From Gallionella sp. (lineage in GTDB: Bacteria > Pseudomonadota > Gammaproteobacteria > Burkholderiales > Gallionellaceae): 64,000 nucleotides of DNA. Shown in pieces: positions 1 to 64,000 of the stretch. Both the position numbers and the translations under genes were made by a program. The stretch is from the NCBI GenBank assembly GCA_028707275.1, contig JAQTUP010000006.1, positions 62,001 to 126,000 of the forward strand, read 5' to 3'. The notes beneath the pieces are model-generated. The model was not told the DNA's origin. It searched no databases and was given only the letters and a program-made list of their open reading frames with translations. The stretch's first letter is position 1; every line of letters begins with the position of its first letter.

Positions 1-2429
1 TCGGCATATTCGCGCACGGTGCGATCGCTGGAGAATTTTCCCATTCCGGCTACATTGAGAATGGCGCGCCGCGTCCACTCCTGCGGATCCCGGTACAGCA
101 AACTTACCTTGTCCTGGCATTCGATATAGGCCGCGTAGTCGGCCAGCAGCAGGTACTGATCCCCTTTGTTTAGCAGCGCATCAACGATGCATTGATAGCG
201 CGCCGGTTCATCGGGACAAAAATACCCGGATGCGATCATGTCCAGCGCCAGCTTCAGTTCGCTATTCTCCTGATAATAACTCACAGGATCATAACCCTCG
301 CGGCGGCGCTCCTCGGCCCCCTCTGTGGTCAGGCCGAACAGGAAAAAGTGATCGTGTCCCACCTCATCGCGAATTTCGATGTTCGCGCCGTCCAGCGTGC
401 CTATGGTGAGCGCGCCGTTGAGCGCGAGTTTCATATTGCCCGTGCCGGATGCCTCGGTTCCGGCCGTGGAAATCTGCTCGGATAAATCGGCGGCAGGCAC
501 GATGCGCTCGGCGCTGGAAACATCGTAATTCGGGATGAACACCAGCTTCAGCTGGTTTCCTATCCTTTGGTCGTTATTGACGACATCGGCGACATTGTTG
601 ATGAGCCGGATGATCAGTTTGGCCATCTGATATCCCGGGGCGGCCTTGCCCGCGATAATCACGGTGCGCGGTACGGTACGGGCGCCTGCGCAAATGCGAT
701 TGTACAAGGTGATGACGTGCAACACGTTGAGCAACTGTCGTTTGTACTCGTGGATGCGCTTGATCTGGATGTCGAACAGCGAATCCGGATTGATTTCGAT
801 GTGCAACTGCGAGTGTATCATTTTTGCCAGTCGCGCCTTGTTTGCCTGTTTGATTGCCCGGAACTGGTCCTGAAACTCGCTGTTTTCGGCATATTCGCGC
901 AACTTTTTCAGCTGGTCGAGATCGGTCACCCAAGTCGTGCCGATGTTGGCCGTGATCAGGGCGGCGAGTCCCGGATTGGCCTGATTCAGCCAGCGGCGCG
1001 GGGTGATGCCGTTGGTCATGTTGACAATCTTGCCGGGCGTAATACGCTCGAAATCGGCAAAGATAGTGCGTTTCATCAGTTCGGTATGCAATGCGGCCAC
1101 GCCGTTTACCGTGTGGCTGCCTATGATGGCCAGATGCGACATGCGCACGCGGCGCCCCTTGGTCTCATCGATGATGGACAACCGCCTCAGTAATTCGGTG
1201 TCGCCGGGGAACTGGTGCATCACCTGCTGTAAAAAGCGGTGATTGATCTCATAAATCACCTGCAAATGGCGCGGCAACAGGCTTTCAAACATGGCCACCG
1301 GCCAGGTTTCCAGCGCCTCGGGCATCAGCGTGTGATTGGTGTAGGAGAAGATGCGCATGCTTAATCCCCAGGCCACGTCCCAGCACAGCTTATGGACATC
1401 GACTAACAGGCGCATCATCTCGGCAATGGCAATGGACGGGTGGGTGTCGTTCAGTTGCACCGCGATCTTGTCGGGCAAGTGCGTCCAGCTGTCGGCATTT
1501 TTCTTGTAGCGATGCAACATATCCTGCAAAGAGGCGCTGACGAAGAAATATTGCTGCTTTAAGCGCAACTCGCGCCCCATCTCGGTCGAGTCGTCCGGAT
1601 ACAATACCTTGGAGAGGGTCTCCGAATCATTCTTGTCGGCAACGGCCTGAATATAGTTGCCCTGATTGAAATAACGCAGGTCAAAATCACGCGAGGACTT
1701 CGCGGCCCACAGCCTCATGTTGTTCACCGTCTTGCCGCCAAAACCCGGCACCGGCGTGTCGTAAGCCATGGCCATGACATTGTCTGTATCGACCCAGTGA
1801 AAATGCGGCGAACCATCCTCGTGTGTATATTTCACCACATGCCCGTGAAACTTGACCTGATACAGCACTTCGGGGCGAGCAAACTCCCACGGATTGCCAT
1901 AACGCAGCCAGTTGTCAGGTTGCTCCACCTGAACGCCATTCTCGATGCGCTGGCGGAACATGCCGTATTCGTAACGGATACCGTAACCGTAGCAAGGCAA
2001 ATCGAGGGTCGCCATGGAATCGAGGAAGCAGGCCGCAAGGCGCCCGAGTCCGCCGTTGCCCAGGGCGGCGTCCTCTTCGATTCCGGCTATCTTTTCCAGC
2101 TCCTGCCCAAAATCAAGGAGGGCGGCCGTAAACTGCTCATCGAGTTTCAGATTGAGCATGGCATTGCTCAGCGTGCGTCCCACCAGGAACTCCAGCGACA
2201 GGTAGTAAAGTCGCCTGGAATCGTGCTCGTAATAACGCTGCATGGTCTCCATCCAGCGCTCGACCAGGCGGTCGCGTACCACATGCGCGGTAGCCTGAAG
2301 CCAGTCGCGCGTGGTCGCGTTGACGGGAGATTTGCTGTTGGAATAAACCAAATGACTGGTGAGCGACGAGCTGATCGCCTCGATACTCACCCCGGCCTTC
2401 TGGTGTTGCGGGAACGCTTTGCTATTCAT
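1..2429 (-). CDS. glgP: Glycogen phosphorylase, C-terminus cut by window edge
   Basis: Cytosolic PLP enzyme that releases glucose-1-phosphate from glycogen by phosphorolysis. About 809 codons are visible. The family runs 815-840 residues, so only a few C-terminal residues lie outside. The PLP-lysine region reads STAGTEASGTGNMK (about 440-480), followed by the LDGANIEI block, and the last visible stretch matches the usual NVAGMGKFSSDRTVREYA ending. The ATG at 2429 has an AGGA ribosome site located in the tail of hppA, nine bases upstream, so the two genes look co-transcribed. Identity is nearly certain. The link to pyrophosphate energy metabolism is inferred from the pairing. Confidence 0.96.
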   Translation of the reverse strand, partial: MNSKAFPQHQKAGVSIEAISSSLTSHLVYSNSKSPVNATTRDWLQATAHVVRDRLVERWMETMQRYYEHDSRRLYYLSLEFLVGRTLSNAMLNLKLDEQFTAALLDFGQELEKIAGIEEDAALGNGGLGRLAACFLDSMATLDLPCYGYGIRYEYGMFRQRIENGVQVEQPDNWLRYGNPWEFARPEVLYQVKFHGHVVKYTHEDGSPHFHWVDTDNVMAMAYDTPVPGFGGKTVNNMRLWAAKSSRDFDLRYFNQGNYIQAVADKNDSETLSKVLYPDDSTEMGRELRLKQQYFFVSASLQDMLHRYKKNADSWTHLPDKIAVQLNDTHPSIAIAEMMRLLVDVHKLCWDVAWGLSMRIFSYTNHTLMPEALETWPVAMFESLLPRHLQVIYEINHRFLQQVMHQFPGDTELLRRLSIIDETKGRRVRMSHLAIIGSHTVNGVAALHTELMKRTIFADFERITPGKIVNMTNGITPRRWLNQANPGLAALITANIGTTWVTDLDQLKKLREYAENSEFQDQFRAIKQANKARLAKMIHSQLHIEINPDSLFDIQIKRIHEYKRQLLNVLHVITLYNRICAGARTVPRTVIIAGKAAPGYQMAKLIIRLINNVADVVNNDQRIGNQLKLVFIPNYDVSSAERIVPAADLSEQISTAGTEASGTGNMKLALNGALTIGTLDGANIEIRDEVGHDHFFLFGLTTEGAEERRREGYDPVSYYQENSELKLALDMIASGYFCPDEPARYQCIVDALLNKGDQYLLLADYAAYIECQDKVSLLYRDPQEWTRRAILNVAGMGKFSSDRTVREYA

Positions 2430-2438
2430 CCTGATTCC

Positions 2439-4484
2439 TCAGAAAATCCCTGAGTTGCCAGCAGTCAGAAGTGGGACAATCATGAGAGCCACGATGTTGA
2501 TGATCTTGATCAGCGGGTTGATGGCAGGGCCTGCGGTGTCTTTATAAGGATCGCCCACCGTGTCTCCCGTGACGGCGGCTTTGTGCGCCTCCGAGCCTTT
2601 GCCGCCGTAGTTTCCTTCCTCGATGTATTTTTTTGCATTGTCCCAGGCACCACCGCCGGTGGTCATCGAGATCGCGACGAAGATGCCGGTGATGATGGTG
2701 CCGACCAGTACTCCGCCTAACGCCTGTGCGCCCAGCGTCAGCCCCACGACGACAGGAATGAAGACCGGCAGCAAGGACGGGATCAGCATTTCGCGGATGG
2801 CGGCTTTTGTCAGCATATCCACGCAGGTGCCGTATTCCGGCTTGCCCGTGCCCTCCATAATGCCTGGGATTTCCCTGAACTGGCGGCGTACTTCGACGAC
2901 GACAGCGCCCGCAGCACGGCCGACCGCTTCCATGCCCATCGCGGCGAACAGGTAGGGAATCATGCCGCCTATAAATAAGCCGACAATGACCATGTGATCG
3001 GACAAGTCAAACAGCATGCGGGCATGGAAGTGGGCTTCGAGCGCGTGGGTGTAGTCGGCGAAGAGCACCAGGGCTGCGAGTCCTGCGGAGCCGATAGCAT
3101 AGCCTTTGGTGACAGCCTTGGTGGTGTTGCCCACCGCATCCAGTGCATCGGTGACGACACGCACCTCATCGGGCAGACGAGCCATTTCGGCAATGCCGCC
3201 GGCGTTGTCGGTAATGGGCCCATAGGCGTCCAGCGCCACGATGATGCCGGTCATCGACAGCATGGACGTGGCGGCGATGGCGATGCCGTACAGGCCCGCC
3301 ATCGCATAAGCGCCCATGATCGCAAGACACACGACCAGTACGGGGGCAGCGGTCGATTTCATCGAGACGCCGAGGCCTGCGATGATGTTGGTGCCGTGTC
3401 CCGTGGTTGACGCCTGGGCGATGTGGCGCACCGGCGCATACTCCGTGGCGGTATAGTATTCGGTGATCCACACCAGGGCTGCGGTCAGCAACAGGCCGAT
3501 GACGGTCGCGCCGTACAGAGCGCCTACGCTGTACAACCCGTTATCTTTCATGATCCAGTCGGTTAACGGGTAGAAGGCGATCAGGGCCAGGGCTGCGGAA
3601 ACAGCCAGTCCCCTGTACAACGCATTCATGATTTTTCCCCCCGGGCGCGCCTTGACGAAGAAGGTGCCGACAATCGAGGCGATGATGGAAAAACCGCCCA
3701 GTACCAGCGGATAAATGATGGCGTTCGTCCCCGCATTCGCCATCAGCAAACCGCCCAGCATCATGGTGGCGATGATGGTCACGGCATAAGTTTCGAACAA
3801 ATCAGCCGCCATCCCGGCACAGTCGCCGACATTGTCGCCGACATTGTCGGCAATGACCGCAGGATTGCGCGGATCGTCTTCGGGTATGCCCGCCTCGATT
3901 TTCCCCACCAGGTCGGCGCCGACATCTGCGCCTTTGGTAAAAATACCGCCGCCCAATCTTGCGAAGATTGAAATCAACGATCCGCCGAATCCCAGTCCTA
4001 CCAGGGCATGGGTCGCCTCGGCAGGCGCGGCGCCGATCCGGGTCAAAAAGGCATAGTAGCCGGCCACGCCGAGCAAGCCTAAACCCACGACCAGCATGCC
4101 CGTGATGGCGCCGCCCTTGAATGAAACGTCCAGCGCAGCGTTGAGGCCTTGTCTGGCTGCCTCCGCCGTGCGGATGTTGGCGCGCACCGACACGTTCATG
4201 CCGATGAATCCGGCAGCACCCGAGAGCAGGGCCCCGATGGCAAATCCGCTGGCGGTTTGCCAGCCTAAGGCTGTGAAGATGGTGATGAACAATATGACGC
4301 CGACTATGGCGATGGTCTGATATTGCCGTTTAAGATAGGCGGTAGCGCCTTCCTGGATTGCCGCTGCGATTTCCCGCATTCGTTCACTGCCGGTCGGGAG
4401 ATTCAGAATCCATTTGATTGAAAACAGGCCATACAAGATTGCAACGATGGCGCACAACAGAGCAAAGTCCAGACCAGCTGACAT
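2439..4484 (-). CDS. hppA: K+-independent H+-translocating membrane pyrophosphatase
   Basis: Inner-membrane pump that couples hydrolysis of pyrophosphate to proton export. 681 residues, the normal length, with about 16 hydrophobic segments. The catalytic loop has [20 protein letters not shown] (about 187-206) and [19 protein letters not shown] (about 213-231). The cation-selectivity site reads [10 protein letters not shown], with Lys456 and Thr459. In this family Lys and Thr at these places mark the K+-independent H+ pumps; K+-dependent forms have Ala and Gly. The ATG is preceded by AGGGAG. First gene of a two-gene unit with glgP. Confidence 0.97.
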
Positions 4485-4682
4485 GATTTTCTCCCTGAGT
4501 TTAACCGCTGAAATTAACTATCACTCGGTCAGCCTGTGCTGACGGCCCTTATCATAGCAGCATCCGAATGAAGTTATGTGCCGGTATTCGACGTATAATT
4601 AAGGCGGTTTTGACCGGCGTCAATTATACTATAGCGGTGTTCGGTTATTATCGCGCAACAAAATTACTGGGGGGGAAGAAGT

Positions 4683-5456
4683 ATGGCTATCGAGTTATTC
4701 AATAACGGAACGCACTTATGCATGATGTTCGATGATTTGGCAGACGAGGGTGGTGATATTGCAGTGCAATCCAACCAGTTTCTGATCGTCGACAGCGGAC
4801 ATGGCGCGTTGATGGATCCGGGCGGTAACATGACATTCAACGGCTTGTTGATGGGGATGATGGAGCATTTTTCATCCAAAAAGATGGACTATATTCTGGC
4901 ATCCCATGCTGATCCGGACATCATCGCGTCCGTGAATAAGTGGATGATTCATACGGAGTGCAAGGTCGCCATTTCAACCTTGTGGGCGCGTTTCGTGCCG
5001 CATTTTTGTACGGCAGGAAATACGGCGGGTCGTATTATTTCCATACCGGATCAGGGTATGAACTTTCCGTTGGGCAATTGCATCATCAAGGCGATTCCCG
5101 CACATTTTATGCATTCGGAAGGCAATTTCCAATTTTATGATCCGGTCAGCAAGATTCTGTTTTCCGGTGATATGGGCGCGTCTATCGTCTCTCATACCGA
5201 TGCAGATACCCCGGTGACGGATTTTAACGCGCATCTGAAGTACATGGAAGGCTTTCACCGCCGCTACATGATTTCCAACAAGATTTGCCGCTTCTGGGTG
5301 CAAATGGTGCGACAGATGGACGTGGAAATGATCGTTCCGCAGCACGGGAAGTCATTCAAGGGCAAAAAGATGGTCAACCAGTTCCTGGACTGGATCGAGC
5401 AATTGCCATGCGGTGTTGATTTGATGACGCAGGACAATTATACCGTCCCCAAATAG
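4683..5456 (+). CDS. Oxygen-binding di-iron MBL-fold protein (ODP type)
   Basis: 257-residue metallo-beta-lactamase-fold protein related to the di-iron domain of flavodiiron proteins, but without flavodoxin or rubredoxin domains. Candidate metal ligands are His75, Asp77 and Asp79 in SHADPD, then His141/His144, Asp163 in SGDMGAS and a late His in PQHGKS. In flavodiiron enzymes the first motif is H-x-E-x-D; an Asp in place of Glu is described for ODP-type O2-binding sensors. The ATG follows a G-rich ribosome site (GGGGGGGAAG). It stands alone and faces glcG. O2 sensing or scavenging in a microaerophile is inferred. Confidence 0.8.
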   Translation: MAIELFNNGTHLCMMFDDLADEGGDIAVQSNQFLIVDSGHGALMDPGGNMTFNGLLMGMMEHFSSKKMDYILASHADPDIIASVNKWMIHTECKVAISTLWARFVPHFCTAGNTAGRIISIPDQGMNFPLGNCIIKAIPAHFMHSEGNFQFYDPVSKILFSGDMGASIVSHTDADTPVTDFNAHLKYMEGFHRRYMISNKICRFWVQMVRQMDVEMIVPQHGKSFKGKKMVNQFLDWIEQLPCGVDLMTQDNYTVPK

Positions 5457-5480
5457 CTTAAGCTCCATGCGTGCAGGCGT

Positions 5481-5530
5481 GCCGGTTTTACGCCTGTTCG
5501 AAAATCCCCGCCAGGATGCCGTAAACCGGC
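5481..5530. terminator. Possible stem between convergent genes
   Basis: GCCGGTTTTACG at 5481-5492 pairs with CGTAAACCGGC at 5520-5530 (one bulge, loop about 27 nt). It lies between the ends of two convergent genes. There is no T-tract, so a terminator role is weakly supported. Confidence 0.3.
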
Positions 5531-5545
5531 CTCCGGGTGCCGGTA

Positions 5546-6715
<1,170 letters not shown>

Positions 6716-7486
6716 ATATTTCTCTTGCTGCTTGCAAATCCTGTTCCGTATCTACGCCGCCAGGCGGCGCATCTTGAGCGATCACCACGCCGATTTTGTA
6801 GCCATGATACAGCGCGCGCAATTGTTCCAGTGACTCATACTGTTCTATGACTGCCGGGGAGAGCTGTCCATATGCACGCAGGAAACCGGCGCGATACGCA
6901 TAGATGCCGACATGTCGCAGTACAGGTAAGTCTGCGGGCAATCCTGCCCCTGCGGCGAAGGCATCGCGCGGATAGGGGATGGGCGCGCGGCTGAAATACA
7001 GCGCATGGCCATCCTTGTCCAGCACGACTTTGACGATGTTCGGGTTTCGCACCGAAGCTTCATCGTGAATCGCGTGGCATGCCGTAGCCATCGCACATTC
7101 AGGATGATCGTGCAGATGCTGTGCCACGGCGCGTATCAGGGCCGGGGGAATGAGCGGTTCGTCGCCCTGCACGTTGACCACAATGGTGTTGTCAGACCAG
7201 CCCAGCTTTTCCACGACCTCGATGATGCGATCCGTGCCGCTGCTGTGGCACTCGCGCGTCAGGCAAGCCTTGAAGCCGTGTTCATGCACGACGTTGGCTA
7301 TCGCATGGTGGTCGGTGGCGATCCATATTTGCTGTGCGCCACTCATTGCGGCCTGCTCGGCGACACGCACCACCATGGGTTTGCCGGCAATATGCAGCAG
7401 AGGCTTGCCGGGCAGGCGGGTGGAGGCATGGCGCGCCGGAATGACGATGTGAAAGCCGGGTATGGCCGTGTCCTGCAAAACTTGTT

Positions 7487-7672
7487 TCAAAGCGCGTTGG
7501 CCTCTTCGGGTTCCAGTTTGCGTGCTTCATCGGCCAGCATGACAGGAATGCCATCGGCAATCTTGAATGCCAGACGATCCGCGCGGCAGATCAACTCCTG
7601 CTCCGTCTTGTGGTAGATCAGCGGGGATTTGCACAGCGGGCAGACCAGAATATCAAGCAGTTTAGGATCCAT
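7487..7672 (-). CDS. ycaR: Trm112-family zinc-ribbon-like small protein (YcaR)
   Basis: 61 residues: [20 protein letters not shown], then a second short strand pair. Only one CxxC pair is visible, as in bacterial YcaR. The family resembles the Trm112 methyltransferase partner. It always travels between lpxK and kdsB in many proteobacteria. It overlaps the end of lpxK by 11 bases and the start of kdsB by 3. Role in the cell unknown. Confidence 0.9.
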
Positions 7673-8651
7673 GACGGGAAATCTTTCGCAGTAGGTGGTG
7701 TATCAGGGCCGGGTCAATCTGGGTGTCCACACGCAACACCCAAAATTTTTCATCAGCGAATGCGGCGCATTTTACCGCATCTTTTTCTGTGAGGAGTAGT
7801 GCATCGCAATTGTCGAACGCAAGATCACAGGCTCGGTAGGGGTGATGGTCGGCAAATGCATGAGGGTTGATCTCAAGTCCCAGTCCTTTTAAGTGTTCAA
7901 AGAAACGTTGCGGGTGACCGATGCCCGCAACGGCATGCAGGCGCATCCCCTGAAAATCGGAGGCGCGGGCGGTTTTGTCCGGATGGATCAGGTTGTGGAA
8001 AATGTCGCCTGACAATTGCATCAAATATTGGGGAGCGTCACAGGAGATGGCTACGCCGCCATTGACGACGATCGCATCCACGGTTTTGAGTCGCGACACG
8101 GGTTCTCGCAGCGGCCCTGCCGGGAGCAGGTAGCCATTGCCGAAGCGGCGTGCGCCGTCGACGACGCAGATTTCCATATCGCGCTGCAAGCGGTAATGTT
8201 GCAATCCGTCATCGCACAGCAGCACATCGCATTGAGGATACGCCATTAGCGCGAGCTTCGCGGTGGCCGCGCGATCAGTCCCCACCCAGACGGGGCATAT
8301 TTTTCGCCGGGCCATCAGCAGCGGCTCATCCCCCACTTGCTGTGCAGTGCTGTTCTCTGTGACGGGCTGTCCTTGTGCCGTGCCACCGAAGCCTCGGCTT
8401 ACAACAGCCGGGTGATAGCCGCGATCGGTCAGCTGTTGCGCAAGGCTCAGGGTGAGGGGGGTTTTCCCGGTGCCGCCTACGCTGATGTTGCCGATGACCA
8501 CGACGGGCATCGGCAGGCGGTAACTGTCCAGGATATGGCGGCGGTAGAGGGCGCGGCGTATGGCTGACAGCCACCCGAACAGCCAGCTAGCTGGCCGCAG
8601 TATCAGGTGCAGCGGACTTTTTCGATACCAGTATTGTTCCAGTCCGGCCAT
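7662..8651 (-). CDS. lpxK: Tetraacyldisaccharide 4'-kinase
   Basis: Inner-membrane-associated kinase that phosphorylates the 4' position of the lipid A precursor. 329 residues, normal length. A hydrophobic N-terminal helix (about 15-35) is followed by the P-loop [13 protein letters not shown] (about 54-66), and [12 protein letters not shown] carries the catalytic and metal-binding residues. Operon member between exbD and ycaR; the stop overlaps ycaR. Confidence 0.97.
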
Positions 8652-8676
8652 GAGGTAATCCTAGAAAAGCACGCTG

Positions 8677-8789
8677 TCCACGAAATACACGAAAACACTA
8701 AAAATTCGAAGGGATGCCACGCCTTGCATTGTCACTCGACAGGTGAGCAATTGCATTCATGTCGCCTGTTGATTCGTGGCTTTCGTGGA
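8677..8789. repeat. Inverted repeat element in the exbD-lpxK gap
   Basis: TCCACGAAATACACGAA (8677-8693) faces TTCGTGGCTTTCGTGGA (8773-8789) with three mismatches, enclosing about 80 bases with no gene. Looks like a small palindromic interspersed element. Confidence 0.55.
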
Positions 8790-8806
8790 TGAAATTGTTT
8801 CCAGGG

Positions 8807-9226
8807 TTAGTTGGCTTCGTTTTGTGTGGCGAAAGTGATGCGGCCAAAGCCTGCCTGCCTTGCCGCTTCCATCACATTGATCACGGCCTGATGCGGGGTT
8901 TTTGCATCCGCATTGATCACAATGGTAGGATCCGTTTGTGTGTCGGCCGCCTTCTTGAGTGAGGAGGCCAGCTCGGTTATGCCCGTGTAATTGAGTCCGG
9001 CATTGTTGATCGCGTAGTGAGCGGTGGCATCAATCGACACATTGATGGGCAGCGGTTGCTCGGCGCCGGGTTGCCCGCCTGCCTGGGGCAAGTTGATCTG
9101 TAATTCTGAATATTTCGCATAGCTGGTGGTGACCATCAGAAAAATCAGGATCACCAGCAGCACGTCTATCATCGGAATCAGATTTATTTCCGGTTCTTCA
9201 CGGGTGCGTCCACGTTGAAAATTCAT
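8807..9226 (-). CDS. exbD: ExbD/TolR-family proton channel subunit
   Basis: 139 residues with one N-terminal transmembrane helix (LIPMIDVLLVILIFLMVTT, about 16-34) containing the proton-conducting Asp, then a periplasmic domain. Works with ExbB to energise outer-membrane transporters through TonB, or TolA in the related system. Six bases downstream of exbB. No tonB is in the window. Confidence 0.92.
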   Translation of the reverse strand: MNFQRGRTREEPEINLIPMIDVLLVILIFLMVTTSYAKYSELQINLPQAGGQPGAEQPLPINVSIDATAHYAINNAGLNYTGITELASSLKKAADTQTDPTIVINADAKTPHQAVINVMEAARQAGFGRITFATQNEAN

Positions 9227-9232
9227 CGTAGG

Positions 9233-9841
9233 CTAACTCCTGCGCTCGCCATGCACGATTTCGACCAGTTTGATGGCCTGTTGCTCCATTTCGATGGTCA
9301 GGCTGTCGACCTGAGCGCGAAAATGACGATAAAAAATCATGCTGGGAATGGCGACGATCAGCCCGAACGCCGTGTTATACAGCGCAACTGAAATCCCGTG
9401 AGCCAGTACGGCCGGGCTGTTGCCGGCCACGGTCTGTGCGCCGAAAATTTCGATCATGCCCACCACCGTTCCGAACAAGCCCAGCAGCGGGCTGATAGAG
9501 GCTATCGTGCCCAGGGTGGTGAGAAAGCGCTCAAGATCGTGAGTGGCCGCACGCCCGGCTTCCTCGATGGATTCTTTCATGATTTCCGGCGTGGCCTTGA
9601 TGTTTTTCAGGCCAGCGGCGAAGATGCAACCCAGGGGAGAGTGCTTGTTCAGTTTTTCCAGCATGCCATCGCTGACGCCGCGCTGAGCCAGTTCCTTGAT
9701 GACCTCATCGAGCAACCCTTGCGGCGCTATGCGACTGCGGCGCAAATAGACGAGTCTTTCTGTAATCAGGCCAACGGCTACGATGGACGCAAAAATTAAA
9801 AACCAAATCGGCCAGCCAGCCGCTTCTACGATTGCAATCAC
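9233..9841 (-). CDS. exbB: ExbB/TolQ/MotA-family proton channel subunit
   Basis: Inner-membrane partner of ExbD. The preferred start is GTG at 9841 (IAIVEAAGWPIWFLIF..., 202 residues). It has GGAG eight bases upstream, and the upstream in-frame extension to 9904 is not family-like. Three membrane segments are visible: the N-terminal one, LGTIASISPLLGLFGTVVGMIEIF, and the final AVLAHGISVALYNTAFGLIVAIPSM block. The gene heads the lipid A-related operon. Confidence 0.92.
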   Translation of the reverse strand: MIAIVEAAGWPIWFLIFASIVAVGLITERLVYLRRSRIAPQGLLDEVIKELAQRGVSDGMLEKLNKHSPLGCIFAAGLKNIKATPEIMKESIEEAGRAATHDLERFLTTLGTIASISPLLGLFGTVVGMIEIFGAQTVAGNSPAVLAHGISVALYNTAFGLIVAIPSMIFYRHFRAQVDSLTIEMEQQAIKLVEIVHGERRS

Positions 9842-10245
9842 GCGAATTCTCCAAATATGCTTAAATTGCGAAGACGCTGAGGTGTCAGGCATGTTTATGC
9901 GCAACGGTTAGTGTGTTCAGCGCTTCCGAAGTTGCAACTGTAGCCTGTCGGGGCGGGTTGAGCAAGATTTCTCGGTATCTTCAATGCCTGGCGCTGGCTA
10001 ATCCCCCGTTATTAAAGAGTATTTTTGTTTACCCACAGTATCTGTGGATAACTCTGTGGATAAGGCTGGGGATTAAGCCTTTAGAGCGGTGAGCTGTAAG
10101 GGTTTTTCTTATCCTGCCTATTTTTTGTTATTTAAAAAAACACCAAAAAAACAATGAGTTATCGTAAGTGTGATGGTTTTGTGACAGCAGGCAGGCCGCA
10201 ATGCACCGTATTGTCTGGCTTTGTGAATAATTCCGGATTGTCAAT
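9842..10245. other. 403-bp non-coding gap between exbB and xseA
   Basis: Divergent intergenic region that must hold promoters for the exbB operon and xseA. It contains three DnaA-box-like 9-mers (10029-10063) followed by an AT-rich, A-tract-containing stretch (10110-10160). No ORF or RNA gene was recognised. Confidence 0.7.
10029..10063. promoter_or_regulatory. Cluster of DnaA-box-like sites
   Basis: TGTGGATAA occurs at 10043-10051 and again at 10055-10063. It is the exact complement of the strong DnaA box TTATCCACA. A one-mismatch box TTACCCACA lies at 10029-10037 in opposite orientation. The two exact boxes are 12 bp apart. Confidence 0.6.
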
Positions 10246-11583
10246 ATGTATGTAGATCTATTTTTTGAGAAGATGCCACGTGTGCTCAGAGTGACTGAAC
10301 TTACGCGCGCAATTAACGAGTTGCTGGAAGGGAATGTTCCTCCGTTGTGGGTGCGCGGAGAAATATCCGGTCTGGTGAAGGCCGCTTCCGGTCATTGGTA
10401 CTTTGTGCTCAAGGATGAGCAGGCGCAGGTGCGCTGTGTGATGTTCCGGCACAAGAACCCGTCGCCGGACAAGAATATCGCCAACGGCACACAGGTCGAA
10501 GTGCTGGCAGTCGCCACGCTTTATGAGGCGCGCGGTGATTTTCAGCTGAACGTGGAGCAGCTGCGTCCGGCCGGATTGGGGGTGCTGTACGAGCAATTTG
10601 CAAAACTCAAACAGAAGCTCGAAGACGAGGGCTTGTTTGCCGCTGCGCATAAACGCGCCTTGCCGGCCTTCCCCCGGCGCATCGGCATCATTACCTCTGT
10701 TCATGCAGCAGCGCTCCGCGATGTGCTGACCACCCTGAAGCGGCGCCTGCCCGGCGTGCCTGTCGTGCTGTATCCGGCTCCCGTTCAGGGTGCCGGGAGC
10801 GCCGAGAAAATCGCGTCCGCTATCCGGATTGCCGGGCAGCGCGGCGAATGCGACGTTTTGATCCTCTGCCGAGGAGGGGGCAGCATCGAGGATCTGTGGG
10901 CGTTCAACGAAGAAGTCGTCGCGCGTGCCATTTATGACAGTCCTGTTCCGATTGTCAGTGGCGTGGGACACGAAACCGATTTTACGATCGCGGATTTTGT
11001 GGCCGATGAACGTGCGCCCACACCGACTGCCGCCGCCCAGCGTGTCGTGCCGGACCGGCATGCCCTGATGCAAGGATTGCGCGATATTGCCCGGCATTTG
11101 CTCAGAGCTCAGCGCAACAGGGTGCAAAACGCCATGCAGTCGGTGGATTATTTGCAGCGTCGCCTGATTCACCCCAGTCGGCAACTGGCGAATCATTCGC
11201 AGCATCTTGACCAACTGCGACAGCGCCTTATGCGCAGCTATGCTATGCGCCTGCAACAACAGCAGTATTTGTGCCAGTCTTATGCGCGCAGATTGAGCGG
11301 TAGCGACTTTCACCGTCTGCGAGATAAACAGGATCATCTGGCCGGGCGCTTGTGCATGGCCATGCAAAACGAACAAAACCGTCAGCAGGCGAACATGGAT
11401 GCGCTGGCCCAACACCTTGCACTGCTCGACCCAAAACAGGTTCTGCGCCGTGGCTATAGTCTGGTTCAGGATGAGAGCGGTCGCCTGGTATCCGGTATCC
11501 GGCAGTTGACGGCGGGCGATGAGCTGCGCATTACCCTGGCCGAAGGCTGGGTGCGAACAAAAGTGATGCAACTGGGCGAGTGA
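10246..11583 (+). CDS. xseA: Exodeoxyribonuclease VII large subunit
   Basis: Large subunit of the single-strand DNA exonuclease used in mismatch repair and recombination. 445 residues, standard length. An N-terminal OB fold (WVRGEISGLVKAASGHWYFVLKD, about 40-60) precedes the nuclease domain with PRRIGIITS and RGGGSIEDLWAFN, then a long coiled coil (about 285-400). Two starts are possible, 10246 or the internal ATG at 10273 (MPRVLRVTEL); neither has a clear ribosome site. xseB is not nearby. Confidence 0.95.
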   Translation: MYVDLFFEKMPRVLRVTELTRAINELLEGNVPPLWVRGEISGLVKAASGHWYFVLKDEQAQVRCVMFRHKNPSPDKNIANGTQVEVLAVATLYEARGDFQLNVEQLRPAGLGVLYEQFAKLKQKLEDEGLFAAAHKRALPAFPRRIGIITSVHAAALRDVLTTLKRRLPGVPVVLYPAPVQGAGSAEKIASAIRIAGQRGECDVLILCRGGGSIEDLWAFNEEVVARAIYDSPVPIVSGVGHETDFTIADFVADERAPTPTAAAQRVVPDRHALMQGLRDIARHLLRAQRNRVQNAMQSVDYLQRRLIHPSRQLANHSQHLDQLRQRLMRSYAMRLQQQQYLCQSYARRLSGSDFHRLRDKQDHLAGRLCMAMQNEQNRQQANMDALAQHLALLDPKQVLRRGYSLVQDESGRLVSGIRQLTAGDELRITLAEGWVRTKVMQLGE

Positions 11584-11696
11584 AAGTTTACAACGCCTCT
11601 TGCATCGGCATATATATCAGGTAGAGTGAAAAAATAATCTGGTCGGTCGGGCTCATGGCAACCCTGATCACACTACCTGGCTTTTGAGGAATTAGA

Positions 11697-14066
11697 ATGA
11701 AACTGAGTTTATGGCCCACGCCTTTTTATTGTAAATTTATCGACGATCTCGAAGCTTTCGACAGCGAGCCATGCCTTGTGGTGATGAACGATGATCGCCA
11801 GTTGTTCGGCGATTTGACGAATTTTTCCCCCGAAGAGGGACTCGTCGAGATTCTCCCCTTTAACGGGGTGATCTCCCGCCCCAGACTGGAGGAGGTCAAT
11901 TATCTGAGTCTGTTGCATCCGGTCCGCCTGAAAAAAATCAAGGGCCTGGGCAGCGATATTTACTCGGAATCATTTGACCCCATTGAAAAACAGGATTTTT
12001 TCATCGTATTTGGCAATGACAAGGAACTGGCAGGAGAGACGATAGGTTTTGTGTCAGGTGAAACGGGACTTTACCTGTTCATCGTACAAACGACAGGCGC
12101 GGTGATCCGTTGTTTTATTCCCGCCGCATCGATCAAACGTTATGAAATAGGCAAAAAGATCGGCCAGCTGCTGATCGAAAACAAGATCGTCACCGCTCAG
12201 GAAATCGATTCCGGGCTGGAAAAACAGGCCAGTTTGCGCAGCCAGCGGCTGGGGGATTATCTGACCAGCGAGCAGATCGTCACGTCGGATCAATTGCTGG
12301 CTGCCCTGAGCCGCCAGTCGGGTACGGTCATGAAGCTGGGTGACATGCTGGTCCATGAAAAGCTGATTACCCCGGAAATATTGCAAGAGGCGCTGGCCAA
12401 ACAGCGCACGGCAAAAAAATCTGCCCTGGGCGAAATTCTGGTCGGCATGGGGGTGGTGAACGTGTCGGTTATCCAGGGCATGCTGGCCAAAAAAATGGGC
12501 ATTCCTCTTGTGAATGTCCGGAAATTTTACGTTGACCCGTTGACCTTCCGTCTGGTACCGATCAATTTTATCGTCAAGCATGTCATTTTGCCGCTCTACC
12601 ATACCGATAACACGCTGGTGGTGGCGATGGAGAATCCGCTGGTGTGGGAACACCTGAACGAGTTGCGCGTGATCACCAATCTGGCGGTCGTGCCTGTTAT
12701 GGCGAACCGGGAGGATATTCTTTCGGTGATCAACGAGTTGCGAACGGACAAGACGAGTCGGCAGAAAATTGATGAACTGGCCATCGGCATGACATTCGAT
12801 GCCGCAGAAGAGGCCCCGGAGGAGGGCGTTGCCGAAACGGATAATACGCTGGTAGGCCTGGTCAACAAGATGATGATGGATGCGTACAATCAGGGGGTGT
12901 CTGATATTCATATCGAGACTTATCCGGGTAAGCGCAACACGCAGGTGCGGTTTCGCAAAGATGGCGTGATCAGCAAGTATTTCGAATTTCCGCCGGCCTT
13001 CAGAAAAGCGCTTCTTTCGAGAATCAAGATCATGGCGAAACTCGACATATCCGAGCGACGTCGTCCACAGGACGGGAAAATCGAACTCAAGCTGAGCCAG
13101 GATGAAAAAGTCGAATTCCGTGTGGCGACGATCCCTACCGCGAACGGGCTAGAAGACGCCGTCATGCGCGTGTTGGCGGGCGCGAAGCCCATCCCGCTGG
13201 ACAAAATAGGTTTGCCGCCTGACGTGTTGTCAAGAATCAGGGAACTGGTGGCCAAACCTTATGGCCTTTTTCTGATATGCGGGCCGACAGGCTCGGGAAA
13301 AACCACATCCTTGCATTCCGTTTTAGGTTTCATCAATGCGCCGGACCGTAAAATATGGACGGCTGAAGATCCCATCGAAATCACCCAGGAGGGCTTGCGA
13401 CAGGTTCAGGTCAATGCGGCTATCGGCTGGACGTTTGCGGCCGCGATGCGCAGCTTCTTGCGCGCGGATCCCGATGTGATCATGGTCGGTGAAATAAGGG
13501 ATGCCGAGACGGCTAAAATTGCCGTTCAGGCTTCCCTGACCGGGCATATGGTGTTTTCTACCCTGCACACCAACAGTGCGGCCGAGAGCATGGTCAGATT
13601 GCTGGACCTGGGGATGGATCCGTTCAATTTTTCAGACGCGCTGGTAGGCGTCCTGGCTCAACGTCTGACACGGCGGTATTGTCATTCGTGCAAGGAAAGC
13701 TATACGGCAACTGACGAGGAAATCCAGAGTTTGGCAGAAGAATATTGCGCCGGAACGTCTTTTTCTGTGGTTGAAATCATCGCGGCATGGAAAAAAACCT
13801 ACGCCAATCAGGCAGGACAATTTACACTCTGCAAGCCGCGAGGATGCCGTGATTGCGAGGAGACGGGTTTCAAGGGGAGACTGGGTTTGTATGAGTTTTT
13901 AGAAGCGACGGCACCCGTCAAGAAGCTGGTCCAACACCGCGCGACGGTTGAGGTATTGCAGGCCACCGCCCAGGAGCAGGGGCTGCGCACCTTAAAACAG
14001 GCCGGCATCGAGCTGGTGCTGCAAGGGCTGACGAATATCAACCAAATCAGGAATGTCTGTAATTAG
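11697..14066 (+). CDS. GspE/PilB/MshE-type secretion ATPase, orphan
   Basis: 789-residue hexameric ATPase of the type II secretion/type IV pilus assembly class. The first ~150 residues are unlike standard PilB. Then come MshEN-like helical repeats (about 160-265: KIGQLLIENKIVT..., LGDYLTSEQIVT..., KLGDMLVHEKLIT..., ALGEILVGMGVVN...), a T2SSE N-domain, Walker A GPTGSGKTTS (about 529-538), Walker B MVGEIRD and HTNSA. A zinc tetracysteine is formed by CHSC and CRDC. MshEN domains bind c-di-GMP in MshE; whether these do is inference. No pilC or pilin is adjacent. Confidence 0.88.
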   Translation: MKLSLWPTPFYCKFIDDLEAFDSEPCLVVMNDDRQLFGDLTNFSPEEGLVEILPFNGVISRPRLEEVNYLSLLHPVRLKKIKGLGSDIYSESFDPIEKQDFFIVFGNDKELAGETIGFVSGETGLYLFIVQTTGAVIRCFIPAASIKRYEIGKKIGQLLIENKIVTAQEIDSGLEKQASLRSQRLGDYLTSEQIVTSDQLLAALSRQSGTVMKLGDMLVHEKLITPEILQEALAKQRTAKKSALGEILVGMGVVNVSVIQGMLAKKMGIPLVNVRKFYVDPLTFRLVPINFIVKHVILPLYHTDNTLVVAMENPLVWEHLNELRVITNLAVVPVMANREDILSVINELRTDKTSRQKIDELAIGMTFDAAEEAPEEGVAETDNTLVGLVNKMMMDAYNQGVSDIHIETYPGKRNTQVRFRKDGVISKYFEFPPAFRKALLSRIKIMAKLDISERRRPQDGKIELKLSQDEKVEFRVATIPTANGLEDAVMRVLAGAKPIPLDKIGLPPDVLSRIRELVAKPYGLFLICGPTGSGKTTSLHSVLGFINAPDRKIWTAEDPIEITQEGLRQVQVNAAIGWTFAAAMRSFLRADPDVIMVGEIRDAETAKIAVQASLTGHMVFSTLHTNSAAESMVRLLDLGMDPFNFSDALVGVLAQRLTRRYCHSCKESYTATDEEIQSLAEEYCAGTSFSVVEIIAAWKKTYANQAGQFTLCKPRGCRDCEETGFKGRLGLYEFLEATAPVKKLVQHRATVEVLQATAQEQGLRTLKQAGIELVLQGLTNINQIRNVCN

Positions 14067-14183
14067 CCCGCAGCAGAGTACGCCTGTGCGCCGGACCAGA
14101 AAAGTTGAAGCATTCGTGCAGGACGCGTTAAAATCCGCGCCCTCCTATCTTAATCTCTTGGGCTTTTGGCCGGGAACCACTTA

Positions 14184-15062
14184 ATGAAACTTTGTCTGGC
14201 TTGCCAAAAACCTTTTGCCGGGTCCGGTTGGGAATGTCCCGCTTGCGGCAGTGAACCGCTGCTGCGTGACGGTTATCTCGCATTCGCACCCGAATTGGTG
14301 ATACAAAATGACGGTTTTAATCCTGAAACATTCAGGCGCTACGCGGAAGTGGAGGCGGGGCATTTCTGGTTTGTCGGACGCAATGCCATTCTGAGCGATT
14401 TTCTGCCCCGGTATTTTTCACAGGCCGAAAAAATTCTCGAAATCGGCTGCGGCACGGGTTTTGTGCTCGCCAATACCCGCAGCCTTTATCCGTCAGCGCA
14501 ACTTTGCGGCAGCGATATTTTTACCGAAGGACTGGATTTTGCCAGGCAGCGTGTGCCGGGAGCCTCGCTGTTTCAGATGGATGCTTGCCATATTCCGTAT
14601 CGGGAAGAGTTCGATCTGATCTGCGCTTTCGACGTGCTCGAACATATCGAAGATGACAGGGGGGCGCTCGCGCAAATGTATCTGGCCTGTCAAAAGGGCG
14701 GGGGGCTGATACTCACCGTTCCCCAGCATCGCTGGTTGTGGAGCAGTACCGATGATTATGCGCATCACAAGCGCCGTTATACGCGGAAAGAACTGGTGGC
14801 CCGTGTCCTGGACGCCGGTTTCAGGGTCGAATATGCAGGCTCCTTTGTGTCCCTGCTCTTGCCTGTGATGTTGGCCTCCCGTCTGTTGCAGAAATCGGCA
14901 GACGCCGCAGACCAGATGGATGCCGGATTCAAGATCGGAAAATTGGCCAATCGCCTGCTGGGCGGGGTGATGAAGCTCGAACGCTGGTTGATCGCGCAGG
15001 GTGTTTCCTTCCCGCTGGGAGGTTCGTTGTTGCTGGTCGCAAGAAGGGGGCAGGATGAATAA
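14184..15062 (+). CDS. Zinc-finger-containing class I SAM methyltransferase
   Basis: 292 residues. The N-terminus has a zinc ribbon (CLACQKPF...CPACG, about 4-23), then a Rossmann methyltransferase with motif I ILEIGCGTGFVLA (about 88-100) and CAFDVLEHIEDD. A hydrophobic segment (about 220-240) suggests membrane contact. The ATG at 14184 is preferred to an upstream TTG. Its stop lies inside the first codons of arnT (8-bp overlap), so it is part of the arn operon and may act on a lipid-linked or LPS sugar. The substrate is not known. Confidence 0.78.
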   Translation: MKLCLACQKPFAGSGWECPACGSEPLLRDGYLAFAPELVIQNDGFNPETFRRYAEVEAGHFWFVGRNAILSDFLPRYFSQAEKILEIGCGTGFVLANTRSLYPSAQLCGSDIFTEGLDFARQRVPGASLFQMDACHIPYREEFDLICAFDVLEHIEDDRGALAQMYLACQKGGGLILTVPQHRWLWSSTDDYAHHKRRYTRKELVARVLDAGFRVEYAGSFVSLLLPVMLASRLLQKSADAADQMDAGFKIGKLANRLLGGVMKLERWLIAQGVSFPLGGSLLLVARRGQDE

Positions 15063-16716
15063 AATATCAGGGAAACAGTTCTGGTGGCTGGTTACGGCAA
15101 TTGCGCTCATCTGGTTCGCCAATCTGGAATACCGGACTTTGATCAAACCGGATGAAGGGCGCTATGCCGAAATCCCCCGCGAGATGGTCTCCACGGGCGA
15201 CTGGGTCACGCCACGGCTGAACGGCCTTAAGTATTTCGAAAAACCCCCGCTGCAATACTGGGCAACCGCTGCGGCCTACACCGTGTTCGGCGAACATCAA
15301 TGGACGTCGCGCCTGTGGGCGGGACTGACGGGCTTTGCGGGTTTGTTTCTGGTGTGGTTTGCCGGGATGCGCCTGTTCGGGCGCGAGGCGGCAAGCTACG
15401 CGGCTTTGCTCTTGTCGAGCAGCATGCTGTATGTGCTGATGGGTCATATCAATACGCTGGATATGGGGGTGACGTTTTTTATCACCCTGGGTATTTTTGC
15501 CATGCTGCTGGGGCAGTCCGAGGCGGATATTAAAAAGCGGCGCAACTGGATGCTGCTGGCCTGGGCGGGCATGGCGCTGGCTGTGATGAGCAAGGGGCTG
15601 ATGGGAATCATCCTGCCGGGCACGGCGGTGTTTATCTATTGCATGGTGCAGCGGGATTTTACCGTTTTAAAGCGCATGCACTGGCTGCCCGGCATCGCGG
15701 TGTTTTTGCTGATTACCGCGCCCTGGTTTTATCTGGTGATGCAGGCTAATCCCGAGTTTTTCGATCGCTTCTTCATCTACGAGCATTACACGCGCTTTAC
15801 GACCAAGGATCTGGGGCGCTATCAGCCCTGGTATTACTTCGTGCCGGTGTTGCTGGCGGGAGCCCTGCCCTGGACTGTGCTGTTGTTCGATGCCATGTTT
15901 CGCAGCGCATTCGCCGCCCCTGGCGAGTCCAGGGACGCCGGTGAGGGCAAGCCTTTTAATGCGGGACGATTCCTGTTGATTTGGGCGGTGTTCATCTACG
16001 GTTTCTTCACTATTTCAGGCTCCAAACTGCCGTCCTATCTGTTGCCGATGTTTCCCGCGCTGGTGTTGTTGATGGGGCGTCGCATTACACAGATGCGTGA
16101 ACGGGTTCTGTTCTGGCAAATAGCGGTGGTCTTGCCGGTCGCCCTGTTGTTCCTGGTGCTGGCGGTGAATGTAGGCAAGTTTGCCGATACGGCGAATCAG
16201 ATCGAGCTGTATCCGGATTACAGTGCCTGGCTGATTGCGGCATCGTTGATATTGCTCTCGGGGCTGTCGGGGGGAATGGCACTGCTGTGGCGCGCACAAA
16301 AGCCTGCCGCTGTGCTGGTGATTGCGCTGACGATGTTGCTGGCAACCCAGATTGGCGTTTCAGGCTATAACACCATCGCTCGCGAGCGTTCTGCCAAACA
16401 TATCGCGGAGGCCATTCGATCCCAGGTGAGCCCATCGGTGCCGTTCTATTCGGTATTGACCTATGAGCAGACGCTGCCATTTTATCTCAAACGCACCTTT
16501 ACACTGGTGCAGTATCAGGACGAAATGGGCTTTGGCATCAGGCAGGAACCCGACCGCTGGGTGCCGACCCTGGACGCCTTCGCCAAAGTATGGGCGGCAC
16601 AACCCGAGGCCTGGGCGATCATGCCGACATATGTTTATCCGCAACTACAACAACAAGGATTGGCCATGAAGATTATCTTTGAAGATACGCAGCACACCGT
16701 GGTAAAAAAACCATGA
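15055..16716 (+). CDS. arnT: ArnT-like undecaprenyl-phosphate aminoarabinose transferase
   Basis: 553-residue GT83-type integral membrane glycosyltransferase that moves L-Ara4N from undecaprenyl phosphate to lipid A on the periplasmic side. The N-terminal loop has the conserved DEGRYAEIPREM (about 32-43) and FEKPPLQYW, and about 12 hydrophobic helices follow. The start is ATG at 15055, preceded by GGGGGCAGG and overlapping the previous stop. Context (arnB, C, A, D downstream) supports ArnT rather than a generic PMT-family enzyme. Confidence 0.9.
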   Translation: MNKISGKQFWWLVTAIALIWFANLEYRTLIKPDEGRYAEIPREMVSTGDWVTPRLNGLKYFEKPPLQYWATAAAYTVFGEHQWTSRLWAGLTGFAGLFLVWFAGMRLFGREAASYAALLLSSSMLYVLMGHINTLDMGVTFFITLGIFAMLLGQSEADIKKRRNWMLLAWAGMALAVMSKGLMGIILPGTAVFIYCMVQRDFTVLKRMHWLPGIAVFLLITAPWFYLVMQANPEFFDRFFIYEHYTRFTTKDLGRYQPWYYFVPVLLAGALPWTVLLFDAMFRSAFAAPGESRDAGEGKPFNAGRFLLIWAVFIYGFFTISGSKLPSYLLPMFPALVLLMGRRITQMRERVLFWQIAVVLPVALLFLVLAVNVGKFADTANQIELYPDYSAWLIAASLILLSGLSGGMALLWRAQKPAAVLVIALTMLLATQIGVSGYNTIARERSAKHIAEAIRSQVSPSVPFYSVLTYEQTLPFYLKRTFTLVQYQDEMGFGIRQEPDRWVPTLDAFAKVWAAQPEAWAIMPTYVYPQLQQQGLAMKIIFEDTQHTVVKKP

Positions 16717-17084
16717 ATCTGGTCAGTTTCAGTCTGATTATGGCAGGGGTGATGCTCAATGCGGCCGCACAGATATTGATGAAGACAGGCACCAATTCGA
16801 TAGGCTATTTTGCTTTCAGTGTCGAGAATATTTTGCCTGTCGGCTGGAAACTGGCGACCGAGCCGCATATCATCGGTGCGATGTGTTGCTACGTGCTGGG
16901 TGTGGTGATCTGGATACTGGCGCTCTCCCGCGTGCAGGTCAGTATTGCCTATCCTCTGTTGTCGATGGGTTATGTGGTCAATGCGCTGGCGGCCTGGTAT
17001 CTGTTCAACGAATCCTTTAATCCTGCCAAGGTGATCGGCATGGGCGTCATTATTCTCGGTGTCATCATTATTTCGCGGGCTTGA
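16713..17084 (+). CDS. Small four-TM EamA/SMR-like flippase subunit (ArnE/ArnF)
   Basis: 123 residues, four membrane helices, in the small multidrug resistance/ArnE-ArnF fold. Starts as ATGA overlapping the arnT stop. In enterobacteria ArnE and ArnF form a heterodimer flipping undecaprenyl-P-Ara4N. Here only one gene is present, so it may act as a homodimer (inference). The end is rich in Ile/Val (VIGMGVIILGVIIIS). Confidence 0.8.
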   Translation: MNLVSFSLIMAGVMLNAAAQILMKTGTNSIGYFAFSVENILPVGWKLATEPHIIGAMCCYVLGVVIWILALSRVQVSIAYPLLSMGYVVNALAAWYLFNESFNPAKVIGMGVIILGVIIISRA

Positions 17085-17087
17085 ATC

Positions 17088-18209
17088 ATGAATACTTTTC
17101 TTCCTTTTTCCAAACCCACAATTGACGAGGCGACGATCGCCTCCGTTGCCGATACGCTGCGTTCCGGCTGGATCACCAGCGGCCCCAAGGTGGCGGAGTT
17201 CGAACAGAAATTGTCCGATTATTTTGGCGGACGTTTTGTGCGCACCTTCAATTCGGGTACCTGTACCATGGAGATTGCGCTGCGCATCGCCGGAATAGGG
17301 CCGGGGGATGAAGTCATTACCACGCCGATCTCGTGGGTGGCGACCGCCAACGTGATACTCGAAGTGGGCGCAACCCCTGTTTTTGCCGACATTGACCCTG
17401 TCACGCGCAATATCGATCTGGACAAGGTGGAGGCGGCGATCACGTCCAAAACCCGTGCGATCATCCCCGTTTATCTTGCCGGTCGCCCGCTGGACATGGA
17501 CAGGTTGTATCGAATAGCGGCTCAATACAAGTTGCGCGTCATCGAAGATGCGGCGCAAGCAATCGGTTCCACCTGGCAGGAAAAGCCCATCGGCAGCTTC
17601 GGCGATTTCGTCTCATTCAGCTTTCAGGCCAACAAGAATATCACCACTTCCGAAGGGGGCGCTCTGGTGCTCAACAACGCCGAGGAGGCGGCGTTAGCAG
17701 AAAAGTATCGCTTGCAGGGCGTCTCCCGCAGCGGCTGGGACGGTATCGATGTGGACGTGCTGGGTGGAAAATACAACATGACCGACATCGCGGCCGCCAT
17801 AGGTCTTGGGCAATTCGCACAACTGCCCGCCATCACCTTGCACAGGCGCAAACTTGCACAGCATTATTTCGCCACCCTGGGGGCCGATTTTGAGGCGAAT
17901 ACCGGCGCGCAACTGCCGCCTGCTGATTTCGAGTCTACCAACTGGCATCTGTTCCAGATCGTGTTGCCGGACACCATCACGCGTCCTGATTTCATGGCGC
18001 AGATGAAAGAACGCAATATAGGCATCGGCTTCCATTACGCGCCCATCCACCTGTTCACGCTTTATCGTGAGCGTGGCTTCAGGGAGGGGATGTTCCCGGT
18101 TGCCGAACGGGTCGGACGCCAGATCGTCTCGTTGCCGATGTTCTATGCAATGACCCTGGCCGATGTCGAGCGCACCTGTGCGGCAATGAATGAGGTGCTG
18201 GCGAAATAG
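17088..18209 (+). CDS. arnB: UDP-4-amino-4-deoxy-L-arabinose aminotransferase
   Basis: 373-residue PLP aminotransferase of the DegT/DnrJ/EryC1 family. It makes UDP-L-Ara4N from the 4-keto sugar made by ArnA. The PLP lysine lies in SFQANKNITTSEGG (about 180-193), GSGTCTMEIA-like binding residues occur at about 58-68, and EDAAQAIGS occurs at about 150-158. It begins three bases after the flippase stop, within the operon. Identity rests on length, motifs and neighbours. Confidence 0.92.
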   Translation: MNTFLPFSKPTIDEATIASVADTLRSGWITSGPKVAEFEQKLSDYFGGRFVRTFNSGTCTMEIALRIAGIGPGDEVITTPISWVATANVILEVGATPVFADIDPVTRNIDLDKVEAAITSKTRAIIPVYLAGRPLDMDRLYRIAAQYKLRVIEDAAQAIGSTWQEKPIGSFGDFVSFSFQANKNITTSEGGALVLNNAEEAALAEKYRLQGVSRSGWDGIDVDVLGGKYNMTDIAAAIGLGQFAQLPAITLHRRKLAQHYFATLGADFEANTGAQLPPADFESTNWHLFQIVLPDTITRPDFMAQMKERNIGIGFHYAPIHLFTLYRERGFREGMFPVAERVGRQIVSLPMFYAMTLADVERTCAAMNEVLAK

Positions 18210-18268
18210 CAGGGCGGTGGCGGGTTAAATAATGCCAGGATTTCGCTATCCGCCCCCTGTGCGGTAGA

Positions 18269-19264
18269 ATGCAGCCTATGAATACCATACAACTTTCCGT
18301 CATCATTCCGGTGTACAACGAAGAAGAGGGTTTGCAGACCTTGTTCGACCGGCTGTATCCGGCGCTCGACAAACTGGGCATCAGCTTCGAGATTGTTTTT
18401 ATTAACGATGGCAGTCGCGACCGCTCGGCGGCAATTTTGCGCGAACAATTTCAGGCGCGCCCGGATGTCACGCGCGTGGTGCTGTTCAACGGCAATTTCG
18501 GCCAGCATATGGCGATCATGGCAGGGTTCGAGCAGTCGCGCGGGCAGCGCGTGGTCACGCTCGACGCCGACTTGCAGAACCCGCCAGAAGATATCGGCCT
18601 GTTGCTGGCCAAGATGGATGAGGGGCACGATTACGTCGGCTCGATCCGCCGCCAGCGCAATGACAGCTGGTGGCGTCATGTCGCATCGCGTGCCATGAAT
18701 AATCTGCGCGAACGCATCACCCGTATCAAGATGACCGATCAGGGCTGCATGTTTCGCGCCTACGACAGGGTCATCATCGAGGCGATCAACAGCTGCCACG
18801 AGGTGAATACCTTTATCCCCGCGTTGGCTTACAGCTTTGCGCGCAATCCTGCCGAGGTGGTCGTGGGGCATGACGAACGCATCGCCGGTGAATCGAAATA
18901 TTCGCTGTACAGTCTGATACGCCTGAATTTTGATTTGATGACAGGATTTTCGCTGGTGCCGTTGCAGATGTTTTCCATGGCAGGCATGCTGACCTCGGTC
19001 ATCTCAGGGTTATTCTTCATCCTGCTGGTGGTGCGCCGCCTGGTGATAGGACCCGAGGCGGAAGGCCTGTTCACCTTGTTCGCGCTGGTGTTCTTCATGA
19101 TAGGCATCACCTTGTTCGGCATCGGTCTGTTGGGAGAATATGTAGGGCGCATCTATCAGCAGGTGCGCCACAGACCGCGCTATCTGGTCGAAGCGGTGCT
19201 TGAAAAGCAGGATGCAGGAGCCAGGATTCAGGATCCAGTTAAAAACGGAGCGGCGGGTCTATGA
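18269..19264 (+). CDS. arnC: Undecaprenyl-phosphate Ara4FN transferase
   Basis: 331-residue GT2 glycosyltransferase that puts 4-deoxy-4-formamido-arabinose on undecaprenyl phosphate. The nucleotide-sugar site has VIIPVYNEEEG (about 11-21) and LDADLQNPPED (about 98-108); two membrane helices occur near 235-300. The start may be 18269 or the second ATG at 18278. The last ~25 residues are family-unlike and partly encoded by a heptamer array (19211-19238). Its TGA overlaps the next ATG. Confidence 0.92.
   Translation: MQPMNTIQLSVIIPVYNEEEGLQTLFDRLYPALDKLGISFEIVFINDGSRDRSAAILREQFQARPDVTRVVLFNGNFGQHMAIMAGFEQSRGQRVVTLDADLQNPPEDIGLLLAKMDEGHDYVGSIRRQRNDSWWRHVASRAMNNLRERITRIKMTDQGCMFRAYDRVIIEAINSCHEVNTFIPALAYSFARNPAEVVVGHDERIAGESKYSLYSLIRLNFDLMTGFSLVPLQMFSMAGMLTSVISGLFFILLVVRRLVIGPEAEGLFTLFALVFFMIGITLFGIGLLGEYVGRIYQQVRHRPRYLVEAVLEKQDAGARIQDPVKNGAAGL
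19211..19238. repeat. Heptamer array inside the 3' end of arnC
   Basis: Four units of period 7: GATGCAG, GAGCCAG, GATTCAG, GATCCAG. Read in frame as DAGARIQDP, outside the conserved ArnC domain. Confidence 0.8.
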
Positions 19265-20244
19265 GTACGCAGCACCATAAAGAGGGAGCGGTGGTTTTTT
19301 CTGAATCCGCAATCCCCAATCCGCAATCCGCAATCGTCTTTGCCTACCACAACGTCGGTGTGCGTTGTCTGTCCGTGTTGCTCGCGCACGGTGTAGAGGT
19401 ACAACTCGTGGTTACGCATCAGGACAACCCCAACGAAAACATCTGGTTTGACAGTGTTGCCGAACTGGCCGCACTGCACGATATTCCTGTCATCGAGCCT
19501 GCCAATCCGAATGATGCAGAAGTGCTTGAACGGATCCGCGCCCTGCAGCCGGACTTTTTCTTTTCGTTTTATTATCGTGAGATGTTGAAAGCGCCCTTGT
19601 TAGCCGTCCCGAAACAGGGGGCGCTGAACATGCACGGCTCCTTGCTGCCGAAATACCGTGGCCGCGTACCGGTGAACTGGGCGATCATTCGCGGCGAGAG
19701 TGAAACGGGTTCCACCTTGCATTACATGACCGAGAAGCCTGACAATGGCGACATCGTGGCGCAGCAGGCCGTGCCCATCCTGCCGGACGACACCGCGCTC
19801 CAGGTATTTCAGAAAGTGACGGTCGCGGCGGAAATGGCATTGAACCGGGCGCTCCCGGCATTGCTGGCAGGCACAGTGCAGGCTGAAAAGCAGGATCTGA
19901 CCAAGGGCGCCTATTTCGGCGGGCGCAGCGCAAAAGATGGCGTGATTGACTGGCAGCAAAGCGCACAGGACATCCATAATCTGGTGCGCGCTGTCGCGCC
20001 TCCTTATCCTGGGGCGATGACGCAGCTGATGGGGCGTCCGATGCGCATCCTGCAGACGCTCGTCACCGGATGCACGGTGACAGGTGAAAAGCCCGCGTTT
20101 TATATCAAGCCGGGCGAGGAGGCGCGCGCCTACGCGATTTGTGCCCGGGGTGTGTTGCGGGTCGTGCGTTTTGAACTGGATGGCATCGAGATGAGCGCTG
20201 CAGAATTTGCCGGGCAGTACGGCACGGAGAGATTTGAGTTTTAG
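19261..20244 (+). CDS. Stand-alone UDP-Ara4N formyltransferase (ArnA N-terminal domain)
   Basis: 327 residues matching only the formyltransferase half of enterobacterial ArnA (about 660 residues). It N-formylates UDP-Ara4N. Catalytic Asn, His and Asp are seen in LNMHGSLLPKYRGR and EKPDNGDIV. The conserved domain begins at IVFAYHN (about residue 25); the first ~25 residues are an extension with five heptamer units, so translation must read through the repeat. The start ATG overlaps the arnC stop (ATGA). The dehydrogenase half is a separate gene about 120 bases downstream. Confidence 0.9.
   Translation: MSTQHHKEGAVVFSESAIPNPQSAIVFAYHNVGVRCLSVLLAHGVEVQLVVTHQDNPNENIWFDSVAELAALHDIPVIEPANPNDAEVLERIRALQPDFFFSFYYREMLKAPLLAVPKQGALNMHGSLLPKYRGRVPVNWAIIRGESETGSTLHYMTEKPDNGDIVAQQAVPILPDDTALQVFQKVTVAAEMALNRALPALLAGTVQAEKQDLTKGAYFGGRSAKDGVIDWQQSAQDIHNLVRAVAPPYPGAMTQLMGRPMRILQTLVTGCTVTGEKPAFYIKPGEEARAYAICARGVLRVVRFELDGIEMSAAEFAGQYGTERFEF
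19304..19338. repeat. Heptamer array inside the 5' end of the formyltransferase gene
   Basis: Five units: AATCCGC, AATCCCC, AATCCGC, AATCCGC, AATCGTC. It begins 43 bases after the ATG and ends at the first conserved codons. A one-unit change would shift the frame. Confidence 0.85.
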
Positions 20245-20248
20245 TAGT

Positions 20249-20333
20249 CCCCTCTCCCGCTGGCGGGAGAGGGGCAGGGAGAGGGGCTAAAGATTCCACC
20301 CCCACCCCGGTTCTCCCCCTTCCAGGGGGAGGG
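20249..20333. repeat. GC-rich palindromic repeat between the two arnA halves
   Basis: CCCCTCTCCCGC-TG-GCGGGAGAGGGG (20249-20274) is a near-perfect hairpin. A second stem of the same family follows (CTCCCCCTTCCAGGGGGAG, about 20313-20331). Non-coding spacer. Confidence 0.85.
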
Positions 20334-20365
20334 ACAGTTTGAATTTAATTGTTAAGGAAATTTTG

Positions 20366-21406
20366 ATGAAAAAAGTATTGATCCTCGGTGTAAACGGCTT
20401 TATCGGCCATCATTTGTCTAACCGCATTCTGGCTACCACGGACTGGGAAGTCTACGGCATGGACATGAGCACCGATCGTATTTCTGATCTGATCGGCCAC
20501 GAGCGCTTTCATTTTTTCGAGGGCGATATCACCATCAACAAGGAATGGGTTGAATATCACGTCAAAAAATGCGACGTCATCCTGCCTCTGGTAGCGATTG
20601 CGACGCCATCGACTTATGTCAAACAGCCACTGCGCGTATTCGAACTGGATTTCGAAGCCAATCTGCCTATCGTTCGTGCGGCGGTGAAGTACGGCAAGCA
20701 TCTGGTATTTCCGTCCACTTCCGAAGTGTACGGCATGTGCCACGACGAGGAATTCGATCCTGAGGAATCGGAACTGATCTGCGGCCCGATCAATAAGCCG
20801 CGCTGGATTTATTCCTGCTCCAAGCAATTGATGGATCGCGTGATCTGGGGCTATGGCATGGAAGGGCTGAATTTTACCCTGTTCCGTCCGTTCAACTGGA
20901 TCGGTGCGGGTCTGGACTCCATCCATACGCCCAAGGAAGGCAGTTCGCGCGTCGTCACGCAATTTTTGGGGCATATCGTGCGCGGCGAGAATATATCTTT
21001 GGTGGATGGCGGGCAGCAAAAACGCGCATTTACCTATGTCGATGACGGCATTGAGGCGCTGATGAAGATCATCGCCAACCAGGACGGTATTGCCACAGGC
21101 AAGATTTACAACATAGGCAACCCGGTCAACAACTTTTCGATACGCGATCTGGCTGACATGATGCTGAAGCTGGCGAACGAATATCCTGAATACAGCGAAA
21201 TGGCGCAGAAAGTGAAGATCGTCGAGACGACTTCTGCGGCTTATTATGGCAAGGGTTATCAGGATGTGCAAAATCGTGTGCCCAGAATTACCAATACTTG
21301 CGAGGAGTTAGGCTGGCAACCTGTCATCAACATGGCTGACACCTTGCGCAATATTTTCGATGCCTATCGCGGTCAGGTCGGCGAAGCTCGCAAACTGATG
21401 GACTAA
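20366..21406 (+). CDS. UDP-glucuronate decarboxylase/dehydrogenase (ArnA C-terminal domain)
   Basis: 346-residue short-chain dehydrogenase/reductase equal to the C-terminal half of ArnA. It oxidises and decarboxylates UDP-glucuronate to the UDP-4-keto-pentose that ArnB aminates. The NAD site is VLILGVNGFIGHHL (4-17), the catalytic pair is YSCSKQLMDR, and FRPFNWIGAG and RAFTYVDDGIEAL are typical. The ATG at 20366 follows AAGGAAA. Separate from the formyltransferase, unlike enterobacteria. Confidence 0.93.
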   Translation: MKKVLILGVNGFIGHHLSNRILATTDWEVYGMDMSTDRISDLIGHERFHFFEGDITINKEWVEYHVKKCDVILPLVAIATPSTYVKQPLRVFELDFEANLPIVRAAVKYGKHLVFPSTSEVYGMCHDEEFDPEESELICGPINKPRWIYSCSKQLMDRVIWGYGMEGLNFTLFRPFNWIGAGLDSIHTPKEGSSRVVTQFLGHIVRGENISLVDGGQQKRAFTYVDDGIEALMKIIANQDGIATGKIYNIGNPVNNFSIRDLADMMLKLANEYPEYSEMAQKVKIVETTSAAYYGKGYQDVQNRVPRITNTCEELGWQPVINMADTLRNIFDAYRGQVGEARKLMD

Positions 21407-21458
21407 AAACAGGATCCGTGATTCAGGAATCGGGATTCAGCTAAAAACTGGGTTGCCT

Positions 21459-21493
21459 GCATCCTGCATCCTGCATTCTGCATCCTGCATCCT
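21459..21493. repeat. Heptamer array abutting the arnD start
   Basis: Five units GCATCCT (third is GCATTCT). It ends four bases before the arnD ATG and occupies the place of the ribosome-binding site. Confidence 0.85.
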
Positions 21494-21496
21494 GAT

Positions 21497-22402
21497 ATGA
21501 AACAACTCGCCTTAAAAATTGACGTGGACACTTATCGCGGTACCCGCGAGGGAGTGCCGCGTCTGGTCGAAGTGTTGCAGCGCCACCATGCGCAGGCGAC
21601 TTTCTTTTTTACCCTGGGGCCCGATCACATGGGGCGCGCCATCAGGCGCGTGTTTCGCCCCGGCTATTTGAAAAAAGTATCCCGCATGTCGGTCGTCGAA
21701 CATTACGGCATCAAAACCTTGTTGTATGGCACGCTGCTGCCGGCTCCCGATATAGGTCGAAAATGCGCAGATATTATGCGGGGGGTGAAGGAGGCGGGCT
21801 TTGAGGTGGGTATTCATTGTTACGATCATATTCGCTGGCAGGATTATGTTGCTGACAAGGACGCCGAATGGACGCGGCGCGAGTTACAGCGCGCGGTGGA
21901 TCGCTATACCGAGATTTTTGGAGAAGCGCCAGGCGCACATGCCGCAGCAGGTTGGCAGATGAATCGTCATGCGCAGCGTTTGATGCAGCGCATGGGATTT
22001 GACTACAGTTCGGATACGCGCGGCACACATCCCTTCATCCCAGTCTGGCATGCCGAGATCATTGCCTGTCCGCAACTGCCCACCACTTTGCCTACGCTGG
22101 ACGAGCTGATCAACCGCGATGGCATTACCCTGGATAACATTGCGCAACATGTTTTGCAGCTCACGGCCGATGCGCCCTCAACGGGTCATGTTTACACTTT
22201 GCACGCCGAACTCGAAGGGGGGAAGTGGATGCCCGTTTTCGAGCAGCTGTTGCAAGGCTGGCAGGAACAGGGTTATGAGCTGGTATCCTTGCGACAATAT
22301 CTTCGGGGATTAAAAGCGCAGGCCTTGCCTCGCCACGAAGTGGTCATGCGTGAAATCGAGGGGCGCATCGGTTTGTTTGCCGTACAGGGCGAGCGGAACT
22401 GA
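21497..22402 (+). CDS. arnD: 4-deoxy-4-formamidoarabinose-phosphoundecaprenol deformylase
   Basis: 301-residue polysaccharide-deacetylase-fold hydrolase that removes the formyl group before flipping. The NodB-like motifs are KIDVDTYRGT (7-16), QATFFFTLGPDHMG (about 34-47), GIHCYDHIRWQD (about 110-121) and HTLHAELEGG-like near 235. Last gene of the arn operon, ended by a strong terminator. No Shine-Dalgarno is visible; a heptamer array lies directly upstream, so translation may be coupled or weak. Confidence 0.93.
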   Translation: MKQLALKIDVDTYRGTREGVPRLVEVLQRHHAQATFFFTLGPDHMGRAIRRVFRPGYLKKVSRMSVVEHYGIKTLLYGTLLPAPDIGRKCADIMRGVKEAGFEVGIHCYDHIRWQDYVADKDAEWTRRELQRAVDRYTEIFGEAPGAHAAAGWQMNRHAQRLMQRMGFDYSSDTRGTHPFIPVWHAEIIACPQLPTTLPTLDELINRDGITLDNIAQHVLQLTADAPSTGHVYTLHAELEGGKWMPVFEQLLQGWQEQGYELVSLRQYLRGLKAQALPRHEVVMREIEGRIGLFAVQGERN

Positions 22403-22428
22403 TTTTCACTGGCCTGTTCGTTAAGGAG

Positions 22429-22464
22429 CAATCAAAAAGCACGCTTAGGCGTGCTTTTTGATTG
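22429..22464 (+). terminator. Terminator after the arn operon
   Basis: A perfect 16-bp stem (CAATCAAAAAGCACGC and its complement) with a TTAG loop; the T-run is inside the right arm. It can work in both directions. Confidence 0.85.
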
Positions 22465-22486
22465 CGGGTACTAACTTGACGGAAAT

Positions 22487-22514
22487 AAAAAAGCACGCCG
22501 AAGCGTGCTTTTTT
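22487..22514 (-). terminator. Terminator after rhlE
   Basis: AAAAAAGCACGC-CGAA-GCGTGCTTTTTT, a 12-bp stem with a stable tetraloop. It lies 16 bases past the rhlE stop, and it shares its core with the facing arn terminator. Confidence 0.85.
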
Positions 22515-22529
22515 GTTGATACAGGCTGA

Positions 22530-24119
22530 TTAAGCCTTGTTGCCGCCGCGATTGCCGCCGAAAGCAGGACGGTTGTTGCCGCCGAAGCTTGGACGATCAC
22601 CGCCGTCACGACGCGGAGCGCCGCTGTTGAAGCCGCCACCGTTGCCGCGAGGTGCATTGCCGAAGCTGCGTTCCTGGCTGCGAGGCTGTTGTGTCTGGCC
22701 GCCGAAAGCCGGGCGAGCCTGGCCGCCGAAGCCTGCGCCTTCGTTGCGAGCAGGATGACTGTGACGGCTGTCCGGTGCGCTGTGATGGAAACCTGCGCCG
22801 CCGTTGTTGCCGTTGCCGGCGAATGCCGAGCTGCGATTGCCGCCGCCGAAACCGCCACTGTTACCACGGTTACCTGCATATCCGCCACCGCTGTTGCCGC
22901 CGCCGAAGCCGCCGCCATTGCCGCGTGAAGGACCGTTGTTACCGCGTGGACGATCGGAAGAAGGGCCGCCGGTGCGCAGCTTGTACTTAGGTTCCAGACC
23001 TTCGATGGTGTGCATCTTGATGCTTTGTTCGGTGTAACGCTCGATACGCTTCAACAATTGCGCATCGCGGTTAGAGGCGAACGAAATCGCGATGCCTGAA
23101 GAGCCGCCGCGACCGGTACGGCCGATACGGTGTACGTAGTCTTCAGCAAACTTCGGCAAGTCGAAGTTGATCACGTGAGAGATGCCGCGTACGTCCAGAC
23201 CACGGGCTGCCACGTCGGTTGCAACCAGAATGCGCACGTTACCGTTGCGCATGTTCAGGAGGGTGCGGTTACGCTCGCGCTGGCTCATGTCACCGTGCAA
23301 GGCGGCAACTGAATGGCCTTGTGCGGAGAGTTGATCGGCCAGGCCGTCAGCATCGCGCTTGGTGGCAGTAAATACCAGCGCCTGATTGACTTCAGTGTCA
23401 GTCAGCAGGTGGCTCAGCATCTTGTTCTTGTGTGCCACGTCATCGGCGAACATCATGCGTTGTTCGATGTTTTCGTGCTTGTCTTTAGCGGCAGATACGT
23501 TGATGCGCTTAGGCGACTTCAACAGGCGAGACGCCAGATTGCCAACGACACCTTCCAGTGTTGCCGAGAACAGCAAAGTCTGGCGAGTAGCCGGAGTGGC
23601 CGCAGCGATGCGTTCCACGTCGTCCACGAAACCCATGTCCAGCATGCGGTCGGCTTCATCCAGAATCAGCATTTCCAGACGCGAGAAGTCAATACGACCG
23701 CGTTCCAGATGGTCGATCAGGCGACCCGGTGTTGCCACCAGAATATCGACCTGGCCTGACAGCAAACGGTTCTGCACAGGGTATGGCATACCGCCCAGGA
23801 TGCTGATGATCTTGAAGCGCATGTTTTTGCCGTACTTGGTCGCTGCATCGCAAACCTGCTGAGCCAGTTCGCGAGTAGGAGTCAGTACCAGAACGCGCGG
23901 GCCTTTGCCGGGCATTGTGGAAGGTGTAGCCAAACGGTTAAGCGCGGGCAGGATAAAGGCCGCAGTCTTGCCGCTGCCGGTTTGAGCGGACGCCATCAGA
24001 TCGTGGCCGGCGATGACTTCAGGGATAGCCTGTTCCTGAATAGGAGTAGGTTCCGTGTAGCCGGATTCGGTGATAGCTTTAAGGATCAGTGCGTTTAAAT
24101 TCAGTTCTTCAAATGTCAT
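22530..24119 (-). CDS. rhlE: DEAD-box RNA helicase, RhlE type
   Basis: 529 residues. Core helicase motifs are in order: Q motif TEPTPIQEQAIP, ASAQTGSGKTA (about 41-51), TPTRELA, TPGRLIDHL, DEADRMLDMGF, SATLE, and HRIGRTGRGG. Residues from about 385 form a low-complexity tail rich in Gly, Asn, Arg and Phe, typical of RNA-binding RGG-like tails. Unwinds structured RNA in ribosome assembly or cold adaptation. A 360-base leader precedes it. Confidence 0.93.
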   Translation of the reverse strand: MTFEELNLNALILKAITESGYTEPTPIQEQAIPEVIAGHDLMASAQTGSGKTAAFILPALNRLATPSTMPGKGPRVLVLTPTRELAQQVCDAATKYGKNMRFKIISILGGMPYPVQNRLLSGQVDILVATPGRLIDHLERGRIDFSRLEMLILDEADRMLDMGFVDDVERIAAATPATRQTLLFSATLEGVVGNLASRLLKSPKRINVSAAKDKHENIEQRMMFADDVAHKNKMLSHLLTDTEVNQALVFTATKRDADGLADQLSAQGHSVAALHGDMSQRERNRTLLNMRNGNVRILVATDVAARGLDVRGISHVINFDLPKFAEDYVHRIGRTGRGGSSGIAISFASNRDAQLLKRIERYTEQSIKMHTIEGLEPKYKLRTGGPSSDRPRGNNGPSRGNGGGFGGGNSGGGYAGNRGNSGGFGGGNRSSAFAGNGNNGGAGFHHSAPDSRHSHPARNEGAGFGGQARPAFGGQTQQPRSQERSFGNAPRGNGGGFNSGAPRRDGGDRPSFGGNNRPAFGGNRGGNKA

Positions 24120-24481
24120 TTTTGCTTCCTTTTAAATCAAAGGGAATCCCCGTCGTCATTCGGATATGGCGTACACGATAAGTGGACGGCAATAGTATCC
24201 GGCATGGCGAACGCAGAGTCGTTCCCTAAGGTAAGCGCAGGTGTTAGTGCTGCCCGTGAAACGGGCAGAGGATTAACCGGCGCAAAAAACATCGTTGCTA
24301 ACCGGGAAACCCTGAAGATCCGTTAAAACTAACGAATTCTTGTAGAGTTCTTTTGACAGGCGCGCTTTGCAGCGTGCGAGAGATAGGTCGGAAACGATGA
24401 GCTAATGCCGCATAGCCTGCGGCAAGGTGCGCATTATACACAGCTAAAAATTAAAAGCCAGTTTATTTTAAAATGCGGCTT
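24120..24481. other. Leader region of rhlE, no gene
   Basis: 361 bases between rhlE and an Rpn relic. It holds one neat hairpin CTGCCCGT-GAA-ACGGGCAG (24250-24268). A long structured 5' UTR is plausible because such helicase genes are often controlled by their leaders, but no promoter could be placed with confidence. Confidence 0.45.
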
Positions 24482-25476
24482 TCAGTGTGCAGTTGAGTCA
24501 AAGACGTCATCGGCTTGCGCCGCATCTATCGCCAGATCAAACCAGGCTTCAATCTGTTCTGCCGATGCCGCCGCAATCCGTGCGGTAATATCGGGGGCGA
24601 TCACACCAAACCGTTTGGTGAGCAACTTTTGCAAGGCCAAAGCTTCGCCCTGCTGCATTCCCTGCTCAATCCCGATTTCGATGCCTTTTTCAAACCCCTT
24701 CGATTCTGCCAGAATCAGCGAGCCGCGTTGCAGTATGATGAAATCGCGCCGCTTGAATTGAATCTCCAGCTCTTCGCGGCTCATCGCGGCCTCATTGGCA
24801 AAGGAAAAAGCCTGGTTGATGCCGGGATCGGAGGCCAACGTGTCCGGGATGTATTCCATGCTTCCCGCATTTTTTAAGAAGAAGATCCACTTATCCTGAA
24901 TGGTTGCTAGTTCATCCAGTATCAGCGTGAATTTCGGCAGTTCGACAAAAATCAGCTCTACGTCGTCGCTGTATTCGATAAAACGCTTGCGTTCCATTAA
25001 CGTTAAATTCGCGTAGCGATTCAGGAACTGACAATTGCCTTTCTCGTTCGCATTCTCTCCCGCAAGCGGGAGAGAATTGAGGAGAGGGGGTTTTCGCTCC
25101 CTCGCCATCGAAGAGGGAGAGGGTTGAGGAGAGGGAGCCGGGCATGGCGCGTTACGCCTTCAGTGGTGATGTCAATTCCATGCCCGGTGGCGGCATTGTG
25201 CAGGATGCGCTTCTCGAAGCCCGGCACGCTCAGCACCTGCATTTCGATAATCACGTGTTTGCCGTTCGCCAGCACGGCTTTGACATCCACGCAGGTATCT
25301 TTCATGCCTTGCAGCATGGGGATTTGGTACGGGTCGATGATGGTCAGATCGACAATCGCCTGCTTGCCCTGATAATCCAGAACGGCGTTGAGAAAACTGG
25401 TCAGCACAGGCTTTGAGCCTTCCGAACCAAATACCCGCTTGAAGGCGTAATCGGTTTTGACATCTAAAAAGCGCAT
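24482..25476 (-). pseudogene. Rpn/PD-(D/E)XK transposase-like nuclease broken by a repeat insertion
   Basis: The 5' part (25476 to about 25165) encodes MRFLDVKTDYAFKRVFGS, DLTIIDPYQIP and VDVKAVLANGKHVIIEMQV, the PD-(D/E)XK N-domain of Rpn recombination-promoting nucleases. The 3' part (about 25000 to 24482) is in another frame and gives the usual FIEYSDDVELIFVELPKF, EGMQQGEALALQKLLTKRFG and a C-terminal DUF4351-like end. Between them lies a palindromic repeat element (25002-25165) that replaces the expected middle and shifts the frame. Almost surely inactive. Confidence 0.85.
25002..25165 (-). mobile_element. MITE-like palindromic element inserted in the Rpn gene
   Basis: One end reads GTTAAATTCGCGTAGCGATTC (25002-25022; 21 bases, split here as GTTAAATTCG + CGTAGCGATTC). 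The other contains GGGAGCCGGGCATGGCGCG. The core has several CTCTCCCGC/GCGGGAGAG stems. The ends match those of the elements at 47009-47126 and 50377-50461. Confidence 0.65.
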
Positions 25477-26046
25477 CGCTTAACTACCTGAATCATCATG
25501 CCTTCATTTTAGCATGCCCCGCAGCATGCTACTGTCGGCGAAAAACGCAGCCTCATCACAAACGGAGCTCAAACTGTTTGTTGGCCGACGCTATGTCGTC
25601 ATATGGATTGCGACGCGGAATCCCATCCGGCAGCCCAAGGCGCAGGCGCTCCAGAACATCGAGTTCGCGGAACAGCCCGCTGTCTTTACTGATGGGAAAT
25701 TGGGAGGGTAACTATTGTGATTTTGAGTGCCGATTCATGTGAAGAAACAAGAAGCAGGTTGCCCATTAGCATCAGAATGCAAGTTTTGTACTCTCTGAAG
25801 CATGATAACAATCGTCACCATAAGAAGGCTTTTACCGTTCTCGGGTATAAGACTTCCTGATTAGCTACAAAGTTTAGCTATCCTCTCGTCCACTTGTGGG
25901 AGAGGGTTAGGGAGAGGGAAAACCGTTGAATAAAGCTTATTCCCCCAGTAATTTCCCTCTCCCCCAGCCCCTCTCCCACAAGTGGGCGAGGGGAGCAAGT
26001 CGTTAAGCTATAGCCAGCTGAACTTTGTGGCTAATCAGGTAAGACT
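25477..26046. other. 570-bp gap with repeats, no gene
   Basis: It contains one copy of a 56-bp dispersed repeat (25625-25680) and a ~200-bp imperfect palindrome (25849-26048). No coding signal otherwise. Confidence 0.6.
25625..25680. repeat. Dispersed 56-bp repeat, copy 1
   Basis: Shares GGCGCAGGCGCT, CAGAACATCGAGTTCGCGG and AACAGCCCGC with 28612-28667, and more loosely with 28007-28055. The origin was not recognised. On the minus strand it reads as GLFRELDVLERLRLGLPD, so it may be debris of one coding gene. Confidence 0.7.
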
Positions 26047-26048
26047 TT
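25849..26048. repeat. Large imperfect palindrome ending at an Rpn stop codon
   Basis: Outer arms AAGACTTCCTGATTAGC and its partner GCTAATCAGGTAAGACTT, and inner arms built of CCACTTGTGGGAGAGGG and CCCTCTCCCACAAGTGG, make a ~85-bp imperfect stem. The right end covers the stop codon of the next gene. Confidence 0.75.
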
Positions 26049-27063
26049 AGTGCATGGTCGTATCGGAGAAGATATCGTCCAAGCTTTTAGCATCGAAGAT
26101 CCGATCTAGCCATTGCTCAATTTGGGCAGGGCTGGCCTCGTTTATACGGGTAGATAACTGCGCAGAAAGTTCACCAAACCGCTTAGAGAGAAGACGCCGC
26201 AGAGAAAGCGCTTCCCCTTCCTGTCTTCCTTCCTGCCGTCCTTCTTGCCTTCCTTCTTGCCTTCCCTGCTGCATTCCCTTTTGCATTCCCTGCGCCTTGT
26301 AATCCAGCGCCCATTCTTCTAGTCGGTCAGCCAACATAACTTTTATCTCCTGTAAATCATCCAGTTCAGGCAACACAATACGGTATTCCGGCTTACGCAT
26401 CAAGGTGGCGCGGATCCAAAGCGCGAACATTCGTCGCAGGTCGGGACGGTCAATCAGCCATTCACCCAATAAACCGACCAACTCGCTGATACTTTGCGGG
26501 TTGGTGGGATGTTCTATGCGAAACACGGCCGCCACCAGATTTTTGACCGACGCCAATTCATGATCCGTATAGGTATTTTCATCAATCAGCAGGTATTTTA
26601 TGCGTGGCTTGAATTGCTCAACCAGCCCCGGAACCGGCGGGATCAATTCAAAAATATCGGTTACCGCCGTCCAACGCGAACTGCCGTTGTACAACACGAT
26701 GGGCAAGATCGGCGGCAAGCGACCATCATCCAGCACCTCGCCGCGTTTGATTAAATCCTGATACAGCAAGCCGACATACACCATGATGCGCAGCGCCATA
26801 TATTTATCGACGGTACTCTGGAACTCGATCAGCAGGTACAGATAAACCCATTCGCCGCCAACTTTTACCCGCCACACAACGTCATCTGCACGCCCGCTCA
26901 TATCTTCGGTGATGTAGCTGCCGGGAATTTTCTCCAGCGTTGTATAATCAAGCGTGTGCAACCACTCATCCGGCACGAAGCCGAGGATTAAATCCCGCAC
27001 CAGCTCTGGCATGGCAAACAGGTGCTTGTAACTACTGTCGTGGCTGGTCATGGAAGCGCTCAA
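26047..27063 (-). CDS. Rpn family recombination-promoting nuclease (YhgA-like)
   Basis: 338 residues. The N-terminal YhgA-like/PD-(D/E)XK domain shows DSSYKHLFAMPELVRDLI (about 9-26), GRADDVVWRV and YLLIEFQSTVDKYMALR (D and ExQ as nuclease residues). C-terminal DUF4351-like part LSLRRLLSKRFGEL...QIEQWLDRIFDAKSLDDIF. Between them is a tandem run of QEGR units (four copies, 12-bp DNA repeats near 26218-26280) preceded by QKGMQQGR. In E. coli Rpn proteins are DNA nucleases tied to recombination. The gene seems intact. Confidence 0.88.
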   Translation of the reverse strand: MSASMTSHDSSYKHLFAMPELVRDLILGFVPDEWLHTLDYTTLEKIPGSYITEDMSGRADDVVWRVKVGGEWVYLYLLIEFQSTVDKYMALRIMVYVGLLYQDLIKRGEVLDDGRLPPILPIVLYNGSSRWTAVTDIFELIPPVPGLVEQFKPRIKYLLIDENTYTDHELASVKNLVAAVFRIEHPTNPQSISELVGLLGEWLIDRPDLRRMFALWIRATLMRKPEYRIVLPELDDLQEIKVMLADRLEEWALDYKAQGMQKGMQQGRQEGRQEGRQEGRQEGEALSLRRLLSKRFGELSAQLSTRINEASPAQIEQWLDRIFDAKSLDDIFSDTTMH

Positions 27064-27221
27064 TTGAGTTCAAGCGTGGATATTACGCCCAATTACACTT
27101 TCTTTTCTTCCGATTTAATTCGAGTCTGACCCAGAGCTACGGAGCTGACCCTGAGCTACGGAGCTAATGTGCGTGATTCCATTGTTTCATGGATGGCCAG
27201 CTTGGGCATCACTTTGATTAT

Positions 27222-27656
27222 TCAATGCGCACTCCCCTGCGAAAAATTCTCCAGCAAGACCACGCGCCCGATATCTTTGGCTTTATTGTAATAACGCACG
27301 TCGGCAGTGACCAATAAGGCATCCGGCTCGTGCAATGCAACCGCATGATAGAACGTATCAAACAGGTGATGATTCAGGCTCACTGCCAGCGAAATCGCTT
27401 GCGCATAAATCGCAGCAGAATCAGATACACGCCACTCCATATTCAGCAAGTCGGCAATATCTTCCTGCGCTCGCTCTGGCTTTTCACGCGCCAACACAGC
27501 ACTCACTTCGGCCATAAAATGAGGGGGCTGTATCAGCCGCACCTCTCCAGTCCCCACGGCACTCAGTATTTGCAACGCCTGTTGTGCATGCTGCTCATTC
27601 GGCTCATCGCGAAAAAACCACTTGATGACCACACTCGCATCTAACACCAGAATCAC
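27222..27656 (-). CDS. PIN-domain toxin (VapC-like)
   Basis: 144-residue PIN ribonuclease. Acidic residues are in VLDASVVIKWF (Asp6), MAEVSAVL (Glu near 50), and DTFYHAVAL with TADVRYY near the end. Starts with GTG that overlaps the antitoxin TGA (GTGA). Typical of VapC toxins that cleave tRNA or mRNA; the exact target is unknown. Confidence 0.87.
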   Translation of the reverse strand: MILVLDASVVIKWFFRDEPNEQHAQQALQILSAVGTGEVRLIQPPHFMAEVSAVLAREKPERAQEDIADLLNMEWRVSDSAAIYAQAISLAVSLNHHLFDTFYHAVALHEPDALLVTADVRYYNKAKDIGRVVLLENFSQGSAH

Positions 27657-27886
27657 GGTCTGCCATCCACTCGCGCATGGTGGAATGCGGATTCTGTCAG
27701 CACCGGAGCCTCATCGCGGCGAGACAGTATATTGGCAATCGCCTTTTGACTACGCTGACGGCTGCGCGCACGTTCTACGGCCTCACGCATCAACTCGGCA
27801 ATGACGGCGCTTTTATTTTGGTGATTAAATGTCTCGTTGAAAGCGGCTTTTAAATCTTCAGGCACGCTGAAATTGATTGTTGCCAT
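27653..27886 (-). CDS. Antitoxin of the PIN toxin, ribbon-helix-helix type
   Basis: 77 residues: a short N-terminal beta strand (MATINFSVPEDLKAAFNETF) and helix suggest an RHH/CopG-like DNA-binding antitoxin; the basic middle and a C-terminal tail would bind the toxin. GAGGGAG precedes the ATG. Directly coupled to the toxin gene. Confidence 0.8.
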   Translation of the reverse strand: MATINFSVPEDLKAAFNETFNHQNKSAVIAELMREAVERARSRQRSQKAIANILSRRDEAPVLTESAFHHARVDGRP

Positions 27887-28006
27887 TTCTCACTCCCTCG
27901 ATTGTTGAATATTTCGACAAAACAAGTATGTCCACCACATCTGATCATGTCAAATAAAATGCTTCCCAGATATGAGTGTTTTGTGAAAAATATCAAACCC
28001 GTCGTG

Positions 28007-28055
28007 CAGACCAAGACACAGGTGCTCCAGAATTCCAGTTCACGGAACAGCCCGC
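28007..28055. repeat. Dispersed repeat, diverged copy 2
   Basis: Has CAGACCAAGACACAGGTGCT and CACGGAACAGCCCGC in register with the copies at 25625 and 28612. Lies in the gap between the VapB-like antitoxin and creA. Confidence 0.55.
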
Positions 28056-28075
28056 CGTCTTCACGCAGACTAATC

Positions 28076-28555
28076 CTATTTTTTCACCGGAATCGTGACG
28101 CTCCTGTCGACAGCCACCGCCGTTACCGAGTTTTGTGGGCTGCCATTGATGAGTTTGTCGGTGTAGCTCAGATATACCAGCGTGTTGCGGGCAGTATCCA
28201 CCATGCGCACGACATGCAGCGTTTTGAAAATGAGTGAGCGCCGTTCGCTGAAGGCATCTTCCTGACGGGGTAACGATTCCTTGAATCGAATTACCCCGAC
28301 CTGGCGGCAGGCGATAGATACATCGGATAATTCTTCGGCCACCCCGACAGCGCCTGAAACGCCACCGCGCTGAGGCTTGGCGACATAACAGGAGACACCT
28401 TCCACCTTGGGATCATCATAGGCTTCGACCACCAGCTGGTGCGAGCCCATCAGTTTCCATTCAGTATTCACGCTGCCGATTTCTTCGGCAAAAACTTGCG
28501 GGATGCACAAGATGGTCAAAATCACCATCGAGCTGGTTTGACTGAAACGAAGCAT
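28076..28555 (-). CDS. creA: CreA family periplasmic protein
   Basis: 159 residues with an N-terminal signal peptide (SSMVILTILCIPQVFA, cleavage near 23). The mature domain has EIGSVNTEW, DPKVEGVSCYVAKPQRGG, and TLVYLSYTDKLINGSPQNSVTAV, all hallmarks of CreA. The function of CreA is unknown. GGGAG precedes the ATG. Confidence 0.9.
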   Translation of the reverse strand: MLRFSQTSSMVILTILCIPQVFAEEIGSVNTEWKLMGSHQLVVEAYDDPKVEGVSCYVAKPQRGGVSGAVGVAEELSDVSIACRQVGVIRFKESLPRQEDAFSERRSLIFKTLHVVRMVDTARNTLVYLSYTDKLINGSPQNSVTAVAVDRSVTIPVKK

Positions 28556-28611
28556 GATTATTTCTCCCGTTGAACACTGTGCCAGGTTACTTCGTGAAAA
28601 ATCCCAACCCT

Positions 28612-28667
28612 ATCCGGCAATCCAAGGCGCAGGCGCTTCAGAACATCGAGTTCGCGGAACAGCCCGC
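28612..28667. repeat. Dispersed 56-bp repeat, copy 3
   Basis: Nearly identical to 25625-25680 (ATCCGGCA...CGCAGGCGCT...GAGTTCGCGGAACAGCCCGC). Lies just upstream of creA. Confidence 0.7.
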
Positions 28668-28720
28668 GCAGAGCAAAGAAATATGTGCTCACACCAAATA
28701 CTCGCCAAGTGAATGCAGTG

Positions 28721-29173
28721 TTAAACAGGCATACTGAATTTTTTATCGGATGGTCTAAAATGCTTTGTTCTTGACAATTTATAGCCGCCCGAAGGAATTT
28801 TAAAGCGTTCCTGAACCTCACTACTGGAAAAGCTATAAAAAAGATAATCCGCATCGGCGTCATTAGCCATTCTATGCGCGCTATTTTTACCCAAGACAAC
28901 GATTAGCATATCGTATTTTTTTGGATTTCCAAGGTCAATATTTTCCGCCGCAGATGAATCGCTATGCTTTATTTGCACAGTTTTTCCACCAAGTGTTGCA
29001 TCGAACCCTGGGTTTGTTTTTTTATCCTCAAGTAATAAGCCCTCGTGAACAACCGAACATAAAAACTCGCCGATATCACCAAAAATGACATCAGACCTGA
29101 TAACGTTGAGCTTTTTTAGCGACTCAACAGACTCGTAGAACTTTTTGATAGCTTGTATTTTTGCTGCGGTCAT
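28721..29173 (-). CDS. Probable PD-(D/E)XK nuclease-fold protein (DUF6998-like)
   Basis: 150 residues with GDIGEFLCSVVHEGLLL (about 32-48) and GFDATLGGKTVQIKHS (about 57-72). The GE helix followed by D-x(n)-QIK fits a PD-(D/E)XK restriction-like fold with Gln in place of the first acidic residue of (D/E)xK. It is separated by 65 bases from the patatin gene on the same strand and may be the last gene of that operon. The DUF number is from memory. Confidence 0.55.
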   Translation of the reverse strand: MTAAKIQAIKKFYESVESLKKLNVIRSDVIFGDIGEFLCSVVHEGLLLEDKKTNPGFDATLGGKTVQIKHSDSSAAENIDLGNPKKYDMLIVVLGKNSAHRMANDADADYLFYSFSSSEVQERFKIPSGGYKLSRTKHFRPSDKKFSMPV

Positions 29174-29238
29174 TTTTCCTGTCCTTAATGGTCAAATTGA
29201 GTGGTGAATTGCATAGCGTTAGATTAAAAATTTGTTGC

Positions 29239-30309
29239 TCATTGCAACGAAACTATCCTACGCATTGTTATTTGCATCTCTTGATCTATTCGGGCTGTGT
29301 CTTGGCTTTTGACAACCGCTGCTTCCGAAGCTTTTAATTCAACCCTTGCCTTGCTAGCTTTCATTACTCGCCCGACGCAATGCATGGTGTCCACATAACC
29401 CTGTTCAATCCACGAAGGAATTTTTTCAGCATGAAAACCGAGTACATCAGGGACTAAACCTTCCCTAGAGATATTCGACTGGGGGCGTATTTCCAGGATA
29501 GTTGCATCAGGAAAATCATGTCTACTCCACAGAGAGCCATCTGAGAGATGGGTCACGATGACCATATTGCAACCAGCCTCAAGCAAGGGAGTAATCGGCG
29601 TATTCCCCTGCATTTTCTGCCAACCACCTTGAGCTCCATCTGAATAGAGCGTGTCATTGATTTTTTTTGGGGCGAATAACAGAGGAATTGCTGCTGATGC
29701 AAGTAAGGCTTCTTTTTGTTCTAAAAGCGGTAAGGATTGAATATGAATAAATTCGGAGGCTGCTGAATCTACAATGCCTAGCTCCGCGACAGCGCACCGC
29801 AACAAATCACGCAAAGCATGATTGTGCTTAAAAACCGAAATAAACAACGGCAAACCACTGTTTAAGGCGTCTTGATCTAAATATCGGTTTATGTGGTTTT
29901 GTAAAGGGGTATCAGATAAAGCTCCGTCATTCAATCCACCTAAAAAGTTTGATATTCCCGCAGGCATTGCACCGCCAGCAATGTGCTGTGCTTTTTGAAC
30001 TATTTCATTCAGCACACTCGCGCCAGCAAGATGAAGACCGCTTGCTGCTAACAGTTGTATGTAGGCGGGAAAGTTAAATTTCAACGGTGAAGTGTTTGCC
30101 AAGTCCATCCACAACGTTTCAAGACGAACCGCCCCTTCTTGCAATGACGGTGCAGCGGCCAAAATTGCACCATTGAGTGCGCCAATACTAGCACCTGCGA
30201 CTGCGTCAACCTGAGCACCAACTTCATGCAATGCCTTTACTACACCCACATGGTATGCGCCTTTTGCCCCCCCACCGGAAAGCACTAATCCTACTTTCAT
30301 ATCGCTCAT
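29239..30309 (-). CDS. Patatin-like phospholipase
   Basis: 356 residues. Lipid hydrolase with an oxyanion loop SGGGAKGAYHVG (11-22), nucleophile elbow GASIG with Ser41, and catalytic Asp224 in YSDGAQGG. All three catalytic parts are intact. No signal peptide is seen, so it probably acts on inner-membrane lipids from the cytosol. The ATG overlaps the stop of the RdcB-like gene (ATGA), so its synthesis is coupled to the dynamin module. Patatins are effectors in CBASS-type defence; here the role is inferred. Confidence 0.9.
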   Translation of the reverse strand: MSDMKVGLVLSGGGAKGAYHVGVVKALHEVGAQVDAVAGASIGALNGAILAAAPSLQEGAVRLETLWMDLANTSPLKFNFPAYIQLLAASGLHLAGASVLNEIVQKAQHIAGGAMPAGISNFLGGLNDGALSDTPLQNHINRYLDQDALNSGLPLFISVFKHNHALRDLLRCAVAELGIVDSAASEFIHIQSLPLLEQKEALLASAAIPLLFAPKKINDTLYSDGAQGGWQKMQGNTPITPLLEAGCNMVIVTHLSDGSLWSRHDFPDATILEIRPQSNISREGLVPDVLGFHAEKIPSWIEQGYVDTMHCVGRVMKASKARVELKASEAAVVKSQDTARIDQEMQITMRRIVSLQ

Positions 30310-31211
30310 AAATATTGTTCCGAAAAAAGCTCTGAAACCAAAGCGGGAGCCAATCTATTAGCATTGCATCTATTAGGAAACTTTAACGGTCTTTGCTCCG
30401 GTAATTGGCTGATTGAAAATACGAACGGTTGTACTTCAGAATTAGACCAATCGCCAAGATAGGCCAGGGCATCGGTTGCATCAGGAAGCTGTGTTCTAGC
30501 TGTTGGTTTGGCGAGCCAAAATGTCATATCTGAACGTTCGGCTGCTTCAATGCGCGCATCATTTGTCAATTGACTGATTGCTCTATTTGCTAAATCGCCT
30601 AGAAATCCTTGCCGAATTTGATTGTCGTGAACTCGGCAATAATCACCAAATACACCCCAGCGTAATTCTTCCATTGCGGCATAACAACGACCGGCGAGTG
30701 AAAAAGTATTAAAACGCCCTGCCGACCACTTATTGAAAACCTGCTCCAATTGACGCTCGGCACGTTGTTCGAAGTCAATTCGATCAATTTGTTGGCTCAA
30801 CTGGTCACACCGTTTATTCAGGTCGGTTGACAATTTTTGCAGTTGCTGGCGGGTATTGGCAGAGTAATGTGCAAGTGTCGTTACATTCTGCGTTATTACG
30901 CTCAAACGCTCATTTACCTTAACAATCGCGTAATTACTAAGAGCGAGAGATTCCGTTAGTTCGCCAAGCCAAATGAGAGAACCTTCAACCCCATCAATCA
31001 AACTTGCATTGATTTCTGCCTGCCTCCTTGCTCCTTGACCCGTGAAGCCGTCATAGAACCGAGCGCCCATACCTGTTCTTTGACGCTGCACTCGTAGATG
31101 ATCTCGTGCGACATCAATACCGTTGGCAAAATCAACGATAAATTTTTCAGGGAGAGAGCTTAAAACTTGGCAAATTTCAGAATCTCTTGTAATCGGCGCT
31201 AAGTCATTCAT
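30306..31211 (-). CDS. YjcZ/RdcB-like protein, partner of the dynamin-like GTPase
   Basis: 301 residues, close in length to E. coli YjcZ, whose gene lies next to the dynamin-like crfC (yjdA). Visible parts: a Gly/Arg-rich FYDGFTGQGARRQAEINASL segment (about 53-72), a coiled-coil (about 105-165), and a C-terminal globular region. YjcZ has been described as a diguanylate cyclase regulator (RdcB). Assignment rests on size, sequence feel and neighbour. The start overlaps the dynamin stop (ATGA). Confidence 0.65.
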   Translation of the reverse strand: MNDLAPITRDSEICQVLSSLPEKFIVDFANGIDVARDHLRVQRQRTGMGARFYDGFTGQGARRQAEINASLIDGVEGSLIWLGELTESLALSNYAIVKVNERLSVITQNVTTLAHYSANTRQQLQKLSTDLNKRCDQLSQQIDRIDFEQRAERQLEQVFNKWSAGRFNTFSLAGRCYAAMEELRWGVFGDYCRVHDNQIRQGFLGDLANRAISQLTNDARIEAAERSDMTFWLAKPTARTQLPDATDALAYLGDWSNSEVQPFVFSISQLPEQRPLKFPNRCNANRLAPALVSELFSEQYL

Positions 31212-33634
31212 ACTGCCAGCGTCCCATATTGTTCTACGTCCTTCTTTAATTCACGACTATCAGTCAGAATGTCGGGAACGTTTTTTTTTAAGGCACTTAA
31301 TTTTAAAATGAGCTCATGCTGTTCCACTTTGCTCTTTTCTTGGTCGCGTATACCCTGCATTAAATCTCCTCGGATCTGCTCCACGGACTCCTTAAATCCA
31401 GCAAAAAAATCATTGATCCCATCATTAAGCGGCTTTTTGATATAAATCCCAACGGCCTCAGCTAGCCCATCCACCGCTTGATCAACCGAACGATTAGCAG
31501 CATTTTGGATGTTACGAATATCTATTTCATAAAATTGTTCCGTAGTTTTGTAGTCTTCCCACCCCCAATCATCAGTGCTGAACCAGCCGCAAACTTTACC
31601 CCATGCACCTGACTGCCTACGATTACGCGTAACCGTTTTCTGCCTCTCACTCACAATATCTCCCAACATGTCCGCACCAGAAAATCCCAGCGCCAGTTTA
31701 GAAGTGTTAGGAATGCGCAACTCCATTGCAAAACCATCTTTTTCGAAGCGGCTCTTCATTTCACTTAGAATTTTTTCAGTTTCCCTAACTACGTCATTCT
31801 TGAAGTCAACTTGAAAAGCAGCAAGAACTTCTGTCATTCCTAGTTGCATGACGCTTTCAGCGTTTTCAAATATACCGGATATGGATTTCTGGATTTTATT
31901 TATCAGCTTTTCTGCATCATTTCGTTTATCAAACTTCATAACAGGATCATCAGGATCAAAGTCCATATCCGTGCTTATGGAATAGCGAATTTTGCCCAAT
32001 TTACCCATAAGAGATGCAAAAATGCCTGCGGAGCCAACTGGCTTAGTTAGTTCTTGTTTCTTTTCTTCAGCTTTCTTGCTGTCAATCGCCCGCTTCTCTA
32101 GTTGCTTTCCTTCTTTAAAATAGGCACTCAACGCTTCTGCAATATGCGTTTTAACACCTCCGAACACCAGTTCAGTACCCTTAGTGAGTTTTTTAAGTTT
32201 CGTATCCGCATTTAGCTTTGCTTCTACCTCAATACTTTCAACTCGATCAATATCTTGCTTCAAATTCTTGATTTGTCGTTCAAGCTCATCAGCACTTTTG
32301 CCTAAAGCGGTTGCTCGGGTATTGAGCAGATTTTGCATTTTTTCTGCCATATCAACTAATTTGGCGGCTGATGAATCAACGGCATATATAGCGGCGCGTA
32401 TGTGCGCAGTGCGAATTACTTTTTCCAGAGGAGCATGAAAAAGTGAATCTTTCCAAAGTGCATCTGCGGATGCTTTAACTTCGGCTAAATCATGAATTTT
32501 TGACTCCCATCTGCGACCAAACGCCTCTTCGCCAAAGTCAGAAATCCATGGATGTTTAATTGCGTCAGGAAGCTTTTTATTGACATGCAATTCGTGACGG
32601 GCACGATTAGCCAAGTAGGCCCAGCGTGATGAAACAGGAAAAACATTGTCGGAGGAAATACTCCCCGCCATCAGGCTTCCTGCCACAAAGCTTTTAACCT
32701 CTTCTTCCGTGTCACCATGGCGATCTTTTTGGTCGAATTTATTGACCAATGTATAAAGGCGACCTTTGGTCACACTGGCAATCTCACTGAGTTCCTTGCG
32801 CACTTCTTCATCAGCTTCTGATTTAAGTTGGGTAAAGTCAAGAATCGCCAGCACCGCAGATGCCTTACTAAGTTGCTCACGCAACATTTTTTTCAGGTGT
32901 GGCTGCCCTGATTCATTAGGACCCGGGGTATCCAGAAGCGTTAACCTACCTTTTGCTTGTGCCATCTCCCGTAAGTGAGCAAACTCGACTTCGATAACAG
33001 GTAACTCATGAATTTCATCGTAATCAGAAAAAGGGAAGTCAATTTCTAATGCGCGAGATAGGCGTACCAAGTCGTTCAATCCACGCAAAAACAAGAAAAT
33101 CTCATCAGCACCTTGATAGCGAGTTTTAAATTTTTCACCGTTCTTAATCAGGGTGATGATTTCTTTCATATCGGAGTCAATAACAAGCTCTTTAATCGCA
33201 GCAGCGTTTTCTGGCTTCTTCAATGAATTGCGTAGCAAACCCATGAGGGTATGAATAGGCCGATCATTGTCAAATTTTAAAATAGGTTCTATCTGTCCCG
33301 TAGTATGGCGAATCAAAGTGGGGAGTGCCGTCATGGGACGGTTGCGATTAGGCAGAACTTCAGTACCCACGATGGCATTGATAGAAGTAGATTTTCCTGC
33401 TTTCATCGTTCCCACAACAGCAAGAACCATTTCTAATTCATTCAGTTTTTTATGCTCTCCGGCCAATACCTCAATGTGTTTCTGAGCTGATGTGCGATCA
33501 AAAGTTTGTTTTTCACCCGACTTACCCTCTGTTAATACACCCAGCTCGCCCATCATTTTCTGCAACACGTTAATTTCCAGAGCAACTAAGCGCAACGCTT
33601 CATCGCGAAGAGTTTCGATATTTTGTTCGTGCAC
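31208..33634 (-). CDS. Dynamin-like GTPase, CrfC (YjdA)-like
   Basis: 808 residues from GTG at 33634, which has AAAGGA seven bases upstream; a TTG at 33649 is less likely. GTPase motifs: G1 GTMKAGKS (about 75-82), G2 Thr in PMTALPT, G3 LLDTPGPNE (about 233-241) and G4 NKFD (about 298-301). Downstream are long helical stretches (about 410-500) and basic residues as in bacterial dynamins, which remodel membranes or nucleoid/replication complexes. The length and yjcZ-like neighbour resemble E. coli crfC-yjcZ. A downstream patatin adds a possible membrane effector. Confidence 0.87.
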   Translation of the reverse strand: MHEQNIETLRDEALRLVALEINVLQKMMGELGVLTEGKSGEKQTFDRTSAQKHIEVLAGEHKKLNELEMVLAVVGTMKAGKSTSINAIVGTEVLPNRNRPMTALPTLIRHTTGQIEPILKFDNDRPIHTLMGLLRNSLKKPENAAAIKELVIDSDMKEIITLIKNGEKFKTRYQGADEIFLFLRGLNDLVRLSRALEIDFPFSDYDEIHELPVIEVEFAHLREMAQAKGRLTLLDTPGPNESGQPHLKKMLREQLSKASAVLAILDFTQLKSEADEEVRKELSEIASVTKGRLYTLVNKFDQKDRHGDTEEEVKSFVAGSLMAGSISSDNVFPVSSRWAYLANRARHELHVNKKLPDAIKHPWISDFGEEAFGRRWESKIHDLAEVKASADALWKDSLFHAPLEKVIRTAHIRAAIYAVDSSAAKLVDMAEKMQNLLNTRATALGKSADELERQIKNLKQDIDRVESIEVEAKLNADTKLKKLTKGTELVFGGVKTHIAEALSAYFKEGKQLEKRAIDSKKAEEKKQELTKPVGSAGIFASLMGKLGKIRYSISTDMDFDPDDPVMKFDKRNDAEKLINKIQKSISGIFENAESVMQLGMTEVLAAFQVDFKNDVVRETEKILSEMKSRFEKDGFAMELRIPNTSKLALGFSGADMLGDIVSERQKTVTRNRRQSGAWGKVCGWFSTDDWGWEDYKTTEQFYEIDIRNIQNAANRSVDQAVDGLAEAVGIYIKKPLNDGINDFFAGFKESVEQIRGDLMQGIRDQEKSKVEQHELILKLSALKKNVPDILTDSRELKKDVEQYGTLAV

Positions 33635-33661
33635 AGCAGTTCCTTTCAATGGGTTAAAATT

Positions 33662-34594
33662 TTATTTGCTCAAGTACTTTTCAATCTCCCCCTCCATCTC
33701 CGCCTGCAACCCTTCCGGGCTGATGATGCGGATGTGGGGAATCCAGTAACGGACGATGGGGATGATCTGGTTGAGGTGGCCGACTTTGGCTGAGATAATC
33801 AGGCCGCCGTCTTCGAGTTCTTTTTCGATGACCTGGTGGGCGATCAGTTTGCGGCGTTTGAAGTAATCGGCGACTTCACAGCTGATTTTGAGGACGATTT
33901 CCTTTTTCTCGCCCAGCCAGATGCCGTCTTCTTCCTGCAAGGTCTTGTCCACCGCAGGATCAAACTCAAAGTGGCTGCCGCTCAATATTTCCAGCCGATC
34001 CAGCCGGGTGAAGGAGAACGTCTTGAGCTTCTCGCCGTGCCTGGCGGCCATATACCAGATGCCCTTGTTATTGATCAGCTTGTATGGCTCGATGTCTGTA
34101 TAGCGCTTCAATTCGCCCCGACTGGGGTAGTGAAAGCTGATTTTGTTTCGCGCGACGATGGCCTGCTCGATGCTGCGGAATAGTTCGGCCTTGCCTGCCA
34201 GGTCTTCGTAGTGGTGGCCTTTGATGAGCAGCGCGCTTTGGATGCTGGCATCGAATACGTCGCGCAAAAAATCATCCGACAGGGAAGGAAACATGCCGTG
34301 CATGCCCGCAAGAGCTGCGAAGCGTTCGATGTCGCGGGTGTTGAGCTTGCCCAGATAAATCGGGTCGAGGTGGTAGAGCTTGCCGGTGCGTTGCAGCGGC
34401 AGATAGGCGAAGCGTTCGTTCAAATCGCGCTGGATGGTTCGCAGCGTGACGTGAAATTCCTCGCAGAGCTGAAGCGGGTTGAGCTTCTCGCCCTGATTCA
34501 GTTTGATCAGGATTTGCACGAGACGATAGACGATGGTTTCGTGACTGGCTGTCATGTTCTTGTTATGTGGCGCAGTCGTTGAGTGGTGCGACAT
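33662..34594 (-). CDS. WYL-domain transcriptional regulator
   Basis: 310 residues: N-terminal winged helix (ETIVYRLVQILIKLNQGEKL...TLRTIQRDLNE, about 19-60), a WYL domain (about 150-215 with ISFHYPSRGE and GIWYMAARHGEKLKTFSFTRLDRL), and a C-terminal WCX-like domain. The start is 34594 or a later ATG at residue 14. The gene lies 27 bases upstream of the dynamin gene on the same strand. WYL regulators commonly control defence loci (for example BrxR and CapW types), so it is likely to control this operon. The ligand is unknown. Confidence 0.85.
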   Translation of the reverse strand: MSHHSTTAPHNKNMTASHETIVYRLVQILIKLNQGEKLNPLQLCEEFHVTLRTIQRDLNERFAYLPLQRTGKLYHLDPIYLGKLNTRDIERFAALAGMHGMFPSLSDDFLRDVFDASIQSALLIKGHHYEDLAGKAELFRSIEQAIVARNKISFHYPSRGELKRYTDIEPYKLINNKGIWYMAARHGEKLKTFSFTRLDRLEILSGSHFEFDPAVDKTLQEEDGIWLGEKKEIVLKISCEVADYFKRRKLIAHQVIEKELEDGGLIISAKVGHLNQIIPIVRYWIPHIRIISPEGLQAEMEGEIEKYLSK

Positions 34595-34642
34595 TCTAAC
34601 CCTGCGCGGTGTTGAAATATATAGGCCAAAGGATATAGATAG

Positions 34643-34666
34643 CGGTTCATCGGTTCATCGGTTCAG
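34643..34666. repeat. Three 8-bp direct repeats
   Basis: CGGTTCAT, CGGTTCAT, CGGTTCAG. Located about 50 bases upstream of the WYL gene start. Confidence 0.75.
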
Positions 34667-34970
34667 CAGCATGGCATGTAATATTTGCCCGATGGCCAAA
34701 ACGCTGAGAGCGTCGCATGTGTCTGGGGTAGTCGTTATTTTCATGATGGGTCTCGGTTCGGTTTTCGGTTTTCGGTTCGCGATTCGCGGTTTGTGCGGTG
34801 CTGCTGAGTACGCTACGCATTGTAGGCGGCACACACGACAGGTCGTGTCGTTTTCCCGGCACGGAAAAATATTTTTACAGACTGATGCCGCGAGCAACCC
34901 ATGTTGGAGTCTTGCCAGCTTTCAAAAGAGTGAAAAAACCACTTTACTTTGTAGCGCAGCAAGTTCAAGA

Positions 34971-34982
34971 TGTACGCGTACA
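34971..34982. promoter_or_regulatory. Candidate VapB operator
   Basis: TGTACGCGTACA is a perfect 12-bp palindrome 16 bases before the vapB ATG, a usual place for antitoxin autoregulation. Confidence 0.5.
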
Positions 34983-34998
34983 CACAGGAGAGAAAAAG

Positions 34999-35238
34999 AT
35001 GGCAACAGTAACCAGAATTTTCAAGAACGGCAATTCGCAGGCGGTACGTATTCCTGCCGAATTGGCCTATGAGCGCAACGATCTGGACGTTGAAATTGAA
35101 CGCGTTGGCGATCAGATCGTAATACGTCCGGCTCGCCGCCGCCTGGATCAGGTGATGGTAAAATTCGCTCAGTTCTCAGCGGATTTTATGGCTGAAGGCC
35201 GGGGGGAGAATGAAGAAGCGCGGCGAGATATGCTATGA
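34999..35238 (+). CDS. vapB: Antitoxin VapB (AbrB/SpoVT type)
   Basis: 79 residues with the swapped-hairpin AbrB fold: VTRIFKNGNSQAVRIPAELAY (about 4-24) and EIERVGDQIVIRPA. ATG at 34999 with AGGAGAG eight bases upstream. The C-terminal tail would neutralise the PIN toxin encoded next. Confidence 0.92.
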   Translation: MATVTRIFKNGNSQAVRIPAELAYERNDLDVEIERVGDQIVIRPARRRLDQVMVKFAQFSADFMAEGRGENEEARRDML

Positions 35239-35645
35239 CTTGCCGCTACATGCTCGACACCAATATCTGTATCTATTTGATGAAGCACCAACCGCCTGAG
35301 GTGGCAGCACGGTTCGCGCAATGCTATGTGGGTGATGTTGTGATTTCAGCCATCACACTGGCGGAACTGGAGTATGGCGTTGTGTGCTCGGGTGACAATT
35401 CGGCACATAACAAGGCGGCACTGGTCCGATTGCTCGAAGATATTGAGGTTGCACCTTTCGATGCAACAGCGGCCATAAAATACGGCCCGATACGTTTTGC
35501 CAACCGGGACAGGAAGCGCGATGCACTGGACAAACTGATTGCGGCACATGCGATTGCACTGGACGTGACGCTGGTGACGAACAACGAAGCAGATTTTGCA
35601 GGCTATCCCAACTTACGCATAGAAAACTGGGTCGCCTGTCATTGA
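35235..35645 (+). CDS. vapC: Toxin VapC (PIN ribonuclease)
   Basis: 136 residues. Acidic catalytic residues in YMLDTNICIYL (Asp8), LAELEYGV (Glu near 45), DALDKLIAAHAIA and TNNEADF near 115-121. ATGA overlap with vapB. Similar VapCs cut initiator tRNA; the target here is not tested. Confidence 0.92.
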   Translation: MTCRYMLDTNICIYLMKHQPPEVAARFAQCYVGDVVISAITLAELEYGVVCSGDNSAHNKAALVRLLEDIEVAPFDATAAIKYGPIRFANRDRKRDALDKLIAAHAIALDVTLVTNNEADFAGYPNLRIENWVACH

Positions 35646-35682
35646 AATAGCTTGCCGGGCCAGGCGTAGCGAACGCTGGTTA

Positions 35683-36069
35683 CTAAAATTCCTGCTTATT
35701 TTGAACACAACGGCCATATCCGATAAGCCGTCCCGTTGATGGATAAGAAATTGTCAAACTACCATCCACTCGGCTGATTTTCCAATCAGTATCAGGGCCT
35801 ATATTTCCTGCATCCCATTGATTAAATCCAATAAAACCGTTTGAAATGTAATATTCCTTGCATTTATATTCTGTACGTTTTTGTCCTGGCTTTAAGCATT
35901 TTTCATTTACGCTTTGAAGCCGTTGTGTATCAAGTGACATAGTTTTATTTGCCTCATCAAAATTCACTACAAAACTTCCCCTCTTGTATGTGCAATACAG
36001 ACTTACCTCTGCTGCCGAAGCGGTAAGGGCGAAGGATGACAACAATACCAACGTTAACAATTTTTTCAC
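35683..36069 (-). CDS. Small exported protein of unknown function
   Basis: 128 residues from GTG at 36069 (AGGG eight bases before), which gives a clean signal peptide VKKLLTLVLLSSFALTASAA; longer starts only add a poor leader. The mature protein has four or more Cys (YCTYKRG, KCLKPG, KCKEYY, GRCVQNK), which suggests disulfides. AT-rich. No family recognised. Confidence 0.6.
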   Translation of the reverse strand: MKKLLTLVLLSSFALTASAAEVSLYCTYKRGSFVVNFDEANKTMSLDTQRLQSVNEKCLKPGQKRTEYKCKEYYISNGFIGFNQWDAGNIGPDTDWKISRVDGSLTISYPSTGRLIGYGRCVQNKQEF

Positions 36070-36200
36070 TTTAATCCCTTTCAAGAAATTTATACAAAAC
36101 CGCATCACTGATTGTTTTTCCAATATGTACTACAACTAAAAACTCTAAGATACATTTATACCCAAAAATCAAAACAAACTAACTATTTGATCTTTAAATA

Positions 36201-37325
36201 TTATTTATTTATTATCATTTTCAGATAGGTCATATTGGTAATCGAATCGTCAATTGTTTCCCGCCCATATATTGTTTTGTAACCCTTCTTGGCAGCAAAC
36301 ATCTCCGGTGTATTTTCTGATATAAGACTTTGATTTTGATCAACTTCTATACACATATCTTCGGATTCGTTGAACCGACAGACAATAGCGTTTTTATCAG
36401 CTAAAGCTGAAGCCAAACTCAGCCTAACAGGTGCAGAATTTGCTTCTGGCACTGGTGTCGATTCAAGTATTGGCGCAGGAGCCTGAATTTCTTCTGAAGG
36501 GTATAGATTTGCGACACACTCCCGTCCTTCCTCCTTACAACCTTTTTCGATCACGCCCTTGCTCAGCAAATATATTTTGTCATTTTTAAATAACAACCCA
36601 GTCCCATTAGTCAAATTGATTGGATTAGAGAAAAAACCTTCATAGTCTACGAACGTGCCAGATGTTCCATATGACTGAACTAAAGTTCTACCATTTTCTT
36701 TTATGGTTACTGATTGCCCCGTGCCGCTTCCTCCGTCAAAATTGAAAGTGCGGCTTCCAATAAAGGGAATTTGGCTATTCGGCGAGGAAGCATTTTCGCC
36801 GCTACTCCCGATTGGGGCGGGTACAACTGAGGCTGCGGTTTCATTTTGATTGGTTTCGATTACTGACTTACCATTTTTAATCAAGATTGATGCCACAGCT
36901 AACACAACTAAAAAGACCGCCGTAATATACATCAGAGGTGACTTCCTCAAATCCTGCTGATCAACAATTCCCTCTTTAGCACCAACCAAACCAAGCAAGC
37001 CACCAATTGAGATGAGGGAACCCGAAAACCAGTTATAGAGATAAACGTCAAGTAAACCGCAAACCAAGGTAGCAAAAGCAAAAATCAGAATCACATTCTT
37101 CTTTTTTGCAGTGCCACCAACCAAAGAGCATATCAATGCTAATGCACTAACTACAATTGACAGGAGACCTGACCAAAGTACAAAAGCACCACTATTTGCG
37201 GCTCCATTATTCTCAGCTACCAAGCCAACCGCAGTGCCACCAAACCCACCGATAACGGTCATTATGCCGCCGCCCAAACCGATTAGTGAACCGATAATTC
37301 CCAATACAATCAATACAGTTTTCAT
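36201..37325 (-). CDS. Membrane protein with DUF4064-like N-terminus, unknown function
   Basis: 374 residues. Four hydrophobic helices (about 3-30, 47-70, 77-100, 131-150) of a Gly-rich DUF4064-like type, then an extracytoplasmic-looking low-complexity region (Ser/Pro/Glu rich) and a folded C-terminus with Cys residues (ending TYLKMIINK). AT-rich compared with the core. Function unknown; probably acquired. Confidence 0.55.
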   Translation of the reverse strand: MKTVLIVLGIIGSLIGLGGGIMTVIGGFGGTAVGLVAENNGAANSGAFVLWSGLLSIVVSALALICSLVGGTAKKKNVILIFAFATLVCGLLDVYLYNWFSGSLISIGGLLGLVGAKEGIVDQQDLRKSPLMYITAVFLVVLAVASILIKNGKSVIETNQNETAASVVPAPIGSSGENASSPNSQIPFIGSRTFNFDGGSGTGQSVTIKENGRTLVQSYGTSGTFVDYEGFFSNPINLTNGTGLLFKNDKIYLLSKGVIEKGCKEEGRECVANLYPSEEIQAPAPILESTPVPEANSAPVRLSLASALADKNAIVCRFNESEDMCIEVDQNQSLISENTPEMFAAKKGYKTIYGRETIDDSITNMTYLKMIINK

Positions 37326-37417
37326 AAATAATTTTCTCCTTTAAAAATTAACCTGCTTACCTGCCAATTGCTGCAACTTCCTGCCCTGCCATACGGTTCA
37401 TGCTGCGGCCCCTTCGC

Positions 37418-38632
37418 TCACTTCAGATAAGTGTTGTCATGAAGCGCTTGAATCCGCTTATGCATATCAGGATGCGTCGAGAATAATTCCCAGAACGAGG
37501 CGCTGCTGGAAATCTTGAAAGCGTTGTAGCTCAGCTGACCTGCCGGTGCCGTTTCAGTTTCCCCGGCGATAGTCTGTAGCGCTGCGGCCATGTGCTCCTT
37601 GCCTACCAGCGCTGCCGCAAAGGCATCCGCCCGATATTCTCGGCCTCTCGAAAAAGCCTTGAGGAACAGTCCGCCGAACAAAGTCAGGACGGTGGCGAGT
37701 AATGTCTTGACCAGCCACAAGAAAAATTCGATAGCAACACTGAATTGGTCCGAGAACCAGTTGACGATGCGAATTCCCTGCAAAGGGAGGATGCACGCCA
37801 GAACGATGCTGTTGAGCAGACCTTGCAGCAGCACCATGGCCAGCATATCCTGATTGCTTATGTGAGCAATTTCATGAGCGGCAACCGCACGTATCTGATT
37901 CGGACTCATTTTTTCCAGCAAAGCCGTGCTGAAGGCGACCAGCGAATTGCTGCGGCTCATGCCCGTGGCGAACGCATTCATGTCAGGACTGTCGTAGATA
38001 CCGACTTCCGGGCTCACCGGCAATTTCGCCTTACCTGCCAGTTCCGCAACGATTCCATACAGATATTCCTCAGCAACAGACAGCGTCTGGTTCGGGTCGA
38101 TGACATGAATATCATGCGCACGAATGGCCAGCCATTTGGCAAAAATCAATGAAAGGAAAGCGCCTGCAAAACCGATGAACGGCAGGATAAAGCCGATTCC
38201 GCCTATCCATCCGGAAGTGATGACAATTCCAAGGTTGATGAGCAAAAACCACTTGAAAAAACGCGCGTTGGACAACAGGCTCAAATTCGGCCCGCCCTCC
38301 CCGGTATAGGCATGCGACTGAGCGACGGTTGAGGACAACTCAATTGCACGATGGCGGGACGGAGGAAAAACCACAGTTGAAGCGACTCGAATAGACGCCA
38401 GCTCGCGGGCGACTTCGTCAGCTGTCTTGCCCTCGTTGTATTTTTCATCCCATTTAACCTGATCACACGTCAGGAACACTGCGGCTTCGATCCATGCGAG
38501 CAAAAGGCTGTAGATGACGAATGGGATGTAAAAAACACCCCGCCATTGCCCGAGATAAAAGCGATGAGCGCCAAGAAAACCGAGCAGGATGGCCAAAAGA
38601 GCGGCCGTTTTTTTACTTTTGTATGCTTTCAT
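37418..38632 (-). CDS. TM2-domain/HtpX-type M48 metalloprotease fusion
   Basis: 404 residues. Residues 1-55 form a TM2 domain (KSKKTAALLAILLGFLGAHRFYLGQ...), and residues from about 130 form a HtpX-like M48 peptidase with membrane helices, zinc motif HEIAH (about 257-261) and a third ligand Glu in GREYRADAFAAAL (about 339). The conserved NAFATG loop precedes the zinc site. HtpX degrades damaged membrane proteins. The TM2 fusion is unusual but the reading frame is continuous. Confidence 0.88.
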   Translation of the reverse strand: MKAYKSKKTAALLAILLGFLGAHRFYLGQWRGVFYIPFVIYSLLLAWIEAAVFLTCDQVKWDEKYNEGKTADEVARELASIRVASTVVFPPSRHRAIELSSTVAQSHAYTGEGGPNLSLLSNARFFKWFLLINLGIVITSGWIGGIGFILPFIGFAGAFLSLIFAKWLAIRAHDIHVIDPNQTLSVAEEYLYGIVAELAGKAKLPVSPEVGIYDSPDMNAFATGMSRSNSLVAFSTALLEKMSPNQIRAVAAHEIAHISNQDMLAMVLLQGLLNSIVLACILPLQGIRIVNWFSDQFSVAIEFFLWLVKTLLATVLTLFGGLFLKAFSRGREYRADAFAAALVGKEHMAAALQTIAGETETAPAGQLSYNAFKISSSASFWELFSTHPDMHKRIQALHDNTYLK

Positions 38633-39101
38633 GATGGCACGTTACAGACCACGCGGCTTTGGTGCAGCCTCGGACATAAGGGGCTGGAGGTGCTTTTCAT
38701 GAGCATCCGGCCTCGAAACCCGAACGTCCGGGAAAAGCCGCCCTCGGCTTTCGCGGAATTGCTCCGGCTGACAGATGTGCCTGGGGATTGATGCGAGTGA
38801 GGGATGTTGCATGCCTGGCTCCTGTGGGTTGATGACAGGCGCCAGTCTATGGGAGGGGTGCGTCAGGTGATGTCGTTTTTCCTGAGCACTGAAAATTTAT
38901 TACCTGATGTTACGCACAAGCTCCAAAAATCGGGCTTGGCGGGTCATAAAATTAATTTTTTGGAATAATCTTTGCGCGTCACCTACAGCCTCTGCCTGCG
39001 CCTGCCTGTCGGCAGACAGGGCAGGCAGACCTGTGCGCCGCCGAAGATAGTCAGCAAACAATGGAGGGGTTAGGCAAGCACTGTTTGAGCACGTGGCCGG
39101 A
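38633..39101. other. 469-bp gap, no gene
   Basis: It contains the palindromic repeat GCCTGCCTGTC-GGCAGACAGGGCAGGC (about 39000-39031), also present near 52690-52740 and in part near 47050-47095. Nothing else was recognised. Confidence 0.5.
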
Positions 39102-41291
39102 TCAATCTTGTGGTTTCCAGCGTTTTAACAGCAGGGCGTTGCTCACAACAGAGACGGAACTCATCGCCATTGCTGCGCCGGCGATCATCGGATTGAGCAT
39201 CCCCAGGGCGGCGAGCGGAATGCCCAGTATATTGTAGGCAAAGGCGAAGAACAGGTTCTGGCGGATTTTTGCCAGGGTTGCGCGCGACAGTGAAATGGCA
39301 TCCACCACGCTCATCAGATCATTCTTCATCAGTGTGATGTCAGCCGCTTCGATGGCGATATCGCTGCCGCTCTTCATCGCAAAACTCACATCGGCGGCAG
39401 CCAGCGCCGGCGCGTCGTTGATACCGTCGCCTGCCATGCCGACAATCCGGTTTCCGGTTTTGAAGGTCTCTAATAGTGTCGCCTTGTCCTCTGGCCGTAC
39501 TTCGGCGCGAAATTCCGTGATGCCCGCCTGTTCGGCGATCGCCTGAGCGGTGGCCTGGTTGTCGCCGCTCAACATCACCACGCGTATGCCCATTTCACGC
39601 AGTCTGTTGATGGCAGGACGGCTGCTTGCGCGTAACTGGTCAGCTACGGCGATGTAACCCAAAAGCGTTCCTCTCCCCCCCGTTTCCTCTCCCGGTTGCG
39701 GGCGAGGGGAGTGTGCGACGACCAGCACGGTCTTGCCTTGCCGTTGCAGTTGAAGGATGCGTTGTTCGTCAACCGCTATCCCGCAACTGATGGCGAAGGC
39801 GGGGGAACCCAGCAGGCAGCGCTCCCCGTCGATATCCGCATGCAGCCCTTGTCCCGGCAATTCGCTGACATTGACGGTTGCGCCCGGAACGAGCTGCCGG
39901 GTTTTTGCATAATCCATCAGCGCGCGCGACAGCGGATGTGTGGAGGCCTGCGCCAGCCTGATGGCAGTTTGCAGCATGGCTGTGTCGTCAGTCGTCGGCA
40001 GAACATCCGTGACGATGGGCTGGCCTGTCGTGAGCGTGCCGGTTTTGTCTATCACCAATACGCTGAGTTTGTGCGCGCGCTCCAGCGCTTGCGCATCTTT
40101 TACCAGGATGCCCGCTTGCGCGGCGCGACCCGTGGCGACAACCAGGGCCGTGGGTGTTGCCAGCCCCAGTGCGCAGGGGCAGGAAATGACCAGTACCGCC
40201 ACAGCATTGATCAGCGCCGTGCTAAAACCGCTGCCCGTCATCCACCATGCGCCGAAGGTCAGCAGGGCGATGACCACGACCACCGGCACGAAAACGGATG
40301 AGATCTTGTCGGCTAACTTTTGTATGGCAGCTTTCGAGCCTTGCGCCTGCTCGACTAACCGGATGATCGCGGCCAGTTGGGTATGCGAGCCTGTCGCGCT
40401 GGCGCGGCATTTGAGCAGCCCCTGTCCATTCAGTGTGGCCGCATACACCTTGTCGCCCGGCTGTTTGCCCTGCGGCAGACTCTCGCCCGTCAGCATGGCT
40501 TCATCCACGCCGGACGCGCCATCCAGTATGATGCCGTCAACCGGCACGCTCTCGCCGGGGCGCACCAGGAATACATCTTCTGTCTGCATTTGTTCGACAG
40601 CCATTTCAACGATCAGGCCGTCTTTCTCGACATGAGCGGTCCTGGGTTGCAGGTTGATCAGCGCTTCCAGTGCGCTGGAGGCGCGTCCCTTGGCGCGAGC
40701 TTCCAGCAATTTCCCCAGCAGCACCAGGGTAATCAGTGTGGCGCTGGCTTCAAAATAAATCGGCTGATCAAGCCCCAGCAGCAATACCGCGCAACTCATC
40801 AGGTAAGCGGCGCTGGTGCCCAGTGCGACCAGCACGTCCATGTTTGCGCCGCCGCCGCGCAGTGAACTCCATGCGCCCGAATAAAAACGCGCACCTATCC
40901 AGAATTGTACCGGTGTGGCGAGCGCGAAATGCACCCAGCCCGGCAGCATCAGATGGATGCCGGCCGGCATCAGCAGCATCTCTGCCAGCATGGGCGCGGT
41001 GAGCAAGGCCGAGAGGATGAATTGCAGCTGTTGTCGGCGCAAGGCGGCAGCGCGCGATCGTTTTTCCGCCGCAAAATCGCGCAGCGGATGCGCGTCGAAC
41101 CCCGCCTCCTGAATGGCTTTGATGAGTCCGGCGAGCGCTATCTTCTCCGGGTCGTAGTCGATGTTTGCCTTCTCGGTGGCGATGCTCACCGCAGCCTCGA
41201 CATCCGGCAGCAGATTCAATACTTTTTCCAGGCGCGCAGAGCAATTTGCACAGTGCATGCCGGTGACTTGCAGGTCGATATGGGTTTTCAT
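39102..41291 (-). CDS. copA: Copper-translocating P1B-type ATPase
   Basis: 729-residue inner-membrane pump exporting Cu(I). HMA domain with GMHCANC (11-17), TGES, transmembrane CPC (about 370, ISCPCALG), DKTGTLTTG phosphorylation site, and [10 protein letters not shown]. All catalytic residues are intact. In the phosphorylation domain about 16 residues ([16 protein letters not shown], about 526-542) have been added by an in-frame GC-rich repeat between LVVA and [10 protein letters not shown]. Probably still functional because the insertion lies in a loop (inference). Confidence 0.95.
39664..39716. repeat. Palindromic repeat inserted in frame in copA
   Basis: Contains CTCTCCC...GGGCGAGGGGAG, the GC-rich palindrome family found between genes elsewhere. 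Length (about 48-51 bp) preserves the copA frame. Confidence 0.8.
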
Positions 41292-41358
41292 GCACGGATT
41301 ATATGCGAAGGCAGGGAGAGCGGCATGTCGTCTGCGTTCTCCCCCATTTCGGCAGGGT

Positions 41359-41925
41359 TTACAGCGGACGCTTGATGCTCACCGCGCCGCGAATCTGGCC
41401 TGCGCTGTAGCCGGTAGCCTGATCGTGCGGATAATCAGCCGCCAGTTTGGCTTTAACCAGGATTTGTTCATTGCTGCCGTGACATGCTACGCAACCAGGT
41501 TGCAGCGCGATGGCTTTCATGAAACGGAACGATTTTCCGGCCGGTTCCTGTACGATTTCGGCGGCTTCCAGTGTTTCCGGCTTTTCACCTTCAGCTGCGC
41601 GAGCGGCAAAGGACTGAAGTTGTTTTTGCTCCCATGCGTCCGGTGTGCCGAGCAAGGGGTTGCGCACTTTCAGGCTGACACGGGTCAGTTTCCAGCCGGT
41701 CTGGCGGGAAATGTCACCGGCCATCTTCGGGGCGATGTCCTGGCAGACGCCGATAGCCGATTCCGGACCGCCTTCGCTGACGGCCTTTTGGTTGGCGGCA
41801 GCCAGTTGCTTCAAGAAGGGCATCGCCACGGCGCGACTTTCATCCTTGTACTGGCTCAATTCATCGGCATGGGCGCCTGCTACGGTTAGCGCAAGCAGCG
41901 TGGATAACACTATCATTTTTTTCAT
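41359..41925 (-). CDS. Periplasmic haem protein, DUF3365 (Tll0287-like)
   Basis: 188 residues with a signal peptide ([20 protein letters not shown]) and one CxxCH haem site (CVACHG, about 142-147) near the C-terminus. DUF3365 proteins are redox or haem sensor domains. It could shuttle electrons or sense redox state next to the copper ATPase. Exact role unknown. Confidence 0.85.
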
Positions 41926-41990
41926 GTTTTTTCCTCGTGAAATAAAAAATGCCCGAACGGATGGCGGGCGTTGTGGGATTGTTTTTTCGT

Positions 41991-42182
41991 CTATTTTTTC
42001 ATCGGGCAGGTGTTCAGGCCGAAGATGGCATAGGCCGGGCAGATGCCGATGATGCCGGTCAGCAATGGCACGACGCCTATATAGCCCCAGATGCCGACCG
42101 TGCCGGTCGCGGCCAGTGCGATTAATGCCAGTCCTGCGATAACGCGCAGCGCGCGATCAATGGTGCCTTCGTTGGTTTTCAT
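41991..42182 (-). CDS. DUF2892 small membrane protein
   Basis: 63 residues: a short polar start ([17 protein letters not shown]), two hydrophobic helices, and a NTCPMKK end. AAAGGAGCAC precedes the ATG at 42182. These proteins often sit with Crp/Fnr regulators and rhodaneses; here a Crp/Fnr gene is 208 bases upstream. Confidence 0.85.
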
Positions 42183-42266
42183 GATGTGCTCCTTTGGGTG
42201 ATTGAGCACGCAGGATAGGGGGATTGAGCACTGTCGTCTGTGATAAAACTCACACAGTAGAAAAAA

Positions 42267-42390
42267 GGATGCAGGATGCAGGATGCATGGGGAAGGGGGA
42301 AGGGGGAGGGGTGAAGGGGGAAGGGGGAAGGGTGAAGGGTGAAGGGGGAAGGGGGAAGGGTGAAGGGTGAAGGGTGAAGGGTGAAGGGTG
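42267..42390. repeat. Long heptamer array
   Basis: Three GGATGCA units, then about 14 units of GAAGGGG, GAAGGGT and variants. It fills the gap up to the stop of the Crp/Fnr gene. Confidence 0.9.
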
Positions 42391-43056
42391 TTAAAGCGTG
42401 GCGAATTTTTTGAGTGCGGCCGGATCGGTGACGGTGATTTGTTCGCGGCCCAGTCTGACCCAGCCTTGTTCGGCAAATCCCTTGAGCAGGCGGCTGACAA
42501 TTTCCCGCGCTGAGCCCAGTTCGTCGGCGATCGCCTGATGGGTGGTATGCAGCGGACTGGATTTTCCTGCCAGCAGCGCGGCCAGGCGTTGATCCAGTTT
42601 CTGGAAGGCCACTGCCGAGACAAGTTCCATCAGATCGGTGAGCCGTTCGGTAAAAAGCTGGAACACGAAATGGCGAAAGGGCGCATATTTACCCAGCATG
42701 CTGTGGAAAACAGCGGCGGGAAACAATACCATTTCCACAGACTCTTCGACGATGCCGCGCGCCTGATAGCAGGTGTCGCCCAGCAGACAGCTGCTGGTGA
42801 GTATGCAGCTCTCACCCGTCATGACGCGATAAAGTTGCAGCTCGCGCCCGTTCGCCGCCGATTTGACAACGCGCAGACTGCCGGACAACAGCAGCGGAAA
42901 GCCCTGACAGGACTGATGTTCGTCGAACATGACCGTCCCTGACGGAATTTTCAGTTGTCTGGCCGTTGTGAGTATCTCGCCCAGTTCTGCGGCGGGCAAT
43001 TCACGCAGCATGGGATAGCGCTGCAACAATCGGGTTCGGGTGTCACTGTCAATCAT
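42391..43056 (-). CDS. Crp/Fnr-family transcription regulator
   Basis: 221 residues from ATG at 43056 (MIDSDTRTRLL). A longer frame to 43167 runs into lysS and a repeat. N-terminal cyclic-nucleotide-like domain (GTVMFDEHQSCQGFPLLLSGSLRVV), dimer helix, and C-terminal HTH (HQAIADELGSAREIVSRLLKGF, about 172-193). No Fnr-like N-terminal cysteine cluster, so it is not an obvious Fe-S sensor; other Cys (SCILTSSCLLGDTCYQ) may matter. It may control the DUF2892 and cytochrome-like genes downstream (inference). Confidence 0.85.
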   Translation of the reverse strand: MIDSDTRTRLLQRYPMLRELPAAELGEILTTARQLKIPSGTVMFDEHQSCQGFPLLLSGSLRVVKSAANGRELQLYRVMTGESCILTSSCLLGDTCYQARGIVEESVEMVLFPAAVFHSMLGKYAPFRHFVFQLFTERLTDLMELVSAVAFQKLDQRLAALLAGKSSPLHTTHQAIADELGSAREIVSRLLKGFAEQGWVRLGREQITVTDPAALKKFATL

Positions 43057-43112
43057 AATCAGGGCGGATTCGTCATTCAGTTCCCCCCTCTGCAAGGGGG
43101 AGAGGGGATTTG

Positions 43113-44618
43113 TTAAGCTTCGGGGCGCATCTGCGGGAACAGGATGACATCGCGAATGCTGGCGCAATCAGTGAGCATCATGATCAGACGGTCGATGCCT
43201 ATGCCTTCACCGGCGGTCGGCGGCAGGCCGTACTCCAGCGCGCGTATATAGTCATTGTCCTTATACATCGCTTCCTCGTCGCCGGCTTCCTTTGCCACAA
43301 CCTGAGCATCGAAGCGCGCTTCCTGATCTTCCGCATCGTTCAGCTCGGAAAACCCGTTGGCCAACTCGCGGCCCAGCACGAACAATTCGAAACGCTCGGT
43401 AATCAGGGGATTGGCATCGCTGCTGCGCGCCAGAGGCGATACTTCCACCGGATAGTCGACGATGAAGGTAGGTTCGAACAAAAGCGTTTCAGACAGCTCT
43501 TCAAACAGCGACAGTTGCAGGCCGCCCAGGGTGTCTTCAGGACGGTATTTTGCCTTCAGGTCCTGCAAGACGGAGAGCACGAACTCACGGTCATACAGTT
43601 GCTCGGTGGAGAATTGCGGATGATATTTCTGGATGGCCTGCACCATGGTCAGCCGGTGAAAAGGCAATCCCAGATCCAGTTGGCGGCCCTGATAGCTGAT
43701 CACGGTGGAACCCAGCACCTTTTGCGCTACCTCGCGCAACAGCTTTTCGGTAAAGTCCATCAGATATTTGTAATCGCGATAGGCCTCGTAAAATTCCAGC
43801 ATGGTAAATTCCGGATTATGACGGGTGGATAAGCCCTCATTGCGGAAGTTACGATTGATTTCGAACACTTTTTCGAATCCGCCCACCACCAGACGCTTCA
43901 GATACAACTCGGGCGCGATGCGCAAAAACATCTGCATGTCCAGCGCATTGTGGTGTGTCTCGAACGGCTTGGCCGACGCGCCGCCCGGAATGGAATGCAT
44001 CATCGGCGTTTCGACTTCCATGTATCCTTCGTTGATGAAGAATTCGCGTATTGCCTGGATGATACGGGTGCGCTTCAAAAATACCTGGCGCGCATCCTGA
44101 TTCGTGATCAGGTCCAGATAACGCTGACGATATTTCTGTTCCTGGTCGGACAGACCGTGGAATTTTTCGGGCAAGGGGCGCAGCGACTTGGTCAGCAGGC
44201 GCACTTGCGCGACGCGCAGCGACAATTCGCCCGTCTTGGTCCTGAACAGCACGCCTGTCGCGCCCAGAATATCGCCCAGGTCGTAATGCTTGAATGCGCT
44301 GTGCGCATCAATGCCTGTGTCGTCATTGCTGATGAACAACTGCAAGCGTCCGCTCATGTCCTGCAAGGTGGCGAAGCTGGCCTTGCCCATTACGCGTTTT
44401 AACATCATGCGACCGGCGACCGCCACCTGAATCTGTGCGGCTTCCAGTTCGTCGTGAGACATTTCTGCATGGCTCGCGTGCAAATCGCCTGCCAGATGGG
44501 TGCGGTTGAAATCGTTCGGGAAGGCAACACCGGCTTTGCGGATGGCGGCCAGCTTGTTGCGGCGCTCGATGATGATTTGATTTTCGTCTTGCTGAGGAAG
44601 AGTGGATTCGGTTGTCAT
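43113..44618 (-). CDS. lysS: Lysyl-tRNA synthetase (class II)
   Basis: 501 residues. OB-fold anticodon-binding domain (about 60-170) then class II core with motif 2 [18 protein letters not shown] (about 262-279) and motif 3 [17 protein letters not shown] (about 466-482). Charges tRNA-Lys. Start ATG at 44618. Downstream a palindromic repeat separates it from the Crp/Fnr gene. Confidence 0.98.
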
Positions 44619-44691
44619 AATGCGTAGAGTGAAAATGAGTTGGTTGGATGCGCGATTCGCAGACAGGCGATTGTGTCACGAATGACCACCG

Positions 44692-44761
<70 letters not shown>

Positions 44762-44850
44762 CATGAACTGAGTATATCGGCACCGCGCAGAACCCTTTGC
44801 ACAGGGGTAAAAGACCGGCGCGCACGCAAAGCCACAGCGCATCCTCCGAT

Positions 44851-45008
44851 GAAAAAACGCCCCATCGGCTTTGCGCCGCGAGAAAAAAAATGATGGCGAG
44901 CAGGGCAGTTGTCACCCGATAAACTATCAGGCAGGCATATTTGTAATCTTTCAGAAAATCGAAGCGGCATGGCTTTCAATAGCAAGCCGATATGCCGGAA
45001 GGTTCAAC
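44851..45008. repeat. ORF6N-gene tail and downstream segment, copy A
   Basis: Reads KKRPIGFAPREKK then GATGGCGAGCAGG...CAGTTGTCACCCGATAAACT, matching 47239-47400 and, more weakly, 46289-46440. Remains of duplicated genes. Confidence 0.7.
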
Positions 45009-45180
45009 GCTGGATTTAATCCGTTCGTGGTGATCCTGTCGAACCATGTGCGGATTAAATATTTAACTATCAATGGAAAACATACCCTCCCCCTTGCAGG
45101 GGGAGGGGCGGGGTGGGGGTAGACACGCATATATTTCAACATGTTTACCACCGCCCTGACGAGCGCCATCCCCTGAAGGA

Positions 45181-45876
45181 TCAGGGGCCAACGGTGAGTT
45201 TTTGTACCGGACTGTATGTCCCGCTCGGGGTGTTTTTATCGCACCACCTTAAACGATATTCGCGCACTTCAGGAACATTGCTTGCCAACAGCGGGCGTTC
45301 GTCATACCAGGGCTTTGATAAGGCAATGGATAAATGTTCCCAGTCGCCGTTGTTGCGGCGTGAATCGATCGAAACCGCACCATGGCCAAACTTGGTAAAA
45401 CTGATTTTTACTCGCTCTCTATCTGCGCCATGATCCTGGACAACAGTAAATTCAGGGAAAGGATGAGTGCTCGTATTTTGTCCCCCGATAATACCTAAAT
45501 CCTGGCCTATCGAATCGCTGTAACCACTGCTTAGCTTCATTCTCTGCACCAAATTGAACAAGCGCGGCAGAATGCCAGTCGGGCGCGGCGTTGGTGGATT
45601 ATCAAAGACAACAGATGTCGGGAGGGGGCGGATGGTTGCGGAAGTATCCGTCGCGATGGCATTCTTGTACGCAGACGCTTCCAGGGAGCTTTGCTGGATG
45701 GCCGGATTCCATGTTTGCAGGATCCACTTGTAAAAAACGATATCCGCTACGGTGGCCGTAATTTCATCGCCCGTGAAACCCAGTGCAGTCCCATGAGTTG
45801 GAAGTTTGTCGCAAAAATGCCCGAGCCAGACAATGCGTTCGGCTTCAGTTGCGGGAAAATAAGTTTGATATGACAT
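45181..45876 (-). CDS. Hypothetical protein, unknown family
   Basis: 231 residues from ATG at 45876 (AGGAGAT seven to thirteen bases before; a longer start at 45936 has no good signal). Begins SYQTYFPATEAERIVWLGHFCDKL. Has a four-helix-like N-terminal half and a C-terminal beta-rich half (VSIDSRRNNGDWEHL, REYRLRWCDKNTPSGTYSP) like a fibronectin-type or substrate-binding strand set. No family named with confidence. Confidence 0.55.
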   Translation of the reverse strand: MSYQTYFPATEAERIVWLGHFCDKLPTHGTALGFTGDEITATVADIVFYKWILQTWNPAIQQSSLEASAYKNAIATDTSATIRPLPTSVVFDNPPTPRPTGILPRLFNLVQRMKLSSGYSDSIGQDLGIIGGQNTSTHPFPEFTVVQDHGADRERVKISFTKFGHGAVSIDSRRNNGDWEHLSIALSKPWYDERPLLASNVPEVREYRLRWCDKNTPSGTYSPVQKLTVGP

Positions 45877-46136
45877 GACAGCTATCTCCTGAGTAAGTTG
45901 TTCGAAGAACAGACATCTCTGATCGGGACAAAACATTCAATGCCAAATGTATCGGCTATTTTTTTCAGGCCAGATATGTCAGTTATATTGCAAATGTCGC
46001 ACCTTTGTTGATGCGACAGCCTCAAAATAAAGCATATCAACAGTTTTGGGGAGTAAAGAAATTTTACATTCCCGCTTTTAAATCGACGGGCATGAGTAAT
46101 TGGCCCGTTATGCGGTATTGCGGATTGCTGATATGC

Positions 46137-46201
46137 TTTCTCAGGCACTCATGCGGCATACTGAACTGCTGGTGAGATTTCTCAGGCACTCACGCGGCAT
46201 A
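46137..46201. repeat. Direct 24-bp repeats
   Basis: TTTCTCAGGCACTCATGCGG is at 46137-46156 and again (one mismatch) at 46178-46197, period 41. Confidence 0.7.
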
Positions 46202-46288
46202 ACAAATCAAAAATCAGCGCCAGAAAATCAACAAACAGAAAATTCACAAACGGCGCCGATTTCAGACGAGTACGGGAAGAAAAAATAC

Positions 46289-46440
46289 TTCATGGATTTT
46301 GTGCCGTGAGAGGAAAAATGATCGCGGCGGTACTGGTTTTACCGGTTAAACGTGTTTATCAGACAGATATATTTTAAATTTCCAGCAAGTCGAAGCGGCA
46401 AGGCTTACCACAGCAAGACAATATACGCAGGAGGCTGTTC
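46289..46440. repeat. ORF6N-tail segment, diverged copy B
   Basis: Shares the GTGAGAGGAAAA, AAGTCGAAGCGGCAAGGCTT and CAGCAAG words with the copies at 44851 and 47239 in the same order. About 60-70 percent alike by eye. Confidence 0.5.
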
Positions 46441-46599
46441 GATCAGGTTAAAAACCTCGACTGGTGCGCACGTAAAGCCACAAGGTCGCGTATCCTCCGA
46501 AGAGCTGGATGAAGTGCGCGCCAGGATTGCCTCGCTGTTGGGAATTCAGAGATTCGCTGCATAATATGTCACACCAATTAGCTGAAAAGGAGTCGGGCG

Positions 46600-47279
46600 A
46601 TGACTGATAAAACATTGATTGCATCTGTGGCGCAAATCGAATCGAAGATATTTTTGATTCGCGGTCAAAAAGTCATGCTGGATACCGATTTGGCAGAACT
46701 CTATGGTGTGCAAACCAAGGTGCTGAATCAGGCCGTGAAGCGAAATATAGAACGCTTTCCGTCCGACTTTACGTTCCAATTAACGGCTATCGAGAAAACC
46801 GAGGTGGTCACAAATTGTGACCACCTCGCCAGGCTCAAATATTCGTCAACCTTGCCGTATGCCTTCACAGAACACGGCGCGCTGATGCTGGGCAACGTAT
46901 TGAAATCAGATCGCGCAGTAGAAGTCAGCCTCATGATAGTGCGCACCTTCGTGCAGTTGCGGCAGATGTTGGCCTCCAACGTGCGTGGCAAAGATGTCTT
47001 GCAATATAATGAAATCGCCACGCCCGTTCCCCTCACCCAAACCCTCTCCCGCCTGTCTGTCGTGCCAAGCTCGGCACAGGCAGGCAAGCGAGCGAGGGGA
47101 CAAACGAATCGCTTCGCGAATTTCACGTTGATGCTGAGCTTTCCCGCAAACTTGCCGCTCTGGAAAAGAACTACGACATCAAATTTAAAGCCGTTTTCGA
47201 TGCCATCCATGAACTGATGACACCCTCTGATCCCAGGAGAAAACGCCCCATCGGCTTCGCACCGTGGGAGGAAAACTGA
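46600..47279 (+). pseudogene. ORF6N-domain (KilA-N-like) gene broken by an element
   Basis: Intact N-terminal ORF6N domain: FLIRGQKVMLDTDLAELYGV (about 18-37), KRNIERFPSDFTFQLT, YAFTEHGALMLGNVL, VRTFVQLRQML. The element at 47009-47126 splits the gene. After it the frame differs and gives KLAALEKNYDIKFKAVFDAI and a PIGFAPWEEN tail to 47279. ORF6N proteins are common in phages and accessory DNA. The first 135 residues may still be made as a truncated product. Confidence 0.85.
47009..47126 (+). mobile_element. MITE-like element in the ORF6N gene
   Basis: 118 bp. The left arm ATGAAATCGCCACGCCCGTT and the right arm, in complement, GTGAAATTCGCGAAGCGATT are imperfect terminal inverted repeats. The core is a palindrome with CCTCTCCCGCCTG and CAGGCAAGCGAGCGAGGGG. 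Same ends as 50377-50461 and 25002-25165. Confidence 0.7.
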
Positions 47280-47400
47280 TGGCGAGCAGGTCAGTTGTCA
47301 CCCGATAAACTGTCAGACAGGCACATTTTGAATCTTCAGTAAATCGAGGCGGCAAGGCTTCTAACAGCAAGCCGTTATGCGCCGGAAAGCTCAGGATCGA
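47239..47400. repeat. ORF6N-gene tail and downstream segment, copy C
   Basis: Tail of the ORF6N pseudogene (KRPIGFAPWEEN) plus GATGGCGAGCAGG...CAGTTGTCACCCGATAAACT, repeated at 44851-45008. Confidence 0.7.
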
Positions 47401-47456
47401 AAGCCGTTGTTTAGCAATGAGCTACGAGCAAATATTCCAAATTTTCGCCCCACCCA

Positions 47457-48107
47457 TCAGAATTCCACTGGGCCAAACTTCTGGTATAGCTCCGACAGAT
47501 TTCGAACAGACATCCTGAATTGGCTCCGCGCTTTCACCGTGGATTTTGCAGCGCTTGCATTCATAACCTTGGAGCCTGGATCGAAGATCACCCGTCCTGC
47601 ACACAGCGCCGCCAGATAGCGGTTGAAATCCGTACCTTCCCCCAGCAGTGTGGGGCTAAAATAGCGGTAGGCGGGTGCTAATTCCTTCTCGCTTTCATAA
47701 GGAACATAAGCCGCTTGTGCGTGCTTCTTGTTCCAGCCGATCATCAAGTCAGCAAACGACCAAGCCGCCGCACAATGTCCAGCATCGTTAAGTAATTCAA
47801 CCGCGCCTTCCACATCCTCGATGACTTTTCGTGCCGGGTTGAAGCCACGAACTGCCAGCGTGAGGCCGGTTTTTTCATTCCGGCAGTCCGCACGGTGTAT
47901 GCCGGTAAAATACAGTGTGTCATCTTTCGTGGGGTGACCGTATTCACGAACGAAGGCTTTAACACCCTGCTCGCCATACATTCCTCCATCTGGCTCTGGT
48001 GTCATGAGAGTAATCCTGTCGCTGCTAAAGACTTTCATTTCCCAGCCTAGAAAATCCGGCTCAGCTCGACTATTGGGAATGATGCGTAGGGTGGGATAGC
48101 CGCTTGC
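47457..48107 (-). pseudogene. MvaI/BcnI-type restriction endonuclease, N-terminus lost
   Basis: About 215 residues match the C-terminal part of MvaI/BcnI-family enzymes: NSRAEPDFLGWEMKVF, RITLMTPEPDGGMYG, FVREYGHPTKDDTLYFTGIH. These cut CCWGG or CCSGG. The region before NSRAEPDFLG is replaced by a palindromic repeat (48085-48120, GGTGGG...GCCGC-TTGC-GGCGTAACCCACC), so the N-terminal domain is gone. No methyltransferase is in the window. Probably inactive. Confidence 0.75.
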
Positions 48108-48120
48108 GGCGTAACCCACC
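48085..48120. repeat. Palindromic repeat at the truncated end
   Basis: CGTAGGGTGGGATAGCCGC, TTGC, GGCGTAACCCACC form a hairpin with mismatches. The family of such GGGTTACGCC repeats is widespread in proteobacteria (from memory). Confidence 0.6.
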
Positions 48121-48136
48121 AATTACCTCCAAGCCA

Positions 48137-48325
48137 CTAATCCTCGACGATGAGCACTTCGCGCTGACACTCGCCACAAAATTTAACAAATACATGCTCA
48201 TTATCAATTATAATTTCTTCCACCATATCCAATCCTGTTTGGCATTTTGGGCAACAGTCTGGTTGGTCAGACATAATGTATAGCATCATGTCAGGATAAC
48301 TTTCTCGGGTCTTTAAAATCGTCAT
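48137..48325 (-). CDS. Small zinc-ribbon-like hypothetical protein
   Basis: 62 residues with CCPKCQTG (about 24-31) and KFCGECQRE (about 48-56), two CxxC pairs able to bind zinc. Coupled to the HNH gene by an ATGA overlap, so probably an accessory of that nuclease. No family recognised. Confidence 0.6.
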   Translation of the reverse strand: MTILKTRESYPDMMLYIMSDQPDCCPKCQTGLDMVEEIIIDNEHVFVKFCGECQREVLIVED

Positions 48326-49101
48326 TTTCTGTTATCCACGAAAAGTTCACTCCTATGCCATGCGATAAACTCCGCTTGCGGTGCGAAACGTTCTGGCGGT
48401 TCAATCGCGCGCCCATTGAGCGGCAATAGAACCTCCCTTACGAAAGGTTCATCGCGCCGCCTTAGCTCATCTGAAACGATGATCTTGAAGTCATCGCTAA
48501 GCGTTATCAACCCTTTGTCGAATGCTCTGTCGTGGATTGCCGATAAGCACAAGCCATTGCTCGGATTTAAGCGGTTAGCCTTATCCTTGCTCCACGGAAC
48601 AATATGGCTGGCAATCAACAGGCGCGGCTCGGATAGACCAGACATGCAGCAGCGCCCACGATAGCTGCTGAGTACGGCACGGCGGAAAAAATGCTGCTTG
48701 ATTCTCTGTGTTGTTAGGACTTGCCGGGTTTCCCCGGTGAAATCTTCTGGCAATAGTTCATCGTTTTCCAGCTCCAAGTCCTCCTCGGCATTTTGGTCTA
48801 GTTGCTGCCTGAGTAACTGGCACTCCACAGCAAGCCTTTCCCAATCCGAGTGAAATTCATCCCATACTTCGCGATCCAATGACGAGGCATTTCCCAATCC
48901 AGCCCGTCCAGTCTCCGTAATAGCTGGATCAAGGCTTGCGATGTTCAGCATCTTCATGGCAACCGCATCAGACGTGCGACCGATAACCTTCGCCAATGCA
49001 ACTATTTCCGGGTTGCGTCCGTGAATTCGCCCATATGGAAGCTGACAGTACAAATGAAAAGCCAGTTTTACTTGTTCCTTTGTCCAACGCACTGTAGCCA
49101 T
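48322..49101 (-). CDS. HNH endonuclease (HNH_2 type)
   Basis: 259 residues from ATG at 49101 (MATVRWTKEQVKLAFHLYCQ); longer starts exist up to 49248. N-terminal helical domain with GRNPEIVALAKVIGRTSDAV, then a HNH fold: CCMSGLSEPRLLIASHIVPWSKDKANRLNP...GLCLSAIHDRAFDKGLI (about 190-235), with the catalytic His in SHIVPW and Asn in LNPSNGL. Likely DNA nuclease of the restriction type. Upstream DNA is repeat debris. Confidence 0.83.
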   Translation of the reverse strand: MATVRWTKEQVKLAFHLYCQLPYGRIHGRNPEIVALAKVIGRTSDAVAMKMLNIASLDPAITETGRAGLGNASSLDREVWDEFHSDWERLAVECQLLRQQLDQNAEEDLELENDELLPEDFTGETRQVLTTQRIKQHFFRRAVLSSYRGRCCMSGLSEPRLLIASHIVPWSKDKANRLNPSNGLCLSAIHDRAFDKGLITLSDDFKIIVSDELRRRDEPFVREVLLPLNGRAIEPPERFAPQAEFIAWHRSELFVDNRK

Positions 49102-49265
49102 GATATTTTTCGTCGGTGTCAAAGTAGCGACTCTGTTTGCCGACTCATTGGGGGAAATGAAAGAAGCTAAGAGTTTAGCAGTTGCTTCTATAATTGGCAC
49201 AGATTGTGAAAGCTGCTCATAAGGTTGCCCATCCTTCCCACCGTCCAAATTGGGCTATGCCCGTC

Positions 49266-49568
49266 CGCTGCCGCAGCCCTTAATTTTTCCCGTGTTTCCG
49301 CACTTCAAGTTCCGGCTGACGAACGCAGCTGGTTTGTTAGCAGGGAAGAACTGGGACGAACTGCCTGCGCGGTATGCGCTGGTAAAGTAGCGCGATGATT
49401 GATTGCAAGGCAACTTTACTGAACGCCGGTTGGCGGGTTGCAGTCGTTTGGGGATGTATATTGCAAGGCCGGAAAGCGCATCCGATGGATGATGCTTTTA
49501 TCCGCGAACTAGCTACGTGGCTCATCAACGGCCAGAGCAATATGCTTGAATTATCAATCAACGATTGA
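49266..49568 (+). repeat. Triplicated cassette, copy 1 (unknown ORF tail plus vsr tail)
   Basis: Includes an IFPVFPH-type segment (about 49277-49312), a C-terminal piece reading KNWDELPARYALVK (to 49390), and a vsr tail. Copies 2 and 3 are at 50291-50585 and 52566-53059. Copies 1 and 3 are nearly identical over ~220 bp from about 49344. Confidence 0.7.
49395..49568 (+). pseudogene. vsr C-terminal fragment, copy 1
   Basis: 57 codons reading MIDCKATLLNAGWRVAVVWG, then a ILQGRKAHP-like turn and IRELATWLING. This matches the end of very-short-patch repair endonuclease (GWRVLIVWECALRG in E. coli). The N-terminal catalytic part (HGCFWH) is missing. No Shine-Dalgarno. Confidence 0.72.
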
Positions 49569-49683
49569 ACACCGCCTGGCTGAGGAAATGGCGCAATGAC
49601 CCGTGTTGATGCGGGTTGCCCAGGTGATGCCTGAGTTGAACCTTATGTTTTACTTTGTGTAGTCGTTCGATTACACTGTGCGC

Positions 49684-49980
49684 ATGTTCACAGTTAAACC
49701 ACTTCCCGAATTCAGCGAATGGCTAGATGGCCTGAAGGACCGTGTGACGCGTATCCGTTTGGCGCGTCGGCTGGATAAAGTTTCGCGCGGTCAGCTTGGT
49801 GATGTAAAGCCGGTGGGGGATGGGGTGTTTGAGTTGCGTGAACACTTCGGGCCGGGCTGGCGCATGTATTACATCCAGCGCGGTTTGGTATTGGTTGTGA
49901 TGTTGGGCGGTGGCGATAAAGCCACACAAACCAGCGACATAGCCCGTGCCGTCAAGCTTGCAGCCACTATTGAGGAATAA
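49684..49980 (+). CDS. RelE/HigB-type toxin
   Basis: 98 residues, addiction-module killer family: FSEWLDGLKDRVTRIRLARRLDKVSRGQLGDVKPVGDGVFELREHFGPGWRMYY has the family signature (quoted here only as FSEWLDGL, GDVKPVGDGVFELR and GPGWRMYY). Likely an mRNA interferase of the ribosome-dependent type. ATG at 49684; GTG at 49678 is possible. The antitoxin begins three bases after its stop. Confidence 0.88.
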   Translation: MFTVKPLPEFSEWLDGLKDRVTRIRLARRLDKVSRGQLGDVKPVGDGVFELREHFGPGWRMYYIQRGLVLVVMLGGGDKATQTSDIARAVKLAATIEE

Positions 49981-49983
49981 ATC

Positions 49984-50289
49984 ATGACCAGAAAAATTCG
50001 CATAGCCGATCTGCCCGATTTTGACATGGCGGAATACCTCAAGAGCGAGGAAGATGTTGCCGCTTATTTGACTATGGTGATTGAAGAGGGCGATGTGTCT
50101 GAACTGGCCCGCGCGCTGGGCATCGCGGCCCGTGCCCGTGGCATGAGCGAGATTGCCGAGCAATCCGGCCTGACACGCGAAGCCCTGTACAAGGCGCTGA
50201 GGCCGAATGCGCATCCGCGCTTTGACACGATCAACCGCGTTTGCGCGGCGCTTGGTGTGCGCCTGGTGGCTCAGGCTGTCCATTCTTAG
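49984..50289 (+). CDS. HTH antitoxin of the RelE/HigB-type toxin
   Basis: 101 residues. N-terminus MTRKIRIADLPDFDMAEYL fits putative addiction-module antidote proteins; C-terminal HTH (MSEIAEQSGLTREALYKALR). Follows the toxin, the reversed order of HigBA. Fragments of this gene are duplicated at 52266-52422 and 54123-54239. Confidence 0.88.
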   Translation: MTRKIRIADLPDFDMAEYLKSEEDVAAYLTMVIEEGDVSELARALGIAARARGMSEIAEQSGLTREALYKALRPNAHPRFDTINRVCAALGVRLVAQAVHS

Positions 50290-50290
50290 C

Positions 50291-50585
50291 GGGCGGGGTG
50301 CTTTGCGCCTTGATTTTCCCCGTGTTCCCGCATTTCAGGTTCCTGCTGACCAACGGTCATGGCAAATGGTCAGATTATAAAATCGCCATGCCCGTTTCCC
50401 CCTTTCCAACTTTCCCCCGCTTGCGGGGGAAAGGGCAAACGAATCGCTACGCGAATTTCACGTTTATGCTGCCGATGTGCTCAGCGCGAAGAGTTGGGAA
50501 GATCTGCCCGCGCGGTACGTGCTGGTAAAGTAGAGCAACGACTCGGCGTCCAGACTGTCAGCGGCCAGAGCAATACGCTTGAATA
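50291..50585 (+). repeat. Triplicated cassette, copy 2, with inserted element and deletion
   Basis: Starts with GGCGGGGTGCTTTGCGCCTT (shared with 52571), contains the palindromic element 50377-50461, then AKSWEDLPARYVLVK and a directly joined last part of vsr (CAGCGGCCAGAGCAATACGC). The middle of vsr is deleted. Confidence 0.7.
50377..50461 (+). mobile_element. MITE-like palindromic element
   Basis: 85 bp: left arm ATAAAATCGCCATGCCCGTT, right arm GCAAACGAATCGCTACGCGA then ATTTCAC, core CTTTCCCCCGC-TT-GCGGGGGAAAG. Same ends as 47009-47126. Confidence 0.7.
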
Positions 50586-50587
50586 AA

Positions 50588-50619
50588 AAACGGGCACCCG
50601 AAGGTGCCCGTTTAGTTTT
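50588..50619. terminator. Intrinsic terminator
   Basis: AAACGGGCACC-CGAA-GGTGCCCGTTT followed by AGTTTTTT. It would end transcripts of the plus-strand module; the A-run on the left also allows use by the minus strand. Confidence 0.8.
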
Positions 50620-50643
50620 TTCATTGGAGCAGACTATTTTATT

Positions 50644-51075
50644 TCAGTGAGCCATATGTTCCAGTTCAATAGCACGACAAGCCAAACCAACAACCTTGGG
50701 GATAGGACGGCTACCGGTACGATAATGTGCAATCATGCGGCGCGTCATCCCCAGCGTATCAGCCGCTGAGGAAAGGGTGAGGCTGTTGCGCTGCATCCAC
50801 CGGTCAAACTCACTGGCAGTTGGTAGCCCAGCCTGTTCACGGCAAAGTTCGTAGATCCTGTCAGCTCCCAGACTAAGGCCATTCGGCCAATCTAGTCCAT
50901 GCCCCCAGTCATCGCGCGTCATCTGCGAAAAAAATTCAGGATTACACAAGACATCAAACGGCGGATTGGTGCAGCCGGAAAGATCAATGCGCAGCGTTTC
51001 CCCCGTACTCCAGTCTATATCTGCGATCAGCGTGTCAACGATGCGGACATCCTTGATATTGGGCGGGTTTTTCAT
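50644..51075 (-). CDS. DUF2442 plus HTH protein
   Basis: 143 residues: N-terminal DUF2442 (IKDVRIVDTLIADIDWSTGETLRIDLS, shown here as IKDVRIVDTLIADI) and C-terminal HTH (SEFDRWMQRNSLTLSSAADT and TRRMIAHYRTGSRPIP). Overlaps the DUF4160 gene by four bases. Such pairs behave like toxin-antitoxin modules, with this as the DNA-binding partner (inference). Confidence 0.8.
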   Translation of the reverse strand: MKNPPNIKDVRIVDTLIADIDWSTGETLRIDLSGCTNPPFDVLCNPEFFSQMTRDDWGHGLDWPNGLSLGADRIYELCREQAGLPTASEFDRWMQRNSLTLSSAADTLGMTRRMIAHYRTGSRPIPKVVGLACRAIELEHMAH

Positions 51076-51305
51076 GGGTTCAGCCTCCTATATTCAGTCA
51101 GGTATTTTGCTTTGTTCACTGCTATGTTGATGAACACATCGGTTAGCCGCTTTGCAGGAGAGACGCCGCCTGCAAGAATTTCGCACGTTTCAATCGCCAC
51201 AGATACGCGGCTGCCATCTTTGAACGCCACATGCACATGCGGCACACCATGCTCGTTGCCATTGATACGGATGCGCCAGTCGCCAATTGTGTCGTAATTA
51301 GTCAT
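51072..51305 (-). CDS. DUF4160 protein
   Basis: 77 residues: GDWRIRINGNEHGVPHVHV and VAIETCEILAGG match DUF4160. The pair DUF4160-DUF2442 is common in accessory DNA; DUF4160 is a putative toxin. ATG at 51305. Confidence 0.82.
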   Translation of the reverse strand: MTNYDTIGDWRIRINGNEHGVPHVHVAFKDGSRVSVAIETCEILAGGVSPAKRLTDVFINIAVNKAKYLTEYRRLNP

Positions 51306-51382
51306 AGGTGAACTATAGTGTAATTATTACACTATATCAAGTGCTCTCATTTCATTTTTGGCACATCATAACCCGCCAACAA

Positions 51383-51582
51383 ATGTACAAAAAACAGGGT
51401 CTGAACATCAAGCGCATTCGCGAGCATGCTCACGTTAGCCAGCCCGTCTTTGCCCGCTATCTGAATACCAGTGAATCAACTGTGCAGAAATGGGAAACGG
51501 GGCAGAAAAGGCCGAGTGGCATGGCGCTCAGGTTATTGCACTGCACATCGTTGAAAAGCATGGTCTTGAAGTGCTTGTGTGA
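51383..51582 (+). pseudogene. XRE-family antitoxin fragment, frameshifted
   Basis: HTH part reads GLNIKRIREHAHVSQPVFAR, then ESTVQKWETGQKRPSGMALR. A tandem 5-bp duplication TGCAC-TGCAC (51537-51546) shifts the frame; without it the protein would end LLHIVEKHGLEVLV and stop at 51582, as in NadS/HigA-like antitoxins. The toxin gene that should precede it is missing. Confidence 0.78.
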
Positions 51583-51711
51583 ATTTTTAATCTCACCAAT
51601 GCGCACGGTTTTCATCAGCGGTTGTGATTCCAGCAACCGGGATCCGCTTTGTCGGAATTCGATTTATGCCGATGATGATTGCCATGTTCATTCTGTCAGG
51701 TTTAGAATGTC

Positions 51712-51725
51712 GCTACTTTTGTAGC
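51712..51725. promoter_or_regulatory. Candidate operator before the parD-like gene
   Basis: GCTAC-TTTT-GTAGC lies 19 bases before the ATG. The surroundings extend it to GTCGCTAC...GTAGCAAC. Likely autoregulation. Confidence 0.4.
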
Positions 51726-51744
51726 AACAGTTATAGGGAGAGCG

Positions 51745-51975
51745 ATGATGGGAATGCCGGTCAGAATCGACGACACGTTGTACGAGCAGGCGCGCACCGA
51801 GGCGCAGATTGAACACCGCACCATCGCCGGGCAAATCGAATATTGGGCTATGATCGGTCGCGCGTCACTCGACAACCCGGATTTGCCGGTTAGTTTCGTG
51901 GCGGAAGCACTGGCCTCTATGCGTGAACCGCGCGAGCAGGCCACACCCTTTGTGCCACGCAGTCGCCGTGCATGA
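51745..51975 (+). CDS. ParD-like antitoxin
   Basis: 76 residues: MGMPVRIDDTLYEQARTEAQ, HRTIAGQIEYWAMIGRASLD and a Pro/Arg-rich tail fit the ParD-like antitoxin family. AGGGAGAG precedes the ATG at 51745 (51748 possible). Overlaps the toxin by four bases. Confidence 0.85.
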   Translation: MMGMPVRIDDTLYEQARTEAQIEHRTIAGQIEYWAMIGRASLDNPDLPVSFVAEALASMREPREQATPFVPRSRRA

Positions 51976-52250
51976 GTTACAAGGTTGAACAGACGCGGCG
52001 CTTTGCCCGTCAGTACAAAAAACTGCATGACAACGTTGCGGCTGATGTCGATGATGCAGTCGCAGCTGTCGCCGGACAACCTTCTGTCGGCGAACGAAAA
52101 AAAGGCGATCTGGCTGACTTGTTTGTCTACAAATTTCGCAGCCAGGGTCAACTCTATCTGCTGGGTTATACCCTCGACGATGCTGTGCAACTGATTTTTC
52201 TGGAAGCCATCGGGCCCCATGAGAATTTCTATCGCGATCTCAAACACTAA
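51972..52250 (+). CDS. RelE/ParE-family toxin
   Basis: 92 residues: RRFARQYKKLHDNVAADVDD, KKGDLADLFVYKFRSQGQLY and LIFLEAIGPHENFYRDLKH are typical of the RelE/ParE fold. Target is ribosome-bound mRNA or gyrase depending on subtype. Partner of the ParD-like gene. Confidence 0.87.
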   Translation: MSYKVEQTRRFARQYKKLHDNVAADVDDAVAAVAGQPSVGERKKGDLADLFVYKFRSQGQLYLLGYTLDDAVQLIFLEAIGPHENFYRDLKH

Positions 52251-52265
52251 TCAGTGTTTTAAGCG

Positions 52266-52422
52266 GCCCCGTGGCATGAGCGAGATTGCCGGGAAATCCG
52301 GCCTGACACGCGAAGCTCTGTACAAGGCGCTGAGGCCGAATGCGCATCCGCGTTTTGACACGATCAACCGCGTTTGCGCGGCGCTTGGTGTGCGCCTGGT
52401 GGCTCAAACTGTCCATTTTTAA
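52266..52422 (+). pseudogene. Antitoxin C-terminal fragment (duplicate)
   Basis: Encodes MSEIAGKSGLTREALYKALR and the following RFDTINRVCAALGVRLVAQ, nearly the same as the end of the gene at 49984-50289. The upstream half is absent. The last bases (TTTTTAA) are shared with the inserted element, which supplies the stop. Confidence 0.85.
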
Positions 52423-52563
52423 CAGGCTGCTGCAAAACTATTGCGCTCGTCGATACTGCGTCAAAAAGTGACTCAAAATGCTCATTTACTACATGTAAAC
52501 TCCGCTTTTTCGTCGCTTTTTTTCTTGCCTCCGCTTCGCTCATAACGTTTTTCAGCAGCCTGT
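52422..52563. mobile_element. IS630-type MITE with TA duplication
   Basis: Ends ACAGGCTGCTGCAAAAC and GTTTTTCAGCAGCCTGT are 17-bp inverted repeats with one mismatch; TA flanks both sides (52420-52421, 52564-52565). The related sequence at 50285-50300 shows the empty site (CATTCTTAGCGGGCGG). No transposase inside. Confidence 0.8.
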
Positions 52564-52689
52564 TAGCGGGCGGGGTGCTTTGCGCCTTGATTTTCCCCGT
52601 GTTCCCCCTTTTTAATTGCCCCCTCGCTACGCTCTCCCCCCATTTTCAACTTTCCCCCGGAGATACCCTCTCTTCAATCCTCTCCCGCC

Positions 52690-52778
52690 TGTCTGCCTTG
52701 CCTGCGCCTGCCTGTCGGCAGACAGGGCAGACAGGGCAGACAGGGCAGACAGGCGACAGGCAGGCGACAGGCAGGTGA
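52690..52778. repeat. GACAGGGCA tandem array
   Basis: Units GACAGGGCA repeated three or four times after a palindrome CTGCCTGTC-GGCAGACAG, then GACAGGCAGGC units. The palindromic part recurs near 39000. Confidence 0.75.
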
Positions 52779-52861
52779 ATTTCACGTTTACGCTGCCGAT
52801 GTGCTGAGCGCAAAAAACTGGGATGAGCTGCCTGCGCGGTATGCGCTGGTAAAGTAGCTCG

Positions 52862-53059
52862 ATGATTGATTGCAAGGCAACTTTACTGAACGCCGGTTGG
52901 CGGGTTGCTGTCGTTTGGGGGTGTATATTGCAAGGCCGGAAAGCGCATCCGATGGATGATGCGTTTATCCGCGAACTGGCTACGTGGCTCATCAGCGGCC
53001 AGTGCAATACGCTTGAATTATCAATCAACGAGTTAACTCCGGCAGGTGTTAGCGGTTGA
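52862..53059 (+). pseudogene. vsr C-terminal fragment, copy 2
   Basis: Reads MIDCKATLLNAGWRVAVVWG...IRELATWLISGQ, nearly identical to 49395-49568 but longer by nine codons at the end (ELTPAGVSG). Catalytic part missing. Confidence 0.72.
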
Positions 53060-53162
53060 GAAGATGGCGTAATGACCTGTGTCTATACAGGCTTCAGAGG
53101 CAGAGGTATGTTGCTCAATCTGAAAAAGTCGCCAAAGTCTGGTTTTCTGTTGAAAGTGACAC

Positions 53163-53214
53163 TTGTTGACTCGATATTTGTACGGTATATTCCCGTATAC
53201 GGGAATTTACCGTA
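53163..53214 (+). promoter_or_regulatory. Promoter and nested operator of tacAT-like module
   Basis: TTGTTG (53163-53168), 17 bp, TATATT (53186-53191). The -10 overlaps a perfect palindrome TTCCCGTATACGGGAA (53190-53205) inside outer arms TACGGTA (53181-53187) and TACCGTA (53208-53214). Fits repression by the antitoxin. Confidence 0.65.
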
Positions 53215-53229
53215 TTTTAGGAGGTTGCT

Positions 53230-53499
53230 ATGTCTGGTGTTGCTCGATTTGATTTGAAAATGGACGTGGAAGAAAAAGATGTTGTTTCTCGCGCTGCGGC
53301 CTTAGTTGGCACCACGATGGCCGCATTCGTGCGCACGGCAGCTAAAGAAAAGGCGCGTGAACTGTTAGATCGGGAATCCCGCATCACGATGTCAGCTCAG
53401 GATTTTCAGGCATTCACGATGGCACTTAATGGGACATTTACGCCGAATGTCGCGTTACAAAATGCCTTGAGCGTTGCGCAAAAGGTGCGACGTGCTTGA
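53230..53499 (+). CDS. DUF1778 antitoxin (TacA type)
   Basis: 89 residues, RHH-type: ARFDLKMDVEEKDVVSRAAA, VGTTMAAFVRTAAKEKAREL (about 26-45), SAQDFQAF toxin-binding region. AGGAGG precedes the ATG. Its stop overlaps the GTG start of the toxin gene. Confidence 0.9.
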   Translation: MSGVARFDLKMDVEEKDVVSRAAALVGTTMAAFVRTAAKEKARELLDRESRITMSAQDFQAFTMALNGTFTPNVALQNALSVAQKVRRA

Positions 53500-53977
53500 G
53501 GAGCAATTGCTCGATCCTCACCGCCATGATCGCCAATTTTTCACCTCTGGGGTTGCTGAACTGGATGAGTACCTGCATCGCTTCGCCGTCCAGCAAAGCA
53601 AAAAGGGTATTGCCGTGGTGCGGGTGTTGGTCGACACGGATATGCCAAAAAACATACTGGGCTACTACAGTTTGAGCGCCGCGCAAATTGATGCGGTTCA
53701 AATGGATGAGCGCACACAACAAAAATTACCGCGTTATCCGGTGCCGTGCTTTCGTCTGGGACGTTTGGCAACACATTCGGCGCATCGCAATCGTGGCTTA
53801 GGGCTGCTTCTGATAGGGTGTGCGGTTGAGCGCTGTTTAGAAGCAAAGAAACATGTGGCCGCTTATGCGCTGGTGGTCGATGCAAAGGGAGAGGATGCCA
53901 GGTTTTTCTATGAGCATTACGGATTTACGCCCTGCCGTGATAATCCGATGACCCTGTATTTATCACTTGGCAGATGA
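53492..53977 (+). CDS. GNAT-family toxin (TacT type)
   Basis: 161 residues from GTG at 53492 (AAGGTG seven bases upstream). Acetyl-CoA loop RNRGLGLLL (about 104-112), preceded by RLGRLATH, and a catalytic Tyr candidate in FYEHYGFTPC near 145. TacT-like toxins acetylate aminoacyl-tRNA and stop translation. Follows the DUF1778 antitoxin. Confidence 0.9.
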   Translation: MLEEQLLDPHRHDRQFFTSGVAELDEYLHRFAVQQSKKGIAVVRVLVDTDMPKNILGYYSLSAAQIDAVQMDERTQQKLPRYPVPCFRLGRLATHSAHRNRGLGLLLIGCAVERCLEAKKHVAAYALVVDAKGEDARFFYEHYGFTPCRDNPMTLYLSLGR

Positions 53978-54300
53978 GTCCTGCCGTTGGGGCGCCGCAA
54001 TAGTGTCATGCACACCATCCATGGTCGAAGAAAAGAAGTTCGTGCTGTTGCTGAACAGGTATTCCTTGCAATGTAGCTTTCAAGCACATTTCGTTGAGGC
54101 GGCAACTATTGAGGAATAAATCATGACCAAAAAAATTCGCATAGCCGACCTGCCCGATTTTGACATGGCGGAATACCTCAGGAGCGAGGAAGATATTGCC
54201 GCTTATTTGATGATCCTCGCCCTGAGGGGCGCGGTTTAAGGTCGTTGCGGGGATGTAAAATCCCTGTATGCCTGAATCCACCGGCCTGAAGACCGGTGAC
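53978..54300. other. 323-bp gap with an antitoxin relic
   Basis: Includes the N-terminal antitoxin relic 54123-54239; the preceding bases GCAACTATTGAGGAATAAAT repeat the end of the RelE/HigB-type toxin (49967-49983). The last 60 bases precede hpnE's stop. Confidence 0.6.
54123..54239 (+). pseudogene. Antitoxin N-terminal fragment (duplicate)
   Basis: 38 codons: MTKKIRIADLPDFDMAEYLR, then SEEDIAAYLMILALRGAV and stop. It is the N-terminus of the gene at 49984-50289 broken after about 30 residues. Confidence 0.82.
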
Positions 54301-55596
54301 TTAAAGACTGAAGCCTTTGCTCAGCAACTCCGCACAGCGCAAGCCGCTTTGCACGGCGCCTTCGAGGGTGGCCGGATAGTCGCCTTTTGTGTAATCGCCC
54401 GCCAGCAGCAGGCGGGGCAGGGGTGTTTGCTGGTCGGGACGAGACAGGTCGGGCGTGCAGGCGAAGGTGGCGCGTTTTTCCGCGATCACCTTGTGCCACA
54501 GGGGATTTTCGGTGATGCCGAACTCTTCGCGCAATTCCGCGATGACCTTTTGTGCGAGTTCCGCCTGCGATAATTCCTGATGGATGCCTTCTGCGCTGAT
54601 GACCGAGGCGATCAGGCCGTGTTGTCCTGCGATCTGTCCCTTGTCGAACAGCCACTGGCTTAAGCGCTGATGCAGACCCAGCATCGGATGGGGCAGGGTG
54701 ACGCCCGCCGGGTATTGGATATACAGGGTGTAAATAGGCTGATGTTGCAGGGCGTCTATTTGGGTGACGACAGAAGATAGCCCGGCAATCGGCCTGATGA
54801 GCCGGGCGGTGGCGACCGGCGGCGTGGCGCAGATGACGTGGCTGAAGTACATGCGTCCGCGTTTGGTCGTGATCTCCACGCCGCTTTCATCTGGATGTAA
54901 ACTTTCCACGCCGCATGAAGTCAGTATGTGCCCGCCGCGTTTTTTGACATAGTTCGCGGCGCGCGCCGGAAACAGTGCGGTAAAGTCCATCTTCGGTATC
55001 AGCATATCGCTGTCGGCGCGCGTCTGATTGAGCGCATCCCTCAGCACGTTCAGCAGTATCTGTGCGGAGGCGATCGCAACCGGCGTGTTCAGCGCCGCGA
55101 TACACAGCGGTTCCCAGAGTTTTTGTATCAGGGTGTCGTTTTGCCCGTACTGTCTGAGCAGTGCTGACGCCGTGATGTCTGCGCTGATGCGAAAATTCAT
55201 TTTTCGCAGGGTGAGCATGAAACGCGCGGCGCTGATGCGCTCCCCCCAGCTCAGCCCGTGCGCGCGCAGCAACGCGACTAAAAGGTGCAGCGGGGCGGGC
55301 AGATTGGGCGCTCTGAGTGAAAACTGGCCATGCAGATCGAGCTGCAAGGGCAGGCGCAGAAAATCGCTTTCGATATGGCCGCCGACCAGCTCGATCAGCT
55401 TCAGGGTGTCGCGATAACAGCCCAGCAGCAGATGCTGGCCGTTATCAAGTTGCGTGTGCTGCTGTGTCACGCCGCGCGCACGTCCGCCCAGTTGTCCTGC
55501 GCTTTCAAACAAGGTGACGGCAATACCCCGTTCGGCGAGAGAGGCGGCCGCTGCCATGCCCGCGTAGCCGCCGCCGATAATGGCAGGGTTTATCAA
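54301..55596 (-). CDS. hpnE: Hydroxysqualene dehydroxylase
   Basis: 431-residue FAD amine-oxidoreductase-like enzyme that reduces hydroxysqualene to squalene in the hopanoid path. FAD site AIIGGGYAGMAAAASLAERG (about 5-24), NGQHLLLGCY (about 52-61), and late LLLAGDYTKGDYPATLEGA (about 404-422). Third enzyme after HpnC and HpnD; here separated from hpnD by a DUF559 gene and repeats. Confidence 0.93.
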   Translation of the reverse strand: MINPAIIGGGYAGMAAAASLAERGIAVTLFESAGQLGGRARGVTQQHTQLDNGQHLLLGCYRDTLKLIELVGGHIESDFLRLPLQLDLHGQFSLRAPNLPAPLHLLVALLRAHGLSWGERISAARFMLTLRKMNFRISADITASALLRQYGQNDTLIQKLWEPLCIAALNTPVAIASAQILLNVLRDALNQTRADSDMLIPKMDFTALFPARAANYVKKRGGHILTSCGVESLHPDESGVEITTKRGRMYFSHVICATPPVATARLIRPIAGLSSVVTQIDALQHQPIYTLYIQYPAGVTLPHPMLGLHQRLSQWLFDKGQIAGQHGLIASVISAEGIHQELSQAELAQKVIAELREEFGITENPLWHKVIAEKRATFACTPDLSRPDQQTPLPRLLLAGDYTKGDYPATLEGAVQSGLRCAELLSKGFSL

Positions 55597-55630
55597 TTGT
55601 TTTTCTCGCAGGAGAAAAATAACGATTGTA

Positions 55631-55866
55631 CCCTCTCCCTCTGGCGGGAGAGGGTTAGGGAGAGGGCTATAACGAGCATTAGTTTTTGATTGTTTTTCAT
55701 TGGGTCAGTGAAGTTTTTACCCCTACCCTGACCCTCCCCCTGAAAGGGGGAGGGATAAGGATGTGGCAGTTAGCGCGCTCCCTCCCCCCATAAGAGGGAG
55801 GGGGTATAAGTTTTGCAAGTTGAACATACCTTCCCCATTTCAGGGGGAAGGTCAGGATGGGGGTGC
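55631..55866. repeat. Cluster of GC-rich palindromic repeats
   Basis: Hairpins CCCTCTCCCTCTGGCGGGAG (55631-55650), CCCTCCCCCTGAAAGGGGG (about 55732-55750), CTCCCTCCCCCCATAAGAGG (about 55780-55799), and CCTTCCCCATTTCAGGGGG (about 55830-55848). Non-coding. Confidence 0.85.
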
Positions 55867-56217
55867 AAGTTTTAATGATTCCGTTATTCGCGTCAATACG
55901 CCTTCCAGATTGTTTAAAACATCGTTATTCCAAAAGCGCAGAACCTGCCAGCCTTGTGTTGCCATAAAATCGCTGCGAAATTCGTCATATCCCGTTTGCT
56001 CCTGATGTTGCCCTCCATCCAGTTCAATCACCAGCTTTTGTTCGATGCAGGCGAAATCGGCAATATATCGCCCGATGGGGTGTTGACGACGGAAGCGATG
56101 GCCGTTCAGTTGCTTGTAACGCAGCGCATGCCATAATTTTCTTTCGGCATCGCTCATGTTCGTCCGAAGCGATCGGGCTCTCAGGGTGGTTTCAGGATTG
56201 TTCCTGTGGGAAGTCAT
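55852..56217 (-). CDS. DUF559 endonuclease-fold protein
   Basis: 121 residues from ATG at 56217: ETTLRARSLRTNMSDAERKL, HRFRRQHPIGRYIADFACIE, LVIELDGGQHQ and VLRFWNNDVLNNLEGVL. This is the Vsr-like PD-(D/E)XK DUF559 family. Its ribosome site and its 3' end come from flanking palindromic repeats. It splits the hpn operon. Function unknown; a nuclease role is likely from the fold. Confidence 0.87.
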   Translation of the reverse strand: MTSHRNNPETTLRARSLRTNMSDAERKLWHALRYKQLNGHRFRRQHPIGRYIADFACIEQKLVIELDGGQHQEQTGYDEFRSDFMATQGWQVLRFWNNDVLNNLEGVLTRITESLKLAPPS

Positions 56218-56228
56218 TAAATATTTAC

Positions 56229-56262
56229 CCCCATCCTGGCCTTCCCCCTGACAGGAGGAAGG
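56229..56262. repeat. Palindromic repeat upstream of the DUF559 gene
   Basis: CCCCATCCTGGCCTTCCCCC facing TGACAGGAGGAAGG. Inverted relative to CCTTCCCC...GGTCAGGATGGGGG at 55830-55863, so the gene is bracketed by copies in opposite orientation. Confidence 0.7.
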
Positions 56263-56273
56263 AACATGCTGTG

Positions 56274-57107
56274 TTAGTTCCTGATCCAGGTTGTCCAGGC
56301 CAGCCATAATTTGCGCAAGGGGGTCAGCGAGACGCGCTCTTTGAGTACGTGGCAGCCCGAAGCTTGTACTTCATCCAGTGTGGCGCGATAGATCGCCGCC
56401 ATGATGAGTCCTGTGCGCTGGGTTTTTTTGTCTGCGTCCGGCAGTTGTGCCAGAGCTTGCTGATAAAAGCGTTGTGCGCGCTCGATCTGGAACGCCATCA
56501 GTTTGTGGAAGTTTTCAGTTTCATTCGCATTGAGAATATCGGCAGCCGTCACGCCGAACTGTTTCATCTCGTCCATCGGCAGATAGATGCGGTTGCGCCT
56601 GGCATCTTCACCTACATCGCGGATGATGTTGGTGAGCTGCAACGCGATGCCCAGATCGTGCGCGTATTTGAGGGTCTGCCGGTCTTTATAGCCGAAAATT
56701 TCGACCGAAAGCAGGCCGACTACCGAGGCGACCCGATAGCAATACAGTTGCAGCGACTTGAAATCCGCATAGCGCGGCTGATCCAGATCCATCTCCATGC
56801 CGTCGATGATTTCCAGCAGATGTTCCTGCGCCATGTTGAACTGCACAACGACGGGCACCAGCGCCTGCGCCACCGGATGTTGCGGATGCCCGCTGTAGAT
56901 CAGCGCTACCTGTTCACGCCACCAGGCCAAGGTGGTGCGCGCCACCTGTTCGTCGGTACACTCGTCGACGACATCGTCCACTTCGCGGCAAAAAGCGTAC
57001 AGCGCGGTGATCGCGCGGCGCTTTTCTCTGGGCAAAAACAGGAAGCTGTAGTAAAAACTGGAGCCGCTGGCAGCAGCCTTGTCCTGGCAATATTGGTCTG
57101 GAGTCAT
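56274..57107 (-). CDS. hpnD: Presqualene diphosphate synthase
   Basis: 277 residues. Condenses two farnesyl diphosphates. First Asp-rich motif FCREVDDVVDEC (about 39-50), second DVGEDARRNRIYLP (about 163-176). It follows hpnC by four bases. The next enzyme in order, HpnE, lies beyond a DUF559 gene. Confidence 0.95.
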   Translation of the reverse strand: MTPDQYCQDKAAASGSSFYYSFLFLPREKRRAITALYAFCREVDDVVDECTDEQVARTTLAWWREQVALIYSGHPQHPVAQALVPVVVQFNMAQEHLLEIIDGMEMDLDQPRYADFKSLQLYCYRVASVVGLLSVEIFGYKDRQTLKYAHDLGIALQLTNIIRDVGEDARRNRIYLPMDEMKQFGVTAADILNANETENFHKLMAFQIERAQRFYQQALAQLPDADKKTQRTGLIMAAIYRATLDEVQASGCHVLKERVSLTPLRKLWLAWTTWIRN

Positions 57108-57111
57108 AATT

Positions 57112-57927
57112 TCAATAAGTGTGGGGTGCAGATTTTGCCAGCATGATAACCCAGTCGAGGGGGCCCAGCACCGGGCGGCGGCGGAATACGTCGTAATCGG
57201 CCGCTTCGATCTTGGCGAGGATGCGCAGGCCGCCGGCGATAATCATGCGCATCTCAAGGCCGATGCGGCCGGTGAGGATGCTGCCCAGTGGCGCGCCCTG
57301 CAACATCAGCGCGCGAGCGCGATCCACCTGAAACTTCATCAGACGCCGCCAGTTCTCGTCGCAGATTTGCTGCTCAATCTGGCTCTCCGGGACGTTATAC
57401 CGCGCCATTTCATCCAGCGGCAGATAGACGCGGGAAATCTTCCAGTCTTTTGCGACATCCTGCCAGAAATTGATCAGCTGCAAGCTGGTGCAGATCGCAT
57501 CCGAATACGCCAGATTGACCGGCGTGGCCTCGCCGTACAGATGCAGCAGCAGGCAGCCGACAGGGTTGGCCGAGCGTCGGCAGTATTCGAGCAGATCGGT
57601 GTAATTGTCGTAACGCTTTTTGACCACATCCTGCGAGAAGGCATCGAGCAGATCGAAAAGCGGCGGCAAGGGCAGTGCGTATTGCCTGATTTCCGCCGCC
57701 AGATTGCGGAACAAGGGCGTTGTCGGCGTTTCATTCAAACGGATGCGGTCGAGTTCGGCGCGAAAAGCATCCAGCTGTTGCAGGCGTTCGTGGTCGGGCA
57801 GATCGCCTTCGTCCGCGATGTCGTCTGCCGCACGGGCAAAATGATAGATGGCGGCTACGGGTTTACGCAGCCGTTTGGGCATCAGGACCGAGGCGACGGG
57901 GAAGTTTTCGTAATGATCGACCGACAT
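57112..57927 (-). CDS. hpnC: Hydroxysqualene synthase
   Basis: 271 residues of the squalene/phytoene synthase fold. NFPVASVLMPKRLRKPVAAI (about 8-27), ARAADDIADEGD (about 31-42) and DVAKDWKISRVYLPLDE (about 151-167). Converts presqualene diphosphate to hydroxysqualene. Heads the hpnC-hpnD pair; squalene cyclase is not in the window. Confidence 0.94.
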   Translation of the reverse strand: MSVDHYENFPVASVLMPKRLRKPVAAIYHFARAADDIADEGDLPDHERLQQLDAFRAELDRIRLNETPTTPLFRNLAAEIRQYALPLPPLFDLLDAFSQDVVKKRYDNYTDLLEYCRRSANPVGCLLLHLYGEATPVNLAYSDAICTSLQLINFWQDVAKDWKISRVYLPLDEMARYNVPESQIEQQICDENWRRLMKFQVDRARALMLQGAPLGSILTGRIGLEMRMIIAGGLRILAKIEAADYDVFRRRPVLGPLDWVIMLAKSAPHTY

Positions 57928-57930
57928 ACC

Positions 57931-59963
<2,033 letters not shown>

Positions 59964-60419
59964 TCAGTCCTTCACGTTAAATATTTTCTCATAGGCCGAT
60001 GCATCGAAGCCGACATGCAGCACCTTGCCATCTTGTTCCAAAACCGGGCGTTTGATGAGGCTGGTTTTTTCCATGATCAAGGACAAGGCTGACAGGGGAT
60101 CCTGAACCTGCTGTTTTTGATCCTCTGTCAGTCCGCGCCAGGTCAGGCCTTTGCGGTTGACAAGCTCGCTCAGGTCTCGCTGTTGCAGCCAGTGTTGCAA
60201 AGTTTCCGCACTCAGGCCCAGCTTCTTAAAGTCGTGAAATTCAGTCACTATGCCTTGCTGCGAGAGCCAGTCACGCGCCTTCTTGACGGTGCTGCAATTG
60301 GGGATGCCGTACAGCTTTGTTGGAAGTTCGCGCAGCGATACTTTGCCCCTCCCTCCCGCACGCGGGAGGGAGTCGGAAGGGAGGGAGGCGGGCATGTCTG
60401 AATGATGAGTGTTTTTCAT
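59964..60419 (-). CDS. ArsC/YffB-family protein with a repeat-encoded N-terminus
   Basis: 151 residues. Thioredoxin-fold ArsC-like core begins TKLYGIPNCSTVKKARDWL (about 34-52) with a single Cys; KRPVLEQDGKVLHVGFD near the end is typical of YffB. About 30 residues ahead of the core are family-unlike and contain SLPSDSLPRAGGRGK, which is encoded by a GC-rich palindromic repeat. No later start codon fits, so the extension is probably translated. Function likely glutathione-related reductase, not tested. Confidence 0.87.
   Translation of the reverse strand: MKNTHHSDMPASLPSDSLPRAGGRGKVSLRELPTKLYGIPNCSTVKKARDWLSQQGIVTEFHDFKKLGLSAETLQHWLQQRDLSELVNRKGLTWRGLTEDQKQQVQDPLSALSLIMEKTSLIKRPVLEQDGKVLHVGFDASAYEKIFNVKD
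60345..60391. repeat. Palindromic repeat within the arsC-like gene
   Basis: CCCCTCCCTCCCGCACGCGG and partner GGAGGG...GGGAGGGAGGCGG. Encodes the N-terminal extension. Confidence 0.8.
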
Positions 60420-60424
60420 GCCGG

Positions 60425-61585
60425 TCAGGATGCATCCAGGTCGAGTTTGATTCCCGAAAAATCAGTGCTGGGTGGTTTCTCTGCATTGCTGCTGGCGGTA
60501 AATTTCGGCACGGGTATGGTCGAGGTGCGTTCCGAAAAATCGACCAGTGCGGACAGATTGCTCGCGGAATCCGCGTTGCGCATGGCCTCGTCCTTGGTGA
60601 TTTGTCCCGATTTGAACAACCTGTACAGCGCCTGTTCGAAGGTTTGCGATCCGGCCGATACGCTCTTGTCGATCGCTTCGTGGATTTTTTCGATTTCGTC
60701 GTTTTTAATCAGGTCTGCAATCAGCGTGGTATTGAGTAAAATTTCCACCGCAGGTATTTGTTTGCCCTGAACAGAGCGCACCAGGCGTTGGGATACGACT
60801 GCACGCAAACACATTGACAGGTCCGACAAAACACTCATGCGCGAATCGTAGGGAAAGAAGTTTACGATGCGGTTGAGCGCGTGATAGCTGTTATTGGCGT
60901 GCAGCGTCGTCAGGCATAAATGGCCGGTCTGCGCAAAAATCAACGCCTGTTTCAGGGTTTCGCGGTCGCGCACCTCACCTATCATCAGCACATCGGGCGC
61001 TTCGCGCATGCCCGCCGCCAGAGCATTCTCGTAGTTGAGCGTGTCAGTGCCGATTTCGCGCTGGTTGACGATGGATTTGTCGTGCTTGAAATTATATTCG
61101 ATCGGATCTTCGATGGTCAGAATATGCCCGGTTTGCGTGTGGTTGCGATGCTCGATCATCGCGGCCAGCGTGGTGGATTTTCCGGAGCCTGTCGCGCCTA
61201 CCACCAGCACCAGTCCCCTTTTTTCCATGATCAATGTTTTGAGCACGTTGGGCAGGCGCAACTCGCTCATGTCGTTCAGTTTGGCTCTGATGTAGCGAAT
61301 GACGATCGAAATGTCGCCGCGCTGGCGGAAAATATTGATGCGGAAGCTGCCCAGATCTTCGATGCGATAGGAAAAATTCATCTCCATGCTCGATTCGAAC
61401 TCCAGTATCTGTCTTGACGTCATCAGTTCATAAGCGATGCGTTTGACGACATCCGCTTTGAGAATCTGTGAATTGACCGGAATGGCGACGCCATCAATCT
61501 TGATATTGACAGGAGCCCCTACTGAAAAGAACAAATCGGAGGCTTGTTTGTCTGCTGCCAGCTTCAGTAATGGTGTGACGATCAT
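60425..61585 (-). CDS. pilU: PilT/PilU-family twitching motility ATPase
   Basis: 386 residues, retraction ATPase type. Walker A GATGSGKSTT (about 131-140), TIEDPIEYNF, Walker B MIGEVRD (about 200-206), and TGHLCLTTLHANN (about 217-229). Length and the extended C-terminus point to PilU rather than PilT. AAAGGAG precedes the ATG. Pairs functionally with a PilT outside the window; the ATPase at 11697 is of the assembly type. Confidence 0.9.
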   Translation of the reverse strand: MIVTPLLKLAADKQASDLFFSVGAPVNIKIDGVAIPVNSQILKADVVKRIAYELMTSRQILEFESSMEMNFSYRIEDLGSFRINIFRQRGDISIVIRYIRAKLNDMSELRLPNVLKTLIMEKRGLVLVVGATGSGKSTTLAAMIEHRNHTQTGHILTIEDPIEYNFKHDKSIVNQREIGTDTLNYENALAAGMREAPDVLMIGEVRDRETLKQALIFAQTGHLCLTTLHANNSYHALNRIVNFFPYDSRMSVLSDLSMCLRAVVSQRLVRSVQGKQIPAVEILLNTTLIADLIKNDEIEKIHEAIDKSVSAGSQTFEQALYRLFKSGQITKDEAMRNADSASNLSALVDFSERTSTIPVPKFTASSNAEKPPSTDFSGIKLDLDAS

Positions 61586-61602
61586 CGTGAACTCCTTTAA
61601 CA

Positions 61603-61675
61603 GGATAGAGGAGCGAGGATCAAGGAGCGGAAAAATCTTTGCTCAATCCTCTATCCCGAATCCTCAATCCTGGAT
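61603..61675. repeat. Facing inverted heptamer arrays, pilU-dapD junction
   Basis: GGATAGA, GGAGCGA, GGATCAA, GGAGCGG on one side; in complement GGATTGA, GGATTCG, GGATAGA, GGATTGA on the other. GGATAGAGGA (61603-61612) pairs exactly with TCCTCTATCC (61647-61656). Confidence 0.85.
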
Positions 61676-62496
61676 TAAATGCCTCTGAGCAATTCGTTGA
61701 TGCCGACTTTTGACAGTGTCTTGGCATCGACTTTTTTGACAATCACGGCGCAATACAGACTGTAGCTGCCATCCTTGGACGGAAGGCTGCCGCTGACCAC
61801 GACCGAACCTGCGGGTACGCGACCATAGGTGATGGTGCCGGTTTCGCGGTCGTAAATCTTGGTGCTCTGGCCGATGAATACCCCCATCGAGATGACCACG
61901 TTGTCTTCCAGGATCACGCCTTCGACGATTTCAGAGCGCGCACCGACAAAACAGTTGTCGCCGATGATGGTGGGATTTGCCTGCACAGGTTCGAGCACGC
62001 CGCCGATGCCGACGCCGCCGGATAAATGCACGTTCTTGCCGATCTGTGCGCAGGAACCGACCGTCGCCCAGGTATCTACCATGGTGCCTTCGTCCACATA
62101 GGCGCCGATGTTGACATAAGAGGGCATCAGCACCACATTTTTGGCGATGTAGGCGCCTTTACGGGCGGCAGCAGGAGGGACCACGCGGAAACCGCCTTCG
62201 CGGAAATCACGGCTGTTGTAGTCGGCAAACTTTGACGGCACTTTATCGTAATAGTTGGTGAAACCACCCTTGATGAAGGCGTTGTCTTCCAGACGGAACG
62301 ACAGCAGAACGGCTTTTTTAAGCCATTGGTGGGTGACCCAGTCACCGTCGATTTTTTCGGCGACGCGCAGTGTGCCGTTGTCCAGCTTCGCGATGACTGC
62401 ATCGACCGCTTCTTTGAGTTGCGCGTCCGCATTGCGCGGGGTGATGTCGCTGCGGCGTTCAAAGGCGGTTTCGATGATTTTCTGTAATTGGTCCAT
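61675..62496 (-). CDS. dapD: Tetrahydrodipicolinate N-succinyltransferase
   Basis: 273-residue left-handed beta-helix acyltransferase of the succinylase DAP path. Hexapeptide repeats in [20 protein letters not shown] (about 120-139) and [19 protein letters not shown]-like blocks; [20 protein letters not shown] (about 41-60) is typical. AGGA precedes the ATG. Confidence 0.97.
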
Positions 62497-62507
62497 GAGG
62501 GTTCCTG

Positions 62508-62578
62508 GTTAGTAGTAAGTAGTAAGTTGATAGTTGTGAGTCGGTAGCTACTTCCCACTCGCTACTGACAACTCACTG
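62508..62578. repeat. Facing inverted heptamer arrays, dapD-dapC junction
   Basis: GTTAGTA, GTAAGTA, GTAAGTT, GATAGTT, GTGAGTC, then in complement GTGAGTT, GTCAGTA, GCGAGTG, GGAAGTA. The second array encodes the last residues of dapC (SELSVASGK). Confidence 0.8.
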
Positions 62579-63753
62579 GTAAATTTCGCGATTCTTTGTG
62601 CGGCGTCCACTGTTTGTTCTGTGTCGGCGACCAGTGCCAGGCGCACAAAATGCTCCCCCGGATTGATGCCCTGCGCGGTACGCGCCAAGAAACTTCCCGG
62701 TAAAACTGTCACATTATAATCACGATACAAGCCCTGCGCGAAGGCCGCGTCGCAAATGGGTGTCTGTATCCATAAATAGAAACCGGCATCGGGCAGGGAA
62801 ACGGGCAGCACAGGGGAGAGAATTTCCATCACGCGCGCAAACTTCCCGGCATACAGGCGGCGGTTTTCTGCGACATGGGTTTCGTCGCACCAGGCGGCGA
62901 TACTGGCGGACTGGATCACAGGATTCATCGCCGAGCCGTGATAGGTGCGATACAGTGCGAATTTTTCGATGACCTTCGCGTCCCCTGCGACAAAGCCCGA
63001 GCGCATGCCGGGCACGTTGGAACGCTTCGACAAACTGGAGAATACCACCAGATTCCGGTAGTCGCAGCGTCCGAGTTGAAGGGCTGCTTGCAGCGCGCCC
63101 AGCGGGGGGGTGTCAAAATAGATTTCCGAATAGCATTCGTCCGAGGCGATCACGAAGCCGTAGCGGTCTGACATCTCGAATAATGTTTTCCACTCGCCAA
63201 GAGGCATGACCCGCCCCGTTGGATTGCCCGGTGAGCAGACATAAATTAACCGGGTGCGCTGCCAGACAGCTTCCGGTAACTGTGCAAAATTCAGCGCAAA
63301 ATCGTCTTCGGGCAGGGTGTTCAGAAAATACGGCGTTGCGCCGGCGAGAAATGCCGCCCCTTCGTAAATCTGATAAAAAGGGTTGGGGCATACCACCACA
63401 GGTTCAGCCTCAGTGCGATCGATCACCGTTTGCGCAAAGGCGAACAGCGCTTCGCGGCTGCCATTGACCGGCAACACCTGAGTCTTGAAATCAGGCAGAG
63501 GGATGCCATAGCGTCGCGCCAGCCATTGGGCTATTGTGCTGCGCAGCGCGTCGGAGCCGGCCGTTGTGGGATAATTGGCCAGACCATCCAGATTGTTGGC
63601 GATGGCGTCGCGGATGAATTGCGGGGTCGCGTGCTTCGGTTCGCCGATGGACAGGCTGACAGGGGAGTAGTCCGGGCAGGGCGTGACCTCGCGAAACAAG
63701 GCGGCGAGTTTCTGGAACGGGTAGGGTTGCAGTTTATTCAGGTCTGGATTCAT
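62548..63753 (-). CDS. dapC: Succinyldiaminopimelate transaminase
   Basis: 401-residue class I PLP aminotransferase of the succinylase DAP path. PLP lysine in SSLSKRSNVPGMRSGF (about 234-249); CSPGNPTGRVMPL (about 172-184) and SDECYSEIYFD (about 201-211). Followed by dapD; the C-terminus extends into a heptamer array. Assigned as DapC from the typical N-terminus NPDLNKLQPYPFQKL. Confidence 0.93.
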   Translation of the reverse strand: MNPDLNKLQPYPFQKLAALFREVTPCPDYSPVSLSIGEPKHATPQFIRDAIANNLDGLANYPTTAGSDALRSTIAQWLARRYGIPLPDFKTQVLPVNGSREALFAFAQTVIDRTEAEPVVVCPNPFYQIYEGAAFLAGATPYFLNTLPEDDFALNFAQLPEAVWQRTRLIYVCSPGNPTGRVMPLGEWKTLFEMSDRYGFVIASDECYSEIYFDTPPLGALQAALQLGRCDYRNLVVFSSLSKRSNVPGMRSGFVAGDAKVIEKFALYRTYHGSAMNPVIQSASIAAWCDETHVAENRRLYAGKFARVMEILSPVLPVSLPDAGFYLWIQTPICDAAFAQGLYRDYNVTVLPGSFLARTAQGINPGEHFVRLALVADTEQTVDAAQRIAKFTSELSVASGK

Positions 63754-63801
63754 TGCGAGTTAGCGTCAGCGAAAGTGACGGGCATTATAAAGGGCTGACA
63801 G

Positions 63802-64000
63802 GTGTCATCAAAACAAAATGTAATGCCGGTCGCCGGAATTTTATCCGGTGCGCTGGTCTGGGGGTTGATCTGGTACCCTTATCGCGTGTTGCAGGACGCC
63901 GGTATATCAGGCCCGCTGGCGACGCTGGTGACTTATTTGCTGGCGATGTTGTGCGGCGCATTCATGTTGCCGCGCATCTGGCGCGAATTACCAGATATCG
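63802..64000 (+). CDS. EamA/DMT-family transporter, 5' part only
   Basis: GTG at 63802 with AGGG seven bases upstream; ATG at 63823 is an alternative. 66 codons seen: VMPVAGILSGALVWGLIWYP, then LATLVTYLLAMLCGAFMLP, two hydrophobic helices as in EamA transporters. Divergent from dapC; the rest lies beyond the window. Confidence 0.7.
   Translation, partial: MSSKQNVMPVAGILSGALVWGLIWYPYRVLQDAGISGPLATLVTYLLAMLCGAFMLPRIWRELPDI

Follow-up and report, generated by a model that had tools for sequence, protein, structure and literature searches.

The window, i.e., the whole 64,000-nucleotide stretch of DNA analysed here, carries on its minus strand three squalene (hpn) genes whose profile matches (TIGR03464, TIGR03465 and TIGR03467) all exceed the NCBIfam cut-offs, and a small DUF559 gene stands among them, giving the operon order hpnC-hpnD-[DUF559]-hpnE. 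A preliminary description of this DNA had placed a DUF559 gene between hpnD and hpnE, and this is borne out by the match of its product to the corresponding Pfam family (PF04480, 143.8 bits, E 2.3e-42) and by those of both neighbours. The features of the locus are:

54301..55596, minus strand: hpnE, downstream neighbour of the DUF559 gene (TIGR03467, 461.1 bits)
55829..55864, plus strand: repeat at the 3' end of the unit, hairpin 55829-55851 outermost, G-rich box 55855-55864 on the inner side
55852..56217, minus strand: DUF559 gene (PF04480), 121 amino acids, ATG at 56217, stop codon at 55852-55854
56227..56262, minus strand: repeat at the 5' end of the unit, hairpin 56240-56262 outermost, G-rich box 56227-56236 on the inner side
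56274..57107, minus strand: hpnD, upstream neighbour of the DUF559 gene (TIGR03465, 398.5 bits)
57112-57927, minus strand: hpnC (TIGR03464)

The same repeat had been described on both sides of the gene in opposite orientation, and the two 36-bp ends (55829-55864 and 56227-56262) are indeed inverted with respect to each other and 89% complementary. Each end consists of an outer hairpin followed, after a few bases, by a gene-facing G-rich box, GGATGGGGGT. The claim that the repeats provide the ribosome site and the 3' end of the gene holds as well: the 3' repeat contains the stop codon (plus-strand TCA) in the loop that separates its hairpin from its box, and the box of the 5' repeat, GGATGGGGG, lies immediately upstream of the ATG, where this purine-rich element can serve as the DUF559 ribosome site. 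Folding as DNA yields -7.8 kcal/mol (z -2.1) for the 3'-end repeat, and the corresponding values for the 5'-end repeat are -8.2 kcal/mol and z -1.7. An Rfam search of 55500-56400 returned no match.

The layout of these ends is that of the PIT or TM_ECO repeats, with the published motif 5'-CCCTCNCCC N3-6 GGGNGAGGG N3 GGGNGAGGG (Holder et al. 2015, PMC4666352). TM_ECO forms an intrastrand triplex in vitro, and 3,610 PIT/TM_ECO copies have been reported in 262 proteobacterial genomes without an assigned function, enzyme or link to mobile elements (PMC4666352). The ends of the hpn unit are of the CCTTCCCCC/GGATGGGGG type, which shares the TM_ECO layout but not the TM_ECO pattern. The pattern itself is matched twice in the window, compared with zero matches expected, and the repeats of our type A are, on the strength of this pattern, the TM_ECO/PIT motif, the G-rich box being its putative third strand. 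Besides Holder et al., Hoyne and Maher are cited for these intrastrand-triplex repeats. A stem mismatch was considered as a universal mark of the hairpins and rejected: a G-A mismatch is present in 11 of the 13 relevant type A hairpins here, and the stems are mostly perfect in other genomes. On the hpnE side of the DUF559 unit the window holds further members of the class, all three within the interval 55631-56262 of the preliminary description:

55631..55666, plus strand: further repeat with the exact TM_ECO/PIT pattern, i.e., hairpin, TTA and third strand
55719..55754, minus strand: further repeat, hairpin 55732-55754 preceded by a C-rich box at 55719-55729
55780..55802, unstranded: additional hairpin belonging to this repeat class, external to the unit and without a box

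Another TM_ECO-type repeat is found at 20250-20285 of the window, with a loop that is off by one or so bases, and no DUF559 gene was seen near it.

In the 3.17-Mb genome to which the window belongs, that of a genus in or close to the Gallionellaceae, the stem pattern CCCTCNCCC-N3..12-GGGNGAGGG occurs at 51 sites, as opposed to none for the reversed control, and chance is therefore excluded as an explanation for the flanking repeats. A hairpin scan covering 1.25 Mb (1.19 Mb of this genome plus the window) identified 43 hairpins of the class, among them two inward-facing pairs 250-700 bp apart, both of which enclose DUF559 genes; the remaining inward-facing pairs are four short gene-less doublets. 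No gene other than DUF559 is bracketed by such repeats in the 1.25 Mb, and solo and doublet copies stand at unrelated genes. The genome contains three full DUF559 genes. The second (L001), whose neighbours are lolD-like and permease genes, is bounded by two 24-nt ends of 100% complementarity, 364 nt apart, with an end loop, GTTTAC, that is absent from all other listed copies of the pattern in the genome. At the third (L003), a clear repeat is present on the 3' side only, and beside this gene (G000 C12:493047-495000, the upstream part of L003) runs a near-tandem series of decayed palindrome copies.

The preliminary description had called for the flanks of DUF559 genes to be scored across proteobacteria, and flanking palindromes recur in the genomes sampled. 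Our flank test compares the 250 bases before the DUF559 domain with the 250 bases after it and records the highest-scoring inverted match, a score of at least 14 counting as a pass, and the controls are the identical test at other positions of the same loci. Matched terminal inverted repeats were present at 66 of 100 DUF559 loci (10 of 1429 controls) and at 62 of 77 DUF559 genes in named genomes (0 of 278 controls); in a stepwise sample of 39 genes, drawn at steps below the top 30 ranks of a phylum search and not picked by score, 32 had matched ends (1 of 80 controls). Controls thus pass at about 0-1%, and the flanking-repeat observation is confirmed as real and general. The first condition that the preliminary description had named for its refutation, a lack of such flanks at other DUF559 genes, did not apply. 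None of 26 true Vsr genes passed the same test; Y1_Tnp genes, included as a positive control, passed in 2 of 23 cases and make a weak one because the set is mixed with ordinary IS200. Matched ends were found in alpha-, beta-, gamma- and deltaproteobacteria, Chloroflexota, Nitrospirota and Poribacteria, and also on plasmids of one cyanobacterium (Pseudanabaena) and of two Deinococcus, Cyanobacteria and Deinococcus having been sampled through plasmid loci. They were not found in two Bacillota plasmids, N. gonorrhoeae and two Synechocystis plasmids. Terminal palindromes are likewise absent from a separate DUF559 clade of the same genus with longer reading frames (L053, L054, L056, L059, L060, L062 and L064-L066), which is possibly a domesticated branch or one with a different function.

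Of the ends to which a box could be assigned, 120 have it directed toward the gene and 17 away from it (p 3e-20). Many units, mostly alphaproteobacterial, have a second hairpin between stem and box, whose stem sequence differs between the two ends of one unit; both nevertheless fold, which suggests that conservation applies to the shape.

DUF559 is a large family that still bears the name of a domain of unknown function. It has been termed EDxHD (PMC9403480), and the residues E25, D54, E65, D67, H71 and D78 are invariant in 51 DUF559 sequences, with E25, D54, H71 and D78 invariant also in a set of 22. An AlphaFold model of the window protein (pLDDT 85.8) matches 3hrl, the I-Bth0305I domain 3r3p (TM 0.75 by target length) and, weakly, Vsr; by predicted fold and residues, the protein is an EDxHD/Vsr-fold nuclease. 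PF03852 (Vsr) is not among its Pfam matches, nor did we find a Vsr match in its own genome. A comparison with known defence proteins (PADLOC) gave no match, and NCBIfam gave a weak match, far below the cut-off, to the nuclease stretch of antiphage_ProA. Segments with a transposase and DUF559 have been described as recombination hotspots in Legionella (PMC12308824).

The gene and its palindromes had been proposed to form a mobile unit, and this is supported by alignments within unrelated flanks: alignments of 440-450 bp that span the hpn unit from one hairpin to the other and stop there were obtained with a unit between modA-like and modB-like genes (L122) and, to the same extent, with a unit beside a coq7-like gene (L118). 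Operons without the gene, which were to be sought, were found, so that the second condition named for refutation, presence of the gene here in every relative, did not apply either. Among the hpnD-hpnE junctions readable in relatives, eight are gapless or overlapping, six contain a single repeat, one contains an inverted repeat pair without a gene and three, that of the own genome included, contain the DUF559 unit, the remainder being other spacers. Units occur at the same position in several species, so that movement would be slow and not frequent. No target-site duplication is evident at the palindrome ends.

Several loci show additional arrangements. On plasmids of two Deinococcus species (L351 and L352), units occupy neighbouring junctions of the same hpa gene cluster and are oriented opposite to the surrounding genes. 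At L037, L074, L076 and L078 (in G016, G040 and G042) the DUF559 palindrome unit is nested in classical inverted repeats, GGGTGCATTYGAAARTGGTGGAC, and these GGGTGCATTYGAAARTGGTGGAC-bounded units are 92-94% identical amid different surroundings, as if a MITE carried the whole unit; duplications of ~9 bp surround the outer repeats at L076 and L078 and, less clearly, at L074. In two further genomes (L020 in G050 and L026 in G045), the sequence preceding the unit is similar to the beginning of the permease gene behind it, as though part of the target gene had undergone duplication around the unit.

Two or three DUF559 lineages may share one genome, each with its own repeat type, and a single genome-wide repeat common to all was accordingly rejected. 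On a tree of 171 DUF559 domains the repeat types require 26 changes, compared with 55.3 after shuffling, and 0 of 200 shuffles were as low. A comparison of partners within genomes gave 20 of 22, a figure that is biased by its restriction to loci with matched ends. Type E repeats occur in 5 of 101 relatives, four of which hold the type-E DUF559 clade, the fifth having one stray copy; in G087, the repeat pointed to a flanked DUF559 gene, which later turned out to share 85% identity with a type-E member at the protein level. Type C repeats reach at least 10 copies in 7 of 9 genomes with the type-C DUF559 clade, as opposed to 1 of 52 without it. Among genomes of at least 95% completeness, those with DUF559 have 18.1 repeats per Mb and those lacking it 0.8 (p 5e-5), and the density increases with the number of DUF559 genes (rho 0.78, p 2e-7); all these association tests are uncorrected for kinship of the genomes. 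The whole genome G074 has 58 A/B-type and 21 C-type repeats and no DUF559 match.

Comparison of sequences establishes the unit with its polarity and its presence at more than one site, together with the type specificity and the copy-number correlation, and the DUF559 gene and its repeats almost certainly form one evolutionary unit. In the explanation that we favour, and consider quite probable as a whole, the gene and its two palindromes would constitute a mobile element of ~430 bp with the layout hairpin, G-rich third strand, nuclease gene, third strand', hairpin', each DUF559 lineage having its own repeat type. The nuclease would recognise the hairpin, or the hairpin with the third strand, of its own repeat class when the repeat is extruded or single-stranded, e.g., at the replication fork, and would nick or cut at the folded repeat, and repair of the break would place a copy of the unit, or of a gene-less doublet, at another intergenic location. 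Single and paired repeats elsewhere probably represent non-autonomous forms related to the ends, much like REPs and REPINs in relation to RAYT genes. The copy-number correlation, the type specificity and the fixed polarity lend indirect support to the nuclease as the agent that spreads the repeats, a step we regard as moderately probable; any exact version of the chemistry of DUF559 action is put forward with low confidence. Against the explanation stand repeats without the gene (G074 and O157:H7 E. coli), DUF559 lineages without ends, the one-sided repeat of the third DUF559 gene of this genome, the outward box at some loci, the positions that units share in several species, the lack of a definable target-site duplication and correlations uncorrected for phylogeny.

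The main rival is homing, in which the nuclease would cut an existing solo or paired repeat and repair would insert the gene, the repeats themselves being spread by something else, such as slippage or another enzyme. This has in its favour that the fold and residues are those of EDxHD homing endonucleases, that empty, solo, doublet and full states are all represented at the hpnD-hpnE junction in relatives, and that genomes with repeats but without DUF559 exist. Homing alone, however, leaves unexplained both the rise of copy number with DUF559 number and the near-absence of type-E repeats where the type-E gene is absent, and it would not require the inward polarity, which is fixed here. We consider it unlikely as the entire explanation; homing into existing repeats may be part of the same process as the spreading of repeats.

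That DUF559 is an ordinary nuclease of the repair or restriction type, gathered together with the repeats in insertion-tolerant intergenic spots or surrounded by repeats that a RAYT or another transposase moved, appears improbable. Caulobacter VsrA, a DUF559 protein, is tied to DNA damage in cells without a cytosine methyltransferase (PMC12907096), and REPs are linked to RAYTs elsewhere; against this, same-locus controls and Vsr genes lack such flanks, several DUF559 lineages per genome each have their own repeat type, and no other gene is bracketed in 1.25 Mb. A RAYT as the mover was rejected: the sole Y1_Tnp gene of the genome lies elsewhere, with no such repeat within 8 kb.

A slightly less probable reading takes the palindromes as operator or transcript-control sites of the nuclease, i.e., for self-regulation, termination or mRNA protection, with the dispersed copies as regulated sites or decoys. 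Their overlap with the ribosome site and the stop codon and their good folding would suit such a role, which does not account for the inversion at both ends, the solo and doublet copies at unrelated genes or the relocation of whole units; moreover, according to the passage in PMC4666352 that cites earlier work, PIT/TM motifs are without promoter or terminator activity. Least probable is that the unit is a MITE-like passenger of conventional transposases acting in trans, as the units inside GGGTGCATTYGAAARTGGTGGAC repeats (L037, L074, L076 and L078), at least two of them with ~9-bp duplications, might indicate, for this outer repeat was seen in one lineage only and other units end at their own repeats.

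The proposal of a mobile element that spreads its repeats through its own nuclease extends to E. coli, in which the DUF559 gene is ycjD, flanked by sapF and fabI in 3,334-3,366 of 5,426 genomes (~62%), K-12 included. A worn TM_ECO copy is located at the 3' end of ycjD and a complete copy ~190 bp further downstream, and E. coli genomes contain between 1 and 34 TM_ECO copies. O157:H7 has ~15 copies, and ycjD is missing at the sapF-fabI site in the one strain read. A clean empty site in E. coli was sought and rejected: ycjD-negative strains carry a different operon between the neighbours. In K-12 (L399; L356 1473-1620), a second copy of the final ~40 bp of ycjD lies downstream of the worn TM_ECO copy, and in strain 167 (L403) the 106 bp between the two copies of the ycjD end have been lost by direct-repeat deletion. 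Just upstream of ycjD (L356 1138-1181) there is a hairpin with a ~20-bp stem (CACCTCATTCTGACAAAAGAT...CTTGTCAGAATGAGGTG) that is unlike the usual repeats and may be a terminator or an operator.

The PIT/TM_ECO repeats number in the thousands across hundreds of genomes, including that of E. coli K-12, and had been assigned no enzyme, function or origin, and a search of open-licence PubMed Central found no paper tying DUF559 to palindromes or to PIT/TM_ECO. From the sequence comparisons presented here, a DUF559 enzyme probably spreads this widespread class of bacterial repeats, whose origin was never explained. The broadest form of the proposal, for and against which we see equal weight, is that of a mobile class in several phyla in which a lone EDxHD nuclease would recognise ends folded as hairpins or triplexes, would copy its own unit and thousands of gene-less repeats, and would be the missing PIT/TM_ECO enzyme, YcjD included. 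If true, this would constitute a route of repeat spreading that uses a nuclease instead of a transposase. The link assigns a testable role to both the nuclease family and the repeats, and ycjD with its adjoining TM_ECO repeats makes it testable in K-12.

Among known systems, the REP/RAYT REPtron has in common with the DUF559 unit one small gene bracketed by inverted palindromes (PMC3116915, PMC2817692, PMC3733652), and REP/REPIN-RAYT systems share the dispersed copies, both single and paired, which track the enzyme in number and type, G074 and O157:H7 being the exceptions here. The REPtron enzyme, however, is an HUH tyrosine transposase (PF01797), whereas the gene bracketed here encodes a PF04480 protein of predicted EDxHD/Vsr fold. 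The REP tag GTAG or CGTC is not conserved at the DUF559-unit ends read across loci, and, unlike in REP, a spacer of 2-5 nt separates the hairpin from the G-rich box, the putative third strand. With PIT/TM_ECO, type A repeats share the published pattern, and inverted pairs have been reported there too (PMC4666352); types B, C, D and E diverge in sequence.

The EDxHD homing endonuclease I-Bth0305I (3r3p) shares the fold and the invariant acidic and histidine residues, but the DUF559 unit is a free-standing gene with folded inverted ends and no intron or intein. Vsr and Caulobacter VsrA have a related nuclease fold, and Vsr genes lack the flanks. MITEs and IS elements share inverted ends and gene-less short versions; in the DUF559 unit, by contrast, the ends are themselves hairpins, no target duplication was found and there is no transposase. 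We know of no element class that joins a lone EDxHD nuclease to folded ends. The DUF559 unit is not itself a REPtron, as both the enzyme and the tag that define one are lacking; its best reading by analogy is that of a unit that would work like a REPtron, with an EDxHD/Vsr-fold nuclease in place of the transposase.
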